A stretch of DNA of 64,000 nucleotides. It comes from Chloroflexota bacterium. GTDB taxonomy: Bacteria; Chloroflexota; Anaerolineae; DUEN01. The translations under genes were made by a program, and so were the position numbers. Within the stretch, counting starts at the first letter, position 1. Every line of letters begins with the position of its first letter. Shown here piece by piece: positions 1 through 64,000 of this stretch. The DNA is taken from assembly GCA_013152435.1 (NCBI GenBank), contig JAADGJ010000028.1:1-64000 (forward strand), in the 5' to 3' direction. The notes beneath the pieces were generated by a model. The model worked only from the letters and a program-made list of their open reading frames with translations. It was not told where the DNA came from and did not search any database.

Positions 1-83
1 CTGGGGTTTGGTTCTTTACTTTCTCTACTTTACCCAAGGCGTTCCCTTTTGACTAGTCCCTTCTCCAAAAAGCCAAACTTCAG

Positions 84-204
84 GGAGGGGCGGAGCCCCT
101 CCGGAAAAAGCCCTTCTTTTGCCTTACCTCCCCCTGCGGAGCTGGTCGTTGAGGGAGACCTCTCAGACATCTTGCCGGTAAATTCTCAGACACGCTCTCA
201 GATC
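84..204 (-). repeat. Dispersed intergenic repeat, copy 1
   Basis: This copy reads on the minus strand. Its end AGAGCGTGTCTGAG (near 187-200) is followed by a palindromic core near 149-170 and a block CCTCAACGACCAGCTCC (read from the minus strand). The same order and near-identical sequence occurs on the plus strand at 14077-14150. At 84-102 there is an 8-bp stem GGAGGGGC/GCCCCTCC with a 3-base loop. The first 80 bases of the window show no gene that I can support. Confidence 0.75.
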
Positions 205-237
205 GCACCTTCCTGGGAAAAATCCGCCAATATCATC

Positions 238-267
238 TTGACACACGCGCGTCGACTATGCTACCAT
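238..267 (+). promoter_or_regulatory. Candidate sigma70 promoter for the Cys-rich/GNAT pair
   Basis: TTGACA at 238-243 and TACCAT at 262-267 are separated by 18 bases. The pair lies 40 bases upstream of the first gene and immediately after the dispersed repeat. The -35 box is perfect and the -10 box matches 4 of 6. Confidence 0.5.
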
Positions 268-306
268 GCATCAAGACCCACTACATCGAGGACGAGAGGT
301 TGAGGG

Positions 307-687
307 ATGTACCCGCAAAGCGAGATCCTGTTCCCGTACCGGAGCATCGCCGCCCTCAAGAACCTGCGCGGCGAGAAATGGCGTAAACTGGTAGAACGAG
401 TAGCCGCCCAACCTGACGGAACGCTGGACACCGTAGCCTTCTCTCTGATGATGATCCGCCTATGCGATTGCCTCAACTGCGACATGGGAAGCTACAAGGC
501 CTCCCTGGGATGCACACTCTGCGCCCAGCGCACCATCGCGGGGAGCAAAGCCGATGACGAAACGCTTCTGAAGGAGTTCGAAAGGGCGCGTCAGGATGTG
601 GCAGCCTATCTGAAGCAACGCGGGCGGCATAAGCCGCCGACCCAGGGACAACGTCCCGTCTCAGATCAGGAGCTGGTTCCCGCATGA
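307..687 (+). CDS. Cys-rich conserved hypothetical protein
   Basis: This is a 126-residue soluble protein I do not recognise. The middle holds a tight cysteine cluster, CDCLNCDMGSYK followed by GCTLCAQR (residues about 56-78), giving five Cys in two pairs plus one, which could bind zinc or an iron-sulfur cluster. The C-terminal third is basic and proline/glutamine-rich and is probably disordered. The ATG is preceded by a GAGAGG-like ribosome site, and a consensus -35 promoter lies just upstream. Its TGA overlaps the ATG of the acetyltransferase (ATGA), so the two are probably translationally coupled. Gene reality is well supported by the coupling and promoter. The metal-binding role is inference from cysteine spacing only. 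Confidence 0.75.
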   Translation: MYPQSEILFPYRSIAALKNLRGEKWRKLVERVAAQPDGTLDTVAFSLMMIRLCDCLNCDMGSYKASLGCTLCAQRTIAGSKADDETLLKEFERARQDVAAYLKQRGRHKPPTQGQRPVSDQELVPA

Positions 688-1211
688 TCCAGGGGGAAAA
701 GGTACGCTTACGGGCCATCACCCGGGATGATTTACCCCGCTACACGACCTGGTTGAACGATCCCCAGGTCATCGAATATTTCGGCCCGTACCGCCCATGG
801 AGCCTGGAAGACGAAGAGGACTGGTTCACAAAGCAACGCACCGATCCATCGGTGATGAACTTCGCCATCGATGCGCTAGAAGACGGGCAGCATGTGGGCG
901 GATGCGGGCTCAGCCACATCGACCAGCGAAACCGCACGGCCGAATGCGGCATCTTCATCGGCGAGAAGTCCCGTTGGGGACAGGGGCTGGGGACCGACGC
1001 GATGCGGGCGCTGATCCGATACGGTTTCCAGCAGCTCAACCTCCATCGCATCTATCTGCGGGTCTACGAGGAGAACCGACGCGCCATCCGAGCCTACGAA
1101 AAGGTGGGGTTTCGGATCGAAGGTCGCTGGCGGGAGGCGGAATTCCGCCATGGTCGTTACCATGACATCCTCTGGATGAGCATCCTGGCCCATGAACTTC
1201 CCACGTCGTGA
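684..1211 (+). CDS. GNAT N-acetyltransferase, RimJ/RimL-like
   Basis: A 175-residue protein that transfers an acetyl group from acetyl-CoA to an amine. It spans a complete GNAT fold. It opens with VRLRAITRDDLPRY, typical of the RimJ/RimL branch, and has the acetyl-CoA pyrophosphate loop RWGQGLGTDAM (residues about 93-103). Later come NLHRIYLRVYEENRRAI and the terminal motif AYEKVGF. RimJ/L enzymes acetylate N-termini of ribosomal proteins, but many relatives act on antibiotics or small amines, so the substrate is open. The start overlaps the stop of the Cys-rich gene by 4 bases. A GC-rich hairpin 43 bases after the stop probably ends the transcript. Confidence 0.9.
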   Translation: MIQGEKVRLRAITRDDLPRYTTWLNDPQVIEYFGPYRPWSLEDEEDWFTKQRTDPSVMNFAIDALEDGQHVGGCGLSHIDQRNRTAECGIFIGEKSRWGQGLGTDAMRALIRYGFQQLNLHRIYLRVYEENRRAIRAYEKVGFRIEGRWREAEFRHGRYHDILWMSILAHELPTS

Positions 1212-1253
1212 TGAGCGACCTTGATCACTCACCCGACCTCGCTACTCTGCAAA

Positions 1254-1276
1254 GGCCACCCCTGTGGTGGCCTCTT
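1254..1276 (+). terminator. Intrinsic terminator-like hairpin after the GNAT gene
   Basis: Stem GGCCACC (1254-1260) pairs with GGTGGCC (1266-1272) around a 5-base loop, followed by TCTTCTTC. The T tract is imperfect, so termination may be partial. Confidence 0.6.
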
Positions 1277-1389
1277 CTTCATCTCGCGTCGGCCGACCAC
1301 GCCCTCCCCCGCCAGCCCGTTCGAATAGGAGCGCATCCTCCGCCGTTCTATTCAACGAACTGGCCCGGCCACCCTCATGCGAGTCGATC

Positions 1390-1962
1390 ATGACCGCTCA
1401 CGCGACCACCGAAGCAGAATTGATCCGGCGCAGCCAACAAGGCGATGAGCAAGCCTTCGGCGAACTGGTTCAACGCTACTACCGACTGGTGATGAGCATC
1501 GCATATCGCCTGTCCAACGACCCACAGTTGGCCGAGGATATGGCACAGGAGACGTTTCTGAAGGCCTGGCAGGCCCTTCCTCGTTTCCGCATCAAGGGGG
1601 AAGAAGCCACCGGATTCCGCCCGTGGCTCTGTCGGATCGCGGTCAACACGACCATCGATGAGATGAGACGGCAGCGCCCCATCGCTGACCTGGAGGAAAG
1701 CATGATATCTCCGGTCACCCAACCTTCGGAGGCGCTGGACCGAGCCGTCGACGCCGAGGCGGTGCGATCGGCCATCGCTCGCCTGCCGGAACGAAGCCGG
1801 GCCGCCCTGATCCTGCGAGAATATGAGGGATTATCCTATCAGGAGATCGCAGAGGCGCTGGACATACCCATCGGGACGGTCATGTCCCGGCTGAATTACG
1901 CTCGAAAGCGGCTACGAGAGGAGTTGGAGGCCTATCTCAAGCCGGAAAATCCAAAGGGATAG
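1390..1962 (+). CDS. ECF-family RNA polymerase sigma factor
   Basis: A 190-residue extracytoplasmic-function sigma factor. Region 2 (about residues 20-85) contains the core-binding helix FGELVQRYYRLV and the -10 recognition segment AEDMAQETFLKAW. Region 4 (about 125-180) has the helix-turn-helix GLSYQEIAEALDIPIGTVMSR. Regions 1 and 3 are absent, as in ECF factors. The ATG was chosen because it gives the family's usual length; an upstream in-frame extension would be Pro/Ser-rich and unlike the family. The next gene, 9 bases downstream, encodes a zinc-finger membrane anti-sigma factor, so this is a standard signal-responsive pair. I could not identify its target promoter consensus. Confidence 0.95.
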   Translation: MTAHATTEAELIRRSQQGDEQAFGELVQRYYRLVMSIAYRLSNDPQLAEDMAQETFLKAWQALPRFRIKGEEATGFRPWLCRIAVNTTIDEMRRQRPIADLEESMISPVTQPSEALDRAVDAEAVRSAIARLPERSRAALILREYEGLSYQEIAEALDIPIGTVMSRLNYARKRLREELEAYLKPENPKG

Positions 1963-1971
1963 AGGGATCCT

Positions 1972-2658
1972 ATGCCCGACGATCACCAACCGTGGACCCA
2001 ATGGCTGATCGCCTATCATGACGGGGAGCTCACCCCCGCCAAACGAGATCTTCTACAAAGCCATCTGTCCGCGTGCCCACGATGTCGGCACGCCCTGAGC
2101 GAGCTGAACCGACTACGCGAGGTCCTGCGTAGCGCGCCGGTCCCATGGGCCTCCCTCCGTTCCTCCCGGGAGGTATGGCGACAGATGCGCGAGCAACTCC
2201 CTCATCGAAGGGAGACGACGCATTCCCTGCCCCATTGGCTTCGCTGGCTTCCATCCGCCGGCCTGCTTCTCTGCAACGTCACGGCCCAGGTCGTCGGCAC
2301 GATCGTGCTCCTGATCTCCCTGCTCGCCGCGCTGGGCCTGATCGATCCCCGGTGGATGCCTTACCGGACATCCAGCGTCCAGGCGGACCAGGTGCTAAGC
2401 TGGCTCGCGCTGCGCGGCCTCTCGGAGCCGCTGGGCTGGGGGGCCAATCTGATCGCTCTCCCGCCCGAATGGGGCGCTGTGACGGAGTTCGTGCTCTCCG
2501 CCCTGATCCTGAGCCTGTTGATCGGGATCCTGAGCCTGGGATACCTGCTGTCCCTCTGGCTTCTGTGGCGACACCACAGGTCGGCCAGGGGTGGGCAGAG
2601 GCGAAGCAGCCTGAGGCGCCATGCCAGGCCACCCCGGCGCCCGGCCATCATCACGTGA
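1972..2658 (+). CDS. Membrane-bound anti-sigma factor with ZAS zinc finger
   Basis: A 228-residue protein expected to hold the upstream ECF sigma factor at the membrane. The N-terminal anti-sigma zinc-binding motif is H-x3-C-x2-C (HLSACPRC, residues about 31-38), preceded by the characteristic LIAYHDGELTPAKRDLLQSH. Two hydrophobic segments follow: one around residues 85-123 (GTIVLLISLLAALGL) and a stronger one around 173-200 (FVLSALILSLLIGILSLGYLL). The C-terminal tail is very basic and should face the cytoplasm. The segment between the two membrane spans (about 50 residues) is the probable external sensor. The ribosome site AGAGGGAT overlaps the sigma gene's stop codon, which implies coupling. 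Confidence 0.9.
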   Translation: MPDDHQPWTQWLIAYHDGELTPAKRDLLQSHLSACPRCRHALSELNRLREVLRSAPVPWASLRSSREVWRQMREQLPHRRETTHSLPHWLRWLPSAGLLLCNVTAQVVGTIVLLISLLAALGLIDPRWMPYRTSSVQADQVLSWLALRGLSEPLGWGANLIALPPEWGAVTEFVLSALILSLLIGILSLGYLLSLWLLWRHHRSARGGQRRSSLRRHARPPRRPAIIT

Positions 2659-2692
2659 ACGAACGTGGAATCGATAAAACTGGAGGCAAGAC

Positions 2693-3637
2693 ATGGATCA
2701 CATTGACATCCTGCGCCGGTCCCTACACCTGACATGGCGGTCAAAGGCCCTGTGGGTGTTCGGCGCGCTGCTCGCCCTGACCAGCGGCGGAAGCTTCAAC
2801 TTCCCGCGCGGCGGCCAGGCGCAATGGCGCCTCACCCATCAGGACCTCTCCACCTTGTCCGAAAATTGGGAAGCCCTTTTCCTCGGCATCCTATGCCTTG
2901 TCGCCATCCTGATCGTGCTCGCCCTGATCCTACGATACATCGCGCAAACCGGGCTTTACCGGTTGATCGACGAGAAGCTCCTCTATGACCGCACGCCCAC
3001 CGTGCGACAGGGCTTCGCGCTGGGGTTGGATCGCAGGGCGCTACGGCTCTTCGGCATCGATCTGATCATCGACATCCCTCTGTCCATATTCGCCCTGTCC
3101 GTCCTCGCCCTGGCGCTCTCCCCGCTGCTCTTGCTGCTGGTCGACAGCACCGCGGTGAAGATCCTCTCGGTCGTGCTGACCATCGGCCTGGTGCTGATCG
3201 CCCTGCTGATCCTGTTCATCGTCGGAGGGACCGTGGGCATCTGGCGCCAGCTGGTAGCTCGCCAGGCCGTCCTCGACGACCAAAGCTGGAGCGAAAGCCT
3301 GCGACGAGGGTACGATCTCTTCGTCGCCCAGTGGCAGGATATCCTTTTGATGGCCTTGCTGATGTGGGGAATCGCCATCGGATGGGGAATCGTGACCGTG
3401 CCCGTGATCATCCTCCTGGGCGCGATCGCCGTGGCCGCCGGGGGCATACCCGCGTGGCTGGTGATGGGCCTGACGGGGTCCCGATGGGCCGCCTGGCTGA
3501 TAGGGATCCCCATTGGAGCCACGGTATTCCTGATCCCGCTGCTCATACTCCAGGGCGCCTACCAGGCGTTCCACGCCGCCGTGTGGACGATCACCTATCG
3601 CGAGCTGGTCCCCGCGTCGGAGCCCCTGGAGGAATAA
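2693..3637 (+). CDS. Polytopic membrane protein of unknown function
   Basis: A 314-residue integral membrane protein with a strong ribosome site (TGGAGG, 7 bases before ATG). The N-terminus SLHLTWRSKALWVFGALLAL resembles a family of uncharacterised bacterial membrane proteins that begin with a W/K-rich amphipathic stretch leading into a first span. About six hydrophobic segments follow, rich in Leu/Ile and Gly. A central hydrophilic part, RQAVLDDQSWSESLRRGYDL, lies on one face. There are no catalytic motifs. It is the third gene of the sigma/anti-sigma cluster (34 bases after it), so it may be co-expressed in the same envelope response. A transporter or membrane-stress role is guesswork. Confidence 0.8.
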   Translation: MDHIDILRRSLHLTWRSKALWVFGALLALTSGGSFNFPRGGQAQWRLTHQDLSTLSENWEALFLGILCLVAILIVLALILRYIAQTGLYRLIDEKLLYDRTPTVRQGFALGLDRRALRLFGIDLIIDIPLSIFALSVLALALSPLLLLLVDSTAVKILSVVLTIGLVLIALLILFIVGGTVGIWRQLVARQAVLDDQSWSESLRRGYDLFVAQWQDILLMALLMWGIAIGWGIVTVPVIILLGAIAVAAGGIPAWLVMGLTGSRWAAWLIGIPIGATVFLIPLLILQGAYQAFHAAVWTITYRELVPASEPLEE

Positions 3638-3663
3638 CCCCCCACCTCCAGGGCAACACTCCG

Positions 3664-5058
3664 CTATTCCATGTCCTGCAGGGCCCGCACGAGCGCCTGC
3701 GTGGTAGCGTACAGCGCGGGCCCGATCTCCGGCCCTATGGACATGCTCTCCTCATAGGAATCCCCCGGATCGAAATAATTCGCGGGAGCGTGGAATTCTG
3801 AGGGGTCCAGGATATAGCCCAACTCGTCGTTGGCCAACCCGATCAGGAACCGATACGGCCCCGGCAGCACAGCGCGCAGCTTCAGCCCAAGCCGGGGGAG
3901 CACCTCCCCCGGCACCGCCAACATCTGCGCGCCGCCCAGGCTCAACAGACTAGCAGACGTCTCGATGACCGTGCGCCCATCCGCCTGGGTCATATGGCGA
4001 TGAATGAGCCGGGTCCGATGGGCCATGCTCAGCAGCGGGTTCTCCAACGTCACCTCGAATTTCCGTTGGCGCCACCAGATCCGATCCACCACCAAAAGCG
4101 AAGCGTCGGCCAAAGCGTTCAACGCTCGCTCGGCCAATCGCTCCCCCATGCGCTGCGCCTCAGCAAAGGTATGAGCGGGGACATCCGGCGTCATCATGCC
4201 GCCGAGATCACCACTGAAATGGATCGCCGTTCCACCGTCAGCGGACTCGATGCGCGCTCGCAGGAAATGCGGAAAGTCGGAGGTGATGACCGTGTTCTCG
4301 CTCCCCAAAACCTCCGGGTGGCACGGGAAGTTGGTCACCGTGGCGATCGCCGTTCCGTCGTCCTCCTCCACGCGCAAGACGGACAGCTCGTCGTCCACGA
4401 TGGAGGGATCACGGGCGTTACGAGCCAGCCCGGGCGCCGGCACGGACGCTGCCCGCAGGCGTGCGGGGCGCAAGCCATCGACGGCCTCGATGATGGCCTC
4501 CGTCGTCTGGGCACGCACCCAGGCGAGGTAGTCCTGATCCACGCCGGACGTGATGCGGTTCGGCCCCCACAGCCCCAGCGTATCCGGCCCCGAGTGCGTA
4601 TGGGTGGAGGCGATGATCGCCCCTTGCAAGGGTATGCCGCGCCGCGACACCTCTCCCAGGATCAGGAAGACGTCGTCTTGAAAAAGCCCGATCAGATCCA
4701 GGGCCGCCAACGCGATGGTGGTCACCCCATCGCCGAGGGCCAACGCCCGCACCCAGAGATCGTCATGCACGGCGGTGGCCACGCGGTTGATCCCGAACCC
4801 GGCCAGATACACGCGCTTCTCAGCGGGATCAGGCGTGATCTTGCGAACCGCCGCGCCCGCCCGCAGAGGGCCGGGTTCCCCCGGCGGAGCCGCCTGTGGC
4901 TCCCATCGGACCGACGGTGAGGTCGATGTTCCCATGACACACCCCCCTATCCAAACCCCCAGGGAAGCGAGCAACAAGCGCCCCAGCTCCCGACGGGAGA
5001 TCCGGCACTGTCGTGTCCTTTCCCACACTTCACGCTTCAATGCGATGCCGCCCGCCAT
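3664..5058 (-). CDS. Neutral/alkaline ceramidase-like hydrolase, exported lipoprotein
   Basis: About 464 residues. After an N-terminal basic stretch with twin arginines (RISRRELGRLL) and a hydrophobic run ending in WIGGC, which resembles a Tat-type lipoprotein signal, the protein matches the N-terminal domain of neutral/alkaline non-lysosomal ceramidases. Supporting features are GAAVRKITPD, the zinc-site motif STHTHSGPDT, FPCHPEVLG and FSGDLGGMMTPD. Bacterial members lack the full eukaryotic length, and many act on unknown amide or ester substrates. The C-terminal immunoglobulin-like domain of true ceramidases seems absent. The start is uncertain: the ATG used here lacks a good ribosome site, and an in-frame TTG 18 bases upstream overlaps the stop of the preceding gene. 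It is the last gene of the glgA operon. Confidence 0.8.
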   Translation of the reverse strand: MAGGIALKREVWERTRQCRISRRELGRLLLASLGVWIGGCVMGTSTSPSVRWEPQAAPPGEPGPLRAGAAVRKITPDPAEKRVYLAGFGINRVATAVHDDLWVRALALGDGVTTIALAALDLIGLFQDDVFLILGEVSRRGIPLQGAIIASTHTHSGPDTLGLWGPNRITSGVDQDYLAWVRAQTTEAIIEAVDGLRPARLRAASVPAPGLARNARDPSIVDDELSVLRVEEDDGTAIATVTNFPCHPEVLGSENTVITSDFPHFLRARIESADGGTAIHFSGDLGGMMTPDVPAHTFAEAQRMGERLAERALNALADASLLVVDRIWWRQRKFEVTLENPLLSMAHRTRLIHRHMTQADGRTVIETSASLLSLGGAQMLAVPGEVLPRLGLKLRAVLPGPYRFLIGLANDELGYILDPSEFHAPANYFDPGDSYEESMSIGPEIGPALYATTQALVRALQDME

Positions 5059-5072
5059 GGCACAGCAGGGTT

Positions 5073-6218
5073 TCAATCCGCCTGGAAGGCCTGACGCATC
5101 TGCTGGATCACGTAGAAGGGATCCGTGCCGATCACATTCGCCGCATAGAGCTCCATCGCACCGATGTCCCCTGTGCGATTGACGGGATCCCCGCGATCCA
5201 CCAAACGGAAGATGACCGGGAACCCCGACCAGTCCTCCGGCACCGGGGCCAGCGGGGGCAGATAAAGCGCCACATTGAAACTGAACACGCCCATTCGGTC
5301 CCGGAAGCAGGCCAGCGCCCGATACAGCGCCCGTTTGAGCGCATCCGTCAGATGGGGGGCGATGAGCAGCGTCTCCCGCTCCTTGGCCGGGGTGAGGTAG
5401 GCCAGCACGCGCACCCCATCCGCCTCAAAGCCCAGCCCCAGGTCCGCATGCGCCATGTACAAATCATCGAAATAATTGCTATCATGAGCGGCCCGGTACG
5501 CCACCGCCGCCCGCCGCCACCCCTCGATCCGGGCGTAATGCATATCCTTCGTCATCGTCACCTGGGCGTGGCCGTGGATGATGCTGGCCGCCGCCTTCCA
5601 CAGGCAGTTCCACATGAAGAAGAAGTAACGGGCGTCGGGGTCGCAGGCCATCACCTCATCCGCCCAGGCCAACGCCGTGGTGATGTAATCCACGACCTGC
5701 TCCTCGCCGAACTGCAAGGGGTCGTGCTCTCGGAAGATCACCAGGCCGTGGAAGCCATCGTATTTGGCGATGTTCGAGGCGGTGACGCAGTGCTTTCCCC
5801 ACACCCGGCCGAAGATATCCTCCGGCGTGCCCGACTCCGGATGACAGAAGGGATCCCCCGTCTTCGCGCGAGCTTCCATCACCAGATCGCTCGGCCCTCT
5901 CGCTTCAATGGGACGGCGGGCACGCAGCTCGTTGAACAGCGCCCCCTCCAGGGTGACCTGGTTGGTTACCTTCACAATGCGCTGGGCCATGACCACGTCC
6001 ACGGAGCCGAAGTACCCCCGGATCCAGGCATGCATCGATTCCGGCGGATCCAGATGCCCCACCGTCTCGCTCACGTGAAAGAGGCGCTGGACGCGCTCCC
6101 GAGCGTCTCGCGGCAGCTCCGATATCATCCTGGGCAAATCCACGATGCCCGGCCGGATCTCGGGCAACGACTCTGACAACGGCTCACGCACCTTCTCGAA
6201 TTCCGCCGCTCTTCCCAC
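5073..6218 (-). CDS. GalT/HIT-superfamily nucleotidyl-sugar transferase-like protein
   Basis: 381 residues from a GTG start placed behind an excellent GGAGGAGG ribosome site that sits in the stop region of glgA. The motif SIIHGHAQV (about residues 240-248) resembles the histidine-triad active site of galactose-1-phosphate uridylyltransferase (HPHGQ) and relatives such as ADP-glucose phosphorylase. Upstream FGRVWGKHCVTASNIAKYDGF and ARYFFFMWNCLWKAAAS fit the two-half HIT-fold layout. I infer a sugar-1-phosphate nucleotidyl transfer or phosphorolysis role connected with glycogen metabolism from its position right after glgA. The family assignment is moderate and the substrate is unknown. Its stop overlaps the beginning of the ceramidase-like gene region. 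Confidence 0.7.
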   Translation of the reverse strand: MGRAAEFEKVREPLSESLPEIRPGIVDLPRMISELPRDARERVQRLFHVSETVGHLDPPESMHAWIRGYFGSVDVVMAQRIVKVTNQVTLEGALFNELRARRPIEARGPSDLVMEARAKTGDPFCHPESGTPEDIFGRVWGKHCVTASNIAKYDGFHGLVIFREHDPLQFGEEQVVDYITTALAWADEVMACDPDARYFFFMWNCLWKAAASIIHGHAQVTMTKDMHYARIEGWRRAAVAYRAAHDSNYFDDLYMAHADLGLGFEADGVRVLAYLTPAKERETLLIAPHLTDALKRALYRALACFRDRMGVFSFNVALYLPPLAPVPEDWSGFPVIFRLVDRGDPVNRTGDIGAMELYAANVIGTDPFYVIQQMRQAFQAD

Positions 6219-6231
6219 GTTGCCTCCTCCG

Positions 6232-7773
6232 TTACTCGTCACCACCCATTCGCTCAGCCGTGCTTCCGCGACGCAATACATCGTACTCCTCGGGGCGATG
6301 TGCGCCGTGCTTGGTGGCGATCGCCCGATAGTACAGGTCCACATACTTTCGAGCCGATCGATCCCAGGAGAAATCCGAGCGCATGCCCCGCAGCATCAGC
6401 CGACGCCACACGTCCCGATACTTGTAGGTCTCAGTGGCCCGCACCAGGGTGGCGTACAACGCCATGGCATCATAAGGCTCAAAGGAGAACCCGTTGCCCT
6501 CCTGAGTACGGGGATCATAGTTGGCCACCGTATCCGCCAGCCCCCCCGTAGCCCGCACCACGGGGACGGCCCCATACCGCATCGCGATCATCTGCCCCAG
6601 GCCACACGGCTCGAAGCGGGAGGGCATCAGGAACATGTCGCAGCCCGCGTAGATCCGCTGGGCCAGCGGGGCGTTGAAGGTGAGGAACACGGAGATCCGC
6701 TCCGGGTAACGCTCGTGAATACGCTCGAACAGATCGTGGTACCGTTGCTCGCCGGTGCCCAACAGGATGAACTGGCTGGGCACGTGCTGCATCCAGGCGT
6801 CGATGATCTCCGCGATCAGATCGAACCCCTTCTGGTCGGTTAGACGGGAGATCGCTCCGATGAGCGGGATGTCGTTGCGCTCCGGCAGCCCAGCCTCCTG
6901 CTGCAGAGCCGATTTGTTCGGCAGCCGATCGTCCAGATGATCCACATCGAAGTGAGAGGTGATATGGGCATCGGTCGCGGGGTTGTACAGATCATAATCG
7001 ATGCCATTGAGCACGCCAAACAGCCGGTCACGCCGGTCCCGCAAGATGGGGTCCAGCCGCTCGCCGAACTCCGGCGTCAGGATCTCCTGGGCATACCGCT
7101 CGCTGACGGTGTTGATGATATCGGCGAAGAGGATCCCGCGCGCCATCAGATCCACCACATCGTTCAGGTCGGGCGCCAGGTCCGGGTGGGCGATGAAACC
7201 GTACTCGTTGATGCCGGCGATCTCCAGGACACGATAGCCAAAGATCCCCTGGTAGGCCAGATTGTGAATCGTGTATACGGTCGCCACCTCGCCGAAAAAG
7301 GGATCATCCCGATAGATCGTCTGCATCCAGTTGGGGATGATGGCCGTGTGCCAGTCATTGCAATGAACCACATCCGGGCGCCAGTCCATCTGGCGGCACA
7401 TCTCCAGAGCCGCCCGGCAGAAGAAAATGAATCGCTCGGCGTCGTCGGGATACATGTAAATCCCCTCCCGATCAAACAGCCGAGCGTTCTCCACGAAATA
7501 GACCGGCACTCCATCCCCAATGCGCCCCTCCAGGATGGAGGCCGGCTCCTCCATATCATCCATGGGGATGGGGAAGGGCTCCAACCTGGGCCTGAGATCA
7601 AATCGCTCGGGCGAGATGCGACCATACCGGGGCATCGCCACCCGGATGTCATGGCCCAACGCCCGGATCGCCTTGGGGAGCGCCCCGGCCACATCGGCCA
7701 GTCCGCCGGTCTTCGCAAACGGGACAACCTCCGCGGAGAGGTAGAGCACTTTCAAGGGGCGTGGTTCGCTCAT
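6232..7773 (-). CDS. glgA: Glycogen (starch) synthase, GT5 family
   Basis: A 513-residue enzyme that adds glucose from ADP- or UDP-glucose to the non-reducing end of alpha-1,4-glucan. The GT5 signature is clear. The N-terminal KVLYLSAEVVPFAKTGGLADV holds the KTGGL sugar-nucleotide loop, DVVHCNDWHTAIIPNW is mid-domain, and SRFEPCGLGQMIAMRYG is the C-terminal E-x7-E type catalytic region. Length is slightly above the usual 475-490. It is the first gene of a tight minus-strand group with the GalT-like and ceramidase-like genes; 141 bases separate it from the upstream exporter gene. Confidence 0.95.
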   Translation of the reverse strand: MSEPRPLKVLYLSAEVVPFAKTGGLADVAGALPKAIRALGHDIRVAMPRYGRISPERFDLRPRLEPFPIPMDDMEEPASILEGRIGDGVPVYFVENARLFDREGIYMYPDDAERFIFFCRAALEMCRQMDWRPDVVHCNDWHTAIIPNWMQTIYRDDPFFGEVATVYTIHNLAYQGIFGYRVLEIAGINEYGFIAHPDLAPDLNDVVDLMARGILFADIINTVSERYAQEILTPEFGERLDPILRDRRDRLFGVLNGIDYDLYNPATDAHITSHFDVDHLDDRLPNKSALQQEAGLPERNDIPLIGAISRLTDQKGFDLIAEIIDAWMQHVPSQFILLGTGEQRYHDLFERIHERYPERISVFLTFNAPLAQRIYAGCDMFLMPSRFEPCGLGQMIAMRYGAVPVVRATGGLADTVANYDPRTQEGNGFSFEPYDAMALYATLVRATETYKYRDVWRRLMLRGMRSDFSWDRSARKYVDLYYRAIATKHGAHRPEEYDVLRRGSTAERMGGDE

Positions 7774-7914
7774 ATCAGGTCCACCTTCAGGAAGAAGCTC
7801 ACATCAGGAGAGACAGGCCCCACCCACACGAGGACCGAGGGCGGCCCCAGCCAACACGTCGAGCATCCTAGCATAGCCCCAAGGCTGACGCAAATCGGCC
7901 GGGGCCAGAACGGC

Positions 7915-8694
7915 TCAGCTTACCGCCCGGGTGACCAGATCGAACAGGCCCAGCAGCTTGGCACTGGACACGACGACCACGGCCACCAGGATCCGGTGGA
8001 CCCACACGGCGGCCCCCGGCCGGGAGGCGAACTGAGTTCCCGCCCACGCCCCCATCATGTTCCCGGTCGCCAGAATCAGGCCGATGCCCCAATTCACCTG
8101 ACCGTTCAGCAGAAACACGATCAGGGCGGGGACCGTGAAGACCAGGATAATGAGGACCTTGATCGCGTTCGCCCGCACCAGGTCAAATCCGGCGCCCAAC
8201 ACCAGGCCGGCCAACAGGAAAATGCCCACCCCGGCCTGGATAAATCCCCCGTAGATCCCGATCAGGAAGAACAAGCCCATCTCGGCCAACCCCGGCCGTT
8301 CCCGGACCTCCCCGCCCCGCCCCTGCAGCCAGCGCTTGGGATTGATCAGCATCACGAACAACATGATGACCATGATCACGCCGATCGCTCGCTGCATGGT
8401 CGTCTCGTTCAGGTCCACCGCGATGCGGGCCCCCACGATCGCTCCTAGGGCGGCAGGGCCGGCCAGCCATAACGCCTGTCGCAGATCCAGCAGGCCATGT
8501 GATTGGAAGCCACGCACGCCGACGATGTTCTGCAACAGGATGGCCACCCGGTTGGTGCCGTTCGCCACTGTGGCGGGGAGCCCCAGGAAAATCAGCAACG
8601 GCAGCGTGATCAACGAGCCGCTGCCCGCCAACGTGTTGATGAAGCCACAGGCAAACCCCGCAGCGATCACGGCCGGATAGAGATACCAATCCAT
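7915..8694 (-). CDS. TauE/SafE-family sulfite/anion exporter
   Basis: A 259-residue membrane protein of the TauE/SafE (formerly DUF81) family, which exports sulfite, sulfoacetate or related anions. It has about eight hydrophobic segments and two similar halves. The first carries the family hallmark GFINTLAGSGSLITLPLLIFLGLP and NGTNRVAILLQN; the second has GIYGGFIQAGVGIFLLAGLVLGAG. The ATG was chosen because a strong AGGAGGAAG ribosome site precedes it; an upstream in-frame ATG adds 21 residues without one. A near-consensus promoter lies 55 bases upstream. The transported substrate cannot be read from sequence. Confidence 0.9.
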   Translation of the reverse strand: MDWYLYPAVIAAGFACGFINTLAGSGSLITLPLLIFLGLPATVANGTNRVAILLQNIVGVRGFQSHGLLDLRQALWLAGPAALGAIVGARIAVDLNETTMQRAIGVIMVIMLFVMLINPKRWLQGRGGEVRERPGLAEMGLFFLIGIYGGFIQAGVGIFLLAGLVLGAGFDLVRANAIKVLIILVFTVPALIVFLLNGQVNWGIGLILATGNMMGAWAGTQFASRPGAAVWVHRILVAVVVVSSAKLLGLFDLVTRAVS

Positions 8695-8748
8695 GAATCT
8701 TCCTCCTCTCCTTTCAAGATAGGGGTTGGCCCACAGAAAACCTGAGGT

Positions 8749-8776
8749 ATCGTACACGCTTTGACGATCTTGTCAA
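8749..8776 (-). promoter_or_regulatory. Sigma70 promoter for the TauE-like gene
   Basis: Read on the minus strand: TTGACA (8771-8776), 16 bases, TACGAT (8749-8754). It lies 55 bases upstream of the gene's ATG. Both boxes match the consensus well. Confidence 0.75.
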
Positions 8777-8807
8777 TCGTCTGCTGCCCCGGGTCGTGTC
8801 TCCCTTT

Positions 8808-8884
8808 TTCGATGGGAAATACAGCGGGGAGCCTTGAGGAATGCAGCCCCTCAAGGAACCTTCCCGGCTTCCGTCCTCACCTAC
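8808..8884 (+). repeat. Intergenic repeat, GGAAATACAGC module
   Basis: The stretch TTTTTCGATGGGAAATACAG and what follows is nearly the same as 24307-24388, including a hairpin built on TTGAGG...CCTCAA and the tail TTCCCGGCTTCCG. Here the hairpin loop region reads AATGCAG rather than GGCGCAG. It fills much of the gap between two divergent genes. Confidence 0.7.
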
Positions 8885-8900
8885 GCCAAAAGAAGACGAT

Positions 8901-8929
8901 TTGATTTTTCCCTGCAGGTGGGTTAAGAT
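8901..8929 (+). promoter_or_regulatory. Candidate promoter for the O-antigen-ligase-like gene
   Basis: TTGATT (8901-8906), 17-base spacer, TAAGAT (8924-8929), giving a leader of about 130 bases before the next ATG. The rest of the leader shows no feature I can name. Confidence 0.5.
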
Positions 8930-9063
8930 AGCAGGCGCCAGGCTTCCCACAACATCCATTGCATCCTTCAGCTCGAATATCCGTCCGCTCTCCGAAAGCG
9001 AGCCCGAGGGATGAGATGCCTTGTGTTCTCCAGACAGCATGATCAGGTGAATGTGTCCATTCC

Positions 9064-12000
9064 ATGACCAGCAAACTTGCCCGCTTCTGCGATGCCCTTA
9101 TCGAGGCCGGATGGCTGGCGGCGCTTATCACCGTACCGCTCTTCTTCAACGTCTATTCCTCGCGCGTCTTCGAACCGGATAAGATCAGCGTGCTGCGAGC
9201 CATCGTCTTCGTCATGGTCGGGGCATGGCTGGTCAAGCAGGTGGACGGCCTGGCACGCCCCACGAAGGCGCAGCGCCCTCTGCGGGAGCAGATGCGGGAG
9301 ATCATCCGTATCCCACTGGTGCTCCCTACCCTGCTCCTGGTCCTGGCCTATCTCATCAGCACGATCTTCTCCGTGGTGCCACGGATCAGCTTCTGGGGAT
9401 CCTATCAACGCCTCCAGGGCACCCTGACCACCCTCTGCTACATCGCGATCTTCTTCCTGATGTTGGGGCACCTACGACGTCCCGCCCAGCTCCGACGCCT
9501 GTTCTATGCCGTCATCCTCACCAGCGTGCCCATCAGCCTTTACGGCATCTGGCAACGGCTCCAGCAGGATCCCCTCCCGTGGGGCGGCGATGTGGTTCAT
9601 CGGGTGGCGGCCAACATGGGAAACCCCATCTTCGTCGCCGCCTATCTGATCATGGCCTTCTTCCTCACGCTGGAGCCAATGACCGAGGCCTTCGCCCGCA
9701 TGTGGGACGTGGAGGGCGGGAGCCTTTGGGATGCGATCCTGGCCGGCTGCGGCCTGTTCATCCTCATCATCCAGGTGACCACCGGGATCGTCCTCAGCCA
9801 GAGCCGAGGGCCTTTCCTGGGCTGGGTCGCCGGGCTCTACGTCTTCGCCCTGCTGGTGCTCATCGCCCTCTGGAGGTGGGCGCTGACGATGCCACAGGTC
9901 CCCGGCAGCCTGCGCCGGGCGCTCCGCTGGGTGTGGATCGCCCCCATTATCCTGGCCCTGCTCCTGGGCGGCTTCCTCGTCCTCTTCAACCTTCCCAACA
10001 GCCCCCTGGCCGGGCTACGCCAGGAGTCGGGGCTGGGCCGCCTGGGTACCATCCTAGACCTGGAGACCGGCACCAACCGGGTCCGCACGCTGATCTGGCA
10101 GGGGGCCGTGCGCATGATCGCCCCACACGAGCCCCTGGCCTACCCGGACGGCTCGGAGGATCGGTTTAACGTGCTGCGCCCGCTGATCGGCTACGGCCCG
10201 GAATCCATGTGGGTCGCCTACAATCCCTTCTATCCCCCCGAGCTGGCCCATCTGGAGCGACGCAACGCCTCGCCGGATCGGTCGCATAACGAGACGTTCG
10301 ACGCGCTGATCATCACCGGGCTATTCGGCTTCCTGGCCTACTTTTATCTGTTCACGTCGATCTTCTACTATAGCCTGCGCTGGCTGGGGCTCATCCGCAC
10401 CCGCTCCGACCGAAACCTCTTCCTCGCGCTGGCGGCGGGCAGCGCCGCGCTCGGCATCGTGATCCCGTGGATCCTGGACGGTTCGCTGCGCCTGGCGGGT
10501 GTGGGCATACCCTTCGGATTCATCATCGGCGTGGTCGGGTTTGTCACGCTGGCAGCGTTCCGGGCCCGTCGGGACGTGATGGACACGGAGGCGCCCACCG
10601 CTGCACCCCGAGACCCTCGTCGGGAGCTGCTCATCATCGCCTTGCTCTCCACCATCGTGGCCCACTTCGTGGAGATCCACTTCGGGATCGCCATCGTCGC
10701 CAGCCGGACGTACTTCTGGGCCCTGACCGCCCTGCTCGTCGTGGTCGGCACGGGACGGCTGCAGGAGGCCCCCGCAATGGCCGAGGCCACCCCTCCGCCC
10801 ACCACACGACGCCGCCGACGCCAGCGCCGACGGCGCCCTCAGCCCCAGCCCGATACAGGCCGCTCCACGCTGCTCGACGTGTGGCCCTACGTGGGCATTG
10901 GCGCCCTGATCTTCATCACCCTGGCATACGACTACATCACCAGCGTGCCGAAGAATCTCAACACGTGGGAGATCTTCTGGCGCTCGCTCACGACCCGATA
11001 CGACACCCAGACCAGGCAGGGCGTCCCAGGGTTGGGGATCATCTGGCTGCTCGGCTTCACCTGGCTGGTGGGAGGCCTGCTGCTGGTCGGGCAGCTGGGC
11101 CAGGTCAAACGCTGGACGGCCCGGCAGGCGCTTCGGGCGTTGGGGGCGTACACGGCGGGCTGCTGGGCGGTATTTCTCGCTTTCGGGCTCTACCAGGCGC
11201 ACCGGATGGCCTGGCGCCCCGCCCCCGGCGAGTCAGCCCTCACCCACGTGGCGAATCATTTCCTGATCTACGTCGTGGTGGTCATCGCGACCATGATCGG
11301 AACCGCAGCCCTCCTGTGGCTACAGGAGGATCGCTTCCGCCTGCCCCCCTATGCCACCCTGTACGCGCCCCTGGCGGGGATCGTCACGACCGTCATCGCC
11401 GCCATCGTGATCCTCAACGTCTGCGTCCACCCCATCCAGGCGGACATCTACTACAAGCAGGGACAGGCGTACGACGCGGAACGCCGGTGGACCCAAAGCG
11501 CCATGCTGTATCGACGGGCGCTGGACCTGGCGCCCAACGAGGATTATTACTACCTCTTCCTGGGACGCGCTCTGCTGGAGCAGGCACGCCAGACGAAAGA
11601 TCCGAACGTCCGGCAACAATTGCTGCAGCAGGCCGAGGAGACGCTGACGCGAGCCCAACAGCTGAACCCCCTCAACACGGATCACACGGCCAACCTGGCT
11701 CGCCTCTATCGCAATTGGGGCGAGCTGATGAGCGATCCCAAGGAAAAGGAAGCGCGTTGGCAACAGTCGCTGCACTATTACGAGCTAGCCGTTCGGCTCA
11801 GCCCCAACGCGGCGCATTTGTACAATGAGTGGGGATTGGTTCATTACCTGTTGGGCGGGCTCTACTGGCAACAGGGACAACAGGATCTGGCCAGAGAGCA
11901 GTTCGACCAGGCACTGGCCCGCTATCAGCAGTCACTGGCGCTGGACGCCCGGTACGAGCAAACCTATCTGCTTATGGGCGATCTGTATAACGCGCTCGGG

Positions 12001-12333
12001 GAGTGGGCCAAAGCCGCATCCGCATACGAGAAGGCGCTGGCGCTGCGCCCCAACCAGCCGCAGGCATGGAAGGTATGGAGGGCGCTTCGGGACATCTACG
12101 CCCGTCAGGGCCGCCTGGAGGACGCGATCACCGCCGCCCAGCAATACCTCCAATACCAGCCCAACGATCCCTCCGGTCATGAGGCGCTGGCGCGGCTCTA
12201 CGAGGAAACAGGCCGTCTGCGTGACGCGCTGGCGGAAGCCAAGCTGGCACGTGACCTAGCGCCGGAAGAGAAACGCCCGGCGCTGGACCAATACATCACC
12301 CGATTGGAGAATCGGCTGAGCCAACAGCCATGA
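9064..12333 (+). CDS. O-antigen ligase-like (Wzy/WaaL) membrane protein with C-terminal TPR domain
   Basis: A 1089-residue fusion. The first ~540 residues carry many membrane spans and O-antigen ligase/polymerase signatures: [13 protein letters not shown], a glycan-facing segment with [12 protein letters not shown], and a large loop with [18 protein letters not shown] and [17 protein letters not shown], matching the periplasmic loop of the Wzy_C family. A very basic linker ([11 protein letters not shown], near residue 585) is followed by four or five more spans. From about residue 790 several TPR units follow ([20 protein letters not shown] and similar). The role is probably polymerisation or ligation of a cell-surface glycan, with the TPRs as a docking surface. 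It overlaps the WecA-like gene by 4 bases, which supports an exopolysaccharide pathway. Confidence 0.85.
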
Positions 12334-13325
12334 TCACACGTTACATGTTGATTCTAACCAGCGCGCTGGTGCTCGCCATCGGCGGGACGCCCATGGCCCG
12401 CTATGCGGCCCTGCGCCTGGGAATCCTGGACCAGCCCAACGCCCGGAAAGTGCACACCAATCCGATCCCGCTGCTGGGCGGGGTGGCGATCTACGCGGCG
12501 TTCATCCTGGCCCTCGTCCTGTTCGGCGACAAATTTTATGTCAACCAGATGGTGGGGATCTTCGTAGGCGCCACCCTGGTGTCCTTCATGGGGCTGTGGG
12601 ATGACCGCCGGGGACTCTCCCCCCTGCTGCGGCTGGCCGGGCAGATCGTCGCCGCCCTGATCCTCATCGCCTCCGGCGTCCAGGTGCAGCTCTTCCGGTG
12701 GCCCCTCCTGAACATCGCCATTACAACGCTATGGGTCGTGGGGATCACCAATGCGCTGAACTTCCTGGACAACATGGATGGGCTGGCCGGGGGATTGGCC
12801 GTCATCGCTGCCACGTTCTATCTGCTCCTGGCGCTGATGAGCGGACAGTACCTGGTGGGGGCGCTGGCGGCCGCGCTGTTAGGCGCGTGCCTGGGGTTCC
12901 TGGTGTACAACTTCAACCCGGCCAGCATCTTCATGGGCGACAGCGGATCGCTCTTCCTGGGCTTCATGCTGGCGGCCGTGGGCATCAAGCTGCGGTTCCC
13001 CGACAACGTCTATATCGTCACCTGGATGGTCCCCGTGCTAGTCATGGGATTGCCCATCTTCGATATGACGCTGGTGGTGTTCTCCAGGCTGCGCCGCGGG
13101 CTGAACCCGATGACCTCGCCCGGCCGGGACCACATCTCGCACCGCCTGGTGAGGATGGGAGCCTCTCGCCGGGAGGCGGTGCTGATCTGCTACCTGCTGG
13201 CGGGAGCTTTGGGAATCCTCGCCCTCTTCGTCACGCAGGCCTCCATTGCGGAGGGATACACGGTGGGGGCGATCGCCGCCGCGGCCGGCCTCTGGGGCAT
13301 CTGGCGTCTGGAGAAGGTCCTGTAG
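12330..13325 (+). CDS. WecA/TagO-like polyprenyl-phosphate sugar-1-phosphate transferase
   Basis: A 331-residue multi-span enzyme of the MraY/WecA family. It transfers a sugar-1-phosphate (usually GlcNAc-1-P) from a UDP-sugar to undecaprenyl phosphate, the first step in surface-polymer or teichoic acid assembly. The motifs expected for WecA/TagO rather than MraY are present: [16 protein letters not shown], the Asp-rich [26 protein letters not shown], and the catalytic [13 protein letters not shown] histidine-rich loop [13 protein letters not shown] corresponds to the HIHH region. The ATGA overlap with the preceding ligase-like gene indicates one operon. Confidence 0.92.
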
Positions 13326-13462
13326 GCCGTTTTACCGGCAGTTTTTCTCGTCAACACGGCGCAACTTACCTGCACCTCAAGCGTTACAACAAGTGCCCCC
13401 CTCAAACGAAGAAGGGCACACCTATCCAACCTCATACACAAGCGGTCTCATGGGAGGCTTAT

Positions 13463-14077
13463 ATGATCCCCGGCCTTGGGAGCAGGCACCTAGTAGAGCA
13501 ACCCTTGGAGCGACACATGCGCCCCGCTTATCTGCCCGCCGTCTGGCAAGCTCGTCTCCTGCGTATCGGAGGGTTCCTTCTGGCCATCGGCATCAGTGCC
13601 CTGATCATCCTGGAGCGGGATCGTCTGAGCTCTCTGGGGCACTATGGATATCCTGGGATCTTCCTCATCAGCATGGCCAGCAGTGCGACGATCCTCCTGC
13701 CAGCTCCCGGCATCGCCGTCGTCTTCGCGACGGGAAGCGTGCTCAGCCCCCTCCTCGTGGGCCTTGCGGCCGGCCTGGGCGAAACCCTGGGCGAGCTGAC
13801 CGGCTACCTGGCCGGCGCCAGCGGTCGCGCCATCATCGAGGACAGAGAGCGCTATCAGCAACTCGTTGAGAAAACCCGACGATACGGCCTGTTCGTCGTC
13901 TTCTTCCTCTCCATGGTGCCCAACCCGGCTTTCGACCTGGCGGGAATCGCCGCCGGCGCCCTCCGGTTCCCCCTGAGCAGCTTCCTGGTCGCGTGCTGGG
14001 CGGGCAAGACGATCAAAACCACGGTCATCGCGCTCCTGGGCGCGGGATCGCTGGGGCTCCTCTCCCATCTCCTGTAA
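13463..14077 (+). CDS. VTT-domain (DedA/SNARE-associated-like) membrane protein
   Basis: About 204 residues. It has the DedA/VTT arrangement: a first span near residues 35-55, then YGYPGIFLISMASSATILLP, the amphipathic glycine-rich FATGSVLSPLLVGLAAGLGE, ELTGYLAGASGR, and the second half SMVPNPAFDLAGIAAGALR. DedA-family proteins are proposed lipid or undecaprenyl-phosphate transporters. The start follows GGGAGG by 5 bases; a second ATG 54 bases downstream, also with a GGAG box, cannot be excluded. The stop codon directly abuts a dispersed intergenic repeat. Confidence 0.85.
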   Translation: MIPGLGSRHLVEQPLERHMRPAYLPAVWQARLLRIGGFLLAIGISALIILERDRLSSLGHYGYPGIFLISMASSATILLPAPGIAVVFATGSVLSPLLVGLAAGLGETLGELTGYLAGASGRAIIEDRERYQQLVEKTRRYGLFVVFFLSMVPNPAFDLAGIAAGALRFPLSSFLVACWAGKTIKTTVIALLGAGSLGLLSHLL

Positions 14078-14280
14078 GAGCGTGTCTGAAATTACCAGCA
14101 AGGTGTCTGAGGGATCTCCCTCAACGACCAGCTCCACAGGGGGAGGTGTGGAGGGGGCCTCCCCTCCACGGAAGCCCCCCTTTTCCGGCCTGCACCTGCC
14201 TTTCTCGGCCCTTTCTGAAGGACCCAGGCCGAGGCCGGGCAGGTCGAAGGCAGAAGAAGGACTTCTTCCGGATCTGAGAA
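14077..14280 (+). repeat. Dispersed intergenic repeat, copy 2 (full-length form)
   Basis: It begins AGAGCGTGTCTGA at the last base of the DedA-like stop codon. The palindromic core TGAGGGATCTCCCTCA is at 14108-14123, then CAACGACCAGCTCC, a second GC-rich stem (GGAGGGG...CCCCTCC, about 14150-14178), and a tail containing GCACCTGCCTTTCTCGGCC, whose complement appears at 24414-24438 and 36909-36930. This looks like the most complete copy in the window. Confidence 0.8.
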
Positions 14281-14364
14281 GCATACCACGAAGCCACTAA
14301 AGCCCAGGGGACAGCCGCCTCCCAAAATGAGACTCACGCCTATCCCGTCCAACCGGCCGCAGCC

Positions 14365-15309
14365 ATGTCCCGACGCACCCCACTAACCAGGCGCCCCCAC
14401 ATCCCTACACGGTCCGGCTGGATCCTCGTCGCGCTGGCCGCCCATACCAGCTGGGGGGCATATCCCGTCCTGGCCCGCTACCTTCAGGTCGTGAGCGGCC
14501 TCCCCACCATGTCCCTCATCGTCACCGGGAACATCTTCGTCTTCATCGCGCTGGCGCTCGTCACATTCCGCCGCCTGGATCCTCGCGTCTTCCGATCCCC
14601 GATCCTGTGGATGTTCGCCCTGGCGGTCGTCTCCCGAGCCATCACCAACCTGCTCGCCGTGCGATTCACGCAGGCCATCTACGTGCAGCTGATCACGCTC
14701 ATGACGCCCTTCCTGGTGGCCTTCCTCAGCGCCACGCTGCTACACGATCGCATCCCTCCCTACACCGGCCGCGCCACGGCCATCAGCCTCATCGGGGCAC
14801 TGCTCATGATGAGCAAAGACCTCACACCGTCGAACACAAAGCTCGCCCTGAGCTCCACCGACGGGATCGGGATCGCGCTCGCCCTGGCCAGCAGCCTCTT
14901 CCTGGCCCTATACATGATCCTGGTCCGGCGAGCGGCCCAGCACAACATCTCCGGCGAGGCCCTCCTGATCACGCAGATGGTCACCATCATCAGCATCGCC
15001 ACCATCTTGAGCCTGCTCCTCGGCGAGGACTGGCACCGCTGGCAGGCGCTCAGCCGGCGGGACTGGTACGTCTTCGCCGGGTTCGTGCTCGGCGTACTGG
15101 TCGGCGGCAATGTGACGCAGATCGGCGCCCTCCAGCACCTCGGCGCCCCCCTGGTCAGCAGCCTGCTGGCGTGGCGTTTAGTGAGCGCACTGGCCTTCGG
15201 GGCGCTGCTGCTCGACGAGCGCCTGACCTCCGTCTGGCAGGTCGCGGGAGCGCTCATCGTGCTCGTCACCATCACCTGGTACCTGCAACAACAACGTGGA
15301 CGGGAGTAA
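14365..15309 (+). CDS. EamA-family (DMT superfamily) transporter
   Basis: A 314-residue protein with ten predicted spans in two EamA repeats. The N-terminal half contains HTSWGAYPVLARYLQ and MTPFLVAFLSATLLHDRIP. The C-terminal half ends LLAWRLVSALAFGALLLDE, where the Glu-rich end of span 9 is typical. Such carriers export metabolites, amino acids or drugs; the substrate is unknown. It stands alone between a repeat and a convergent lactate-permease gene. Confidence 0.88.
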   Translation: MSRRTPLTRRPHIPTRSGWILVALAAHTSWGAYPVLARYLQVVSGLPTMSLIVTGNIFVFIALALVTFRRLDPRVFRSPILWMFALAVVSRAITNLLAVRFTQAIYVQLITLMTPFLVAFLSATLLHDRIPPYTGRATAISLIGALLMMSKDLTPSNTKLALSSTDGIGIALALASSLFLALYMILVRRAAQHNISGEALLITQMVTIISIATILSLLLGEDWHRWQALSRRDWYVFAGFVLGVLVGGNVTQIGALQHLGAPLVSSLLAWRLVSALAFGALLLDERLTSVWQVAGALIVLVTITWYLQQQRGRE

Positions 15310-15386
15310 CGCGGGAGAGAAGGGGATAGCGATCAGCGGATTTCCAGTACAATCTCGTGAGCCCGTCCGGGGCGATAGCCTTCTGG

Positions 15387-16964
15387 CTATACGAATACCA
15401 GCAGGGCCGCCGTCAACAGCCCCATGAAACCCAGGATGAGCACCCCGTAGATGAGATTGAGCCGCATCACCCGGCCCTCCCGGCCCGCCAGCCCCACCGT
15501 GCTGCATCCCACGATCACCTTGGCAGGCGAGATCACGCTGCCGATCGCGCCCCCCACATTCTGCGCAGCCAGGATGATCAACGGATTGTACCCGATCACC
15601 TCGGCCGTCCGCTGCTGGAGCGGGGCGAACACCACGTTGGAGTTCGTGTTCGTGCCCGTCACAAAGCCGCCCAGCGCGCCGATAAAGGGGGCCAGGAAGG
15701 GGAGCGCACGGCCGACCACCCGGCTCATCCCCAACGCCAGCACGTAGGTCATCCCGCTATCGGCCATCGCCATCGCCATGCCCACCAGGAACAGGATCGC
15801 CAGGCTCGATTTCCACGCGCCGCGCGCCGTCCGCCGCACGATCCGTCCCGGAGTGCCCGGGGCATAGCATCCCAAACGCCGATAAACCAGGTAGGAGATC
15901 ACGCAGGTGTAGAAGATCAACGCGCCCGCATGTCCGAACACGCTGATGGTGCGCCCGGTCCCGGCCGGATTCACCCATCCCAACGCCGTGCGGGTCTCGG
16001 GGAAGTGCATCACGATCCTGACGCGGTTGAGGAGATCAGGAAACGGAGGCACGAATTGCGCCACCACCACCACGAGAAGCAATATCAGGTAGGCGGATAA
16101 GGCCGCCGGCACACTTATGCGGATCGGCGCATCGAGGTGACGACGGTTGGCGAGCTGCTCCCCCGCCGATCCCCGGTACATGGGCAATCGAGTCAGAGCA
16201 GCCGCGACGGCCAGCCCCGTCAGCCCGGCGATGAACGACGCCAGATTCCACAAGCCGTGCGTGGCCATCCCATACTGCACGACGGCCATCACGCTCCCGA
16301 TCACCAGGACGGCCGGGAGGCTGTGCCGCAGCGAGGGCCATCCCTGGTACAGGTAGGCGGGCACCAGGCCGGAGAAGAAGCAGGCTACCCCCAACAGGAA
16401 CGTCGTCCAGGGCGCCAGCGTGAACCCGTCCATCCCGGTGATGGCCATCAGCGCGTAGAACGACGAAGCGATGCTGCCGAAGGTGATCGCCCAGGCGTGC
16501 CCGATGCTGGCGGCGACCACGCCGGTCATGGCCGGGAAGCCCAGCCCAACGAGCAACGGGGCGACCACGGCGACGGGCACCCCGAAGCCGGTCACCCCCT
16601 GGAGGAAGGAGGCGAAGACCCAGCTCAGGATCAGGAGTTGCATGGTGCGATCGGCCGTGAGCCGGGCCACCCCGACGCTGATCACCTGCAGGGCGCCGGC
16701 CTCATCCACCACATGGAACAAGGCCAGCGCAAACCAGACGATATACAGAACGAAAAACGTGAGCAGGAGCCCTTTCAGCTGGCTATACCAGAGAAGGCGC
16801 GTCCCACCGCCGAAAGCGAAGGCCGCCACGCCCAACGCCAGGCACCACCCCACCCATCCGGCCTTCGCCCCACTCCAGCGGGCGCCCACCATCAACGCCA
16901 CGGAGACCAGGATTGGGGAGAAAGCCAGCAGCCAGGTGAACGGCCCGATCGATAGAGAGGACAT
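15387..16964 (-). CDS. L-lactate permease (LctP family)
   Basis: A 525-residue secondary transporter for lactate and probably glycolate, driven by proton symport. It has about 13 hydrophobic segments and the family's conserved parts: FLQGVTGFGVPVAVVAPLLV, GHAWAITFGSIASSFYAL, GFVTGTNTNSNVVFAPLQ and NVGGAIGSVISPAKVIVGC. Length is close to LldP/LctP (about 530-550). It is the last minus-strand gene after the ABC permease/DUF1028 genes, separated from them by a strong hairpin, so it may be expressed separately or by read-through. Confidence 0.93.
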   Translation of the reverse strand: MSSLSIGPFTWLLAFSPILVSVALMVGARWSGAKAGWVGWCLALGVAAFAFGGGTRLLWYSQLKGLLLTFFVLYIVWFALALFHVVDEAGALQVISVGVARLTADRTMQLLILSWVFASFLQGVTGFGVPVAVVAPLLVGLGFPAMTGVVAASIGHAWAITFGSIASSFYALMAITGMDGFTLAPWTTFLLGVACFFSGLVPAYLYQGWPSLRHSLPAVLVIGSVMAVVQYGMATHGLWNLASFIAGLTGLAVAAALTRLPMYRGSAGEQLANRRHLDAPIRISVPAALSAYLILLLVVVVAQFVPPFPDLLNRVRIVMHFPETRTALGWVNPAGTGRTISVFGHAGALIFYTCVISYLVYRRLGCYAPGTPGRIVRRTARGAWKSSLAILFLVGMAMAMADSGMTYVLALGMSRVVGRALPFLAPFIGALGGFVTGTNTNSNVVFAPLQQRTAEVIGYNPLIILAAQNVGGAIGSVISPAKVIVGCSTVGLAGREGRVMRLNLIYGVLILGFMGLLTAALLVFV

Positions 16965-16997
16965 CCGCTCGCCTCAGAGGACACACCGTGCAACACC

Positions 16998-17030
16998 AGG
17001 CCCCCGGCCTCTCTGGGAAGCCGGGGGCCT
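16998..17030 (-). terminator. Strong hairpin between DUF1028 and lactate permease genes
   Basis: An 11-bp perfect stem AGGCCCCCGGC / GCCGGGGGCCT with an 11-base loop. On the minus strand it is followed by TGGTGTTG, so it is only weakly U-rich and may attenuate rather than fully stop transcription into the permease gene. Confidence 0.65.
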
Positions 17031-17083
17031 TCGACTCGACCAAAGCCAACGCCAGCCAAAGCCGACGCCAGCCCCTCCCGAAC

Positions 17084-17761
17084 TCAATACTTGATCTTGC
17101 TGAAGAGCCGCAGCCCCTCCAGGCCGTACTCCTGCTCGATCCGTTTGGAGTGCTCAACCACCAGGTCGTAGATCCGCCGCAACTCCGCCACCGGATCGGC
17201 GTGATCGTCCACGCGCAGGTTATGGTACCAACGCGGGTCCGGGCTGGCCACCAGCAACGCCGCCGACTGCTTGCCCCGCTTGTCCCCGCCGGCCTTCTGG
17301 CCCGCCTCCAGCGCCCGGAGCAGACGCTCGCTGAGCTCCGCCCCCTCCCGCTCCGCCGCCTCGTACGCCTCAGCCATCGCGTCGATCACCTCCGGCCCCG
17401 TCAGCATATTCCCGGCGACGGTGTAATGCTTCCCCGCCCGGTGCCCCGCCCACTCGACGCACTGACTGCCCGTGAAGACGAACGAGCCTCGCGCATCCAC
17501 GCCGTGCAGCTGGCGGATCTCCCGATCCTCATCCATCTGCAACAGGGCCTCCAGGGCGATCTGAATCTCCACACCGGCCTCTAACAGCGCCAACCCTTTC
17601 CGTCCTAGATCGGTGTTGACACGAGCCTGTGTGGCGATGGCGCCATGAAGGCTGACGAAGGGGACCAGACTCCCCACATTCGGCCGTGCTGTGCTCACGG
17701 CCACACCATAGCTTCCCTCGGCCGGACACCGGGCCGCAATGGAGAACGTATGCAGATCCAT
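17084..17761 (-). CDS. DUF1028 family protein (putative Ntn-type hydrolase)
   Basis: 225 residues. The N-terminus HTFSIAARCPAEGSYGVAVS and the following VNTDLGRKGLALLEAGV identify DUF1028, a family whose fold resembles N-terminal nucleophile hydrolases. Later markers are GNMLTGPEVIDAMAEAYE and GDKRGKQSAALLV. In most relatives the Thr of TFSI is residue 2; here it is residue 5, behind MDLH, so removal of the start Met alone would not expose it. The ATG shares one base with the stop of the upstream ABC permease gene (TGATG), so the two are coupled. The context suggests it processes an imported peptide or conjugate, which is inference. Confidence 0.85.
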   Translation of the reverse strand: MDLHTFSIAARCPAEGSYGVAVSTARPNVGSLVPFVSLHGAIATQARVNTDLGRKGLALLEAGVEIQIALEALLQMDEDREIRQLHGVDARGSFVFTGSQCVEWAGHRAGKHYTVAGNMLTGPEVIDAMAEAYEAAEREGAELSERLLRALEAGQKAGGDKRGKQSAALLVASPDPRWYHNLRVDDHADPVAELRRIYDLVVEHSKRIEQEYGLEGLRLFSKIKY

Positions 17762-18666
17762 CAGTGCTGTACCTCCTGGTACTCTCGCACGTCGAACATA
17801 TCCCGGAGGGCGTCCCCCAGGAAGTTGATGCTGAGGACGGTGATCATGATGGCCAGCCCGGGGAAGACCCCCAACCACCACGCCCGGGAGATGAACGTCC
17901 GGGCATCGCTCAGGATCAATCCCCACGTCGGCGTCGATGGCTTCACCCCCAATCCCAGGAAGGAGAGCCCAGCCTCGGCCAGGATGGCATAGGAGACGCT
18001 CACCGTGGCCTGCACGATGACCGGCGCCGTCGCGTTCGGGAGGACGTGTCGCAACAGGATGCGGGCGTCGGAGACCCCCACCGCCCGGGCCGCCGTCACG
18101 TACTCCTCCTCCCGGATGGACAGCACCATGCCGCGCATAACACGGGCGAAGTCGTCCAGAAACGCCAGCGTGATCGCCACGATCACGTTCTCCAGGCCGG
18201 TCCCGAACACGGCCACCAGATAGACGGCGATGATGAAATTGGGGAAGGCCCATTGCAAGTCGATGTAACGCATGATCAGGTTGTCGATCCAGCCACCGTA
18301 GTAGCCGGCCAACAACCCCATCAACACGCCGATCAGCAACGCCAGCACCACCGTGATGATGCCCACGGAGATCGACACCCGGGTGCCGTAGATGATCCGG
18401 CTGAACAGATCACGGCCCAGATCATCGGTCCCCAGCAGGTGCGTCCGGGACGGAGGCTCCAGATATTCAAACACCTGATCGTTCGGATCATAGGGGGCGA
18501 CCTGGGCGGCGAACACAGCCGTGACGACCAAAACGATCAGGACGATCAGGCCGATCAGCGCCTTCTTGTCCCGCCACAGATATCGCAGCCAGGGCCGTCG
18601 TCGTTTGGGGGCGACGGCGAACGTATCGAACATCTCCTGCTCTACTTCGGCAACCGCGTTGAGCAC
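17761..18666 (-). CDS. Peptide/nickel-type ABC transporter permease, DppC-like
   Basis: A 301-residue inner-membrane permease of the Dpp/Opp family. It shows the DppC hallmark NDLGRDLFSRI-like stretch (DDLGRDLFSRIIYGTRVS), about six spans, and the ATPase-docking EAA loop EYVTAARAVGVSDARILLRHVLPN. The family's N-terminal cytoplasmic extension is slightly long. It lies between the DppB-like gene (11 bases upstream) and DUF1028 (1-base overlap), in one operon with the binding protein. No ATP-binding subunit is encoded nearby. Confidence 0.93.
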   Translation of the reverse strand: MLNAVAEVEQEMFDTFAVAPKRRRPWLRYLWRDKKALIGLIVLIVLVVTAVFAAQVAPYDPNDQVFEYLEPPSRTHLLGTDDLGRDLFSRIIYGTRVSISVGIITVVLALLIGVLMGLLAGYYGGWIDNLIMRYIDLQWAFPNFIIAVYLVAVFGTGLENVIVAITLAFLDDFARVMRGMVLSIREEEYVTAARAVGVSDARILLRHVLPNATAPVIVQATVSVSYAILAEAGLSFLGLGVKPSTPTWGLILSDARTFISRAWWLGVFPGLAIMITVLSINFLGDALRDMFDVREYQEVQH

Positions 18667-18677
18667 GAGCCCACTCC

Positions 18678-19625
18678 CTACCCCTCATACCGGATTCGAG
18701 GATCGATCATCGTGTACAGGATATCCACCAGCAAGTTGGTGAAGACGAAGATCACCGACACCACCAGAATGGCCCCCTGCACCACCGGATAGTCCCGATT
18801 CAGGATCCCCTGGATCAACACCCGCCCCAGCCCCTGGATGGCGAACACGTTCTCCACGATCACCGTGCCCGACATCAACAGGGCGAAGGCGATCCCCATG
18901 ACGGTGACCACCGGGATCAAAGCGTTCTTCAACGCGTGGACGAAGATGACCGCCCGCTCGGTCAAGCCCTTCGCCCGGGCGACCTTGATGTAGTCCGTCT
19001 TCAGCACCTCCAGCATGGCGGAGCGGGTCATCCGGGCGATGATGGCCGAAAAGGGCGTTCCCGCGGCGATGGCCGGCATGATGAGATGGGAAAGCCACGG
19101 CCAGAACCCTTTGGAAAGGGGCACGTAGCCGATGGCGGGCAGCCAGTGCAGGTTCACAGCGAATACGATGATCAGCAGGATGCCCAGCCAGAAGTCTGGC
19201 ATACTGAGCCCCAGGAACGCCGCGAAGGTAAAGGTATGATCCAGCCAGGTATGTTTTTTCACCGCAGAGATGATGCCAGCTGAGATGGCCAGGGTTAACG
19301 AAAGGACGAAAGCGAACCCCGCCAGCGCCATCGTTCGGGGAAAGGCCTCACGGATGATCCGGCTCACCGCCACATTGCTGCCATAGATGGAGTTCCCCAG
19401 ATCGCCTTGAAGCGCCCGGGCGAACCAGAGCACATATTGCACGTATACGGGACGATCGAGGCCGAACTTCCGGCGCAACACCTCGGCGGCCTCCGGGTCC
19501 ACGTCGGCCAGCATGGCGCGGAAGGGATCGCCAGGGACCGCCCGCAGCATGAAGAAGACCAGCGTGGCCACGGCCCAGATCACGACCAACGAATAGAACA
19601 CTCGCTTGACGATATATCGGCTCAT
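18678..19625 (-). CDS. Peptide/nickel-type ABC transporter permease, DppB-like
   Basis: A 315-residue permease partner of the DppC-like protein. It starts MSRYIVKRVFYSLVVIWAVA, has VPGDPFRAML and RRKFGLDRPVYVQYVLW typical of DppB, and the EAA loop DYIKVARAKGLTERAVIFVHALKNALIP. The ATG chosen matches the family start; an in-frame TTG 24 bases upstream is preceded by less. A GGAGGGAG box lies about 14 bases before the ATG, which is longer than usual. It is preceded by an intergenic stem-loop that separates it from the binding-protein gene. Confidence 0.93.
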   Translation of the reverse strand: MSRYIVKRVFYSLVVIWAVATLVFFMLRAVPGDPFRAMLADVDPEAAEVLRRKFGLDRPVYVQYVLWFARALQGDLGNSIYGSNVAVSRIIREAFPRTMALAGFAFVLSLTLAISAGIISAVKKHTWLDHTFTFAAFLGLSMPDFWLGILLIIVFAVNLHWLPAIGYVPLSKGFWPWLSHLIMPAIAAGTPFSAIIARMTRSAMLEVLKTDYIKVARAKGLTERAVIFVHALKNALIPVVTVMGIAFALLMSGTVIVENVFAIQGLGRVLIQGILNRDYPVVQGAILVVSVIFVFTNLLVDILYTMIDPRIRYEG

Positions 19626-19660
19626 CGTACCGCTTCGCACTCCCTCCAACAGCGTGTAGA

Positions 19661-19700
19661 GTCCTCCTCCCCGACGGACAACCCCGTCGAAGAGGAGGAC
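19661..19700 (-). repeat. Stem-loop between binding-protein and permease genes
   Basis: A 9-bp outer stem GTCCTCCTC/GAGGAGGAC encloses a shorter GACGG/CCGTC stem. A hairpin in this position, right after a binding-protein gene, commonly stabilises its mRNA or reduces read-through so that the binding protein is made in excess; that role is inferred from position. Confidence 0.6.
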
Positions 19701-19727
19701 CCACGACTATCCCCGACGCATCAGGGA

Positions 19728-21557
19728 TCAGCTCTCCTCGATGGTGACGCGGTCCAGATCGACCAGCCCGGGGATCCGGCTCACGTCGGGATAGTTCACC
19801 TCTTTGCGATAGACCAGGATGTCCAGCGGATGGTAGAGGAACGCGGCCGCCACCTTGTCCGAGGTGATCTTATTCGCCTTCTGGACGAGCTCCTTCCGGC
19901 GCTCGAGATCCGTCTCGACGCGCTCCTGCTCGATCAGCTCATCGACCTCCTTGTCCGAGAAGAAGCCGAAGGCCATCGTCTCCTTATCCCGGTTGGGGCC
20001 GTTGAACTTGGACTCCGTCTGCATCCAGTCGACCAGCGCATCGTCGGGATCGTAGTCCCCACCGCTGCCGATGCGAAGCAGATCGAAGTCCATCGAGTCG
20101 AAGTGATCGATCAGGACCGGGAAGTCCTTGATGTCCAGCTCGATGTTGATGTTCAGGTTCTTCTTGAGGATATCGCTGATGATCTCGCCCTCACGCTTAC
20201 CAGCCGGGGTCACCATCAGCTTGAGCGTGGGGAATCCCTCGCCGTTCGGATATCCGGCCTCGGCCAACAGGCGGCGAGCCTCCTCGAGATCGAAGCGCTG
20301 CTCGCTGGTCTCGTTGATCGAGGTGTCGAAGTAGAAGCGCATCGCCGGATTGACCGTGCCGAAGGCCGGCTGACCACGCCCAAACAGCGCTCGCTTGATC
20401 AGGTCCTGGCGATCGATCGCCTTGGCGATCGCCAGCCGGACCATGAAGCCCTTCTCCTTCTTCAGCTCCTCCACCGGCTTGTTGAAGTCCGGCACCTTGT
20501 ACGGATCGCGCCACGGGTTGATCCACAGCGCCTGGAAGCCAGGCCCGGTGATCTGCGAGACCACCAGATCGGGGTTGGCCTCGAACCGATCGATCAGCTC
20601 AGCCGCGGGCGCATTGCCCCCGATGAGCTGAATGTCGCCGGCCTCGATCGCCGCCGCCAGCGGCTCCGGCTCCGGGATCGGGATGATGGTGACCTTGTCC
20701 AGCTTGGGCCGCTCCGGATCATAGTAGTCCTCGAACCGCTCCAACACCACACCCTGGCCCAGTTGATGCTCCACCACCCGGAAGGGCCCCGTTCCCACAG
20801 GGGTCAACCCGTATTGCTCGGTGCCCATCTCCTCCAGCGCACGCCGATTGACGATGGTCATGGCCCGGCCGCTGGAGCGCTCCAGCGTCTTGACCAGGAG
20901 CGACGCCTGCGGCTTCTCTAGGATGATCTTGACCGTGTAGTCATCCACCTTCTGCACGTCCTGGACGTTGGACAGGACGCGGGAGTGGATCGACTGGTCC
21001 GGATCCTTGGAGCGATTGTAGGTGAAGACGACGTCGTCCGCGGTAAACGGATCCCCGTTGTGGAAGGTCACCCCCTCGCGAAGGTGGAAGATCCACTCCA
21101 GGCCGTCCTCCGAGACCTCCCAATCCACGGCCAGATCTCCCTCGGCGGTCAGGTCGGGATTGATGTGGGTCAACCCGCTCAGGACGTTGGAGGTGATCTG
21201 GAACTGCAGGACCTGGTTGATCTGGGCCGGATCGAGCGTGCGAATCTCAGCGGTCCCCGCCCAGCCGGCGGTCAGCTCGCCCCCCCTCTTCTCCGGGGTC
21301 GGGGCCGGGGCCTTCTCTCCCTCGGGAGCCGCCACCTCGGGCGTAGCCGCAGTCGGAGCGCACGCCACCAGCACGTCTGACAACGTTAACATGCCGGCCG
21401 CGGCCAACAGACGCAGCACGGTGCGCCGGCTCATCTTGGGGCCCCGCAGGTCCGATCGGCTCAACCCGAACAGCGGGTCCTTAGGATCGAAGTCGTAGGC
21501 CCACTTCAGCTCCTCCCGAATGCGAGCCCGATCTCTCTTGCTGAGCTTACCCCACAC
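19728..21557 (-). CDS. Family 5 extracellular solute-binding protein (peptide/oligosaccharide ABC)
   Basis: 609 residues from a GTG 6 bases after a perfect AAAGGAGG box. An unusual N-terminal cytoplasmic-type stretch (RARIREELKWAYDFDPKDP, about 40 residues) precedes a Tat-like lipoprotein signal SRRTVLRLLAAAGMLTL ending at VLVAC (near residue 64). The family 5 (Dpp/Opp) body follows: TLDPAQINQVLQFQITSN, WIFHLREGVTFHNGDPFTADDVVFT, and GTGPFRV. Such proteins capture peptides, oligosaccharides or opines outside the membrane. It is the first gene of the operon with the DppB/DppC and DUF1028 genes, behind a strong promoter and a leader hairpin. A start at the later MSRRT Met would remove the extension. 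Confidence 0.9.
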   Translation of the reverse strand: MWGKLSKRDRARIREELKWAYDFDPKDPLFGLSRSDLRGPKMSRRTVLRLLAAAGMLTLSDVLVACAPTAATPEVAAPEGEKAPAPTPEKRGGELTAGWAGTAEIRTLDPAQINQVLQFQITSNVLSGLTHINPDLTAEGDLAVDWEVSEDGLEWIFHLREGVTFHNGDPFTADDVVFTYNRSKDPDQSIHSRVLSNVQDVQKVDDYTVKIILEKPQASLLVKTLERSSGRAMTIVNRRALEEMGTEQYGLTPVGTGPFRVVEHQLGQGVVLERFEDYYDPERPKLDKVTIIPIPEPEPLAAAIEAGDIQLIGGNAPAAELIDRFEANPDLVVSQITGPGFQALWINPWRDPYKVPDFNKPVEELKKEKGFMVRLAIAKAIDRQDLIKRALFGRGQPAFGTVNPAMRFYFDTSINETSEQRFDLEEARRLLAEAGYPNGEGFPTLKLMVTPAGKREGEIISDILKKNLNINIELDIKDFPVLIDHFDSMDFDLLRIGSGGDYDPDDALVDWMQTESKFNGPNRDKETMAFGFFSDKEVDELIEQERVETDLERRKELVQKANKITSDKVAAAFLYHPLDILVYRKEVNYPDVSRIPGLVDLDRVTIEES

Positions 21558-21614
21558 TGTGCGCCTCCTTTCCTCTCTCTGTCTTTGTACAAGATGCCGT
21601 GTTCCCGAATACAA

Positions 21615-21660
21615 ACAGCGGAGTTCATCCATGAGGCCGAACATGAATGAACTCCGCTGT
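21615..21660 (-). promoter_or_regulatory. Long hairpin in the leader of the ABC operon
   Basis: Two 19-base arms, ACAGCGGAGTTCATCCATG (21615-21633) and CATGAATGAACTCCGCTGT (21642-21660), pair with a single mismatch around an 8-base loop. It lies between the promoter and the GTG start. On the minus strand it is followed by TTGTATT, moderately U-rich, so it may be an attenuator, an RNA stability element, or an operator for a dimeric regulator. Confidence 0.8.
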
Positions 21661-21714
21661 CCATCCACACAATCGTCGAACGTTAAGGCCTGATCACATG
21701 AGAGTTCGATCCTT

Positions 21715-21742
21715 ATTGTATCGTTTTTGTCGCACCTGTCAA
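21715..21742 (-). promoter_or_regulatory. Sigma70 promoter for the ABC operon
   Basis: Read on the minus strand: TTGACA (21737-21742), a 16-base spacer, TACAAT (21715-21720). The leader would be about 150 bases and carry the long hairpin. Confidence 0.8.
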
Positions 21743-21758
21743 CCAAAGGCGGCTCTGC

Positions 21759-21785
21759 GCCCCGCCGTGGTAATCACGGCGGGGC
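21759..21785. repeat. GC-rich hairpin upstream of the ABC promoter
   Basis: An 11-bp stem with the arms GCCCCGCCGTG and CACGGCGGGGC, loop GTAAT. It has no U-run on either side. It lies just upstream of the -35 box and could end transcription arriving from the dehydratase gene or be an operator. A second stem, GCAGGCCGG/CCGGCCTGC at 22037-22064, lies closer to the dehydratase stop. I see no gene in the rest of 21786-22081. Confidence 0.55.
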
Positions 21786-22081
21786 CATCCCGATGCAGCG
21801 GAAGACGCAATATATAGGGCCAATCCCAGCACATAATACAAGATATTGGATAGGAGCGCCGTCCGCATAATTCTCCACAGGAGAACGTAGAGCTACCCAA
21901 TCGAGATAGCATCCTGCGCAGACGTGAAAGACAGAAAAAACTCACTCAAATCTAGCGAGCAGCCATGCGCGTAATTGTGAGCGCAGAAAAAGGGCTTGCC
22001 TACCAGGGCCCGGAAGATACGGAAGACCTCCATCCCGCAGGCCGGACATGGGAGCCCGGCCTGCAGGCATCCATCACGTCA

Positions 22082-24271
22082 TCACGCGGCGTGGGGATAC
22101 GGCTCCGTTGCCTCCTCCGCCACGGCCAGCGGCACCACGCCATGAGCCGCATCGGTGCATGCCGTCAGCCGATTGGTCGGCGCGACGCGACGCTGGCGAG
22201 CCCGGATGCGCGCCAGCCGCTCCTCGCCCAGGGCCGCCCGCTCGGTGGGCAGATCGTGCGGATAATCCCGCGTCTCCCCAGTTCGGGCCAGCACATCCGG
22301 ATCCAACAGATCGATCCGCCGGGCACGCAGGCGCAGGTGCAGGGCATCCCCTGTGCGCAGATACAGGATATGGCCGCCGTTCAACGCCTCGGGGGTCACG
22401 TGCCCGATGGCCGCGCCGTAGCTCACGCCGGAGAACCGCCCATCGCTGATCAGCGTCGTCAGCTTCTTCACAGCTCGGTTGGCGTTGATATGCTGCATCG
22501 GCGTGAACATCTCCGGCATGCCATAGGCGGCCGGCCCCTGCCCGCTGATCACCATGGCGATCTTCAGCGTGCCCTCACGCACCATCACGTCGAAGACGGC
22601 CTCCGCCTCCATCGTCGCCAGCCTCTCCACCGGCGTATACGTCCGGCCCTGTACGGTCGCCCGGCCGGTGTTGTGCCGGTGGATCGCCAGCAGCAGGTCA
22701 CGATTCCCAGCCACCTCCTCCTTGAACCGATCCAACAGGTGGACATCCAACAGGGCCTGGTTGGCCTCGTCCTCGTTCTCGTAGTAGAGGACCAGTGCCA
22801 CCGCCTCGTCGAACTCGTCAATCTGCTCCTCCGGCATGCCGCTGATCTTGACCACGGCCGATTCGAAGAAGTTGCCGGTCAGCACATCGACGCCGGCAGC
22901 GGGGCGCTTCGGCCGATGCAGGATGATGGGATTCTCCCGAACGTTTTCTGCCTCCAGCCCCCGGGGATCGCTCAGCCGCTCCCGCCACGAGGTCCCCGTC
23001 ACGGTGGGGGCGTCCAGGCGCATGGGCACGCCGTTCTCCACCAGCTCGTGGATCATCGTCTCCATACCCCGGATCTGTCCCGCCCGACATTGCTGCGCCA
23101 GCACGAAGATGTCCCGCCCCTGGGTCAGGCTGTAGTCGAACAGATCGGGCACGGGGACGGCCCGCCGGATGCGATCCATATCCCACACGCTGAAGTCGTA
23201 CCCGGCGTGGATCATGGCCGCCACGATGTGCATCATCAGGTTCGTCGACCCGCCGGTAGCCGCATGGACCCGCACCGCGTTCTCGATGTTCTGCACCACG
23301 ATGCGACGCACGCTGAACGTCCCATCGTTGCAGAAACCCAGCATGGCATCCACGGCCGCGTTGATCTGCTCCTGCGTCGGCGGCTCGGTCAACAGCTCGA
23401 CAGCCGGGTGTACCAGCCCGAAGGCGGAGACGACGTGGCGACTGGAATTCCCGGTGCCGTTGAAGGCGCACACGCCCCCCTTCGCGTCGCATGTGTTCAC
23501 CGCCAGCCGCTTCTCAAAGCCCTTGTGCTGCGCAGCGGTGATGAGTCCCAGCTCACGAGCCCGGATGAGCACCCCCTGGAACGCCGTGTTGGACGAGCAC
23601 TGCAGGATATACGACATCGCATCCCGCAGATCGTACGCGATGTCATCGTATCCCTGCTTCTCGGCCTCGACCGCCACCGCCTCCAGCTCGGTCCACAGAT
23701 CGTCGGGGATGGTCCCCCCGCGCAGGACATGGGCCGGGGCGAAGGTGGCGAAGACGGGCGGCTCCCCCCGCTCCTGTCGTGTGCGATCCAGCAGCGCCAG
23801 CGCCGAGACGATGGCCAGCGGCGTCTTGTCGCATCCCTGGATGACGAAGGCGCCGTGATAGCATTGCCCCTCCATCTGGCTGACGACCATCTGGGTCACG
23901 GCGTTGCGGGACTGCAACGAATAGCTCATGCCCATAGTGCTCTGCGCCGTGCCGTCGCACATCACCGGCACGCCAAAGTAGAAGGGTACGCCGCCGCGCT
24001 GCCAGATGCGATACGCAGCCCTTAGCGCCGTCTCCAGATCCACGATATGGGCCGGGTGATCCCACGACCCGCCGATGATGGCCACCCGCGGGGCGTTGGC
24101 CTCCAGCCGGTCGTAGATGGCCTCCAACGTGCAATCGATGTCCGTATACCCCAGAAGCCGGCGGGCGCGATCCAGCAGGCCGGCCACGGTGATGGGCTCG
24201 TTCGCTTTGGCCTGCACGTTCTCACGATATGGGTTGATGTCGCTTTCGATCACCAGTGGGACAGAGGTCAT
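22082..24271 (-). CDS. IlvD/Edd-family dehydratase, YjhG/YagF-like sugar-acid dehydratase
   Basis: 729 residues, longer than IlvD (about 560) and YjhG/YagF xylonate dehydratases (about 655). It has the family's iron-sulfur cysteines: one in VMCDGTAQSTMGMSYSL, one in IQGCDKTPLA, and one in the Gly-rich CDAKGGVCAFNGTGNSS. The substrate/Mg region reads ATGGSTNLMMHI. The C-terminal ISDGRFSGVSYGAAIGHV then PEALNGG resembles YjhG more than IlvD. I infer dehydration of an aldonic acid to a 2-keto-3-deoxy acid, not valine synthesis. The ATG has a GGAGTGG box about 8-10 bases ahead. It is divergent from an FAH-type hydrolase and upstream of a transport operon. Confidence 0.85.
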   Translation of the reverse strand: MTSVPLVIESDINPYRENVQAKANEPITVAGLLDRARRLLGYTDIDCTLEAIYDRLEANAPRVAIIGGSWDHPAHIVDLETALRAAYRIWQRGGVPFYFGVPVMCDGTAQSTMGMSYSLQSRNAVTQMVVSQMEGQCYHGAFVIQGCDKTPLAIVSALALLDRTRQERGEPPVFATFAPAHVLRGGTIPDDLWTELEAVAVEAEKQGYDDIAYDLRDAMSYILQCSSNTAFQGVLIRARELGLITAAQHKGFEKRLAVNTCDAKGGVCAFNGTGNSSRHVVSAFGLVHPAVELLTEPPTQEQINAAVDAMLGFCNDGTFSVRRIVVQNIENAVRVHAATGGSTNLMMHIVAAMIHAGYDFSVWDMDRIRRAVPVPDLFDYSLTQGRDIFVLAQQCRAGQIRGMETMIHELVENGVPMRLDAPTVTGTSWRERLSDPRGLEAENVRENPIILHRPKRPAAGVDVLTGNFFESAVVKISGMPEEQIDEFDEAVALVLYYENEDEANQALLDVHLLDRFKEEVAGNRDLLLAIHRHNTGRATVQGRTYTPVERLATMEAEAVFDVMVREGTLKIAMVISGQGPAAYGMPEMFTPMQHINANRAVKKLTTLISDGRFSGVSYGAAIGHVTPEALNGGHILYLRTGDALHLRLRARRIDLLDPDVLARTGETRDYPHDLPTERAALGEERLARIRARQRRVAPTNRLTACTDAAHGVVPLAVAEEATEPYPHAA

Positions 24272-24306
24272 GGCTGATCCACTCCGGTCGATAATGAGGT
24301 AGTGTA

Positions 24307-24512
24307 TCTTTTTCGGTGGAAATACAGCAGGGAGCTTTGAGGGGCGCAGCCCCTCAAAAGAGACTTCCCGGTTTCCGCCCCTCACCTGCCTCGCCCGGCC
24401 TTGCCCACCCGAATCAGGCCGGGAAAGGACAGGTGCAAAGCGGAAAAAGAGGATGTTTTGGCGGAGGGAGGTCCCTCTCCGCACCTCCCCTGTGGGCTTG
24501 CGATGGGCCTCG
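24307..24512 (+). repeat. Composite intergenic repeat
   Basis: Three modules lie in a row. The first (24307-24388) matches 8808-8884 and has a perfect hairpin TTGAGGGGC-GCA-GCCCCTCAA. The second, AATCAGGCCGGGAAAGG with CAGGTGCAAA (24411-24440), matches 36904-36932. The third (24451-24508) carries a hairpin GCGGAGGGA/TCCCTCTCCGC and the tail GGGCTTGCGATGG, matching 25582-25633. It separates the divergent dehydratase and FAH genes. Confidence 0.8.
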
Positions 24513-24557
24513 CGGAATTTCCACCATCTTGGATACACTGCCCGATAAGAGTACAGA

Positions 24558-24585
24558 TTGACAGATGGGGGCGTCCGACTATACT
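24558..24585 (+). promoter_or_regulatory. Sigma70 promoter for the FAH-type hydrolase gene
   Basis: TTGACA (24558-24563), 16 bases, TATACT (24580-24585), with the gene start 45 bases after the -10 box. Confidence 0.8.
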
Positions 24586-24630
24586 GGACCCGATGTTCAC
24601 GGGCAAAACACAAATCTCAGGGAGGCATCC

Positions 24631-25518
24631 ATGCGGTTGGCAACATTCATCCAGGACGGACAGTGGCGGCTGGGGGCCGTCATGGGCGATGAGATCATCG
24701 ACCTGGCGGCAGCCCACGACGCGCTCCTGGGCGGCTATCATCTCCCGTCCGACATGCGCTCCCTCCTCGAGGCGGGCCCCGATGCCTGGAGCGAGGTCGA
24801 GCGCACGCTACAAGCCGGGGATCTGGCCCCGTTCGCCCGCCCGCTGGCCGGCGTCAAACTGGCCGCCCCCATCCCCAATCCGTCCAAAGTGGCCGCCATC
24901 GGCCAGAATTACATGGACCATGTGAAGGAGCAGGGGGCCGAGCCGCCCGACCATCCGATCCTCTTCGCCAAGTTTCCCACCAGCGTCATCGGCCCCGGCG
25001 ACGAGATCCGCTGGGATCCGGCGCTGACCACCAAAGTGGACTGGGAGGTGGAGCTGGCCGTCGTCATCGGGCGGGAGGCTCGCCGCGTGCCGGCTGACCA
25101 GGCCTATGCGTACATCTTCGGATATACCGTCGCCAACGACGTCAGCGCCCGAGACCTCCAATTCTCCGACGGCCAATGGGTACGGGGGAAGTCCCTGGAC
25201 ACCTTCTGCCCCCTGGGGCCGTGGATCGTCACGAGGGACGAGATCCCCGATCCCCACCAGCTCCCTCTGCGCTGCAAGGTGAATGACGAGGTGGTCCAGG
25301 ACTCTTGCACGGACCAGCTGATCTTCCGAGTGCCCCATCTCATCGAGTTCCTATCCCACGCCTTCACCCTGCTGCCCGGAGACGTCATCCTGACGGGCAC
25401 GCCACCCGGCGTGGGACACTTCCGCACGCCGCCGCGATACCTGCAGGACGGCGACGTGGTAACCGTGGAGATCGACGGCATCGGAACGCTGAGCAATCCC
25501 TGTCGCACGGAGGGATAG
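24631..25518 (+). CDS. Fumarylacetoacetate hydrolase (FAH) family protein
   Basis: 295 residues, with start fixed by GGGAGG six bases ahead of the ATG. The C-terminal FAH fold begins AAIGQNYMDHVKEQG. The metal ligands are expected in the Glu-rich VDWEVELAVVIGREA and in YTVANDVSARDLQ; the catalytic end is VILTGTPPGVG. Family members hydrolyse or isomerise 2,4-diketo acids and related compounds, including 2,4-diketo-3-deoxy-fuconate to pyruvate plus lactate. Divergence from a sugar-acid dehydratase makes such a catabolic role likely but unproven. It has its own near-consensus promoter. Confidence 0.92.
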   Translation: MRLATFIQDGQWRLGAVMGDEIIDLAAAHDALLGGYHLPSDMRSLLEAGPDAWSEVERTLQAGDLAPFARPLAGVKLAAPIPNPSKVAAIGQNYMDHVKEQGAEPPDHPILFAKFPTSVIGPGDEIRWDPALTTKVDWEVELAVVIGREARRVPADQAYAYIFGYTVANDVSARDLQFSDGQWVRGKSLDTFCPLGPWIVTRDEIPDPHQLPLRCKVNDEVVQDSCTDQLIFRVPHLIEFLSHAFTLLPGDVILTGTPPGVGHFRTPPRYLQDGDVVTVEIDGIGTLSNPCRTEG

Positions 25519-25581
25519 CGTCGACCTCCCGGATTATAGCACAGTGCTCCATCAGCGGCGAGCGACAATAGACGAAAGCCG

Positions 25582-25633
25582 ATGTCTTGGTGAAGGGAGG
25601 TCCCTTCGCACCACCCCTGTAGGCTTGCGATGG
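25582..25633 (+). repeat. Short intergenic repeat reaching the methyltransferase start
   Basis: It matches the third module of the 24.3 kb composite repeat: GATGTCTTGG, hairpin AAGGGA-GG-TCCCTT flanked by pairing GGTG/CACC, then CCCCTGTAGGCTTGCGATGG. The stem bases differ between the copies but still pair. The ATG of the next gene lies inside the repeat's last bases. Confidence 0.75.
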
Positions 25634-26403
25634 ACATCGTGGGGCGTATAGACTACGACCACATCGCCGGCACCTACGCGAGGTGCCGGCGTGCCAGCGA
25701 ACGCGTGATCGCTCACGTCACCGAAATGCTGAGCGGCCGGAAGATCGGCCGCGTCCTGGAAATCGGATGCGGCACGGCGAATCACCTGGTCGCGATCTCC
25801 GCAACTCTCGGCGCTCACGGGGTGGGCCTGGATCGATCCCTCGCCATGCTCCGCATCGCGCGAGGCGGGTATCCCGGTCTGCATTTCTGCCTGGCCGATG
25901 CGGAGGCCGTTTATCCCTTCCCGGCGAACACCTTCGACCTAGCCCTATGCGTGAACGTAATCCACTACATCACTCGCCTGGAGACGTTCTATCGGGAAGC
26001 CCAACGCGTCCTGCGTCCCGACGGGATCATCGTAACCGTAACCGACTCCAAAGAGGACATCAGGCGCCGCACCCTGTCTCATTACTTCCCAGAGACCATC
26101 CCCATCGAGCTTCGGCGCTATCCCCCCATCTCAGCTATCCAGCGAGCCATGGAAGCGGCCGGATTCCGAGAGATCCAGGTATCACACACGGAGCACGCGT
26201 TCCCGTTGGGCCCATCTCACGTGCGCAGATATCGCCAGAAGGCCTACTCGGCCCTGCGCCTCATCCCTGAGGAGGCCTTTCGGCGCGGGCTCGCCCGCCT
26301 GGAGCGGGAGGTCACGGGAAGGAGCGCTCAAGGGCAAGAGCTGTACACCTACATATGGGGCACCGCCCCCGCCGTCTGCAAAACGAAAAGGGGGAGCCCG
26401 TAA
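25630..26403 (+). CDS. Class I SAM-dependent methyltransferase
   Basis: 257 residues. The start IDYDHIAGTYARCRRASERV is typical of small-molecule/ubiquinone-type methyltransferases, and motif I GRVLEIGCGTANHLVAIS (around residues 40-57) binds SAM. Motif II/III is seen in FDLALCVNVIHYI, and then EAQRVLRPDGIIVTVTDS. The substrate is unknown. The ATG has no clear ribosome site and lies in the tail of a dispersed repeat. The gene's 3' end, including its TAA, forms one side and the loop of the enolase terminator. Confidence 0.88.
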   Translation: MDIVGRIDYDHIAGTYARCRRASERVIAHVTEMLSGRKIGRVLEIGCGTANHLVAISATLGAHGVGLDRSLAMLRIARGGYPGLHFCLADAEAVYPFPANTFDLALCVNVIHYITRLETFYREAQRVLRPDGIIVTVTDSKEDIRRRTLSHYFPETIPIELRRYPPISAIQRAMEAAGFREIQVSHTEHAFPLGPSHVRRYRQKAYSALRLIPEEAFRRGLARLEREVTGRSAQGQELYTYIWGTAPAVCKTKRGSP

Positions 26404-26415
26404 AAGGCTCCCCCT
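26389..26415 (-). terminator. Intrinsic terminator of enolase, overlapping the convergent gene
   Basis: A 10-bp stem AGGGGGAGCC/GGCTCCCCCT with a 7-base loop. On the minus strand it is followed by TTTCGTTTTGC, a good U-tract for the enolase transcript. The left arm encodes the last residues of the convergent methyltransferase. Confidence 0.9.
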
Positions 26416-26460
26416 GAAAGTCGATGTGGGACAGGCTTGCGATCCCCGGCACGATGCCGA

Positions 26461-27813
<1,353 letters not shown>

Positions 27814-28887
27814 TCAGGATCGTTTCAGCCCCAAGGAATCATAAAGCTGATCGAAATCCATGCGCTCATCCAGCATCTTGCTAAAACGTTCGATCTTCGG
27901 ACGCTGCTGGAAGCGGCTGCGCCCAAAGTACCCCTCCACGATCTCCACGGCCGTCAGGGTATCCTGTTGGCAGAGCAGCACAGGAACCCCCAGCTCCTCG
28001 GCCCGGGTGAGGATCATGGGATTGGGCATGATGTTGCCCGTCAAGATCAGGCAGCGGGTGGAGGTCTCCAGCGCCGCCAGCTGAATATCCGCCCGATCGC
28101 CGCCCGTGATCACAGCCTTGTTGGGCGTGCGACGGAAATAGGAGAGCGCGCTGTCTACGTTCATCGCCCCCACCATCACGGTCTCCACCAGGGCGTCTGC
28201 CTTCTCCGCGCAGGCCAGGATGTGCGCGCCCAATCCCTCCGCCAGCTCCGTGACGCTGGCAGCTTGCAGCAGCCGATCCCTGGGCAGGATGGCCAACACG
28301 GGGATCCCCTTGCGCTCCAGGAAGGGGCGGATCACCTCCTCCGCGTAGTCCAATTTGCTCTGCGGCACCGTGTTCAACACCACGCCGATCATCGGATCGC
28401 CCAGCCGCACCTTGGCTGTGAGCGCGTTGTCCACCATCCGGGGCTCCTCCCACCGGATGACCACCAGCGGACGGGCGTCCAGCATCTCCGCCACTCGCGG
28501 CGTGGGGAGGTTCACCATGTACCCCTCTCGAAGCGTCGCCCCTCCCTCCAGGATCACCACATCCCGATCCTGGCATACCTGATCGTATGCGGAGCGCAAC
28601 ACGGCCTCATAGTCCGTGTCGTCCTCACCACGCAGCAGACGCTCCGTATGTGCGGGGGTCAGGGCCACGGGGGCCAACACCTCCATCGGCTCAGGCAGGC
28701 CGAAAGCGTCCTTGATGAAGGCCACATCGTCATCCTTGGGCCCGGCCGGGCCCGGATGGGCAGCCACGTTCACGGGCTTCATATAGCCCACCCGCAGGCC
28801 GTCGCGTCGGAAGCGCAATCCGATCCCCACACAGATCGCGCTTTTTCCGGAAAACGTCTCGATAGAAGTTACGTACACGTTCGCCAT
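27814..28887 (-). CDS. BioD-like / DRTGG-domain protein (phosphotransacetylase N-terminal type)
   Basis: 357 residues. The N-terminal part is a BioD-like P-loop domain of the AAA_26 type (YVTSIETFSGKSAICVGIG; the Walker loop TFSGKS is short), followed by RDVVILEGGATLREGYMVN. The C-terminal part is a DRTGG domain (RTPNKAVITGGDRADIQLA). This arrangement equals the N-terminal half of large phosphotransacetylases but without the catalytic PTA domain, so it is probably regulatory. It follows the ADP-forming acyl-CoA synthetase by 19 bases and has a strong CAGGAGG box, which fits control of acetyl-CoA/acetate flux. Confidence 0.88.
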   Translation of the reverse strand: MANVYVTSIETFSGKSAICVGIGLRFRRDGLRVGYMKPVNVAAHPGPAGPKDDDVAFIKDAFGLPEPMEVLAPVALTPAHTERLLRGEDDTDYEAVLRSAYDQVCQDRDVVILEGGATLREGYMVNLPTPRVAEMLDARPLVVIRWEEPRMVDNALTAKVRLGDPMIGVVLNTVPQSKLDYAEEVIRPFLERKGIPVLAILPRDRLLQAASVTELAEGLGAHILACAEKADALVETVMVGAMNVDSALSYFRRTPNKAVITGGDRADIQLAALETSTRCLILTGNIMPNPMILTRAEELGVPVLLCQQDTLTAVEIVEGYFGRSRFQQRPKIERFSKMLDERMDFDQLYDSLGLKRS

Positions 28888-28906
28888 TGGTTAGATCCTC
28901 CTGAAC

Positions 28907-31000
28907 CTACGCGGCCAACACCAGACGCATATCGAGGGCCAGCGCGCCCTTGCCCCGGTCGAAGACCTTCAGAGGGTTGATATCCATTTCTACGATCTCC
29001 GGGAAGTCCGTCACCAGCTGCGAGATCCTCAGCAAGATGTCTGCGATCGCCTCCAGGTCGGACGGCTCCTCGCCTCGCACGCCCCGAAGCAATGGATACG
29101 CCCGGATCTCCCGCATCATCTCCATGGCAGCCCGACGTCCGATCGGCGCCACCCGGAATGTGACGTCCTTCAACGCCTCGACGTAGATCCCCCCCAACCC
29201 GAAGAGCAACAGGGGGCCGAACTGGGGATCGCGGCTCATCCCCAGGATCACCTCTTTGCCGCCGCTCACCTGTTGCTGTACCAGACATCCCCAGATCTCC
29301 GCGTTGGGCATGTACCGCCCCGCCCGATAGGTGATCAGGTCAAAGGCGTCACGCACATCCGAGGCGGTCATCAGATTGACTTTGACCCCGCCGATGTCCG
29401 TCTTGTGCAGGATGTCCGGCGAGGCGATCTTCATCACCACCGGGTACCCAATGCGCTCGGCGATCTCCACCGCCTCCTCCGCCGAGCGGGCCAACTCCGA
29501 TTTGGGCAAGGGTACACCATACGCCTCCAAAACGGCTCGCGCCTCCACCTCGCCCATGGTCACACGGCCGCTGGATCGTACCGCATCAAAGACCTGGCGC
29601 ACACGCTCCCGGTCCGCCTCAAATCGAGGGATCTCATCATCGGGCTGCTCCAGCCACTGGCGGTAAGACCACATGGCCGCCAACGCCTCGGCCGCCCGTT
29701 CAGGCACCTGGTAGTTCGGCACACCGCCTCGATTGAGGATATCCACGCCCGGGCCCACGTTCGCCTCCCCCATGAAGCAGCCCAGGATGGGTTTGCTCGA
29801 CCGCTGCGAGACCCGCACAACCGCCTCGGCCGTCTTCTCGATCTCCGTCATGAACTGCGGCGTGAGGATCACGATCACCGCGCCCACATTGGGGTCGTTG
29901 ACGGCGGCCTCCACGGCCAGCTCGTAACGATCGGCCAGCGCATCCCCCAACACGTCGATGGGGTTGAGCACGCTGGCTGCGGCCGGCAGGTGATCGCCCA
30001 GATTCTGGCGGGTCTCATCGGTGAGCTGCGCCAGGTGCAACCCCGCCTTTTCTAAGGCATCCGTACACATGATGCCCGGCCCCCCCGCGTTGGTCACCAC
30101 GGCCACCCGATCGCTTTCCGGGATCGGCTGGCGGGCGAACGCGACGGCGAAGTCAAACAGCTCCTGCACCGAGCGAGCCCGGATCACCCCCGTCTGCTTG
30201 AAGGCCGCTTCGTATGCGCGATCCGATCCGGCCAACGTCCCCGTGTGCGAGGAGACCGCCCTGGATCCAGCGCTGGTCGTGCCGGACTTGATGGTGATCA
30301 CCGGCTTCTTGCGGGTTACCTCGCGCGCCACCTGCATGAAGCGAGGTCCCTCCGTGATCCCCTCCAGGTAGGCCGTGATCACCGCCGAGTGGGGGTCATC
30401 CGCCCACGCCTCCAAGAAATCGATCTCGTTCAGATCCGCTTTGTTCCCCAATGAGACGAAGCGGGAAAAGCCGATCCCCTGCGGCTTGGCCATGTCCAGG
30501 ATCGAGGTACACAGCGCCCCGGACTGGGACATAAAGGCGATGCTGCCCTGATCGGGCATGGTGGCCGCAAATGAGGCGTTTAGCGGGACTAGCGTATCGA
30601 TGATCCCCAAGCAATTCGGGCCGATGATCCGGATGCCGTACTGCTTTGCGATACGAAGCAGCTCGCGCTCACGCTGCATGCCCTCGGGACCGATCTCTCG
30701 GAACCCGGCCGAGATGATCACGACTCCGCGTATACCTTTCCGGCCACATTCATCCAGCACTTTGGCGATAAACTGGCTGGGGATCACTATCACGGCGAGA
30801 TCGATGGGCCCAGGCACATCAAGCACGCTGGGATACGCTTTTAGGCCCAGGATCTCGCCACCCTTGGGGTTGATCGGATAGATCGAGCCGGGAAAGCCAT
30901 ACTGGAGCACGTTCTGGAGGACCGCATAGCCAAGCTTGCCAGGAGTCTTCGAGGCTCCGATGATTGCAACCGATTCGGGAGAAACAAATGGCTCCAGCAT
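28907..31000 (-). CDS. Acetate-CoA ligase (ADP-forming), fused alpha-beta
   Basis: 697 residues. It converts acetyl-CoA (or other acyl-CoA) + ADP + Pi to acid + ATP + CoA, giving ATP at the substrate level. Domain order: CoA-binding (SVAIIGASKTPGKLGYAVL), succinyl-CoA-ligase-like with the phosphohistidine loop AVSSHTGTLAGSDRAYEAA (about residues 245-263), and a C-terminal ATP-grasp domain (EIAERIGYPVVMKIASPDI ... GGIYVEALKDVTFRVAP). The start was placed at the ATG that gives MLEPFVSPES, behind GGAGTGG; upstream in-frame sequence is unlike the family. A near-consensus promoter lies about 50 bases upstream. It leads an operon with the BioD-like/DRTGG gene. Confidence 0.93.
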   Translation of the reverse strand: MLEPFVSPESVAIIGASKTPGKLGYAVLQNVLQYGFPGSIYPINPKGGEILGLKAYPSVLDVPGPIDLAVIVIPSQFIAKVLDECGRKGIRGVVIISAGFREIGPEGMQRERELLRIAKQYGIRIIGPNCLGIIDTLVPLNASFAATMPDQGSIAFMSQSGALCTSILDMAKPQGIGFSRFVSLGNKADLNEIDFLEAWADDPHSAVITAYLEGITEGPRFMQVAREVTRKKPVITIKSGTTSAGSRAVSSHTGTLAGSDRAYEAAFKQTGVIRARSVQELFDFAVAFARQPIPESDRVAVVTNAGGPGIMCTDALEKAGLHLAQLTDETRQNLGDHLPAAASVLNPIDVLGDALADRYELAVEAAVNDPNVGAVIVILTPQFMTEIEKTAEAVVRVSQRSSKPILGCFMGEANVGPGVDILNRGGVPNYQVPERAAEALAAMWSYRQWLEQPDDEIPRFEADRERVRQVFDAVRSSGRVTMGEVEARAVLEAYGVPLPKSELARSAEEAVEIAERIGYPVVMKIASPDILHKTDIGGVKVNLMTASDVRDAFDLITYRAGRYMPNAEIWGCLVQQQVSGGKEVILGMSRDPQFGPLLLFGLGGIYVEALKDVTFRVAPIGRRAAMEMMREIRAYPLLRGVRGEEPSDLEAIADILLRISQLVTDFPEIVEMDINPLKVFDRGKGALALDMRLVLAA

Positions 31001-31050
31001 TGGACGAGTCCACTCCGTTGTATTATGTACCCTGCGAAAGGCCATCGACA

Positions 31051-31079
31051 ATCTTACCCCAGAGTGTCTGAATTGGCAA
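31051..31079 (-). promoter_or_regulatory. Sigma70 promoter for the ADP-forming ligase operon
   Basis: On the minus strand: TTGCCA (31074-31079), 17-base spacer, TAAGAT (31051-31056). The spacer and -35 box coincide with AGAGTGTCTGAATTGGCAA (31061-31079), a degenerate end of the dispersed repeat. Confidence 0.65.
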
Positions 31080-31163
31080 AACATGATGTCCCCGGGTCGT
31101 GCCGCCCCTTTGCCTGGATAACCTGGCAGAGACAAACCGCTTGGCCCACGCCCGGGATCGTGG

Positions 31164-31169
31164 TAGAAT
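31164..31169 (+). promoter_or_regulatory. Extended -10 promoter for cysteine desulfurase/mnmA
   Basis: TAGAAT with an upstream TG (TGGTAGAAT), and TTGGCC at 31141-31146, 17 bases before it. The roughly 190-base leader contains a dispersed repeat copy. Confidence 0.55.
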
Positions 31170-31189
31170 GTCCACCAAAAGCAATCGCA

Positions 31190-31322
31190 TTTTAGACACG
31201 CCCTTAGTGAAAAAGCTGTTGCTTCTGCTGGGGGAAGGCCTGGAGGGGCTCCCCCCTGTGAAGCCGGTAGCTGAGGGAGCTCCTCAGACGCCCTACCGGC
31301 AAATCTTCAGACACGCTCTTAT
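31190..31322 (-). repeat. Dispersed intergenic repeat, copy 3
   Basis: Read on the minus strand it begins AGAGCGTGTCTGAAG (31308-31322), has the palindromic core CTGAGGAGCTCCCTCAG (31271-31287), a CACAGGGGGGAGCC block, and ends with GGGCGTGTCTAAAA (31190-31203), a second form of the end motif. It forms much of the cysteine desulfurase leader. Confidence 0.75.
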
Positions 31323-31366
31323 CAGAGACGAGAGGCCAAGGGATTACGAGTCGAGAGGATAGCGTG

Positions 31367-32539
31367 ATGAGCAAGTCGATCATCTATATGGACCACTCCG
31401 CCACCACCCCGGTGGACCCGCGGGTGGTCGAGGCGATGCTCCCGTATTTCACAGAGCGCTACGGGAACCCGTCTAGCCTGCACCGTCTGGGCCGAGAGGC
31501 CAGCCAGGCCATGGAGGATGCGCGCCGGACCGTGGCCGAGATCCTGAGCTGCCATCCCCACGAGGTCGTCTTCACCTCATGCGGGACGGAAAGCGACAAC
31601 ATGGCCCTGCGCGGCGTGGCCCTGGCCCAACGAGCGCGCGGCCGGGGGAACCACATCGTCACCACCGCCATCGAGCATCATGCCGTCTTGCACACCGCGG
31701 AGGATCTGCGCGACCGCTACGGGTTCGAGATCACCGTCGTACCCGTGGACGGGGAGGGGCTCGTGCACCCGGAGGCGATTCGGGAGGCGCTGCGGGACGA
31801 CACCGTGCTGGTCAGCGTGATGTACGCCAACAACGAGGTGGGGACGATCCAACCGCTGCCCGAGATCGCCGCCATCACCCGAGAGCGCGGCATCCCCCTG
31901 CACACCGATGCCGTGCAGGCCGGGGGTTACCTTCCGCTCGACGTGGACGCGCTCGGCGTGGACCTGCTCAGCCTCTCCGCCCACAAATTCTACGGCCCCA
32001 AGGGCGTAGGCATCCTGTACGTACGTCGGGGGACGCCGCTCTGGCCGATCCAAACCGGGGGCGGCCACGAACGGGGGCGCCGGCCGGGGACGGAGAACAT
32101 CCCCTACATCGTCGCCCTGGCCACCGCCCTACGGCTGGCGCAGGAGGAGCGAGAGGCGGAGGCAGCTCGATTGACCGCCCTGCGAGATCGCCTGATCGAC
32201 GGCATCGAGGCCCGCATCCCGGACGTCCGGCTCACCGGGCATCGGACCCGCCGGCTGCCGGGCCACGCCAGTTTCATCATCCGGGGTGTAGAAGCCGAGG
32301 GGATGCTCATGGGATTGGATCTGGAAGGCATCTGTGCTTCCAGCGGCTCCGCCTGCACATCCGGCGCCCAGGAGCCCTCCCATGTGCTGACGGCCATGGG
32401 CATCCCGAGACGAGATGCCGTGGGACATCTGCGGCTGACGCTGGGGCGCAGCACCCGTCCGGAGGATGTGGATCGGGTGCTGGACGTCCTGCCCGGCATC
32501 GTGGAACGGCTGCGCGCCTACGCCCCCTCCTGGGCATAA
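31367..32539 (+). CDS. Cysteine desulfurase (NifS/IscS-like)
   Basis: 390 residues. A PLP enzyme that releases sulfur from L-cysteine as an enzyme persulfide for tRNA thiolation and iron-sulfur clusters. The family marks are [20 protein letters not shown] at the start, the PLP-Lys in [13 protein letters not shown], and the active Cys in [15 protein letters not shown]. An ATG follows a GTG directly; both are possible starts after GAGAGG. The next gene, mnmA, starts 8 bases later, so the pair probably supplies sulfur to U34 of tRNAs. No iscU is nearby. Confidence 0.95.
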
Positions 32540-32547
32540 GGACGGCC

Positions 32548-33660
32548 ATGACCCGAGAGCGCGTCGTCGTCGCCATGAGCGGCGGGGTGGACAGCTCCGT
32601 GGCCGCGGCGCTCCTGGTGGAACAGGGCTACGAGGTCATCGGGGTGATGTTGCGCCTGTGGGCCGAGATACGCCCCGGGCTCCCCAGCCTGAATCGATGC
32701 TGCTCCGATGAGGCCGTGGAGGACGCCCGCCGGGTCGCCGGGATCCTGGGCATCCCCTTCTACCTCCTAAACGTCGAAAGGCCGTTCAAGGAGCACGTGG
32801 TCGACCGCTTCATCGCCGGGTACGCCAGCGGCGTCACACCCAACCCATGCCTGTATTGCAACCGCCACATCCGCTTCGGGCGCCTGTTGAACTATGCGAT
32901 AGGCATCGGGGCGAGCGCGCTGGCCACAGGGCATTATGCCCGTGTCCGACGGACCCCGGACGGCACCTATCAGCTGCTGCGGGCCGTCGATCGGGCCAAG
33001 GACCAGTCCTACGTGCTCTACGTGGTCCGACAACAGGAGCTGGCCCACCTGCGCTTCCCCATCGGGCACCTGACCAAGGAGGAGGTCCGAAGGCGGGCGC
33101 GCGAGCTCGAATTGCCGGTGGCGGAGAAGGAGGAGTCGCAGGAGATCTGCTTCGTCGCCGACGGGGATTATCGGCGCTTCCTGGCGGACTGGGCACCCCA
33201 CGCCGTGCGCCCCGGCCCCATCGTGGATCGGGCCGGGAACGTGCTGGGACAACACAAGGGACTGCCCTACTACACCGTCGGGCAACGACGCGGGCTGGGC
33301 ATCGCCGCCCGGGAGCCCCTGTACGTGCTGAAGCTGGATGTGGGACGCAACGCGGTGGTCGTGGGCACCCGAGACGAGTTGGGACGTGATGAGCTAACCG
33401 CCGCTCATGTGAACTGGATCTCCGGCCGGCCGCCTGAGGGGGAGATCGCCGTCACCGCCAAGATCCGCTACAAGGGCGCCGAGGTGGCAGCCCGGGTGCG
33501 GCCGCTGCCGGGAGGGAGAGTGCACGTCCGGTTCGACCGCCCGCTACGCGACATCACGCCGGGACAGGCGGTGGTCTTCTACCAGGACGACGTCTGCCTC
33601 GGCGGGGGGATCATCGAGCCGGAGGACCGGCCCTTGCCTCCAGAGCTGGACATGGGGTGA
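32548..33660 (+). CDS. mnmA: tRNA-specific 2-thiouridylase MnmA
   Basis: 370 residues. It adenylates and thiolates U34 of tRNA-Lys, -Glu and -Gln. It has the PP-loop [15 protein letters not shown] at the N-terminus, the first catalytic Cys in [12 protein letters not shown], the adenylation part [10 protein letters not shown], the second catalytic Cys in EESQEICFV, and the central domain [16 protein letters not shown]. Length is normal for bacteria. Start by AAGGA seven bases before ATG. It follows the cysteine desulfurase, its sulfur donor. Confidence 0.97.
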
Positions 33661-33663
33661 GCC

Positions 33664-33918
33664 ATGCACATACCGATACCGCCCGCATGGGTGCTGGGCT
33701 TCCTGATCGCCAGCCTATACGGGACCGCCTTCCACATCTGGCGGGGCGAGTCCCTGCAAGATCTATCCCGCTTCCTCATCGCCGCATGGATCGGCTTTGG
33801 CCTGGCACAATGGGGTAGCTACCTCGCCGATCTGATGCTGGTACGCATCGGGCAACTGGACATCGCAAGCGCCACGCTGGGAGCATGGTTGGCCTTATTC
33901 ATTGCTCGTCGTCTATAA
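33664..33918 (+). CDS. Small membrane protein
   Basis: 84 residues; its ATG follows the mnmA stop by 3 bases. Two or three hydrophobic segments (WVLGFLIASLYGTAFHIW, FLIAAWIGFGLAQWGSYLA, and the terminal LGAWLALFIARRL) leave almost no soluble domain. No known family is recognised. It is likely co-translated with mnmA and ends within the promoter of the next gene. Confidence 0.7.
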   Translation: MHIPIPPAWVLGFLIASLYGTAFHIWRGESLQDLSRFLIAAWIGFGLAQWGSYLADLMLVRIGQLDIASATLGAWLALFIARRL

Positions 33919-33930
33919 ATGTGATACAAT
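33902..33930 (+). promoter_or_regulatory. Sigma70 promoter for the second small membrane protein
   Basis: TTGCTC (33902-33907), 17 bases, TACAAT (33925-33930), just before AGGAGG and the ATG at 33955. It overlaps the last codons of the preceding gene. Confidence 0.6.
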
Positions 33931-33954
33931 CGGCACAGGAGGTGCCACACTCCC

Positions 33955-34359
33955 ATGAACGGCGAGACACGACAGGGCATCCGCAAATGGCAGATCGGCC
34001 TGATCGCAGCGATCATCCTGGCCCTCATCGGGCTTGCGATCTACGCGCTGGCCGTCAAGCCGGTACGCGCCCAGGTGGTGCGTGATCTCTTCATCATCTT
34101 CATCTCGATCGAAGTGCTGGCTGTGGGGGTGCTCCTGAGCATCCTCATCTGGCAGATCTACCAGCTGATTCGCACGCTGCAAGAAGAGGTATTACCTATC
34201 CTGCGATCCACCCAGGATGCGGCCGATACGGTGAAGGAGACCGCCTCCTTCGTCAGTGAGCGCGTCGTATCTCCCATCGCCAAGGCCTCCGGGTACATCG
34301 CCGGGCTACGAGAGGCCGCAGCCACGCTGGCCGGCCGGTCGCGAGATGGGGATCGCTAA
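33955..34359 (+). CDS. Two-span membrane protein, DUF948-like layout
   Basis: 134 residues. Two spans (about residues 13-33 and 46-70) are followed by an amphipathic C-terminal helix with LRSTQDAADTVKETASFVSE. This resembles DUF948-type bacterial proteins often found with YtxH-domain genes, one of which follows. An AGGAGG box lies 12 bases before the ATG. Function is unknown; I infer an envelope-associated structural role from the pairing. Confidence 0.75.
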   Translation: MNGETRQGIRKWQIGLIAAIILALIGLAIYALAVKPVRAQVVRDLFIIFISIEVLAVGVLLSILIWQIYQLIRTLQEEVLPILRSTQDAADTVKETASFVSERVVSPIAKASGYIAGLREAAATLAGRSRDGDR

Positions 34360-34470
34360 AGCGGCGAAAGGACCGACATCCTTGGCAAGGCGAAGGCCGA
34401 GCCTGATGGCCGGCGATACGGAGGCCATTCCGCTTTGCTGAGCATCTCGGACGCGTGAGGAGGGAGCGTT

Positions 34471-34938
34471 ATGGACGAGCGAAGGAACAACGGTGGTGGG
34501 TCCTTCTTCTGGGGATTTATCCTGGGCGCTTTGAGCGGCTTCGTATCCGCTCTGTTCCTGGCGCCCCGGTCGGGACACGAATTGCGTAGGGAGATCGTGG
34601 AGCGAGGACAGGACCTGAAGGAGCGTGCCGACGAAGCACGCCAGAGAGCGGAGGAGATCATCGCCGAGGCTCGAGAGCGCAGCGATGAGATCGTCGCTGA
34701 GGCGCGCCAGCGGGCGGAGGAGATTCTCGCCGAAGCCCAACGGAAAGCGGAGCCGATCCTGGAGGAAGCCCGCACAAAGGCGGAGCCGATCCTGAAGGAG
34801 GCGGAACAGCGGGCGGAGGAGATCGTCGCCGAGGCACGCAGGCAGGCGGAGGAGATCATCGCCGAGGCGCGCCGCAAAGCCGGCTCCGAGCCAGAGGAAT
34901 CCTCCGAGTCGGAAGGGGAAGAGGACGCCGAGAGCTGA
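34471..34938 (+). CDS. YtxH-like protein with seven 11-residue helical repeats
   Basis: 155 residues with a strong GAGGAGGGA box. The N-terminal glycine-rich span SFFWGFILGALSGFVSALFL then APRSG matches the YtxH start. Residues 59-135 form seven consecutive 11-residue repeats (pattern RAEEIIAEARE), one continuous charged amphipathic helix or right-handed coiled coil, and the acidic tail ends DAES. The repeats are also visible as a 33-base DNA period. YtxH proteins are general-stress associated in Bacillus; the repeat length resembles LEA or apolipoprotein-like helices. A membrane-anchored rod is the simplest reading. The gene ends before a bidirectional terminator. Confidence 0.85.
   Translation: MDERRNNGGGSFFWGFILGALSGFVSALFLAPRSGHELRREIVERGQDLKERADEARQRAEEIIAEARERSDEIVAEARQRAEEILAEAQRKAEPILEEARTKAEPILKEAEQRAEEIVAEARRQAEEIIAEARRKAGSEPEESSESEGEEDAES
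34645..34875 (+). repeat. 33-bp tandem coding repeat (7 units)
   Basis: Seven in-frame 33-base units encode the 11-residue helical repeats of the YtxH-like protein. The third base of codons varies more than the first two, so the repeats are kept at the protein level and this is not a CRISPR or minisatellite. Confidence 0.8.
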
Positions 34939-34968
34939 CCAGCGTCCTCCAATACCCGAGTCACCGAA

Positions 34969-34997
34969 AACGGGCGGGCCCATGGGGTCCGCCCGTT
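34969..34997. terminator. Bidirectional terminator between convergent genes
   Basis: Stem AACGGGCGG (34969-34977) with CCGCCCGTT (34989-34997). The plus side continues CGTTTTCC and the minus side reads TTTTCGG, so both the YtxH-like and nnr transcripts could end here. Confidence 0.75.
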
Positions 34998-35024
34998 CGT
35001 TTTCCGACGTGAGCGCCGACGTTG

Positions 35025-36752
35025 CTATGCCCCCTCCCCCACCAACCGGCATATGGCTTCCGGCAACCGGGACAGCAGATCCCCCGCGACCATGCCCGTC
35101 TCGCCCAGATCCCGACGCGCCAGCTCGCCCGCCAGGCCGTGCAGATATCCTCCCAGGACCGCCGCATCAAAGGGGGTGAGGCCCTGCGCCAGCAGCCCGA
35201 CGATGGCGCCGGCCAGCACGTCCCCCGTGCCGCCGGTCGCCAACCCCGGGTTCGCAAAGGGGAGGATCCTTACCTGCCCCTCCGGCGCAGCAACGATGGT
35301 ATACGCCCCTTTCAATAGGACCACCTGCCCCCACTCCCGGGCACAAGAACGGGCGACCCCCAGCCGATCCGCGTTCACCTCCCGAGTGCCCGTCCGGCAG
35401 AGGCGGGCCATCTCCCCCGGATGCGGCGTGAGGACGCAGTTGGGGGGCAGGCTATCCGCCCAATGCTCCAGCTTCGCCAAGGCGTTTAGCGCGTCGGCGT
35501 CCACGACGGTGGGCGGCAACGCCGGCCGGCCACCCGTCTCCTCTTCCTCCTCATGGGGCAGGAAGCCGAGGTGGCCACGGCCTCGCCGCACCGCCCGGCC
35601 GCCCAACAGGAACTCCTGGACGAACGTGACCGTCTCCTTCTCCTGGCTAAGCCCCGGCCCGATGAGGAGCGACCGATAGCCGTCGATCTGCTCATCCAGT
35701 ACCCGGCAGGCATCCGGAGCGATCACGCCCATATCCTGGGGCAGCACCAACCAGGTGGTCTCGTGCAGAGCGGACGCCAGAACCGGATGCAGGGAGCGGG
35801 GGACGGCCATGGTCACCAGACCCGCCCCCACCCGGGTGGCCGCCGCGCCCGCCAGATACGCCGCCCCGACATAGTTCACCGACCCGGCCACCACCAACGC
35901 CCGACCAAACGTACCCTTGTGCGCGTTGAGCGGCCGCTCCGGGAACAGCGCACGCATCGCCTCGGGCGTCGCCAGCTCCACCTGCACATCATCCGCCAGC
36001 TCCGGCGGCGTGCCGATATCGGCCACCAGCAAGCGCCCCAGAGCGCCCGCCCCCGGGAACAGGAAGTGGCCTACCTTAGGATACGCGAAGGTCACCGTAA
36101 CATCGGCGGCAAGGGCGGTCGGATCCAGCTCGCCGGTGTCGCAATTCAGGCCGCTGGGACAATCCACCGCCACGATCTCCGGCTGCGGCGGCGAGGACGC
36201 CGCCTCCCCCCCAGCCGCAGGCGGGATGGCAAGGGCGGGAACGATGGACATCTCTTCCTCCGAGGCGGCCCTTCCGGACTGCGCCCGTCGCCCATGCACG
36301 ACCCGCTGGGCCAGCTCCAAGACCGATTTGATCGGATCACGCAGCGGCGCTGTGACCCCGGTGCCCAGCAAGGCGTCCACGATGACGCCGGCCTCGGAGA
36401 GCCAGGCCCGCAGCCGGGCGTGGTCGGCATCGTCCACCTCGTCCCGCACCTCAACGCCGGCCCGGATCGCCCGTTCCCGGTTCTCATCTCCATCGGGTTT
36501 CCGCTTCACGCAGTAAGCGCGCACGGAGTATCCCCACTGGGCCAGGTTCCGGGCGGCCACCAGGCCATCCCCGCCGTTGTTCCCCGGCCCGCACAACACC
36601 AGGATCGGGGCGGACCGGGACCACGTCGTCTCCTCCCGAACGGCCTCGGCCACCGCACGGCCGGCGTTCTCCATCATCTGCGCATAGGAGAGGCCCCTCG
36701 CATCGGCCTCCCGCTCAATCCGGCGCATCTCCTCCGTCGTGACGATCTTCAT
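35025..36752 (-). CDS. nnr: Bifunctional NAD(P)H-hydrate epimerase / ADP-dependent dehydratase
   Basis: 575 residues, repairing damaged NADHX and NADPHX. The N-terminal YjeF_N epimerase has EMRRIEREADARGLS and LCGPGNNGGDGLVAARNLA; the Asp is in VAVDCPSGLNCDTGE. The C-terminal carbohydrate-kinase-like dehydratase has HKGTFGRALVVAGS, PNCVLTPHPGEMARL and the signature ANPGLATGGTGDVLAGAI. The protein carries two loops that look like low-complexity insertions, one Ala/Pro/Ser-rich in the first domain and one Glu-rich (HEEEEETGGRP) in the second. The second of two adjacent ATGs was chosen for spacing to a GAGGGG box. Confidence 0.95.
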   Translation of the reverse strand: MKIVTTEEMRRIEREADARGLSYAQMMENAGRAVAEAVREETTWSRSAPILVLCGPGNNGGDGLVAARNLAQWGYSVRAYCVKRKPDGDENRERAIRAGVEVRDEVDDADHARLRAWLSEAGVIVDALLGTGVTAPLRDPIKSVLELAQRVVHGRRAQSGRAASEEEMSIVPALAIPPAAGGEAASSPPQPEIVAVDCPSGLNCDTGELDPTALAADVTVTFAYPKVGHFLFPGAGALGRLLVADIGTPPELADDVQVELATPEAMRALFPERPLNAHKGTFGRALVVAGSVNYVGAAYLAGAAATRVGAGLVTMAVPRSLHPVLASALHETTWLVLPQDMGVIAPDACRVLDEQIDGYRSLLIGPGLSQEKETVTFVQEFLLGGRAVRRGRGHLGFLPHEEEEETGGRPALPPTVVDADALNALAKLEHWADSLPPNCVLTPHPGEMARLCRTGTREVNADRLGVARSCAREWGQVVLLKGAYTIVAAPEGQVRILPFANPGLATGGTGDVLAGAIVGLLAQGLTPFDAAVLGGYLHGLAGELARRDLGETGMVAGDLLSRLPEAICRLVGEGA

Positions 36753-36902
36753 CATCCCACCCCTCAAGCTGCCAGCGTCATGAATTATGTCAACACGATA
36801 TTCGCAAATGGGCCCAGCCGGGCTACGCCCGAGTATACCACCCACCGGCAGGGTAAGGAAATTCAGGGGACGAGCGCCAGGTGGTGCATCCCTCCTGCCC
36901 CC

Positions 36903-36965
36903 CAAATCAGGCCGGGAAAGGGCAGGTGCAAATTTGGACACGCCGCTGAGGGCAGTCTCCCTCAT
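36903..36965 (+). repeat. Intergenic repeat fragment
   Basis: AATCAGGCCGGGAAAGG and CAGGTGCAAA match the second module at 24.4 kb; then GACACGCCGCTGAGGG...CTCCCTCA resembles the end motif and palindromic core of the dispersed family. The copy is rearranged or truncated. Confidence 0.65.
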
Positions 36966-36976
36966 GGGTGTTGCCG

Positions 36977-37008
36977 GGGCAGGGACGATTCATGAATCGC
37001 CCCTGCCC
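36977..37008. repeat. 32-bp palindrome with TTCATGAA centre
   Basis: GGGCAGGGACGATT pairs with AATCGCCCCTGCCC with one A.C mismatch around the symmetric centre TTCATGAA. Palindromes of the form GGGGCGATTCATGAATCGCCCC are known to recur in intergenic DNA of several bacterial phyla, so this is likely a member of such a REP-like family; I see only one copy here. Confidence 0.8.
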
Positions 37009-37048
37009 ACAGGTAGGTGGCGGCAGATCAATTCCCCGCCTGGGAAAA

Positions 37049-37105
37049 AGCCCACGGGAGGCGCCATTCATGTAGCGCTGCTCACAAAATGGTCTCCCGT
37101 GGGCT
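37049..37105. repeat. Long stem-loop upstream of the YfhO-like gene
   Basis: Arms AGCCCACGGGAG (37049-37060) and CTCCCGTGGGCT (37094-37105) pair perfectly; an inner CCATT/AATGG pair extends the stem. The remainder of the 36753-37234 gap shows no gene. Confidence 0.75.
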
Positions 37106-37150
37106 CACCAACATTAGACAGGGAGACCACCCCGCCGAGCAAGGGAGTGC

Positions 37151-37179
37151 TGGCGAAATCGCTCCCGTAGCGGTATAAT
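37151..37179 (+). promoter_or_regulatory. Candidate promoter for the YfhO-like gene
   Basis: A perfect TATAAT (37174-37179) lies 55 bases before the ATG. The -35 region at 17 bases is TGGCGA, a weak match, so activation or an extended element may be needed. Confidence 0.55.
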
Positions 37180-37234
37180 GTGGTCGCATGCAGCCGCTTG
37201 CAAGCGCACATCAACGCCTGCCTCGGAGAACGTC

Positions 37235-39583
37235 ATGATCCTGCTGATCCTCGTCATCATCTGGCTACTGCTATGGGGATTGACCCGCCGGCTGGAAGCC
37301 CTCGGGCATCTCCCCCTCGGCACCAGATGGGACGTGGCCGCAGCAGGATTCCTCGGGCTGGCGGTGGTCGGGTTCTTCTGGCGCATCGTCTCCGGGCAGG
37401 CCTATATGCCCGCCGACGGCGGCGATCTGGCCTCGTTCCTGTATCCCATGTACCACTTCGCCGCACGAACGCTGCGATCCGGTCATCTCCCCCTCTGGAA
37501 CCCCCACCTCTACAGCGGCAGCCCTTTCGCCGCCGATCCGCAGAGCGGCTTCCTTTACCCCCTCCACCTGGTGGTTTTCCTCCTGGCCCCCCAAATCACC
37601 TACACGATCATGGAGGGGCTCAGCCTCTTCCACTTCTGGTGGATGGGATTGGGAACATACCTCTTCCTCCGGGAGCTGCCTCGAGGCCGACGGCTCAGCC
37701 GCTGGGCAGCGCTGGCCGGCGCCCTGGCCGTCACCTTCAGCGACCCCATGCTGGTGCACTTCGGGAATCTGAACCTGATCGCCGTGGGCAGCTGGCTACC
37801 GTGGACGCTATGGGCGTTCCGTCGAAGCGAGACTGAAAGGGGATGGCGCTGGGCCCTCGTCGCCGGGCTGCTCCTGGGCATCGGGACGCTGGCCGGACAT
37901 CCCCAGATGACGCTGTTCATCGGACTGACGCTGGCGTTGGACACGGCGATCAGGCTGCTGCTGATGCCACGCTGGGATCCGCCGGCCGCCCTGCAAGCGG
38001 TCGGGCGGCTGGCGATCGTGGCGTTGGTCGGCGGGCTCATCGCCGCGCCGGTGTTGCTGCCCGCCTGGGAGCTCACCCGATACACAGCCCGTGCGAAGTG
38101 GGACTACACGCAAACCGTGGGGTTCTCCCTCAGCCCGGCGCAATTCATCGGGTGGGTCATGCCCGGCTTCTTCGGGCGCGGCCCCCAATTCCATTGGGGG
38201 CCGTGGGATCGAGTCGAGATCGGGTATCTGGGCATCCTGCCGCTGGTGCTGGCCGCCCTGGCCGTTGAGGCGCGGCGCGACCGCATCACGTGGCGGCTCC
38301 TGGGGCTGGCCATCGGATCGTTCGTGATCGCCCTGGGCATCTACGCGCTGCCCCACGGCTGGCTGACCTGGGTCGTGCCCGGCTTCGCACAGCTCAGGGC
38401 CCCTGCGCGCATGCTACTGGTCACGGACCTGGCACTGGCCGGGCTGGCGGCGCTGGGGATAGACACCTTGCTACGCGAAGGAAACAAGGTCCGAGAGCGG
38501 ATGCGCTGGACATGGCGGGGAACCTGGGCGCTGGCCGGCGGGCTTGGGCTGTTCGCGCTGGGCCTTTACCTGGCGCTCATCACGAAGCAGGACGCCGACC
38601 CCGGTGTCGTCCTTCACATCGCCGTAGCCCTCATCTCGGCCATGCTCAGCCTGGGATTCGCCATCGCCTCCGGGATATGGCTGGCCGCCTGGCGCCCCCG
38701 CATCGCCAGGCGCACCACATTGGCCTGGATCGCCCTGGCGATCATCCTGCTGGACCTGGGCAGCGGCGCCTACAACGACCTCAGCGGACAGGAGCCCACC
38801 CGAGGGTTCGACCACCCCGCCCTGGTGGCGTTCCTGCGCTCCCAACCCGGCCCAACCCGGATCGACGCTCGCACGGGGATCCTGGACCTGTGGCAACCCA
38901 GCGCAGCGCTGGTGCACGGCCTGGACGACGTATGGGGCACCGTGAACCCGCTGATGCTGACAGATTACCAGCGATACTGGGAGAACATGGGCGGCCGCTC
39001 CAGCCGTCTGTACGACTTACTGAACGCCGGGTACGTGATCGCCCGCAAGGACGTCGTCCTGGACTGGGAGAAGTTTGAGCTCGCCTTCGACGGCGATCCG
39101 GCGCTGAACGTGTATCGCAATCGGTCGCCGCTGCCACGCGCCTGGGTGGTGTACCAGGCCGCCGCCGTCCCGGATCATGAGCAAGCCTGGCAGGCCATTC
39201 ACGCCCCCACCTTCGACCCCACGCGAGAGGTGATCGTGGAGGGAGGCAGCTCGTTGTCGTCCCCCGGAGGGGACATGACAGCAGCCACGTGGAGCCCGGA
39301 GGGCCCCAACCGGGTGCGCATCACGGCGGATCTGGCGGCGCCGGGCTACCTGGTGATCAGCCAGACCTGGTACCCGGGATGGCAGGCCCGGCTGGAGACG
39401 GGCGAGCGGGTGCCGGTGTTGCGGGCCAACTACATCTTCCAGGCGATCCCGTTGCCCGCCGGGCGGCACGAGGTGACGCTCACGTACCGGCCCCGGCTCT
39501 GGTGGGTGGGAGTAGGCCTGGGGTTGCTCACGTGGATAGGCGCCCTGGGCACGCTATGGGCCACACGAAACCAAGGGCGATGA
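37235..39583 (+). CDS. YfhO-family multi-span membrane protein
   Basis: 782 residues, start by GGAG eight bases ahead. The first ~520 residues carry about a dozen spans with GT-C glycosyltransferase-like features, including DGGDLASFLYPMYHFAARTL and PLWNPHLYSGSPFAADPQSG, which match the YfhO family. YfhO in Firmicutes is required for glycosylation of lipoteichoic acid. The C-terminal part is a soluble external domain with TWSPEGPNRVRITADLAAPG and LVISQTWYPGWQARL, the characteristic beta-rich end, followed by a last span. It probably transfers or flips a lipid-linked sugar outside the membrane; substrate unknown. Confidence 0.88.
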   Translation: MILLILVIIWLLLWGLTRRLEALGHLPLGTRWDVAAAGFLGLAVVGFFWRIVSGQAYMPADGGDLASFLYPMYHFAARTLRSGHLPLWNPHLYSGSPFAADPQSGFLYPLHLVVFLLAPQITYTIMEGLSLFHFWWMGLGTYLFLRELPRGRRLSRWAALAGALAVTFSDPMLVHFGNLNLIAVGSWLPWTLWAFRRSETERGWRWALVAGLLLGIGTLAGHPQMTLFIGLTLALDTAIRLLLMPRWDPPAALQAVGRLAIVALVGGLIAAPVLLPAWELTRYTARAKWDYTQTVGFSLSPAQFIGWVMPGFFGRGPQFHWGPWDRVEIGYLGILPLVLAALAVEARRDRITWRLLGLAIGSFVIALGIYALPHGWLTWVVPGFAQLRAPARMLLVTDLALAGLAALGIDTLLREGNKVRERMRWTWRGTWALAGGLGLFALGLYLALITKQDADPGVVLHIAVALISAMLSLGFAIASGIWLAAWRPRIARRTTLAWIALAIILLDLGSGAYNDLSGQEPTRGFDHPALVAFLRSQPGPTRIDARTGILDLWQPSAALVHGLDDVWGTVNPLMLTDYQRYWENMGGRSSRLYDLLNAGYVIARKDVVLDWEKFELAFDGDPALNVYRNRSPLPRAWVVYQAAAVPDHEQAWQAIHAPTFDPTREVIVEGGSSLSSPGGDMTAATWSPEGPNRVRITADLAAPGYLVISQTWYPGWQARLETGERVPVLRANYIFQAIPLPAGRHEVTLTYRPRLWWVGVGLGLLTWIGALGTLWATRNQGR

Positions 39584-39655
39584 GGGATCCCTCGCCTGAC
39601 AGCCGACGACCCGCAAGCCCTGCGGAGGGCTCGCCCCTTTCGTCATCGCCTCGTT

Positions 39656-39684
39656 TTGGTCCCCCTCACAGATTATGGTACAAT
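39656..39684 (+). promoter_or_regulatory. Extended -10 promoter upstream of the PHP/AlbA_2-like gene
   Basis: TTGGTC (39656-39661), 17 bases, TACAAT (39679-39684) with TG just upstream. The leader of about 170 bases contains a GCCGGCC/GGCCGGC stem at 39792-39818. Confidence 0.6.
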
Positions 39685-39860
39685 GATGTTGCTTATTGTA
39701 AGCAGTCTGAATTTCCCCCATTCGATCGTCGGGTGGGGCCCCGTCGGGATTGGTCGCTCCCGGCGGAGGAAAAGAATTGAGCGACCCATTGGCCGGCCTT
39801 GATGCGACCACGGCCGGCGTATTGGTATCCTAAAGCATATTGAGGAGTATTGGGTATTTC

Positions 39861-41603
39861 GTGAGTAAGAGTAGCAATAGACATCGCAAGGGAAGACGTA
39901 CCTGGCGGCGGATGGACCTACATCTGCATTCTCCAGCCTCCGCCGATTGGGCCGAGCCCGACGTCACATTTCTTGATTGGCTGTACAAAGCCGAGATGCG
40001 AGGGCTCGACATCGTTGCCATCACCGACCATAACACCGTAGCAGGCGTCGCCCGGCTGCGTGAGGAGATCAAGCGGCTGACCTGGCTGGAACAACAGAAG
40101 CGGCTACGTCCACAGGAGAGAAGGGCGCTGGACGAATATCGCCGCCTGGGCGACAAACTGCTGATCCTGCCGGGATTTGAGTTCACAGCCACCTTTGGGT
40201 TCCACATCCTGGGTATCTTTCCCCCGGAAACCCCGGTCCGTGAGCTAGAGTATCTCCTACTGAAGCTCAACGTCCCGCCTGACAAGCTGGACGAGGGCTC
40301 CACAGAGGTGGGGCCCACGACGGACGTGCTGACCGCCTATCGGCTGATCCACGAGGCCGGCGGGCTGGTGATCGCGGCCCATGCCAATTCGGCAAATGGA
40401 GTGGCCATGCGAGACTTCCCATTCGGCGGCCAGACCAAGATCGCCTACACGCAAGACCCACACCTGCACGCGCTGGAGGTGACGGACCTGGAGAGCCGCA
40501 GCCGGCGGGCCACCGCCCGCTTCTTCGACGGCTCCAAGCCCGAATATCCCAGGCGCATGCATTGCATCCAGGGCTCCGATGCCCACCGGCTGAATCGGGA
40601 CCTCAAGGACAGACACCAGCTGGGGATCGGCGATCGCGTCACCGAGATCCTGCTGCCCGAGGTCAGCTTCAAGGCCATCAAGGCGGTCTTTGAGGGCAAC
40701 GATTTCGCCCGGACCCGGCCCTATCGCCCCACCCGGGAGCCCTACGACCACGTCCTGGCCGCCCGTGAGCAGGGGCCGAACATCGTCCAGTCGTTCCACG
40801 AGAACCTGACCCGCAAGGGCGGTCGGCTGCACGCCGTGCTGGCCGATGTTGTGGCCTTTGCCAACGCCCAGGGCGGCACCATCTACATCGGCGTCAGCGG
40901 GACGCGCAAGGGGCTGCCCTCCGGGGTGGACAAGCCGGAGGAGGCCATCACCCTGCTCAAGCAGGAGATCCAGCGCAAGGTCACCCCGCCGCTGGACGTG
41001 ACGGTGGACGTCATGGAGAGCCAGGGGCGCCCGGTCGTGCGGGTCGTCGTGCCCGAGGGCCAGGACAAGCCCTATTGCCTGGATCAGACGCACATCTACA
41101 TCCGGCAGGAGAGCGAGACCAGCCTGGCGGTGCGTGACGAGATCATCGAGCTGGTGAAGCAGGCTCTACCCAAGCCGGAAATGCCCTCCGCCGCCAAGCC
41201 CGAGAAGCAAACCCAACAGGCGGAGCCTCCCGCCCGGACGGACCGCATGGAGCCCCCCAAGGTCGGTGTGCAGATCCTGGACACCGTGGAGCGGAAGGGG
41301 GTCCTCTACCACACGCTGAAGGACCTCCGCAACAACCAGGTCGTCCAAAATGTCACGCGAGCCTCGGCGCGGAAGCTGTGGAACTACGCCATCAGCCAGC
41401 ACGAGTCCAACTCGCTCAACCCGCAGGACATCACCTGGCGGGGCAACATCGGGCTGTGGCGCCAGCAGAAGCGAGCGGGCAAGATTCGCTACGACCTGGT
41501 GCAACGCATGCCCGATGGCTCGATTGAGGTGTACTACGGGGTCACCGAGGAGGGCATGGAGGGACCCTGGCGTCAGTTCCTGCCCGAGGAAGAGAGCGAC
41601 TGA
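39861..41603 (+). CDS. PHP-domain phosphoesterase fused to an AlbA_2/Schlafen-like domain
   Basis: 580 residues from a GTG. The PHP domain (about residues 15-280) shows its metal motifs: [33 protein letters not shown] and GSDAHRL. The second domain (about 305-430), with [21 protein letters not shown] and [14 protein letters not shown], resembles the AlbA_2 domain of Schlafen-like proteins, though its first part is degenerate. A proline-rich linker leads to a third, unknown C-terminal domain (about 455-580, [29 protein letters not shown]). The fusion suggests a nuclease or phosphatase directed to nucleic acid. The start is uncertain: GAGGAG lies 13 bases ahead, and an earlier TTG is possible. 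Confidence 0.8.
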
Positions 41604-41615
41604 TATCCGGATGGG

Positions 41616-42497
41616 TCAAAGCTGCGAGGGCACCACGTAGAGGACGATCACCACGGCTGCCCCCCACAGGAGCACGGAGAGCAAAAAGGGGATATCCCGC
41701 AGGATGAGCTCGTCCGGCGCGCCGCCCAGGCCACGCACGTGGATCAGATACAGGTACCGGAACATCCCGTACAACACGAAGGGAACGGTCAGCATCATCA
41801 GATGATTGGGCGGCAGGTTGGGGGCGGAAAAGGTATACAGCGAATAGGCGATAATGGTGGTGCTGGTCACCAGCGAGATGAGCTGATCCAGGAAGGGCAC
41901 CGTGTAGTGGTCCAGGATGGCACGATGCGCGCCGGCGTTCTCCGCCAACAAGGTGATCTCATGGCGTCGCTTGCCCAGAGCCACGAAGAGCGCCAACAGC
42001 GTCGTGCAGACATAGAGCCAGGGCGAGAAGCGAGCGACCTGCACGACCACGACGCCGGCCACCACCCGCAGGACGAAGCCCGCCGCGACGCTCATCACAT
42101 CGATGATGACGATGTGCTTGAGATAGAATGAGTACGCCAGGTTCAGCAACAGGTAGGAGAGGACCACCCACCCCAGCGCCATCCTCGTCGCGAACGCACC
42201 GCTCAGCCCGATGACCGCTAATACCACGGCCCCGACGACCGCGACGCGGGGGGAAAGCTCACCGGATGCCAGGGGGCGACGCCGCTTGTCCGGGTGCGCC
42301 CGATCCTTTTCGATATCGGCCAGGTCGTTGATAATATAGACGGCGCTGCTGAGCAGGCAGAACCAGACGAAGGCCGCCAGAGTGTGCAGGAGCGCTGGCA
42401 CCTGCGTCAGCTTGCCGTCAAAGATCAGCGCGGCAAAGACGAAGGCGTTCTTCGTCCATTGCCGCGGCCGCATGGTCTTCAACAACGCTCGAGCCAA
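41616..42497 (-). CDS. UbiA-family decaprenyl-phosphate phosphoribosyltransferase-like protein
   Basis: 293 residues and about nine membrane spans. The first Asp-rich prenyl-phosphate site [20 protein letters not shown] and the N-terminus [21 protein letters not shown] match the DPPR-synthase branch of UbiA, which moves phosphoribose from PRPP to decaprenyl phosphate for arabinose-containing glycans. The second motif lies near [18 protein letters not shown]. The start is a TTG; an ATG 24 bases in would cut off conserved residues. No epimerase partner (DprE1/E2-like) is adjacent. Confidence 0.85.
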
Positions 42498-42820
42498 ATC
42501 GATCGTTCTCCCTTCCCGAACCCATCAGACAGCCGGACGTGGCGGGGCGATGGGCACCCTGCTGGCGCATGTGTCCCAGGCACGGCACCCCCATCGAAAA
42601 GGATGCACCTCTCACCCGTGCCCTTCCGCCTGGCCCCCGGAAATTTCAGGAGCGAATTCTACGCTACACTCGCGTGATCGTCAACTTCCAGGCGCGTGAA
42701 AAGGCGGGGTGCCACCTGGCCAGCGGCCTTGATGATGGCGGGCTAGAGCGTTGCCCTGCATGTCGACGGCCCGTCTGGGCCACCCCAGGGATGCAACCGC
42801 ACGGCAAAAGACGAGAGGAG
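42498..42820. other. Divergent intergenic region, no clear features
   Basis: This gap lies between the UbiA-like gene (minus) and tlyA (plus). A possible -10 box TACACT is at 42665-42670 for tlyA but no convincing -35 partner. I see no hairpin, RNA or gene in the rest. Confidence 0.4.
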
Positions 42821-43654
42821 ATGACAGACCGACGCAAGATACGGCTGGACGTGGAAATGGTCCGGCGTGGGCTGGCGGAGAGCCGCACCCAGGCCCAGGC
42901 GCTGATCATGAGCGGGCATGTGCGTGTGGATGGACAACGGGCGGACAAGCCCGGGCGACACATCACACCCGACGTCCAAATCGAGGTGACGGAGCCGCTG
43001 CCCTACGTCAGCCGGGGTGGGATCAAACTGGCCGCGGCGCTGGACGCGTTCCACATCGTCCCCAAGGGATGGGTATGCGCGGACGTGGGGGCCTCCACAG
43101 GCGGGTTCACCGATTGCCTGCTCCAGCGCGGCGCCGCCCGCGTCTACGCCATCGATGTCGGCTATGGCCAGCTGGCGTGGTCCCTGCGCAACGATCCCAG
43201 GGTGGTCGTCCTGGAGCGCACCAACGCCCGCTATCTGAGCGCCCTCCCCGACGACGCCCAGGTCGACCTGGCGACCATCGACGTTTCCTTCATCTCACTG
43301 CGCCTGATCCTGCCCGTCGTGAAGGGGTGGCTCAAGCCCTCTGGACGGATCATCGCCCTGATCAAACCCCAATTTGAAGCGGGGCGTGATCAGGTCCAGC
43401 GCGGCGGCGTCGTCAAAGACCCCGAGGTGCACCGACAGGTGCTCCTGGGCATTCTGACCTTCGCCGAGGAGCAGGGCCTGAGCCTGCACGGGCTGACCCC
43501 ATCCCCCCTCCTTGGGCCCGCCGGGAACATCGAATTCCTGGCCTATCTGCGCAAGGATGCGCCGCCCTCGCAGGAGATCGAGAGCGCTGTCCAGCACTGT
43601 CTGGAGATGGCTCCACACAGTGAAAGCAGCAGGAAAGAGGTAGGTGTCGAATGA
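42821..43654 (+). CDS. tlyA: TlyA-family rRNA 2'-O-methyltransferase (hemolysin A-like)
   Basis: 277 residues. The N-terminal S4 RNA-binding domain ([20 protein letters not shown] ... [14 protein letters not shown]) is followed by an FtsJ/RrmJ-type SAM methyltransferase with [20 protein letters not shown] (motif I) and the conserved [16 protein letters not shown]. TlyA methylates ribose in 16S and 23S rRNA and affects capreomycin sensitivity in mycobacteria. The chosen ATG follows AGAGGAG very closely; an ATG 30 bases upstream is in frame. It overlaps the AI-2E-type gene by 4 bases. Confidence 0.95.
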
Positions 43655-44844
43655 TGCGCTCCCGCCGTAATCGACTCATCCTCGTAACCGCGATTCTGCT
43701 CCTGGTGGCCTGGACCGTTTGGGCAGCACGCGGAGGCCTTTACCCCTATCTCATCGCCCTCCTGATCGGCTATGTCGTGCATCCCGTCGTCAACTTCCTC
43801 GACGAGCACATGCCCGCGCCTCTGCAACGCGTTCGGGCCTCCAGACCGCTGGCTATCATCATCGTCTACCTGCTCATCATCGGTATCATGGTCACCATCA
43901 TGGCCTTCCTCGTCCCGTTGATCCTCCGACAGCTCCAGGATCTGCTCACCGCCCTGCCCGATCGGCTGGAAAGCGCCCGGGCACGCATGAATCTGGGGCT
44001 GACGGACTGGTATCTGAACGCGTGGGAATACGTCGGCGGGCTGGCGGAGCAATATTTCGGCATTCGGCTGGAGGAGGTGGCCCAGGGCAACCTGCGCCCC
44101 CAAGTAGAGCAATGGATCCTTTCCTGGATCCAACAGATGGCCGCATTGGTGGTCACCGGCGTACAGCAGGGGATCACCCGCTCCCTGTCCGTCATCACGA
44201 ACACGGTCAGCTTCGTGCTGGGCGTCCTGATCCTGCCCTTCTGGCTGTTCTACATCCTCAACGACCAGGCCCGGGTGCTCTCCGGGATCATGCGGCTTAT
44301 CCCGGAGCGTTATCGGCTGGACGCTCACTTCCTGGGGAGGGCCGCAGACGGGGTCCTCAGCGCCTACATCCGTGGCCAGCTCCTGCTCTGCCTGTTCATC
44401 TTCGTCATCGACACGATCGGACTGGCCATCGTGGGCGTGAACTACCCGCTGCTCCTGGGGCTGATCGCCGGCGTGCTGGAGATCTTCCCCTTCATCGGCC
44501 CCATCCTGGGCGCCATCCCGGCACTCCTGGTCGCGCTGCTGCAGTCGCCCAGCAAGATGTTGTGGACCCTGTTGCTCTTCGCGGGGGTGCAACAGATCGA
44601 GAACATCTTCCTGGTGCCCCGCATCCAGGGACAGAGCGTGCAGCTCCACCCCGCACTGATCATGCTGGTGCTGGTCATGGGAAACGAGCTGGCCGGGATC
44701 TGGGGGATGTTGCTGGCCGTGCCCCTGACGGCCATCGTGCGGGACGTTTTCAAGTATCTCTACCTGCGGATGTCCGAGGAGAACCTGGATCCGCCGGCCG
44801 CGTTCGCCCGTATCCAGCGCAGCGAGATCACCCTGGAGATATAA
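43651..44844 (+). CDS. AI-2E family transporter (PerM/UPF0118)
   Basis: 397 residues, about eight spans. Conserved parts include [20 protein letters not shown], a long amphipathic middle (about residues 95-175), and the C-terminal signature [20 protein letters not shown] and [20 protein letters not shown]. Members act as permeases or Na+/H+-type antiporters in some bacteria; the AI-2 role is not general. It is translationally coupled to tlyA (ATGA). Confidence 0.92.
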
Positions 44845-44856
44845 GGCAAGAAAAAA

Positions 44857-44883
44857 GGCGCCGAGGATATATGCCTCGGCGCC
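44857..44883 (-). terminator. Strong intrinsic terminator of the unknown two-gene operon
   Basis: A 10-bp stem GGCGCCGAGG/CCTCGGCGCC with a 7-base loop, followed on the minus strand by TTTTTTCTTG. It lies between convergent transcripts; the plus side has no T run. Confidence 0.92.
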
Positions 44884-44910
44884 AAAACGATCCTATGCTG
44901 TGGCCCTAGA

Positions 44911-45333
44911 TCAGTTCTCGCTTACAGGGCGGATCCCCAGATAGATGTGATCCCCCGTCAACGTCCGCAAGATCATCTCAGGCGTCCGCCACTGGATCAC
45001 CTCGTGCATCTCTCGCGGCGACATGGGACGATTCCCGTTGACCAGCAACAGGCGAAAGGCGGCCGCCACCAAAGGGACCTGCGGGGTGATGAACTCCGCA
45101 TGCTTGGCACAGCAACTCCGCAGACACTCCAGCAGAGCATCCGTCTGCTTCACCTCCGCCGTGTCTGGGTCCACCCAATCCACCTTCTCCGTCTCCCGAT
45201 GGGTGGGAAACCGCTCCTTGCACTCGGGACAAAGTTGATCGCGCAGATACAGGCGGAAGTTCAGGCCGTTTCGCTCCCACCACTCCTGGTCAATGTAAAA
45301 CTTCGTATCCACCGTGGGTTTCAACCAAATCAT
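44911..45333 (-). CDS. Conserved hypothetical protein with Cys pairs
   Basis: 140 residues, unrecognised. It has CPEC (residues about 35-38), then CLRSCC about 35 residues later, which could make a zinc site. The second half, PQVPLVAAAFRLLLVNGNRP then MSPREMHEVIQWRTPEMILR, looks like a winged-helix or HARE-type helix segment. It starts 14 bases after the next gene's stop behind GGGAGAGGGA and shares its terminator, so the two are one operon. Confidence 0.75.
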   Translation of the reverse strand: MIWLKPTVDTKFYIDQEWWERNGLNFRLYLRDQLCPECKERFPTHRETEKVDWVDPDTAEVKQTDALLECLRSCCAKHAEFITPQVPLVAAAFRLLLVNGNRPMSPREMHEVIQWRTPEMILRTLTGDHIYLGIRPVSEN

Positions 45334-45347
45334 CGTCCCTCTCCCGC

Positions 45348-46940
45348 CTATTCCGTATTCAACGCGTAGTAGCCGCCACCCATCTCCCGATACGAACGAT
45401 CCGACATCAGTGCGGCAAAGATCGGCCCGGGGGCGCAGCGACGAACCATGTTGATGGCGGAATACAGCGTCTTGGCGTGCACGGTCCCCTGAGGGCTGAG
45501 CTTGGCCAGCTCTGGGAACACCATCGCCAACAGGTCGGAGACGTCGGCGCCCTGCTCATCCAGCTGCACGCGCAGCGCCTCCAGTGCGTCCGGGTCCTTC
45601 TCCCCGACCAGGACGTGCTCGTCGTACTCACAAGCGATGGGCTGCTTCTCCATCTGGAAGGTCAGCCGACCATCCTCCACACTCGCCATCCGGGTCCACT
45701 CCCGACGCATACGCCGTGGGCGGAAGTCCACCGTGATCTCATTGGGGTCGGCGGTACGCTCCAGGGTGATGTACGCCCCCACCGGCAGCTTGTGCTGCTC
45801 GAACCAGGGCGCCAGCCCGCACACGTACCGGCCCTCATACACGATCCACCCCTGAAAACGCTGTCCCCAGCGCCCATCGATGAAGGTGATCACCCCCCGG
45901 CCGCGATCTCCCGGAGGGAAGAAGGATCGCGTGCGAGCGCTCAGCGGCAACGTGCCCGCCTTCCAATGCGGATACGTCAACACGACCGTCGTGCTGGGGA
46001 TCATGCCCGCCGAGTCGGTGCTGATCCCACCCTCCGTCCACTCGTCGTCGAGCTCCCATTCGACCTGGAGGAGCTCCACGCTCAGGAAGGCACGGTTGTA
46101 ACGGACGGGTGTGTAGACGAGCCACTTCGGCGTGCTCAACGCCTCGGGTGGCTCCAATCGCCGCAGGAACCACAGCTCGCCCTCTCGACCATGTACCAGA
46201 TCGAACCGATCGTCCTGCTGCAGCGCCACATTCAGGGAGAACTCCTTGACCGGCTCCGGTATCTCCTCGGGCAAATCCAGCTCGGCCAGGATCTCCTGCA
46301 CGCTCAAGGGCTGCCCCTTCACCTCGATCAACGCCTCGGCCAAGTTCAAGTGGCCCACATGGATCTCGGCCAGCAGCCCGTGTAGCATCCACTGATCATC
46401 GTAGCACACGAACTCCGAATCGGGCCGCTGCAACGCCTCTACCAACAGCTCTCGCACCCGATCACCGTAGGCCTGATACAGTTCGTCGGGCGAGATCAGA
46501 TGGGCCGCCTCCCACAGATCGGCCCCGTTATCGTCCGCCCGGTTCAATTTGTGGGGCGTCTTCAGATTGGCCGCAAATTCCCGAGGCTCTTCCTCGTTCT
46601 CAAATTGCACGGCGATGACATCGAATTCGCCATGCTCCGGGTTCCGCCCCGGCCGCACCGAGACGACCGTGCCCAGGCGATAGTCGAACACGGGGAAGAC
46701 CAACTGCTGGCCGACCTCATAGCGTTCGCGTGGCTGATAGACCACGCCACGCGACAACTCCGCCCGCATCCGCTCTTCCTCGAGCTGGCAACGACGGCGG
46801 ATCACCTCCAGCACCATCTCTTCGGTAGAGATCGGGCTGTTGCGCTCCAGAATCAGATTGTACAGGTGCTCGAGGTCTTCCTCCGTCACCTCGAATTCCT
46901 GCTCCCAATACTCCGGCGTCTGCGTCTTCCGCTGTAACAC
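45348..46940 (-). CDS. Large protein of unknown function
   Basis: 530 residues from a GTG 8 bases after TGGAGGG; a GTG 27 bases upstream is in frame but lacks a box. The N-terminal 60 residues are helical and acidic (TEEDLEHLYNLILERNSPIS), similar to the helix pattern at the end of its neighbour. Then come a small beta domain (YEVGQQLVFPVFDYRLGTVV), long mixed regions, and a C-terminal helix block (DALEALRVQLDEQGADVSDL). I see no enzymatic motif, signal or membrane span. It is transcribed with the 140-residue gene. A role in regulation or nucleic-acid handling is speculative. Confidence 0.75.
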   Translation of the reverse strand: MLQRKTQTPEYWEQEFEVTEEDLEHLYNLILERNSPISTEEMVLEVIRRRCQLEEERMRAELSRGVVYQPRERYEVGQQLVFPVFDYRLGTVVSVRPGRNPEHGEFDVIAVQFENEEEPREFAANLKTPHKLNRADDNGADLWEAAHLISPDELYQAYGDRVRELLVEALQRPDSEFVCYDDQWMLHGLLAEIHVGHLNLAEALIEVKGQPLSVQEILAELDLPEEIPEPVKEFSLNVALQQDDRFDLVHGREGELWFLRRLEPPEALSTPKWLVYTPVRYNRAFLSVELLQVEWELDDEWTEGGISTDSAGMIPSTTVVLTYPHWKAGTLPLSARTRSFFPPGDRGRGVITFIDGRWGQRFQGWIVYEGRYVCGLAPWFEQHKLPVGAYITLERTADPNEITVDFRPRRMRREWTRMASVEDGRLTFQMEKQPIACEYDEHVLVGEKDPDALEALRVQLDEQGADVSDLLAMVFPELAKLSPQGTVHAKTLYSAINMVRRCAPGPIFAALMSDRSYREMGGGYYALNTE

Positions 46941-47034
46941 GCTCTTGACCCTCCACGGCAAAGCCACACAAGCTATGGTCGCCCCCCTCGAGGACGACCG
47001 GACACGCGCAAAGTCATTTTATTCCCAAAAAGCA

Positions 47035-47063
47035 ATTATACCAGTAGGCATAAGGAACGCCAA
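47035..47063 (-). promoter_or_regulatory. Extended -10 promoter for the unknown operon
   Basis: On the minus strand: TTGGCG (47058-47063), 17 bases, TATAAT (47035-47040) with TGG just upstream of the -10 box. The start codon lies about 95 bases further. Confidence 0.75.
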
Positions 47064-47104
47064 ATTGCATGAGCGATCAGGGGGATCTCCCCGTCCCAAC
47101 GGCC

Positions 47105-48022
47105 TCACACCGTCTGGTGCTGGGTCAGCATGACCCCGCCAAGGACGAGGGCAGCCCCCAACGCCGTCATCCAGGTGAATGGCTCGCCGAGGAACACCAC
47201 GGCCAGGAAGGTGGAGATAATGGGGATCAGGAAGAGGTAAGTGCCCGCCCGGGACGCGTCGCTCTGCTCCAACACCTTCCACCACCATAAATTCGCCAGG
47301 GCGCTACTGCCGAATCCCAGGACCCAGAGGGCTCCCTGCGCTCGCACGGAGATGGGCCATGTCCACCCCTCCCACATCGCCAATGGGAGCAGGAACACAG
47401 CCCCGAACAGGGCGGCCAACCCCGTCACGACGGCGGGTGAGTACTGGGCCACCACCCGCTTTCCGTAGACGGAGTACACCGCGGCACATAACGCCGCCAG
47501 CACCGTCAGGCCATCGCCCAGCCAGGATCGTCCCCCAAGGGCCAAACGCCCTCCCTGAAGGCTGACCAGGGACACGCCAACGAAGGAGACGACGATGCCG
47601 AGGACGGCATGTCGCTCCAGGCGCTCTCCCAGCCACCACACCCCCAGGATCGCGATGAAGATGGAGGTCACGTTGATGACCAATCCCACATTCACCGCCG
47701 TGGAGAACCGGAGGCCGAAATTCTGCAACACGTAAAACAGACAGATGCCGACCAGCCCCAGCCAGGCGAACGCCCGCCAGCGTTCGTGCAACGCCCTCCG
47801 CACCTCGGAGGTATATCCCATCAGGGGCAGATAGAGGGCGAAGACGAGGACGGCCAGAGACCATCGGCCGAAGGCGACGGCGAAGGGGCCCAACTCCTCC
47901 AACGCCACCTTGGTCAGCACGAAGCTCGCCCCCCACAAGGTGCACACCAGCAGGGCCAGCGCGTACACACGGAACCGAGGCCAGGACATCACGCGGGCGA
48001 TCATGGGCCTGCCTGCCATCAC
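47105..48022 (-). CDS. EamA-family (DMT superfamily) transporter
   Basis: 305 residues, ten spans in two EamA repeats: CTLWGASFVLTKVALEELGP in the first and LGFGSSALANLWWWKVLEQ with LIPIISTFLAVVFLGEPFTW in the second. It belongs to the RhaT/YdcZ-like metabolite exporter group; the substrate is unknown. It starts with GTG (or the next ATG) overlapping the end of smc by 4 bases, so it is cotranscribed with smc. Confidence 0.88.
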   Translation of the reverse strand: MMAGRPMIARVMSWPRFRVYALALLVCTLWGASFVLTKVALEELGPFAVAFGRWSLAVLVFALYLPLMGYTSEVRRALHERWRAFAWLGLVGICLFYVLQNFGLRFSTAVNVGLVINVTSIFIAILGVWWLGERLERHAVLGIVVSFVGVSLVSLQGGRLALGGRSWLGDGLTVLAALCAAVYSVYGKRVVAQYSPAVVTGLAALFGAVFLLPLAMWEGWTWPISVRAQGALWVLGFGSSALANLWWWKVLEQSDASRAGTYLFLIPIISTFLAVVFLGEPFTWMTALGAALVLGGVMLTQHQTV

Positions 48023-51000
48023 GCGACCTCGGGGATGTCCTTCATGCTCAACGACAGGACCTGCGAGACCCCATCGGCCCCCATGGAGATCCCGTAGATC
48101 GTGTCCGCCACCTCGACCGTCCCCCGATTGTGCGTGATGACGATGAACTGCGTGCGATCGGACAGCGCCTTGAGCGTCTCCCGGAAGCGATGAATGTTGG
48201 CCTCGTCCAGGGCCGCATCCACCTCATCCAGGATACAGAAGGGAGGCGGGTTCACCTCCAGCAGCGCGAAGATCAATGCCGCAGCGGTCAGCGCACGCTC
48301 GCCACCGGACAGGAGCGCCAGGGACTGTGCCCGCTTCCCCGGAAGCCGGGCGATGATCTCAACCCCCGTCTCGTTGACGTTGTCCGGATCGGTAAGCTCC
48401 AGCCGGGCCGTGCCTCCGCCGAACAGCCGGGTGAAATGCTCGCGGAACCGCTTCGCCACCTGCTCAAAAGTCTGCCGGAAGTCGCGTTCCATGAGCTCAT
48501 CCAGCTCGGCGATCGCCTGCTCCAGCGTCGCCACCGCCTCCTTGAGGTCGGCCAACTGCGTCGAGAGGAACGCATGGCGTTCCAACATCTCCTCGTACTC
48601 CGCCGGGGCGTTGGGGTTCACGTTCCCCAACCGGCTGAGCTGCGTGCGCAACCGCCGGATATCCCGCTCCAACCCCTCCGGCAGCGCGGAGACCGCCGGC
48701 AGGGATTCCACCAGCGGATGTAGCGGCAGGGGCGGCTGATCCACAGCGCCCGCGCCGGGCTCCAACTCCACAAGCTCGATCTCCCGCCGCAACCGCTCCA
48801 CCTCATCCCGGGCCCTCTCCAGGGCCAGTTGCACTCGGTGGTGGTGATCCTCATCCTGACGCACCAGCCGGCGAAGGAGCGCCTCACGCTCCTCCTCGCT
48901 CGCCTGTTCGGCCGCCAGCCGATCCGCCTCCGCCTGAGCGGGCTCGATCTGCCCCGCCAGCCGATCGATCTCGGCCTGCAACGCCGCCACCGAGCGCTCC
49001 AGACCCTCCACCTCGGCGGCGAGCTGCTGACGTTCGGCCATCAGGTCGGCCAGGCGCTGCTCCCGTGCACGCCATTCGGCCTCGACCTGCGCCAACGCCT
49101 CACGGGCGCTCCGCAACAGCGCCTCCTGGGAGCGCAATTCGGCCTCCGCCGTCGCAGCCGCCGCCTGGGCCGCCGCCGCCCGAGCGGCCACCTCGCTATC
49201 CGCCAACGCCTGCAGGGATGCCTCCGCCTCCGCCAGCGCCTGCGCCCGAACGGCCCGATCCGCCTCCAGGTCGGTCAGGGCTTTGCGGAGCTGCGCCATC
49301 CGCTGCCCAGACCGATCGATCTCCTGCTCCGCCTGGGCGGACAATGACCGATACCACTCTAACGACTGACGCGCCCGATCCAGCGCGCGCTGTTGCTCCT
49401 GCAACTGGCGCTGCAGCGCCGCCCGTTCATCCGAGATCGCCCCGATGGCCCGCTCGAGGGAACGGACGTCGGCCTCCGCCTGCTGATACGCCTCCTGCCA
49501 GCGCTCGACGCGCCGCTGAGCCTCCGCAACCGCCTGCTCCGCCTTCTTAATCTGCTGGGGCAGCGTCTGACGTTCGCGCTCTCGGGCCAGCATCCCGCCG
49601 TCGCGTCGCTCCGTCCGACTCCCGCCGGTCACGCTGCCACCCGGCCGGACGAGATCCCCCTCCAGGGTGACCACCTGCGCTCCCGTTTCCAGGCGGGCGA
49701 ACACCCGCCTGGCGGCCGGGAGATCCTCCACGACGATGATGCGGCCCAACAACAGCCGTACCACGGCATCCAGGCGGGGATCGGCCGACACCAGCTCCGC
49801 TGCCACGCCCAGCACACCCGGCATGCGCGGCGCCCGAACCGGACGCGACGGCCGCAAGTTGTCCAGCGGCAGAAATGTCGCGCGCCCTCCCCGCACCCGC
49901 TTCAGATAAGCGATCGCCGCCTCGGCGTCATCCCAGCGCTCGACCACCACATCCTGAAGACGCCCTCCCAGGGCCGTCTCGATCGCCACCTCCAGCTCGG
50001 AGGGCACGTGCAGCAGTTCGGCCACCGTGCCTACGACGCCGGACAGCTCCCGACGGGAGCCTCGTGCGGCCTGAAGCACGCGACGCACGCCGGCGTACAG
50101 CCCGGCCCCCTCCTCATGCAGCCGGTCCAACAGGTCCAAACGCGTCCGAAGCTGATCCAGACGGCGCCGGGCGTCCGCCAGGGCAACGGAGGCCTGCTGC
50201 TCCTCACGTCTCGCCCGGTCTGCCGCGTCCCGGGCGGCCTCCAGCGCCTCACGCCGCTCCGACAGCCGCCGGGCACACTCCGCCAACGCAGCCTCGGAGG
50301 CCTTCACGTCCTCTTCCAGGCGAGCAGCCTCCTCCTCGGCCCGGGCCAGCTTCCCGGCCAGCTCCGCACGCTCCTGAGCAGCGCTCCGGTCCCGTTCCTC
50401 TAACTCGGCGATGCGGCGACGCGTCTCCTCAATGGCGGCATCCACCCGCACCAGGGCGGCCTGGGCCCGCTCTAGCTCCTGACGTCGGAGGCGACGTTCC
50501 TGCTCCTCGGCCTCCGCCATCCGCCGGGCCTCCTCGGCTGCCCGTGCCGCCTCCTCCGCCTTCGCCCGCGCTTGCAGCACGGCCTCCTGCGCCGCCTGAA
50601 CCTGCTGGGATCGCGCCTCCATGCGCTGACGCAGCCCCTCCACTTCCCGCGTCAGCTCCTCCGCCCGCAACCCCAGCAGACGGTACCGCTCGCCGCTCAC
50701 GGCCAGTCGACGCTGCACTTGCTCGGCCTGGCGATGCAGTGCGCTGCTCTCCTGATGCCAATTCCCCAATCGGTCACGCAGCTCCGTCTGCCGCCGACGC
50801 AGCTCCACGATGTGCGCCTCGACCGCCGAGAGGGCCTTCTGGCGTTCGGCTAGGGACGCAGCGGCCCGCTCCGCCTCCTCCTGGGCCTCCTCAAGCCGCC
50901 GCACCGCCCGGTGCCACTGATAGCCGTACCAAACCCGCAGCGCCGCCTCCAGGTCGGCGGACACCTGGCGCCACTCCGCGGCGCGCTGCGCCTGCCGCTC

Positions 51001-51615
51001 TAGCGATCGCAGCCGTGGCGCCATCTCGTTCAGGATGTCCTGCACCCGGACGAGGTTCGCCTGCGTCTCCTCCAGGCGACGCAACGCCTCATCCCGCTTG
51101 GCCTGATGCACCGCGATGCCGGCCGCCTCCTCGAACAGCGAACGGCGCTCCTCCGGCCGCAACGCCAGCGCCTGATCGACCAACCCCTGGCCGACCACGG
51201 TGTACGTGCGCCGGGCCAGCCCGGAGTCGCCCAGCAGGTCCTGGATGTCCCGAAGGCGGACCCGGCTATCGTTCAGCCGATACTCGTTCTCCCCCGACCG
51301 ATAGGCGCGCCGGGTGATAGAGACCTCGGAGAAGTCCACCGGCAGCCAGCCATCGGCGTTGTCCAAAACCAGCGTGACCTGGGCCATCCCCAGACGCGCC
51401 CTCTGCCGGGTCCCGGCGAAGATCATGTCCTCCGTCCGGCGAGCGCGCAGCAGCCGATACGACTGCTCGCCCAGCACCCAGCGCACCGCGTCGGCCAGAT
51501 TGGATTTCCCGCTCCCATTCGGCCCCACGATCGCCGTGATGCCGGAATCGAAGACGAACTCCGTGCGCGAGGCGAAGGTTTTGAAGCCCTGCAGCGTCAG
51601 TCGTTTAAGCCGCAT
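48019..51615 (-). CDS. smc: Chromosome segregation protein SMC
   Basis: 1198 residues, the usual SMC length. The N-terminal head has KRLTLQGFKTFASRTEFVF and the Walker A ITAIVGPNGSGKSNLADAV. Two long coiled coils (rich in Glu/Arg/Ala) flank the hinge near residues 505-660 (GVVGTVAELLHVPSELEVAI ... VTGGSRTERRDGG). The C-terminal head has the ABC signature LLSGGERALTAAALIFALLE and Walker B PPFCILDEVDAALDEAN. It folds and separates the chromosome with ScpA/ScpB, which are not in this window. The ATG is that of MRLKRLTL; upstream in-frame sequence is not family-like. A near-consensus promoter lies 72 bases upstream. Confidence 0.98.
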   Translation of the reverse strand: MRLKRLTLQGFKTFASRTEFVFDSGITAIVGPNGSGKSNLADAVRWVLGEQSYRLLRARRTEDMIFAGTRQRARLGMAQVTLVLDNADGWLPVDFSEVSITRRAYRSGENEYRLNDSRVRLRDIQDLLGDSGLARRTYTVVGQGLVDQALALRPEERRSLFEEAAGIAVHQAKRDEALRRLEETQANLVRVQDILNEMAPRLRSLERQAQRAAEWRQVSADLEAALRVWYGYQWHRAVRRLEEAQEEAERAAASLAERQKALSAVEAHIVELRRRQTELRDRLGNWHQESSALHRQAEQVQRRLAVSGERYRLLGLRAEELTREVEGLRQRMEARSQQVQAAQEAVLQARAKAEEAARAAEEARRMAEAEEQERRLRRQELERAQAALVRVDAAIEETRRRIAELEERDRSAAQERAELAGKLARAEEEAARLEEDVKASEAALAECARRLSERREALEAARDAADRARREEQQASVALADARRRLDQLRTRLDLLDRLHEEGAGLYAGVRRVLQAARGSRRELSGVVGTVAELLHVPSELEVAIETALGGRLQDVVVERWDDAEAAIAYLKRVRGGRATFLPLDNLRPSRPVRAPRMPGVLGVAAELVSADPRLDAVVRLLLGRIIVVEDLPAARRVFARLETGAQVVTLEGDLVRPGGSVTGGSRTERRDGGMLARERERQTLPQQIKKAEQAVAEAQRRVERWQEAYQQAEADVRSLERAIGAISDERAALQRQLQEQQRALDRARQSLEWYRSLSAQAEQEIDRSGQRMAQLRKALTDLEADRAVRAQALAEAEASLQALADSEVAARAAAAQAAAATAEAELRSQEALLRSAREALAQVEAEWRAREQRLADLMAERQQLAAEVEGLERSVAALQAEIDRLAGQIEPAQAEADRLAAEQASEEEREALLRRLVRQDEDHHHRVQLALERARDEVERLRREIELVELEPGAGAVDQPPLPLHPLVESLPAVSALPEGLERDIRRLRTQLSRLGNVNPNAPAEYEEMLERHAFLSTQLADLKEAVATLEQAIAELDELMERDFRQTFEQVAKRFREHFTRLFGGGTARLELTDPDNVNETGVEIIARLPGKRAQSLALLSGGERALTAAALIFALLEVNPPPFCILDEVDAALDEANIHRFRETLKALSDRTQFIVITHNRGTVEVADTIYGISMGADGVSQVLSLSMKDIPEVA

Positions 51616-51686
51616 ATGCGCCCACACATCGACCCGGAATACCCACCTGATCTCTCCACGCAAAGCGCATTTTCAAACCAGCGAAG

Positions 51687-51716
51687 AGTATACACCGGCT
51701 AGATTGCGCCTGTCAA
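51687..51716 (-). promoter_or_regulatory. Sigma70 promoter for smc
   Basis: On the minus strand: TTGACA (51711-51716), 18 bases, TATACT (51687-51692) with TG immediately upstream. Confidence 0.8.
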
Positions 51717-51836
51717 CATGAAAATCCTATAATGTTAGTACAGCGATACCTCACACGGAAACGGCTCCCAGCCCGGGGAACCAGGCTTGGGAGCCGAACG
51801 GAAGCACGCCGCAAGGGACGGCGATCCCGTCCCCGC

Positions 51837-53747
51837 TCACTCCTGCGCCAATGCCATCAACGCCCCATAGCGCAGCCCGCGGGAGCTGATCACCATCTGT
51901 TCGACCTCCAGCACCTCCATCAGCGTGGCGAAGATGGCGGCGCCGGCCACGATGACATCCGCACGGGCGGACGGCAACCCCGGCACCCGGCGTCGCTCCG
52001 CCCGAGGCATGCGCGCCAGCTGATCCAACAGGGTGTTCACGCGCGGCGCGGAGAGCACATACCCGTGGACCTCGCCCACCGAGCCACCCGTCTCCACCAA
52101 GTCGATGGCCGCCAGCGTGCGGGCCGTGCCCCCCGTCGCGACGACGGTGCGTCCCTCCACCGAGGCCGGGTTAAGCACCGCCGAGAGCACATCACGCACG
52201 AAGGAGCGCAGCTGGGCAAGCTCCTCCTCCGAAACCGGGTCGGAGGCCAGGAAACGCTCGGTCAGCCGGGCGCCGCCCAGGTCCAGGCCCAAACGGGCGT
52301 CGATCCCCTCCGGGCCGCCCAGCACCACCTCCATGCTCCCGCCGCCGACGTCTACGGCCATAAGCTGGCGCCCCGCCAGCATCTCATCCTCGACAATGCC
52401 CCGGAACGTCAGCTCGGCCTCCTGATCTCCGGTGAGCGAGCGCACCTCCACGCCCGTCATCTCCTGGACGCGAGCGACGAACTCAGCTCCGTTCTCCGCC
52501 GCACGCACGGCGCTGCTGGTAAAGGCCACCAGGCGCTCGATCCCATCTCGGGAGGACTCCAAAGCGAACTCCGAGATCGCGGCCAGAGTGCGCTCGATGG
52601 CCGCCGGGGCCAGTCGGCCGGACTGCCCTACCCCCTCTCCCAACAGGGTAATGCGCTCCTCGTCCTTGATCACCTGCTCGATCCGGCCATCCCGGAGCGC
52701 GGCCGCCAAAAGCTGCACGGAGTTGGTGCCGATGTCGATCACGGCCAGCCGCCGGGGCGGGGCTTCGACCATCATCTGCCGGGCCAGCACGGCCGCTCCC
52801 AACACCACGGCATCGTCGCCCAGCTGGGCGCGCACGATCTTGACCCCCTCCATGGCGTTGGGCATAGCGTACTTCTGCGCCACCTTGCGCACACGATCCA
52901 ACCACTTATCGTCCAGAGCCTCGATCACGCCGCCGCCCAGGATGATCACCTCCGGCCCCAGCAGGTTGACGATATTGGCCACGCCGATGCCCAGGCTCTT
53001 CATCGCCCGCTTCAACACGGAGATGGTCAGCTTGTCCCCGCGAGCCACCGCCTTCGCCAGCACGCCGCTGGTGATGCGGCTCAGGTCGCCCTTGGCGAGG
53101 TCGGGCAATATGCTCTTCTCCCCGCTTTCAATGGCCTCCCTCAGATCACGGACGATAGCCGTGCGGCTGGCCAGGGCCTCCAGACAGCCACGGCGCCCGC
53201 AGCCACAGCGGGGGCCGCCGATCCGGATCACCATATGTCCCACCTCGCCCGCGCTGCCATTGCGACCGCGATGCAGGTGTCCATTGATGATGATCCCGCC
53301 GCCGATGCCGGTGCCGACGAAGATGCCCACCACATCCCGGGCGCCGCGGCCCGCCCCCAACGCGTGCTCTGCCAACGTGCCCATGTTCACATCGTTCTCC
53401 AGGTACACGGCAAGCCGTTGCCGCAAGGCAGCGGCCAGCGGCACATCCCGCCAACGCAGATTCGGGGCGAAGCGCACCACGCCCGCCTCGGCATCCAAAA
53501 CGCCCGGCGCGGCGATCCCCACAGCGCCGATGTCCTGCAAGGTCAGCCCGGCCTCCTTCACAGCCGTCCGGGCCGCATCGGCGATACGAGCGATGACCGC
53601 CTCCGCCTGGCGATGCGCCTGGGTGCGCACCTTGGCTCGGGAGAGGATCTTCCCCTCCGCATCCACCACAGCCGCCAGGATCTTGGTCCCGCCCAGGTCC
53701 ACCCCGACCACGTGGCGGGCCTCCGAACTCGATCGATTTGCTGTCAC
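51837..53747 (-). CDS. ROK-family sugar kinase fused to Ppx/GppA phosphatase
   Basis: 636 residues from a GTG behind GGAGGGGAG. The first half (about residues 12-325) is a full ROK kinase: VVGVDLGGTKILAAVVD, LENDVNMGTLAEH, GIFVGTGIGGGIIING, and the zinc motif GPRCGCGRRGCLEALAS. The second half (about 333-636) is a full Ppx/GppA-like domain: LAVIDIGTNSVQLLAAALR, RSLTGDQEAELTFRGIV, LMAVDVGGGSMEVVLGG and ATGGTARTLAAI. Both belong to the ASKHA fold. One chain could couple sugar phosphorylation with polyphosphate or ppGpp hydrolysis. It is the last gene of an operon with two thymidylate-kinase-like genes. The join is clean with no frameshift. Confidence 0.93.
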   Translation of the reverse strand: MTANRSSSEARHVVGVDLGGTKILAAVVDAEGKILSRAKVRTQAHRQAEAVIARIADAARTAVKEAGLTLQDIGAVGIAAPGVLDAEAGVVRFAPNLRWRDVPLAAALRQRLAVYLENDVNMGTLAEHALGAGRGARDVVGIFVGTGIGGGIIINGHLHRGRNGSAGEVGHMVIRIGGPRCGCGRRGCLEALASRTAIVRDLREAIESGEKSILPDLAKGDLSRITSGVLAKAVARGDKLTISVLKRAMKSLGIGVANIVNLLGPEVIILGGGVIEALDDKWLDRVRKVAQKYAMPNAMEGVKIVRAQLGDDAVVLGAAVLARQMMVEAPPRRLAVIDIGTNSVQLLAAALRDGRIEQVIKDEERITLLGEGVGQSGRLAPAAIERTLAAISEFALESSRDGIERLVAFTSSAVRAAENGAEFVARVQEMTGVEVRSLTGDQEAELTFRGIVEDEMLAGRQLMAVDVGGGSMEVVLGGPEGIDARLGLDLGGARLTERFLASDPVSEEELAQLRSFVRDVLSAVLNPASVEGRTVVATGGTARTLAAIDLVETGGSVGEVHGYVLSAPRVNTLLDQLARMPRAERRRVPGLPSARADVIVAGAAIFATLMEVLEVEQMVISSRGLRYGALMALAQE

Positions 53748-53793
53748 ACTCCCCTCCTGCCCCCGAAAGCGCAGAGAAGCATCCCCGGATCTC

Positions 53794-54144
53794 CTATTCC
53801 CATGACGCCGCCTGCTCCGCCAGGGCATCCACCAGCGCCTCGAACCGCTTCAGATCACGTCGGCGCCCCTTCTCCGGCTTCACCCGCAGGCTACGGATCG
53901 CCTCCAGCATCGCGGTCAACGCCTCCACCCGAGCCTCCTTATCCAGATCCTCGCTCATCAGATCGGGTGAGGAGACCGCCTCCTGGACCTGCGTGATCCG
54001 TCCCTCCAGTCGCATCCGAAACATGGCTACGGACTCTCGCAGATCCGCCCGCACTTTGTCCAACTCGGCCACGAGTTCCCGGCGCAGCCGCTCCTCGTCC
54101 ACCGAACGAGAGGACGAACCGCTCGCAACACGCTTTCTCGCCAT
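53794..54144 (-). CDS. Small helical protein of unknown function
   Basis: 116 residues, nearly all helix. A basic, serine-rich N-terminus (ARKRVASGSSSRSV) is followed by two charged helical regions (DEERLRRELVAELDKVRADL and EARVEALTAMLEAIRSLRVK), suggesting a coiled-coil adapter. It lies 4 bases after the second kinase-like gene and 46 before the ROK/Ppx start, clearly inside the operon. No family recognised. Confidence 0.7.
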   Translation of the reverse strand: MARKRVASGSSSRSVDEERLRRELVAELDKVRADLRESVAMFRMRLEGRITQVQEAVSSPDLMSEDLDKEARVEALTAMLEAIRSLRVKPEKGRRRDLKRFEALVDALAEQAASWE

Positions 54145-54148
54145 GACA

Positions 54149-54844
54149 CTACGCCTCTCCTAGCAGGGCCAATACCCGCGTCTGAAGATCCCGGGAGATA
54201 GCTCGAATGGACCGATTGCCGTTGATCACCTCGAAGCCATAGCGCTCCTGCAGCCGCCGGAACGCGACCCGCAACATCCGTTGATACTTGATGAAGGACT
54301 CGAAGATGTCACGGGACAGCCCGAGGTCCATCCCCGCCTCCCAATAGTCCAGCGTACCCGCCTTCTGGAAGTTCCGCTCCACCAGATTGCGAGGGCTCAC
54401 CTGAAGGAAGAAGACGGCATCCGGCACCAGGGCGATGCCGTACACCCCCTCCAGCCATTGCATATCCGCCCCCCGTACCAGGTCACGCGCCATCAGCGTG
54501 TAGATGTATCGGTCGGCCAGCACGATGAAGCCGGCCTTGAGGGCCGGGATGATGCGATTTTCCAACTGGTCGGCGAAGTCGGTGGCATAGAAGAGGCTAC
54601 GCGTGGTCGGGCTGAGCACATTCCCCTGCTTCGCCTCCTCCAGCTCTCGGCTGATCAGCGTTGACCGGCTGAGCCCGACGTTGTTCACCACCGCGTGGCC
54701 GCGTCGCTCCAACACCTCGGTCAGCAACGCGATCTGCGTGGAACGCCCGCTGCCATCCGCCCCTTCGATCACGATCAACTTCCCGATCAAGCTCTCCGGC
54801 GTGACGCCGGGGATCCCCTCACCGTAAAACGCGTTCATCGTCAT
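54149..54844 (-). CDS. Thymidylate kinase-like protein, atypical Walker A
   Basis: 231 residues. The P-loop LIVIEGADGSGRSTQIALL aligns with dTMP kinases, but the lysine of GxxGxGK is an arginine here (GSGRST). The canonical REPGGT substrate loop is replaced by NVGLSRSTLISREL. AGFIVLADRYIYTLMARDLV keeps the DR motif, and the block WEAGMDLGLSRDIFESF is shared with its neighbour but not with standard Tmk. It is therefore unlikely to be the housekeeping dTMP kinase, and its activity may be altered or lost. It overlaps the upstream paralogue by 4 bases (ATGA). Confidence 0.8.
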   Translation of the reverse strand: MTMNAFYGEGIPGVTPESLIGKLIVIEGADGSGRSTQIALLTEVLERRGHAVVNNVGLSRSTLISRELEEAKQGNVLSPTTRSLFYATDFADQLENRIIPALKAGFIVLADRYIYTLMARDLVRGADMQWLEGVYGIALVPDAVFFLQVSPRNLVERNFQKAGTLDYWEAGMDLGLSRDIFESFIKYQRMLRVAFRRLQERYGFEVINGNRSIRAISRDLQTRVLALLGEA

Positions 54845-55527
54845 CGGCGCGTCCTCCACCGGAAGCGGGCCAAATCGATCTTCTCCTCCACCACCTGCCG
54901 CACTTCCTCCTGCTGTTCCTCGATGGGCCGGGCCGCATCGATCACCGTGAAGTCGAACTTCTCCACCATGCTCAGGTACTGTGCCTGCACCCGGTCCTGG
55001 AAGAGCTTAAAGCTCTCCACCGGATCCGGGGAAAGCCCCAGGTCCATACCCGCCTCGTGATATTTCAGCTTCGTGCGACTGCTCAGGATGCGGTGCACGG
55101 CCACATCCAGCGGCACATGGAAGAAGAAGGTGATATCCGGCTGCAAGGCGAAGCTGTACAGGTTCTGCACCCATGTCGGGGAACACCCCCGCGCCACATC
55201 CCGAGCCATGGCGGTGTAAATATATCGATCGGCCAGAACGATGAACCCCGCCTTCAGCAACGGCAGGATCTGGCGTTCGTATCGATCGGCGAAGTCGGTG
55301 CTGTGGATGAGGGAAAACGTGATGGGGGTCAGCAATTGCTTCTTCTTACCACGTCGCGTCGCACGACGCACCATCTGCGAGGAGTTCCACTCGGTGAAGA
55401 ACACCTTCAACCCTTGCAGTTCCAGCCAACGCCGCAACAGATAGATCTGCGTTGACTTCCCGCTGCCGTCCAGGCCCTCCACGGCGATCAGCCGGCCGGG
55501 CGGCCTAGCATCTCCCGTCACAACCAT
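54841..55527 (-). CDS. Thymidylate kinase-like protein
   Basis: 228 residues, ATG six bases after AAGGAG. The normal Walker A LIAVEGLDGSGKSTQIYLL is followed by TEWNSSQMVRRATRRGKKKQ where Tmk enzymes have the REPGGT loop, then FIVLADRYIYTAMARDV and HEAGMDLGLSPDPVESFKL. Both this and the next protein share these unusual blocks, so they are diverged duplicates within a separate clade of the Tmk fold. The substrate could be a nucleotide other than dTMP or an unrelated phosphate acceptor. It is the first gene of the operon; the leader contains a repeat hairpin. Confidence 0.82.
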   Translation of the reverse strand: MVVTGDARPPGRLIAVEGLDGSGKSTQIYLLRRWLELQGLKVFFTEWNSSQMVRRATRRGKKKQLLTPITFSLIHSTDFADRYERQILPLLKAGFIVLADRYIYTAMARDVARGCSPTWVQNLYSFALQPDITFFFHVPLDVAVHRILSSRTKLKYHEAGMDLGLSPDPVESFKLFQDRVQAQYLSMVEKFDFTVIDAARPIEEQQEEVRQVVEEKIDLARFRWRTRR

Positions 55528-55641
55528 AACGTGCTCCTTGCGAAAAGTATCACCCGCTGGGACCTCCGGACCAGGGGGGAGCCATCCCGCACGTCGGGTC
55601 CCATCCTCGCCACGAGAGGGTGGCCATCCACCATCCCCCTC

Positions 55642-55700
55642 AGAGCGTGTCTGAAAACTTACCGTGCAGAAACAACGGCTTTTCTCAGACACGCCCTCAG
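55642..55700 (-). repeat. Dispersed intergenic repeat, short inverted form
   Basis: AGAGCGTGTCTGA (55642-55654) and TCAGACACGCCCT (55685-55697) are opposed end motifs with only 30 bases between. The core is missing, so this looks like a deletion derivative or a minimal unit. It falls in the leader of the kinase-like operon. I see no gene in 55528-55928. Confidence 0.8.
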
Positions 55701-55709
55701 GTTACCGTC

Positions 55710-55715
55710 ATTATA
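55710..55715 (-). promoter_or_regulatory. -10 box of the kinase-like/ROK-Ppx operon
   Basis: TATAAT on the minus strand; the best -35 at 17 bases is a weak GTGTCA (55733-55738). Transcription would start just before the repeat hairpin, leaving a leader of about 175 bases. Confidence 0.5.
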
Positions 55716-55928
55716 GCAGATTTCAGGCAAAGTGACACAGCGGCGATGATTGCCAATGGAAAAAGCACTCCCCCGCCGAACCTCAGGCGGTGCAGATCGT
55801 GAGGACTACCCCTTGGTCCGGGCGGCGGGGAGGGCGAGGAGCCGGAGGCTTGCATAAACCCGCTGGATGAGGCACACTGAACACCACACCGGGCCTGCCT
55901 TTCCCGACGATCGCGTGGAGGTGCGACG

Positions 55929-56681
55929 ATGAAGGTGACCTTCCTGGGCACAGGTGCAGCGGAGGGGATCCCCAGCTTCGGATGCGATTGCCCTCGATGC
56001 GAGGCAGCGCGCGAGCCGGGGGACAAGAACAGGCGGCGGCGCTCATCCCTGCTCGTGAGCGGGGCCGAGCACAAGCTGCTGGTGGACACGCCGCCGGAGA
56101 TCAGCAACATGCTGGATCACGGGGACTTCTCGGACATCTCCGCCATCCTCCTCTCCCACGAGCACTACGACCACGTCGGCGGGCTGATGGAGTTCGAGTA
56201 CTGGTGCAACCGGGTGCTCCATGCGTTCGCTGGATATGACGTGCTGCCGCAAATCCGGCTCACCCCCCGGCTATCGACGATGATCCTGCTCTCCGAGTTC
56301 GAGTCCCACGCCCCCATCGTCTTCGGATCCCTGCAGGTGATCCCGTTCAAGGTCATGCACCACGTGCCCTGCTATGGGTTTCTCTTCGAGGAGGACGGCA
56401 AGCGGATCGTCTACTACAGCGACAGCAACGACCTGCTCAGCGAGTTCCACCTTCGGCTGCTCGCCCAGGCCGATGTGGCCATCTTCCACACCCCCGACTT
56501 CGAGCAGACGGAGCACCACATCAGCGTCCTGGGCCTGGAGGATCTCCTGCGATCCTACCCAACCCGCCAGGCGGTGATCACGCACATCAGCCACCACAAC
56601 CGGAAACACGAGGAGCTGGTCGCGGAGCTGAGCAGATACAACATCCTGGTGGCTTACGACGGGATGGAGATAGAGGTGTAG
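55929..56681 (+). CDS. MBL-fold metallohydrolase, PhnP-like
   Basis: 250 residues; ATG seven bases after GGAGGTG. It starts MKVTFLGTGAAEGIPSFGC and has the extra cysteine motif GCDCPRC typical of PhnP and related cyclic-phosphate esterases. The metal site is LLSHEHYDHVGG (HxHxDH), followed by the Asp in RIVYYSDSNDL and the His in AVITHISHHNRKHEEL. PhnP cleaves ribose cyclic phosphates; others in the group act on tRNA or lipoate. No phn genes are nearby, so the substrate is open. Confidence 0.9.
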   Translation: MKVTFLGTGAAEGIPSFGCDCPRCEAAREPGDKNRRRRSSLLVSGAEHKLLVDTPPEISNMLDHGDFSDISAILLSHEHYDHVGGLMEFEYWCNRVLHAFAGYDVLPQIRLTPRLSTMILLSEFESHAPIVFGSLQVIPFKVMHHVPCYGFLFEEDGKRIVYYSDSNDLLSEFHLRLLAQADVAIFHTPDFEQTEHHISVLGLEDLLRSYPTRQAVITHISHHNRKHEELVAELSRYNILVAYDGMEIEV

Positions 56682-56693
56682 CGGGGAAAATAA

Positions 56694-56725
56694 GGCGGCG
56701 GGGCATATCCAGACGCCCCGCCGCC
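56694..56725 (-). terminator. Intrinsic terminator of aspS
   Basis: An 11-bp stem GGCGGCGGGGC/GCCCCGCCGCC with a 10-base loop. On the minus strand it is followed by TTATTTTCC. It may also end the convergent MBL transcript. Confidence 0.88.
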
Positions 56726-56737
56726 ATTGCGATGACT

Positions 56738-58525
56738 TTACTCGTCCAGCTTCAGGCAGATATGCAACTCATCCAGCTGGCGCTGGGACACCGGCGAGGG
56801 CGCCCCGGTCATCAGGTCTGTAGCCTGGGCCGTCTTGGGGAAGGCGATGACCTCCCGGATGTTGTGCTCGCCCGCCAGGATGGCCACCAGCCGATCGATG
56901 CCAGGGGCGATCCCGCCATGAGGGGGCGCGCCGTACTCGAACGCCTCCAGCATATGGCCGAACTGCGCCTGGGCCTCCTCCGGCGTGATCCCCAGCACGT
57001 CGAACATCAGCGCCTGCTGGTCACGGCGGTGGATTCGGATGCTGCCGCCGCCCACCTCCCAACCGTTGCACACGATGTCGTAGGCCTTCGCCTTGGCCTT
57101 GCCCGGGTCGTAGTCCGGCCCCGGCTGCAGATACTTCCAATCCTCGTCCAAAGCGGCCGTAAACGGATGATGCATGGCGGTCCAGCGCCTCTCGTCCTCA
57201 TCCCACTCATACAGCGGGAAGTCCACGACCCATACGAACGCCAGCTCATCCGGATCCATCAGGTCCAACCGGCGCCCCATCTCCAACCGGAGATGCCCCA
57301 GCGCCTGAGCCACAACGTCCGGCTGATCGGCGACCACCAGCCCGAGATCGCCCGGCTCCAACTCCAACCGCTCGATAACCCCGGCCGTCTCCTCTGGCGT
57401 CAGGAACTTGGCGATGGGAGAGCGCAGCCCCTCGTCCGTGCGGATCAACCAGACGAGCCCCTTGGCGCCATGCTGCTGGGCGAAGGCGGTCAGCTCGTCC
57501 AGCTCCCGTCGGGAATAGCTCCCACAGCCGGGCGCCCGGATGCCCCGGATCCGTCCCCCGCCGGCCGCCGTCGAGGAGAAGACCCGGAACTGGCTGTCGG
57601 ATAGCAGGTCGGTCAGCTCCACGATCTCCATGCCGAAACGCAAATCCGGCTTATCCGTGCCATAGCGGGCCATCGCCTCCTCGTAGGTCAGCCGGGGGAA
57701 CGGCTTATACTTCAAGTGCTTCCCCGTCTCCGGCTCCAGCGCCTCCACCATGCCGATGAACAACCCCTCGATCAGGTCGAGTATATCATCCCGATCCACG
57801 AACGACATCTCCAGGTCCAACTGGGTGAACTCCGGCTGGCGATCGGCGCGCAGGTCCTCGTCCCGGAAGCAGCGGGCGATCTGGAAGTACCGCTCGATGC
57901 CCGCCACCATCAGGAGCTGCTTGAGCTGCTGCGGCGACTGCGGCAGCGCGTAGAAGCAGCCGGGATGGACACGGCTGGGCACGATGTAGTCCCGTGCACC
58001 CTCCGGCGTGCTCTTGATCAGGATCGGAGTCTCCACCTCCAGGAAATCCCGAGCGTGCAGATAGTCCCGGATATATGTGACCACCTTATCTCGCAGCTCC
58101 AGGTTGCGCTGCATGCGCGGCCGCCGCAGATCCAGATATCGGTAGCGCAGACGCAGCGCCTCGTCCACGGGCTGATCCTCGTTAATATAGAACGGAGGCG
58201 TGCGGGATGGATTCAGGATGGTCACTGCTGAGGCGGCCACCTCGATCTCGCCGGTGGGCAGCGCCGGATTGATCAACCCCTCCGGCCGGGCGCGCACCTG
58301 TCCGACCACCTGAATGACGTACTCATTGCGCACGGTATCCGCCGTCCGATGCGCCTCCGCCGACAGCGCCGCATCACACACGACCTGGACGATCCCCCAG
58401 CGGTCGCGCAGATCCAGGAAGATCAGACCGCCGTGATCACGGCGGCGATGCACCCAACCCGCCAGGGTCACCTGCTGACCGATATGATGGGTACGCAGCT
58501 CGCCACACTTGTGGGTCTTCAGCAT
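56738..58525 (-). CDS. aspS: Aspartyl-tRNA synthetase
   Basis: 595 residues, normal for the bacterial type. The N-terminal anticodon-binding OB fold ([20 protein letters not shown]) is followed by the class II catalytic core: motif 1 around [20 protein letters not shown], motif 2 [19 protein letters not shown], and motif 3 [19 protein letters not shown]. The bacterial GAD insertion lies near residues 300-420. Two adjacent ATGs exist; the second has the better spacing to GGAG. It has its own promoter and terminator, so it is a single-gene unit. Confidence 0.98.
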
Positions 58526-58631
58526 CATCCATCTCCAAAACAAGCGCTCCGGCCGCCTCCTCTCACAATCCGACCAGCCCGGCGCGGCAAGAGCGCAAAG
58601 AATAGGTACACACTAGAAGGGAATCAGAGGG

Positions 58632-58660
58632 ATTATACTGCCGGGATTTGGAAAGCACAA
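58632..58660 (-). promoter_or_regulatory. Sigma70 promoter for aspS
   Basis: On the minus strand: TTGTGC (58655-58660), 17 bases, TATAAT (58632-58637). The leader is about 100 bases; I see no T-box in it. Confidence 0.7.
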
Positions 58661-58698
58661 GCCACCACCGGAGCGGCCGTGCCCCTCCACGGCATCCC

Positions 58699-59790
58699 CT
58701 ACCCGTACCGTTTCTCGAAATCCCGCAGGAACGCCACCAACGCCCGCACAGCCTCGATGGACTGCGCATTGTAGAGGGACGCTCGCAACCCGCCCACGGA
58801 TCGATGCCCCTTCAGCCCGACGAGCCCGATCTCCTCGGCCTCGCTCACAAACCGCTTCTCCAGCTCCTCATCCCCGCCCCGGATGCGAAATACCACGTTC
58901 ATGCGAGAGCGGTCCCCCTCCGCCACCGGGACGTCGTAGAAGTCGCTGGCGTCGAGGGCATCGTATAGGGCTCGGGCCTTCTCCTCGTTGCGCCGCTCAA
59001 TGGCCTCCAATCCCCCCTCCCGCTCGATCCAATCCACCACCAGGCCGATCATGTAGATGCCAAAGGTCGGCGGGGTGTTATAGAGGGAACGCCGCTGCAC
59101 GTGCGTTCGATACTGCAACATCGTCGGCAGATTCTTGTCCGCCCGCTCCGCCAGATCGCGCCGCAGGATCACCACGGTGACGCCGGCCGGGCCCATGTTC
59201 TTCTGCGCGCCGGCGAAGATCAGGCCGAAGCGGGAGACGTCGATCCGACGAGACAGGATATCGGAGGACATATCGGCCACCAACGGGACGTCTCCTGTAT
59301 CCGGGAACCACGCCCATTGGGTCCCCCGGATCGTGTTGTTGGACGCCATGTACACGTAAGAGGCATCCCCATGCAGCTCGATCTCCTCCGGCCGGGGCAA
59401 CCGCCGATACTCCTCATCGGCCGTGGAGGCAGCGATGCGATAGGACGCCAACTTCTCCAGCTCGGCGATGGCCTTTTGGGTCCAATTGCCCGTGTCGATC
59501 ACATCGACCGGCTTCCCCTCCAAAGCCAGGTTCATGGGCACCATGGCGAACTGCAGGCTGGCCCCGCCCTGCAGGAACAGTACCGCGTACTCCTCGGGGA
59601 TGCCCAGCACACGGCGCAGCCCGGCCTCGGCCCGATCGAGGATGTCCTCGAACGCCTTGGACCGATGGCTCATCTCCATGACCGACATGCCCAAACCGGC
59701 GTAATTCAGCAACTCATCACGGGCCCGCTCCAACACGGAAACCGGCAGCACGGCAGGCCCCGGATTGAAATTGAAAACTCGGCCGTACAT
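58699..59790 (-). CDS. serC: Phosphoserine aminotransferase
   Basis: 363 residues. A PLP enzyme of serine synthesis that transaminates 3-phosphohydroxypyruvate. It begins VFNFNPGPAVLPVSVLERA, has LFLQGGASLQFAMVPMNL, the Trp stack TGNWTQKAIAE, the PLP-Lys in LIFAGAQKNMGPAG, and the C-terminal LVGLKGHRSVGGLRASLYN. The start is the ATG of MYGRVFNF; an ATG 12 bases upstream directly abuts GGAGG and is less likely. No serA or serB is next to it. Confidence 0.97.
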   Translation of the reverse strand: MYGRVFNFNPGPAVLPVSVLERARDELLNYAGLGMSVMEMSHRSKAFEDILDRAEAGLRRVLGIPEEYAVLFLQGGASLQFAMVPMNLALEGKPVDVIDTGNWTQKAIAELEKLASYRIAASTADEEYRRLPRPEEIELHGDASYVYMASNNTIRGTQWAWFPDTGDVPLVADMSSDILSRRIDVSRFGLIFAGAQKNMGPAGVTVVILRRDLAERADKNLPTMLQYRTHVQRRSLYNTPPTFGIYMIGLVVDWIEREGGLEAIERRNEEKARALYDALDASDFYDVPVAEGDRSRMNVVFRIRGGDEELEKRFVSEAEEIGLVGLKGHRSVGGLRASLYNAQSIEAVRALVAFLRDFEKRYG

Positions 59791-59925
59791 GGTTGATCTC
59801 ATCCTCCGCCGATGTTGAGATGCGGGGATCGACGACGTAGCGCCGCCCCCACATGAACGCCATCCCCCGGTAGAGGTGGAATATCGCAGATCGGCTCGGC
59901 CTACGAAACGATGCCGGGCGGCGCA

Positions 59926-60975
59926 CTATCGCACATAGATGGGATTGCTGAAGATCCAGGCACGCCACCGTCCCCAGGCCCGACGGTACACCTCCACCCG
60001 ATACACGCCAGGCCGGGAGCTGACGAAGCGCATCTGATCGCCATGTGCCTGCGCGATCACCTCCCCATCACGCAGCAGGCGAATACGCCCCGCCCGTGGC
60101 AGCCACACCTCGAACCACGTGCGTGGTCCGGCCGGCAACGTGTCCCCCATGATGGCCACGCGATCCCCCTGGGAGGCCCGGAAGCGGAACCCCGTCGTGA
60201 GGGCCGGCATGTCATAACCGACCCAACAATGCCCTTGCCGAAGCGCGTCCAGGACCAGCGCCCGATCGTGCTCCAGATCCCCGGAGAACGGCTCCCGGGC
60301 CAGGATATGCGTGTTCACGGCCCGGAAACACGTCTCATATGGGAGCACGGTCAACATCCACGGGCCAAACCGATGATACGTCGCATGTGAGTCGGATCCC
60401 CCCAACGCCACCACCGGCCGCTTTTGCGTCAGGACATCCCACTTCGCCAACGTCTCAGGCCACGGGCCGGTGGTGAACCATTGCGGCCGCTTCACGATCA
60501 GCAACCCCAACAGGCGGTTCCACGCATAGGCCCGGAACTCCGACATGTAGTTCCACAGCTCGATCCCCGTGTACCCGTTCACCTCCCAATTCCTCCAGGG
60601 ATACATGTCCCGGAGGAGGCGGGAGTTCCGCTCGTAAGGATGGGCCAGGAAGCTCAGGCCGCCCTGGCTCTCGACCGCATCGATCAACGCCTGGGGGTCC
60701 CGCCCGAACCGGGTCACATCCTCGCGCACGCCCAGACACAGCAGGTGCGTCCCCTCGGGGTTGCGCTGGGGGTCGTGCACTTCCTCCCCCACCAGCACGA
60801 GGACGGAGCCCCGCCATCCCTCCTCGGCCAGGAGCAATTTGTTATGATCGGTGATCACGAGGAAGTCCAGGCCCGCCCGTTGGGCCGCCTGCACCAGATC
60901 GGAGAAGGTGCCCGTGCCATCGCTGGCGACGGTATGCATGTGGATATTCCCGGAGAACTCATACCAGCAGGTCAC
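59926..60975 (-). CDS. PHP-domain metal-dependent phosphoesterase (CehA/McbA-like)
   Basis: 349 residues. The PHP motifs are complete: GNIHMHTVASDGTGTF, FLVITDHNKLLL, LAHPYE and GGSDSHATYHRFGPW. The C-terminal ~100 residues form a beta-sandwich-like part (GFRFRASQGDRVAIMGDTL). The extended form with this tail is seen in CehA/McbA hydrolases of carbamates and in many uncharacterised PHP proteins, so the substrate is unknown. Its GTG overlaps the stop of trmI by 4 bases, so the two are coupled. Confidence 0.88.
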   Translation of the reverse strand: MTCWYEFSGNIHMHTVASDGTGTFSDLVQAAQRAGLDFLVITDHNKLLLAEEGWRGSVLVLVGEEVHDPQRNPEGTHLLCLGVREDVTRFGRDPQALIDAVESQGGLSFLAHPYERNSRLLRDMYPWRNWEVNGYTGIELWNYMSEFRAYAWNRLLGLLIVKRPQWFTTGPWPETLAKWDVLTQKRPVVALGGSDSHATYHRFGPWMLTVLPYETCFRAVNTHILAREPFSGDLEHDRALVLDALRQGHCWVGYDMPALTTGFRFRASQGDRVAIMGDTLPAGPRTWFEVWLPRAGRIRLLRDGEVIAQAHGDQMRFVSSRPGVYRVEVYRRAWGRWRAWIFSNPIYVR

Positions 60976-61880
60976 GACGACGCCTCATCATCCACGGGGG
61001 GCTCCTGTTCCTCCGGCGTCTCCTCGGCCTCCTGCTGTCTCGCCAGCTTCGAGAGGTAGGGACGGCGCACGGCGGGTCGCCACGTGACGGATTCATCGCC
61101 CAACTTCACCTTGCGGGCGAAGATCAGATAGGCGGTGTGGGCCACCATGCGATCAGCGGGCCGGAACCGATCCGGGACGGGCTTGTACGGCCGCAGGGAC
61201 AGCTCCTCGACCTCGATCTCGGCGAAGCCGCCGTGGGATTCCAAGGCCGCCAGCAGCTCGATGACCTGATTGGCCGTGGGCACCAGGCTGCCGAAGAACC
61301 CGCCCTGAGTGAGCGCCTCGTACGCCTGCGCCAGATAGTCCCAGGGCGTGCGCAGATCCAGGAAGCAGGCATCCACATCCCGCTCGTCGAACCCCTCCGC
61401 GATGTCCCGGGTCCGAAACGTGACGTAAGGCAGCAGGCCGATCCGCCCCAGGTTACGCTCCGCCAGCGTCTGCATCTCCGGCCGGGCCTCGTAGGAGTAC
61501 ACATGCCCCTCCGGCATGACCGCTCGCGCCATCGCCAGCGTCAGCCCTCCGCTGCCCGTGCCAGCCTCCACCACCCGCCGCCCGGAGAAGAGGTTGAGGC
61601 GCAGGACGATATAAGCCGCATCTTTGGGGTAAACGATCTGCGTGGTGCGCTTCAGCTGCAGGATCAGGTCATGCGTGGATGGTTCGAGCACGAGATAGGG
61701 GTAGCCCGTATGGGTACGGATCGTGCATCCCAGCGGCTGCCCGATGATGTCATCGTGCCGGATCCGGCCGCGATGGCTATGCCACTCCCCTCCCGCCTGC
61801 AGGCGGATCAGGCGGCGCCGGCGATCCTGGCCCACCAGCAGAATCAGGTCGTTCTCCTGAGCAATCCGCACGCTTCCCAT
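60972..61880 (-). CDS. trmI: tRNA (adenine-N1)-methyltransferase, TrmI family
   Basis: 302 residues. It methylates A58 in the T-loop of tRNAs, important for tRNA stability at high temperature. The N-terminal beta domain is followed by the SAM motif GRRVVEAGTGSGGLTLAMAR, the helix YSYEARPEMQTLAERNL, and the catalytic DLRTPWDYLAQAYEALT. Upstream QIVYPKDAAYIVLRL is the family's conserved entry to the methylase domain. The C-terminus is a long acidic tail (EEQEPPVDDEASS). A promoter and a leader hairpin are present upstream. Confidence 0.95.
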   Translation of the reverse strand: MGSVRIAQENDLILLVGQDRRRRLIRLQAGGEWHSHRGRIRHDDIIGQPLGCTIRTHTGYPYLVLEPSTHDLILQLKRTTQIVYPKDAAYIVLRLNLFSGRRVVEAGTGSGGLTLAMARAVMPEGHVYSYEARPEMQTLAERNLGRIGLLPYVTFRTRDIAEGFDERDVDACFLDLRTPWDYLAQAYEALTQGGFFGSLVPTANQVIELLAALESHGGFAEIEVEELSLRPYKPVPDRFRPADRMVAHTAYLIFARKVKLGDESVTWRPAVRRPYLSKLARQQEAEETPEEQEPPVDDEASS

Positions 61881-61899
61881 CCCCTCGCCGCTTATGAAA

Positions 61900-61920
61900 G
61901 GCTGCGCCCAGCGCGCAGCC
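61900..61920 (-). promoter_or_regulatory. Leader hairpin of trmI
   Basis: Stem GGCTGCGC (61900-61907) with GCGCAGCC (61913-61920), loop 5 bases. It lies between the promoter and start codon, within 20 bases of the ATG, and could affect ribosome access. Confidence 0.6.
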
Positions 61921-61927
61921 AGAGGCG

Positions 61928-61956
61928 ATTATAACGTATGGCATGCCGCCGGGCAA
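61928..61956 (-). promoter_or_regulatory. Sigma70 promoter for trmI
   Basis: On the minus strand: TTGCCC (61951-61956), 17 bases, TATAAT (61928-61933). The leader is about 40 bases long. Confidence 0.7.
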
Positions 61957-62066
61957 CTTCGTCGCTCCTCCGGCGGCGTATCCCAACACGCTTCCTCCAG
62001 CTCCCCGCGGCATCTCCCCCAAAGTGTGTCGGGCAGTACTCGAGGGCGTCCCCCGGCCATCACAAT

Positions 62067-62095
62067 TTGACGGATCCCACCAGACCTGGTAAAAT
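62067..62095 (+). promoter_or_regulatory. Promoter for the 38-codon ORF/leader RNA
   Basis: TTGACG (62067-62072), 17 bases, TAAAAT (62090-62095) with an extended TG (TGGTAAAAT). Transcription would begin near 62102. Confidence 0.8.
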
Positions 62096-62139
62096 CGCTG
62101 CGAGCCCGAAAAAGCTCACCACCCTGACAGGAGGTCTCC

Positions 62140-62256
62140 ATGTTCTTCCGTAAGGCGATCGGCGCGATGCAAGCGGTGCTCCGCACGGGCGATCTCGCGC
62201 GCCCGATGCACGCGCGGGCCGTATGGGTGATGGATCCCGGAGGTGGGATGAGATAG
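62140..62256 (+). CDS. 38-codon leader peptide or small protein
   Basis: The ATG lies 6 bases after a strong AGGAGG box and is read for 38 codons: MFFRKAIGAMQAVLRTGDLA, then a region ending AVWVMDPGGGMR. It is basic, with no membrane span. The ORF is flanked by a promoter about 45 bases upstream and a canonical terminator 38 bases after its stop, and an ABC exporter gene starts 56 bases after that terminator. In Bacillus subtilis, bmrB is a leader peptide that attenuates an ABC multidrug exporter operon in this same arrangement. I therefore favour a leader peptide, but an independent small protein is possible. Confidence 0.65.
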   Translation: MFFRKAIGAMQAVLRTGDLARPMHARAVWVMDPGGGMR

Positions 62257-62293
62257 GTAACGACGTCTCTTCCCCTCTGGCCCCCCCGTTCGG

Positions 62294-62316
62294 CCCCGCC
62301 ACAGGCGGGGTTTTTT
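62294..62316 (+). terminator. Intrinsic terminator between leader ORF and ABC exporter
   Basis: Stem CCCCGCC (62294-62300) with GGCGGGG (62304-62310), loop ACA, followed by six T and GTTG. This is the best terminator in the window and lies between the promoter and the exporter gene. Confidence 0.92.
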
Positions 62317-62371
62317 GTTGCCCGCTTATCGGTTTTCCCCTTCCGTGGTCGCTGTAGCAGTGAGGAATCAG

Positions 62372-64000
62372 ATGCGTAACTTCCTGCGACTGATCCGCTT
62401 TCTCAAACCCTATCGTGGGCTTCTGGCCATCGCCGGCGTGCTCACCTTCGTCGTGCTGGCCGGTGAGCTGCTCACACCCGCTATCCTTGGATGGACCATC
62501 GATCGGGGCCTGAGCCGCCGTCGCATGGACCTGGTGTTCCTGTACTCGCTGCTGCTCATGGGCGTGTTCGGCCTCCGCTCGCTGGCCGCCTTCTATCAGG
62601 GCTACCTGCAGAATCTGGCCGGACAACGGATGGTGCGGGATTTGCGCCATCAGCTGTACGAGCGACTCCAGTACCTGCCCATCAGCTTCTACCGGTCCAT
62701 GCCCACGGGGCAGATCATGTCCCGCGTGACCAGCGACGTGGAGGCGGTGCAGGAGTTCGTGGCCTGGGGGCTGCTCTTCCTGATCGCCGCCTCGGTCTCC
62801 TTCGTCGGCACGTTCATCATCCTGTTGGTGATCAACTGGCGGCTCTCGCTGGCGGTGATGGCCCCCATCCTGCCGCTGGCGTTGGTCGTCTTCCTGTTCG
62901 ATCGCCGCATCGGCCCGGCCTGGGAGACGATCCGGGAGCAGATGGGCAGACTTACCACGGTGCTGCAGGAGGCCATCAGCGGCGTGCGCGTCGTGAAGGC
63001 CTTCGCCCGTGAGGTCCACGAGGTCCGACGATTCGGCGCTCAAAACGAGGCATACCGGGCTAAAAACCTCCACCGGGCTCACGTCGAGGCCCGCTCCTTC
63101 CCGCTGATGGATCTGCTCATCGGCATGTGCTTCGTGCTGCTGACGTTGTATGGTGGACGCAAGGTGATGAGCGGAGAGGTCACCCTGGGCACCTTCTTCG
63201 CCTATCAGTGGTACCTGTGGGGCGTGATCTGGCCCGTCCGCATGATGGGCTGGCTGCTCAGCATCATGCGCCAGGCGTTGGCCGCGATCCCCCGTATCCT
63301 GGAGATCCTGGACGCGCCCATCCCCATCGACGATGCGCCCCACGCGGTGGCACTGCCCAGAGCACAGGGGGAGATCCGCTTCGAAGACGTCTGGTTCGCC
63401 TTTCCGGACGATCCGGAGCGCATGGTGCTCAAGGGGTTCAACCTCACGGTGGAGCCAGGGCAGACGGTCGCCATCCTGGGCGGCACAGGATCAGGCAAGT
63501 CCTCCGTCATCAACCTGATCCCCCGGTTCTACGATGTGGCGCGCGGCCGGGTGTGCATCGACGGGCATGACGTGCGGCGGGTGCAGCTGGCCAGTCTGCG
63601 CCGCCAGATCGGCATCGTCCCCCAGGAGACGTTCCTCTTCTCGGCGACGGTGCGGGACAACATCGCCTTCGGCCGCCCGGACGCCACCCAGGAGGAGATC
63701 GAGGCGGTGGCCCGGCTGGCGCAGGCCCATGACTTCATCACGGCGCTGCCGAAGGGATACGACACCCGCGTGGGCGAGCGAGGCATCGGCCTCTCGGGCG
63801 GCCAGAAGCAGCGGATCGCCCTGGCGCGAGCGTTGCTCATGGACCCGGCCATCCTCATCCTGGATGAGGCGACATCCAGCGTGGACACGGAGACGGAATA
63901 CGAAATCCAGAAGGCGCTGGAGCAGGTCATGGCCACACGCACCAGCGTCGTCATCGCCCAGCGCCTGTCCACAATCAAGACGGCCGACAAGGTCGTGGTG
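62372..64000 (+). CDS. ABC exporter half-transporter (partial, runs off the window)
   Basis: At least 543 residues; the 3' end is beyond the window. It is a type IV ABC exporter with fused membrane and ATPase domains. The six-span domain begins RFLKPYRGLLAIAGVLTFVV and has YERLQYLPISFYRSMPTGQI and ISGVRVVKAFARE. The ATPase shows Walker A ILGGTGSGKSSVINLIPRFY, the Q-loop in IGIVPQETFLFS, the signature LSGGQKQRIALARAL and Walker B ILILDEATSSVDTE. ATG is preceded by GAGGAA at 5 bases. It resembles MsbA/LmrA/BmrC-type multidrug or lipid exporters; a partner subunit may follow. There is no promoter of its own after the upstream terminator that I can see. Confidence 0.95.
   Translation, partial: MRNFLRLIRFLKPYRGLLAIAGVLTFVVLAGELLTPAILGWTIDRGLSRRRMDLVFLYSLLLMGVFGLRSLAAFYQGYLQNLAGQRMVRDLRHQLYERLQYLPISFYRSMPTGQIMSRVTSDVEAVQEFVAWGLLFLIAASVSFVGTFIILLVINWRLSLAVMAPILPLALVVFLFDRRIGPAWETIREQMGRLTTVLQEAISGVRVVKAFAREVHEVRRFGAQNEAYRAKNLHRAHVEARSFPLMDLLIGMCFVLLTLYGGRKVMSGEVTLGTFFAYQWYLWGVIWPVRMMGWLLSIMRQALAAIPRILEILDAPIPIDDAPHAVALPRAQGEIRFEDVWFAFPDDPERMVLKGFNLTVEPGQTVAILGGTGSGKSSVINLIPRFYDVARGRVCIDGHDVRRVQLASLRRQIGIVPQETFLFSATVRDNIAFGRPDATQEEIEAVARLAQAHDFITALPKGYDTRVGERGIGLSGGQKQRIALARALLMDPAILILDEATSSVDTETEYEIQKALEQVMATRTSVVIAQRLSTIKTADKVVV

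Follow-up and report, generated by a model that had tools for sequence, protein, structure and literature searches.

A ROK-type sugar kinase joined in one reading frame to a short Ppx/GppA domain in a Chloroflexota bacterium of the class Anaerolineae

The window, that is the whole stretch of 64,000 nucleotides of contig JAADGJ010000028.1 that was analysed, carries on its minus strand a run of genes in the order thymidylate-kinase-like protein 1, thymidylate-kinase-like protein 2, a small charged protein, a ROK kinase fused to a Ppx/GppA domain, and smc (Table 1). Neighbors among the first three of these genes either overlap or are separated by 4 bases, the gap before the fusion gene is 46 bases, and smc begins 173 bases after the fusion gene. 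Because promoter-like matches both precede the first thymidylate-kinase-like gene and lie between the fusion gene and smc, the arrangement suggests a four-gene unit that ends in the fusion gene and is separate from smc. The fusion gene is probably the last gene of an operon with the two thymidylate-kinase-like genes and the small charged protein, and the identical four genes in identical order are present in G002, a MAG from a second genus within the same family. The thymidylate-kinase-like pair (54149-55692) adjoins the fusion gene in its family and Ppx in another genome, G478. A tandem pair of this kind, with about 40% identity between its members, is also found alone in 21 of 150 genomes of the class (loci L166-L183), so the pair is not tied to the fusion.

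Table 1. Position and basis of the features of the fusion gene and its surroundings, numbered along the window.
Feature	Positions	Strand	Basis or remark
ROK-Ppx/GppA fusion gene	51837..53747	-	636 codons, GTG start, AGGAGG upstream
ROK kinase domain, glucokinase type, residues 13-326	52770..53711	-	Pfam, NCBIfam and PDB matches; ends of standalone ROK proteins
ROK zinc site CGCGRRGCLE, residues 181-190	53178..53207	-	Motif and alignment
Short Ppx/GppA domain, residues 332-633, without HD domain or domain III	51849..52754	-	Pfam, alignments, AlphaFold model
Ppx E443 (QEAEL), matches the family's catalytic glutamate	52419..52421	-	Invariant in the 18 alignment rows covering the position
Ppx D466 of VDVGGGS, second phosphate loop	52350..52352	-	Alignments
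Thymidylate-kinase-like protein 1, above the dTMP kinase cut-off	54841..55692	-	NCBIfam
Thymidylate-kinase-like protein 2	54149..54859	-	Pfam/NCBIfam; 91% identical in G002
Charged protein of 116 residues, probably a coiled coil, without a Pfam family	53794..54144	-	70% identity in G002
Sigma-70-like promoter match, extended -10, before the four-gene unit	55710..55738	-	Consensus match only
Sigma-70-like promoter match, 11/12, between fusion gene and smc	51687..51716	-	Consensus match only

The reading frame of the fusion gene is free of stops from a GTG at 53747 to its terminator and encodes 636 residues, and a search of the genome places the whole query inside a single open frame of 670 residues without an internal stop. 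An ATG at 53828 was considered as a longer start and set aside; we favor the GTG because AGGAGG lies just 5' of it and because a gene starting at the ATG would extend into the one upstream. Searched against Pfam, the protein yields ROK (PF00480) at residues 14-324 (E=4.4e-73) and Ppx-GppA (PF02541) at residues 358-633 (E=1.4e-57, 195.8 bits against a cut-off of 27), and nothing else of similar strength.

The N-terminal half contains the ROK motifs DLGGTK (17), ND (118-119), ExGH (168-171), CxCGxxGC (181-188) and E190, in columns that agree with standalone relatives, and thus has the domain, the zinc motif, ExGH and the catalytic aspartate (D119) of a ROK glucokinase. Its nearest NCBIfam subfamily is the ROK glucokinase TIGR00744, and because the score of 238 bits lies below the curated cut-off of 260 we file this half, on its sequence, as a glucokinase-like ROK kinase, short of a certified glucokinase. 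In the PDB the nearest chains are likewise glucokinases (3vgk, 2qm1, and 3vov), which have the fold, DLGGTK, ExGH, ND, and CxCGxxGC in common with it and in the fold matches are 36-38% identical (3vgk and 3vov) and 33% identical (2qm1); these known enzymes stop where the fusion protein runs on into Ppx. The earlier note had pointed out that one kind of ROK kinase uses polyphosphate, and for the present protein we find no support for such a donor. The model for polyphosphate-glucose phosphotransferase, NF045942, has a cut-off of 250 bits and gives 54.8 with partial coverage, and the zinc motif also speaks against polyphosphate since CxCGxxGC is missing from the polyphosphate glucokinases that PMC6406325 describes. 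Such enzymes (for example Anabaena All1371, PMC4252912) are also ROK-type kinases that are tied biologically to polyphosphate, but none of those described is fused to Ppx and the ROK half studied here matches them poorly. A ROK transcriptional repressor was also rejected, there being no N-terminal DNA-binding domain and only about 12 residues before the kinase domain.

In the C-terminal half, PF02541 is accompanied by DIGTNS (338), E443, D466, and GGGS (468-471), again in columns that agree with standalone relatives, and so both phosphate loops and the catalytic glutamate of the Ppx/GppA family are present. Residue E443 is assigned as that glutamate because of the alignment with the Aquifex protein, its catalytic role being one that we take from the E. 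coli and Aquifex Ppx enzymes. Among NCBIfam models of its kind the best is the short exopolyphosphatase TIGR03706, with 225 bits, which is below the cut-off of 307. The closest PDB chain is the Ppx/GppA protein of Aquifex aeolicus (1t6c, 2j4r), a two-lobed short exopolyphosphatase without an HD domain that shares the catalytic residues at 34% identity; the difference is that the present Ppx sits behind a sugar kinase.

The junction itself is short, with a linker of about 4-6 residues. In the alignments standalone ROK proteins end 1-8 residues from position 326-330 and standalone Ppx rows start at about 327-333, and the AlphaFold model (mean pLDDT 85.5; pTM 0.58, at which the orientation of the domains is not fixed) has a ROK helix at 312-328 followed by a Ppx strand at 332-339. 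Foldseek matches each half of the model to its own family, namely to Aquifex Ppx (1t6c) and to the ROK glucokinases 2qm1 and 3vgk. Because the ends of the standalone domains and the modeled helix and strand borders both coincide with the junction, the protein is, as predicted from sequence and model, two whole enzymes joined almost without a linker.

The same fusion is encoded in the second genus, by an Anaerolineae bacterium (G002; MAG AUK314, JAGHDS010000223.1), where it is 78-79% identical over residues 1-429; the contig ends there, inside the Ppx half, and the full-length Ppx half is read in the present genome only. Comparison of the two gives dN/dS values of 0.10 for ROK, 0.14 for the sequenced part of Ppx, and 0.06 across the junction at a dS of about 1.3, indicating strong purifying selection on either side of the junction, although this is evidence of selection on the halves and not on their linkage. 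The in-frame junction in an independent MAG of another genus rules out an assembly or frameshift artefact, and together with the purifying selection on both sides it excludes a chance or local frameshift error at the junction. The earlier note had read complete ROK and Ppx/GppA domains in one frame, and the Pfam domains, the 636-codon open reading frame, and the second genus with the same junction bear this out: at the level of sequence the gene is confirmed as a true two-enzyme fusion, with the predicted active-site residues intact in both halves. Nor are the two domains always separate genes in close relatives, the finding that the note had named as one that would count against it, because these relatives have either the fusion or no Ppx. 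Specifically, genomes from the same genus (G001) and the same family (G003) contain no Ppx domain, and only more distant ROK proteins. A syntenic empty site was sought in both and not found, smc having different neighbors there.

Beyond these two genera of one family the fusion was not seen in 396 genomes of the class and 400 of the phylum. Ppx matches in the class (E<=1e-15; 64 of 396 genomes) lie mostly in frames of 500-600 residues, and a ROK domain is absent from those tested, this genome excepted. Across the phylum the Ppx half has matches in 67 of 400 genomes (E<=1e-35), all of the loci that were fetched lacking ROK, and the whole protein as query finds its full length in this genome only. 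Nine further long Ppx frames that were tested have no ROK domain, several long Ppx frames being Ppx-HD or Ppx-CHAD, and among plasmid records none reaches 80% coverage of the query. In a FastTree analysis of the sequences collected here the fused ROK clusters with standalone Anaerolineae ROK proteins that are about 50-55% identical to it (support 0.84, rising to 0.99 at the next deeper node), and the fused Ppx forms a long branch in a well-supported mixed clade (0.96) that holds both short and longer Ppx proteins.

The earlier note had linked the fusion to phosphate polymers or alarmones, and here the gene neighborhoods bring out the polyphosphate side. The genome has a single PPK2, which lies on this contig (C28:66224-67108), beyond the window and about 12.5 kb from the fusion gene, and PPK1 was not found in the genome. 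Next to this PPK2, within L191:6224-9259, are genes for an AadA-like nucleotidyltransferase, which is convergent, and for a GNAT acetyltransferase. In another Chloroflexota family, G451 (L122:4845-10869) has PPK1 adjoining an operon in which a hypothetical gene is followed by separate genes for a short Ppx, for CHAD (this one split into two frames), and for ROK, so that a ROK kinase there lies inside a polyphosphate gene cluster. In G410 a Ppx gene on the minus strand adjoins PPK1 and ROK on the plus strand, all as separate genes, and in G478 CHAD lies near the Ppx that adjoins thymidylate-kinase-like genes, and the genome has a PPK2. CHAD is a polyphosphate-binding domain that often occurs in operons of polyphosphate enzymes (PMC6537752). 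The G451 cluster is not a direct ancestor of the fusion because its Ppx and ROK stand in the reverse order, and in the tree the fused ROK groups with the standalone Anaerolineae proteins and not with the ROK of that cluster. The alarmone side of the link is weak. A RelA/SpoT domain gave no match in this draft genome, which is estimated to be 96% complete, so that the absence itself weighs little, and the three nearest relatives have RelA/SpoT, G001 and G003 among them, which are without Ppx.

Based on these data we propose, as the probable reading, a bifunctional protein in which a ROK glucokinase that uses ATP is joined end to end with a short exopolyphosphatase, and which takes part in polyphosphate metabolism. 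The ROK half, with its own active site, would use ATP to phosphorylate glucose or a related hexose, while the Ppx half, at its own active site, would trim phosphate off the end of polyphosphate, the substrates of both being our assignment. The fusion would hold the two enzymes at a fixed ratio and close together, and may belong to a module for polyphosphate and nucleotides, with the two thymidylate-kinase-like proteins in its operon and PPK2 near. Most likely these are two independent predicted activities in one chain, and any coupling between them is something that we can only infer. The complete domains, intact catalytic residues, conservation, NCBIfam placement, fold matches, and gene neighborhood all argue for this mechanism. 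Counting against it are the two NCBIfam scores below their curated cut-offs, the C-terminal part of Ppx being read in one genome only, since the G002 contig ends before it, the lack of a PPK1 in the genome as a source of polyphosphate, the G451 cluster with Ppx upstream of ROK, and the fused ROK grouping apart from the ROK of that cluster.

Other readings differ in what each half does. The Ppx/GppA family contains pppGpp phosphatases as well as exopolyphosphatases, and sequence alone is poor at separating the two activities, so that the C-terminal half might be a GppA-like pppGpp phosphatase that ties sugar phosphorylation to the stringent response; with RelA/SpoT distributed as described and the gene neighborhood pointing to polyphosphate, we regard this as very unlikely. 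Context favors an exopolyphosphatase, the preference for polyphosphate resting mainly on the PPK1, PPK2, and CHAD neighborhoods and on CHAD as a polyphosphate-binding domain. It is also conceivable that the ROK half takes polyphosphate as its donor, alone or besides ATP, with Ppx feeding, trimming, or holding the chain and glucose-6-phosphate as the product. The polyphosphate glucokinases are themselves ROK proteins and ROK genes lie within PPK1-Ppx-CHAD clusters of other Chloroflexota, but the zinc motif, the poor NF045942 match, and the ATP glucokinases as nearest structures all speak for ATP, and hydrolysis by Ppx would waste the donor, which makes this reading unlikely.

Two further explanations concern the linkage. 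ASKHA domains change shape upon ligand binding, and with a linker as short as this a shift in one domain could be passed on to its neighbor; the Ppx fold might thus sense polyphosphate or phosphate and tune the glucokinase while itself turning over little substrate. However, a pure sensor would have no need of E443, D466, and intact phosphate loops, and the model does not fix how the domains face each other, so we judge such a regulatory role quite unlikely. Alternatively, neighboring genes may have fused by accident and been kept as harmless, as the very narrow distribution would allow, but the frame has stayed open over the high synonymous divergence from G002 with low dN/dS, and we consider an accident doubtful. 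We keep to two enzymes of independent activity, and offer as a speculative and rather improbable extension that the two work as a coupled machine: polyphosphate, on being bound or cut by Ppx, would control or feed hexose phosphorylation by ROK, and the phosphate store would set the entry of sugar into glycolysis. Were the halves coupled, phosphate storage and the first step in using sugar would be joined within one natural protein. Without coupling, too, the fusion is a “Rosetta stone” and as such a strong hint that the ROK sugar kinases in Chloroflexota polyphosphate clusters belong to polyphosphate metabolism.

The literature searched contained no published description of a ROK-Ppx fusion, which is a new and narrowly distributed combination of two well-known domains and not a new kind of system. 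The Ppx-HD fusions of Alvarado et al. (2006), to the extent that they are described where cited in PMC6537752, likewise unite Ppx and a second domain in one chain; their HD partner is C-terminal to Ppx, whereas here the partner is N-terminal and is itself a kinase. The same difference in position holds for Ppx-CHAD, in which the polyphosphate-binding CHAD domain follows Ppx. An example of Ppx-CHAD in another Chloroflexota genome (L200:1930-3903) is a second type of exopolyphosphatase fusion.
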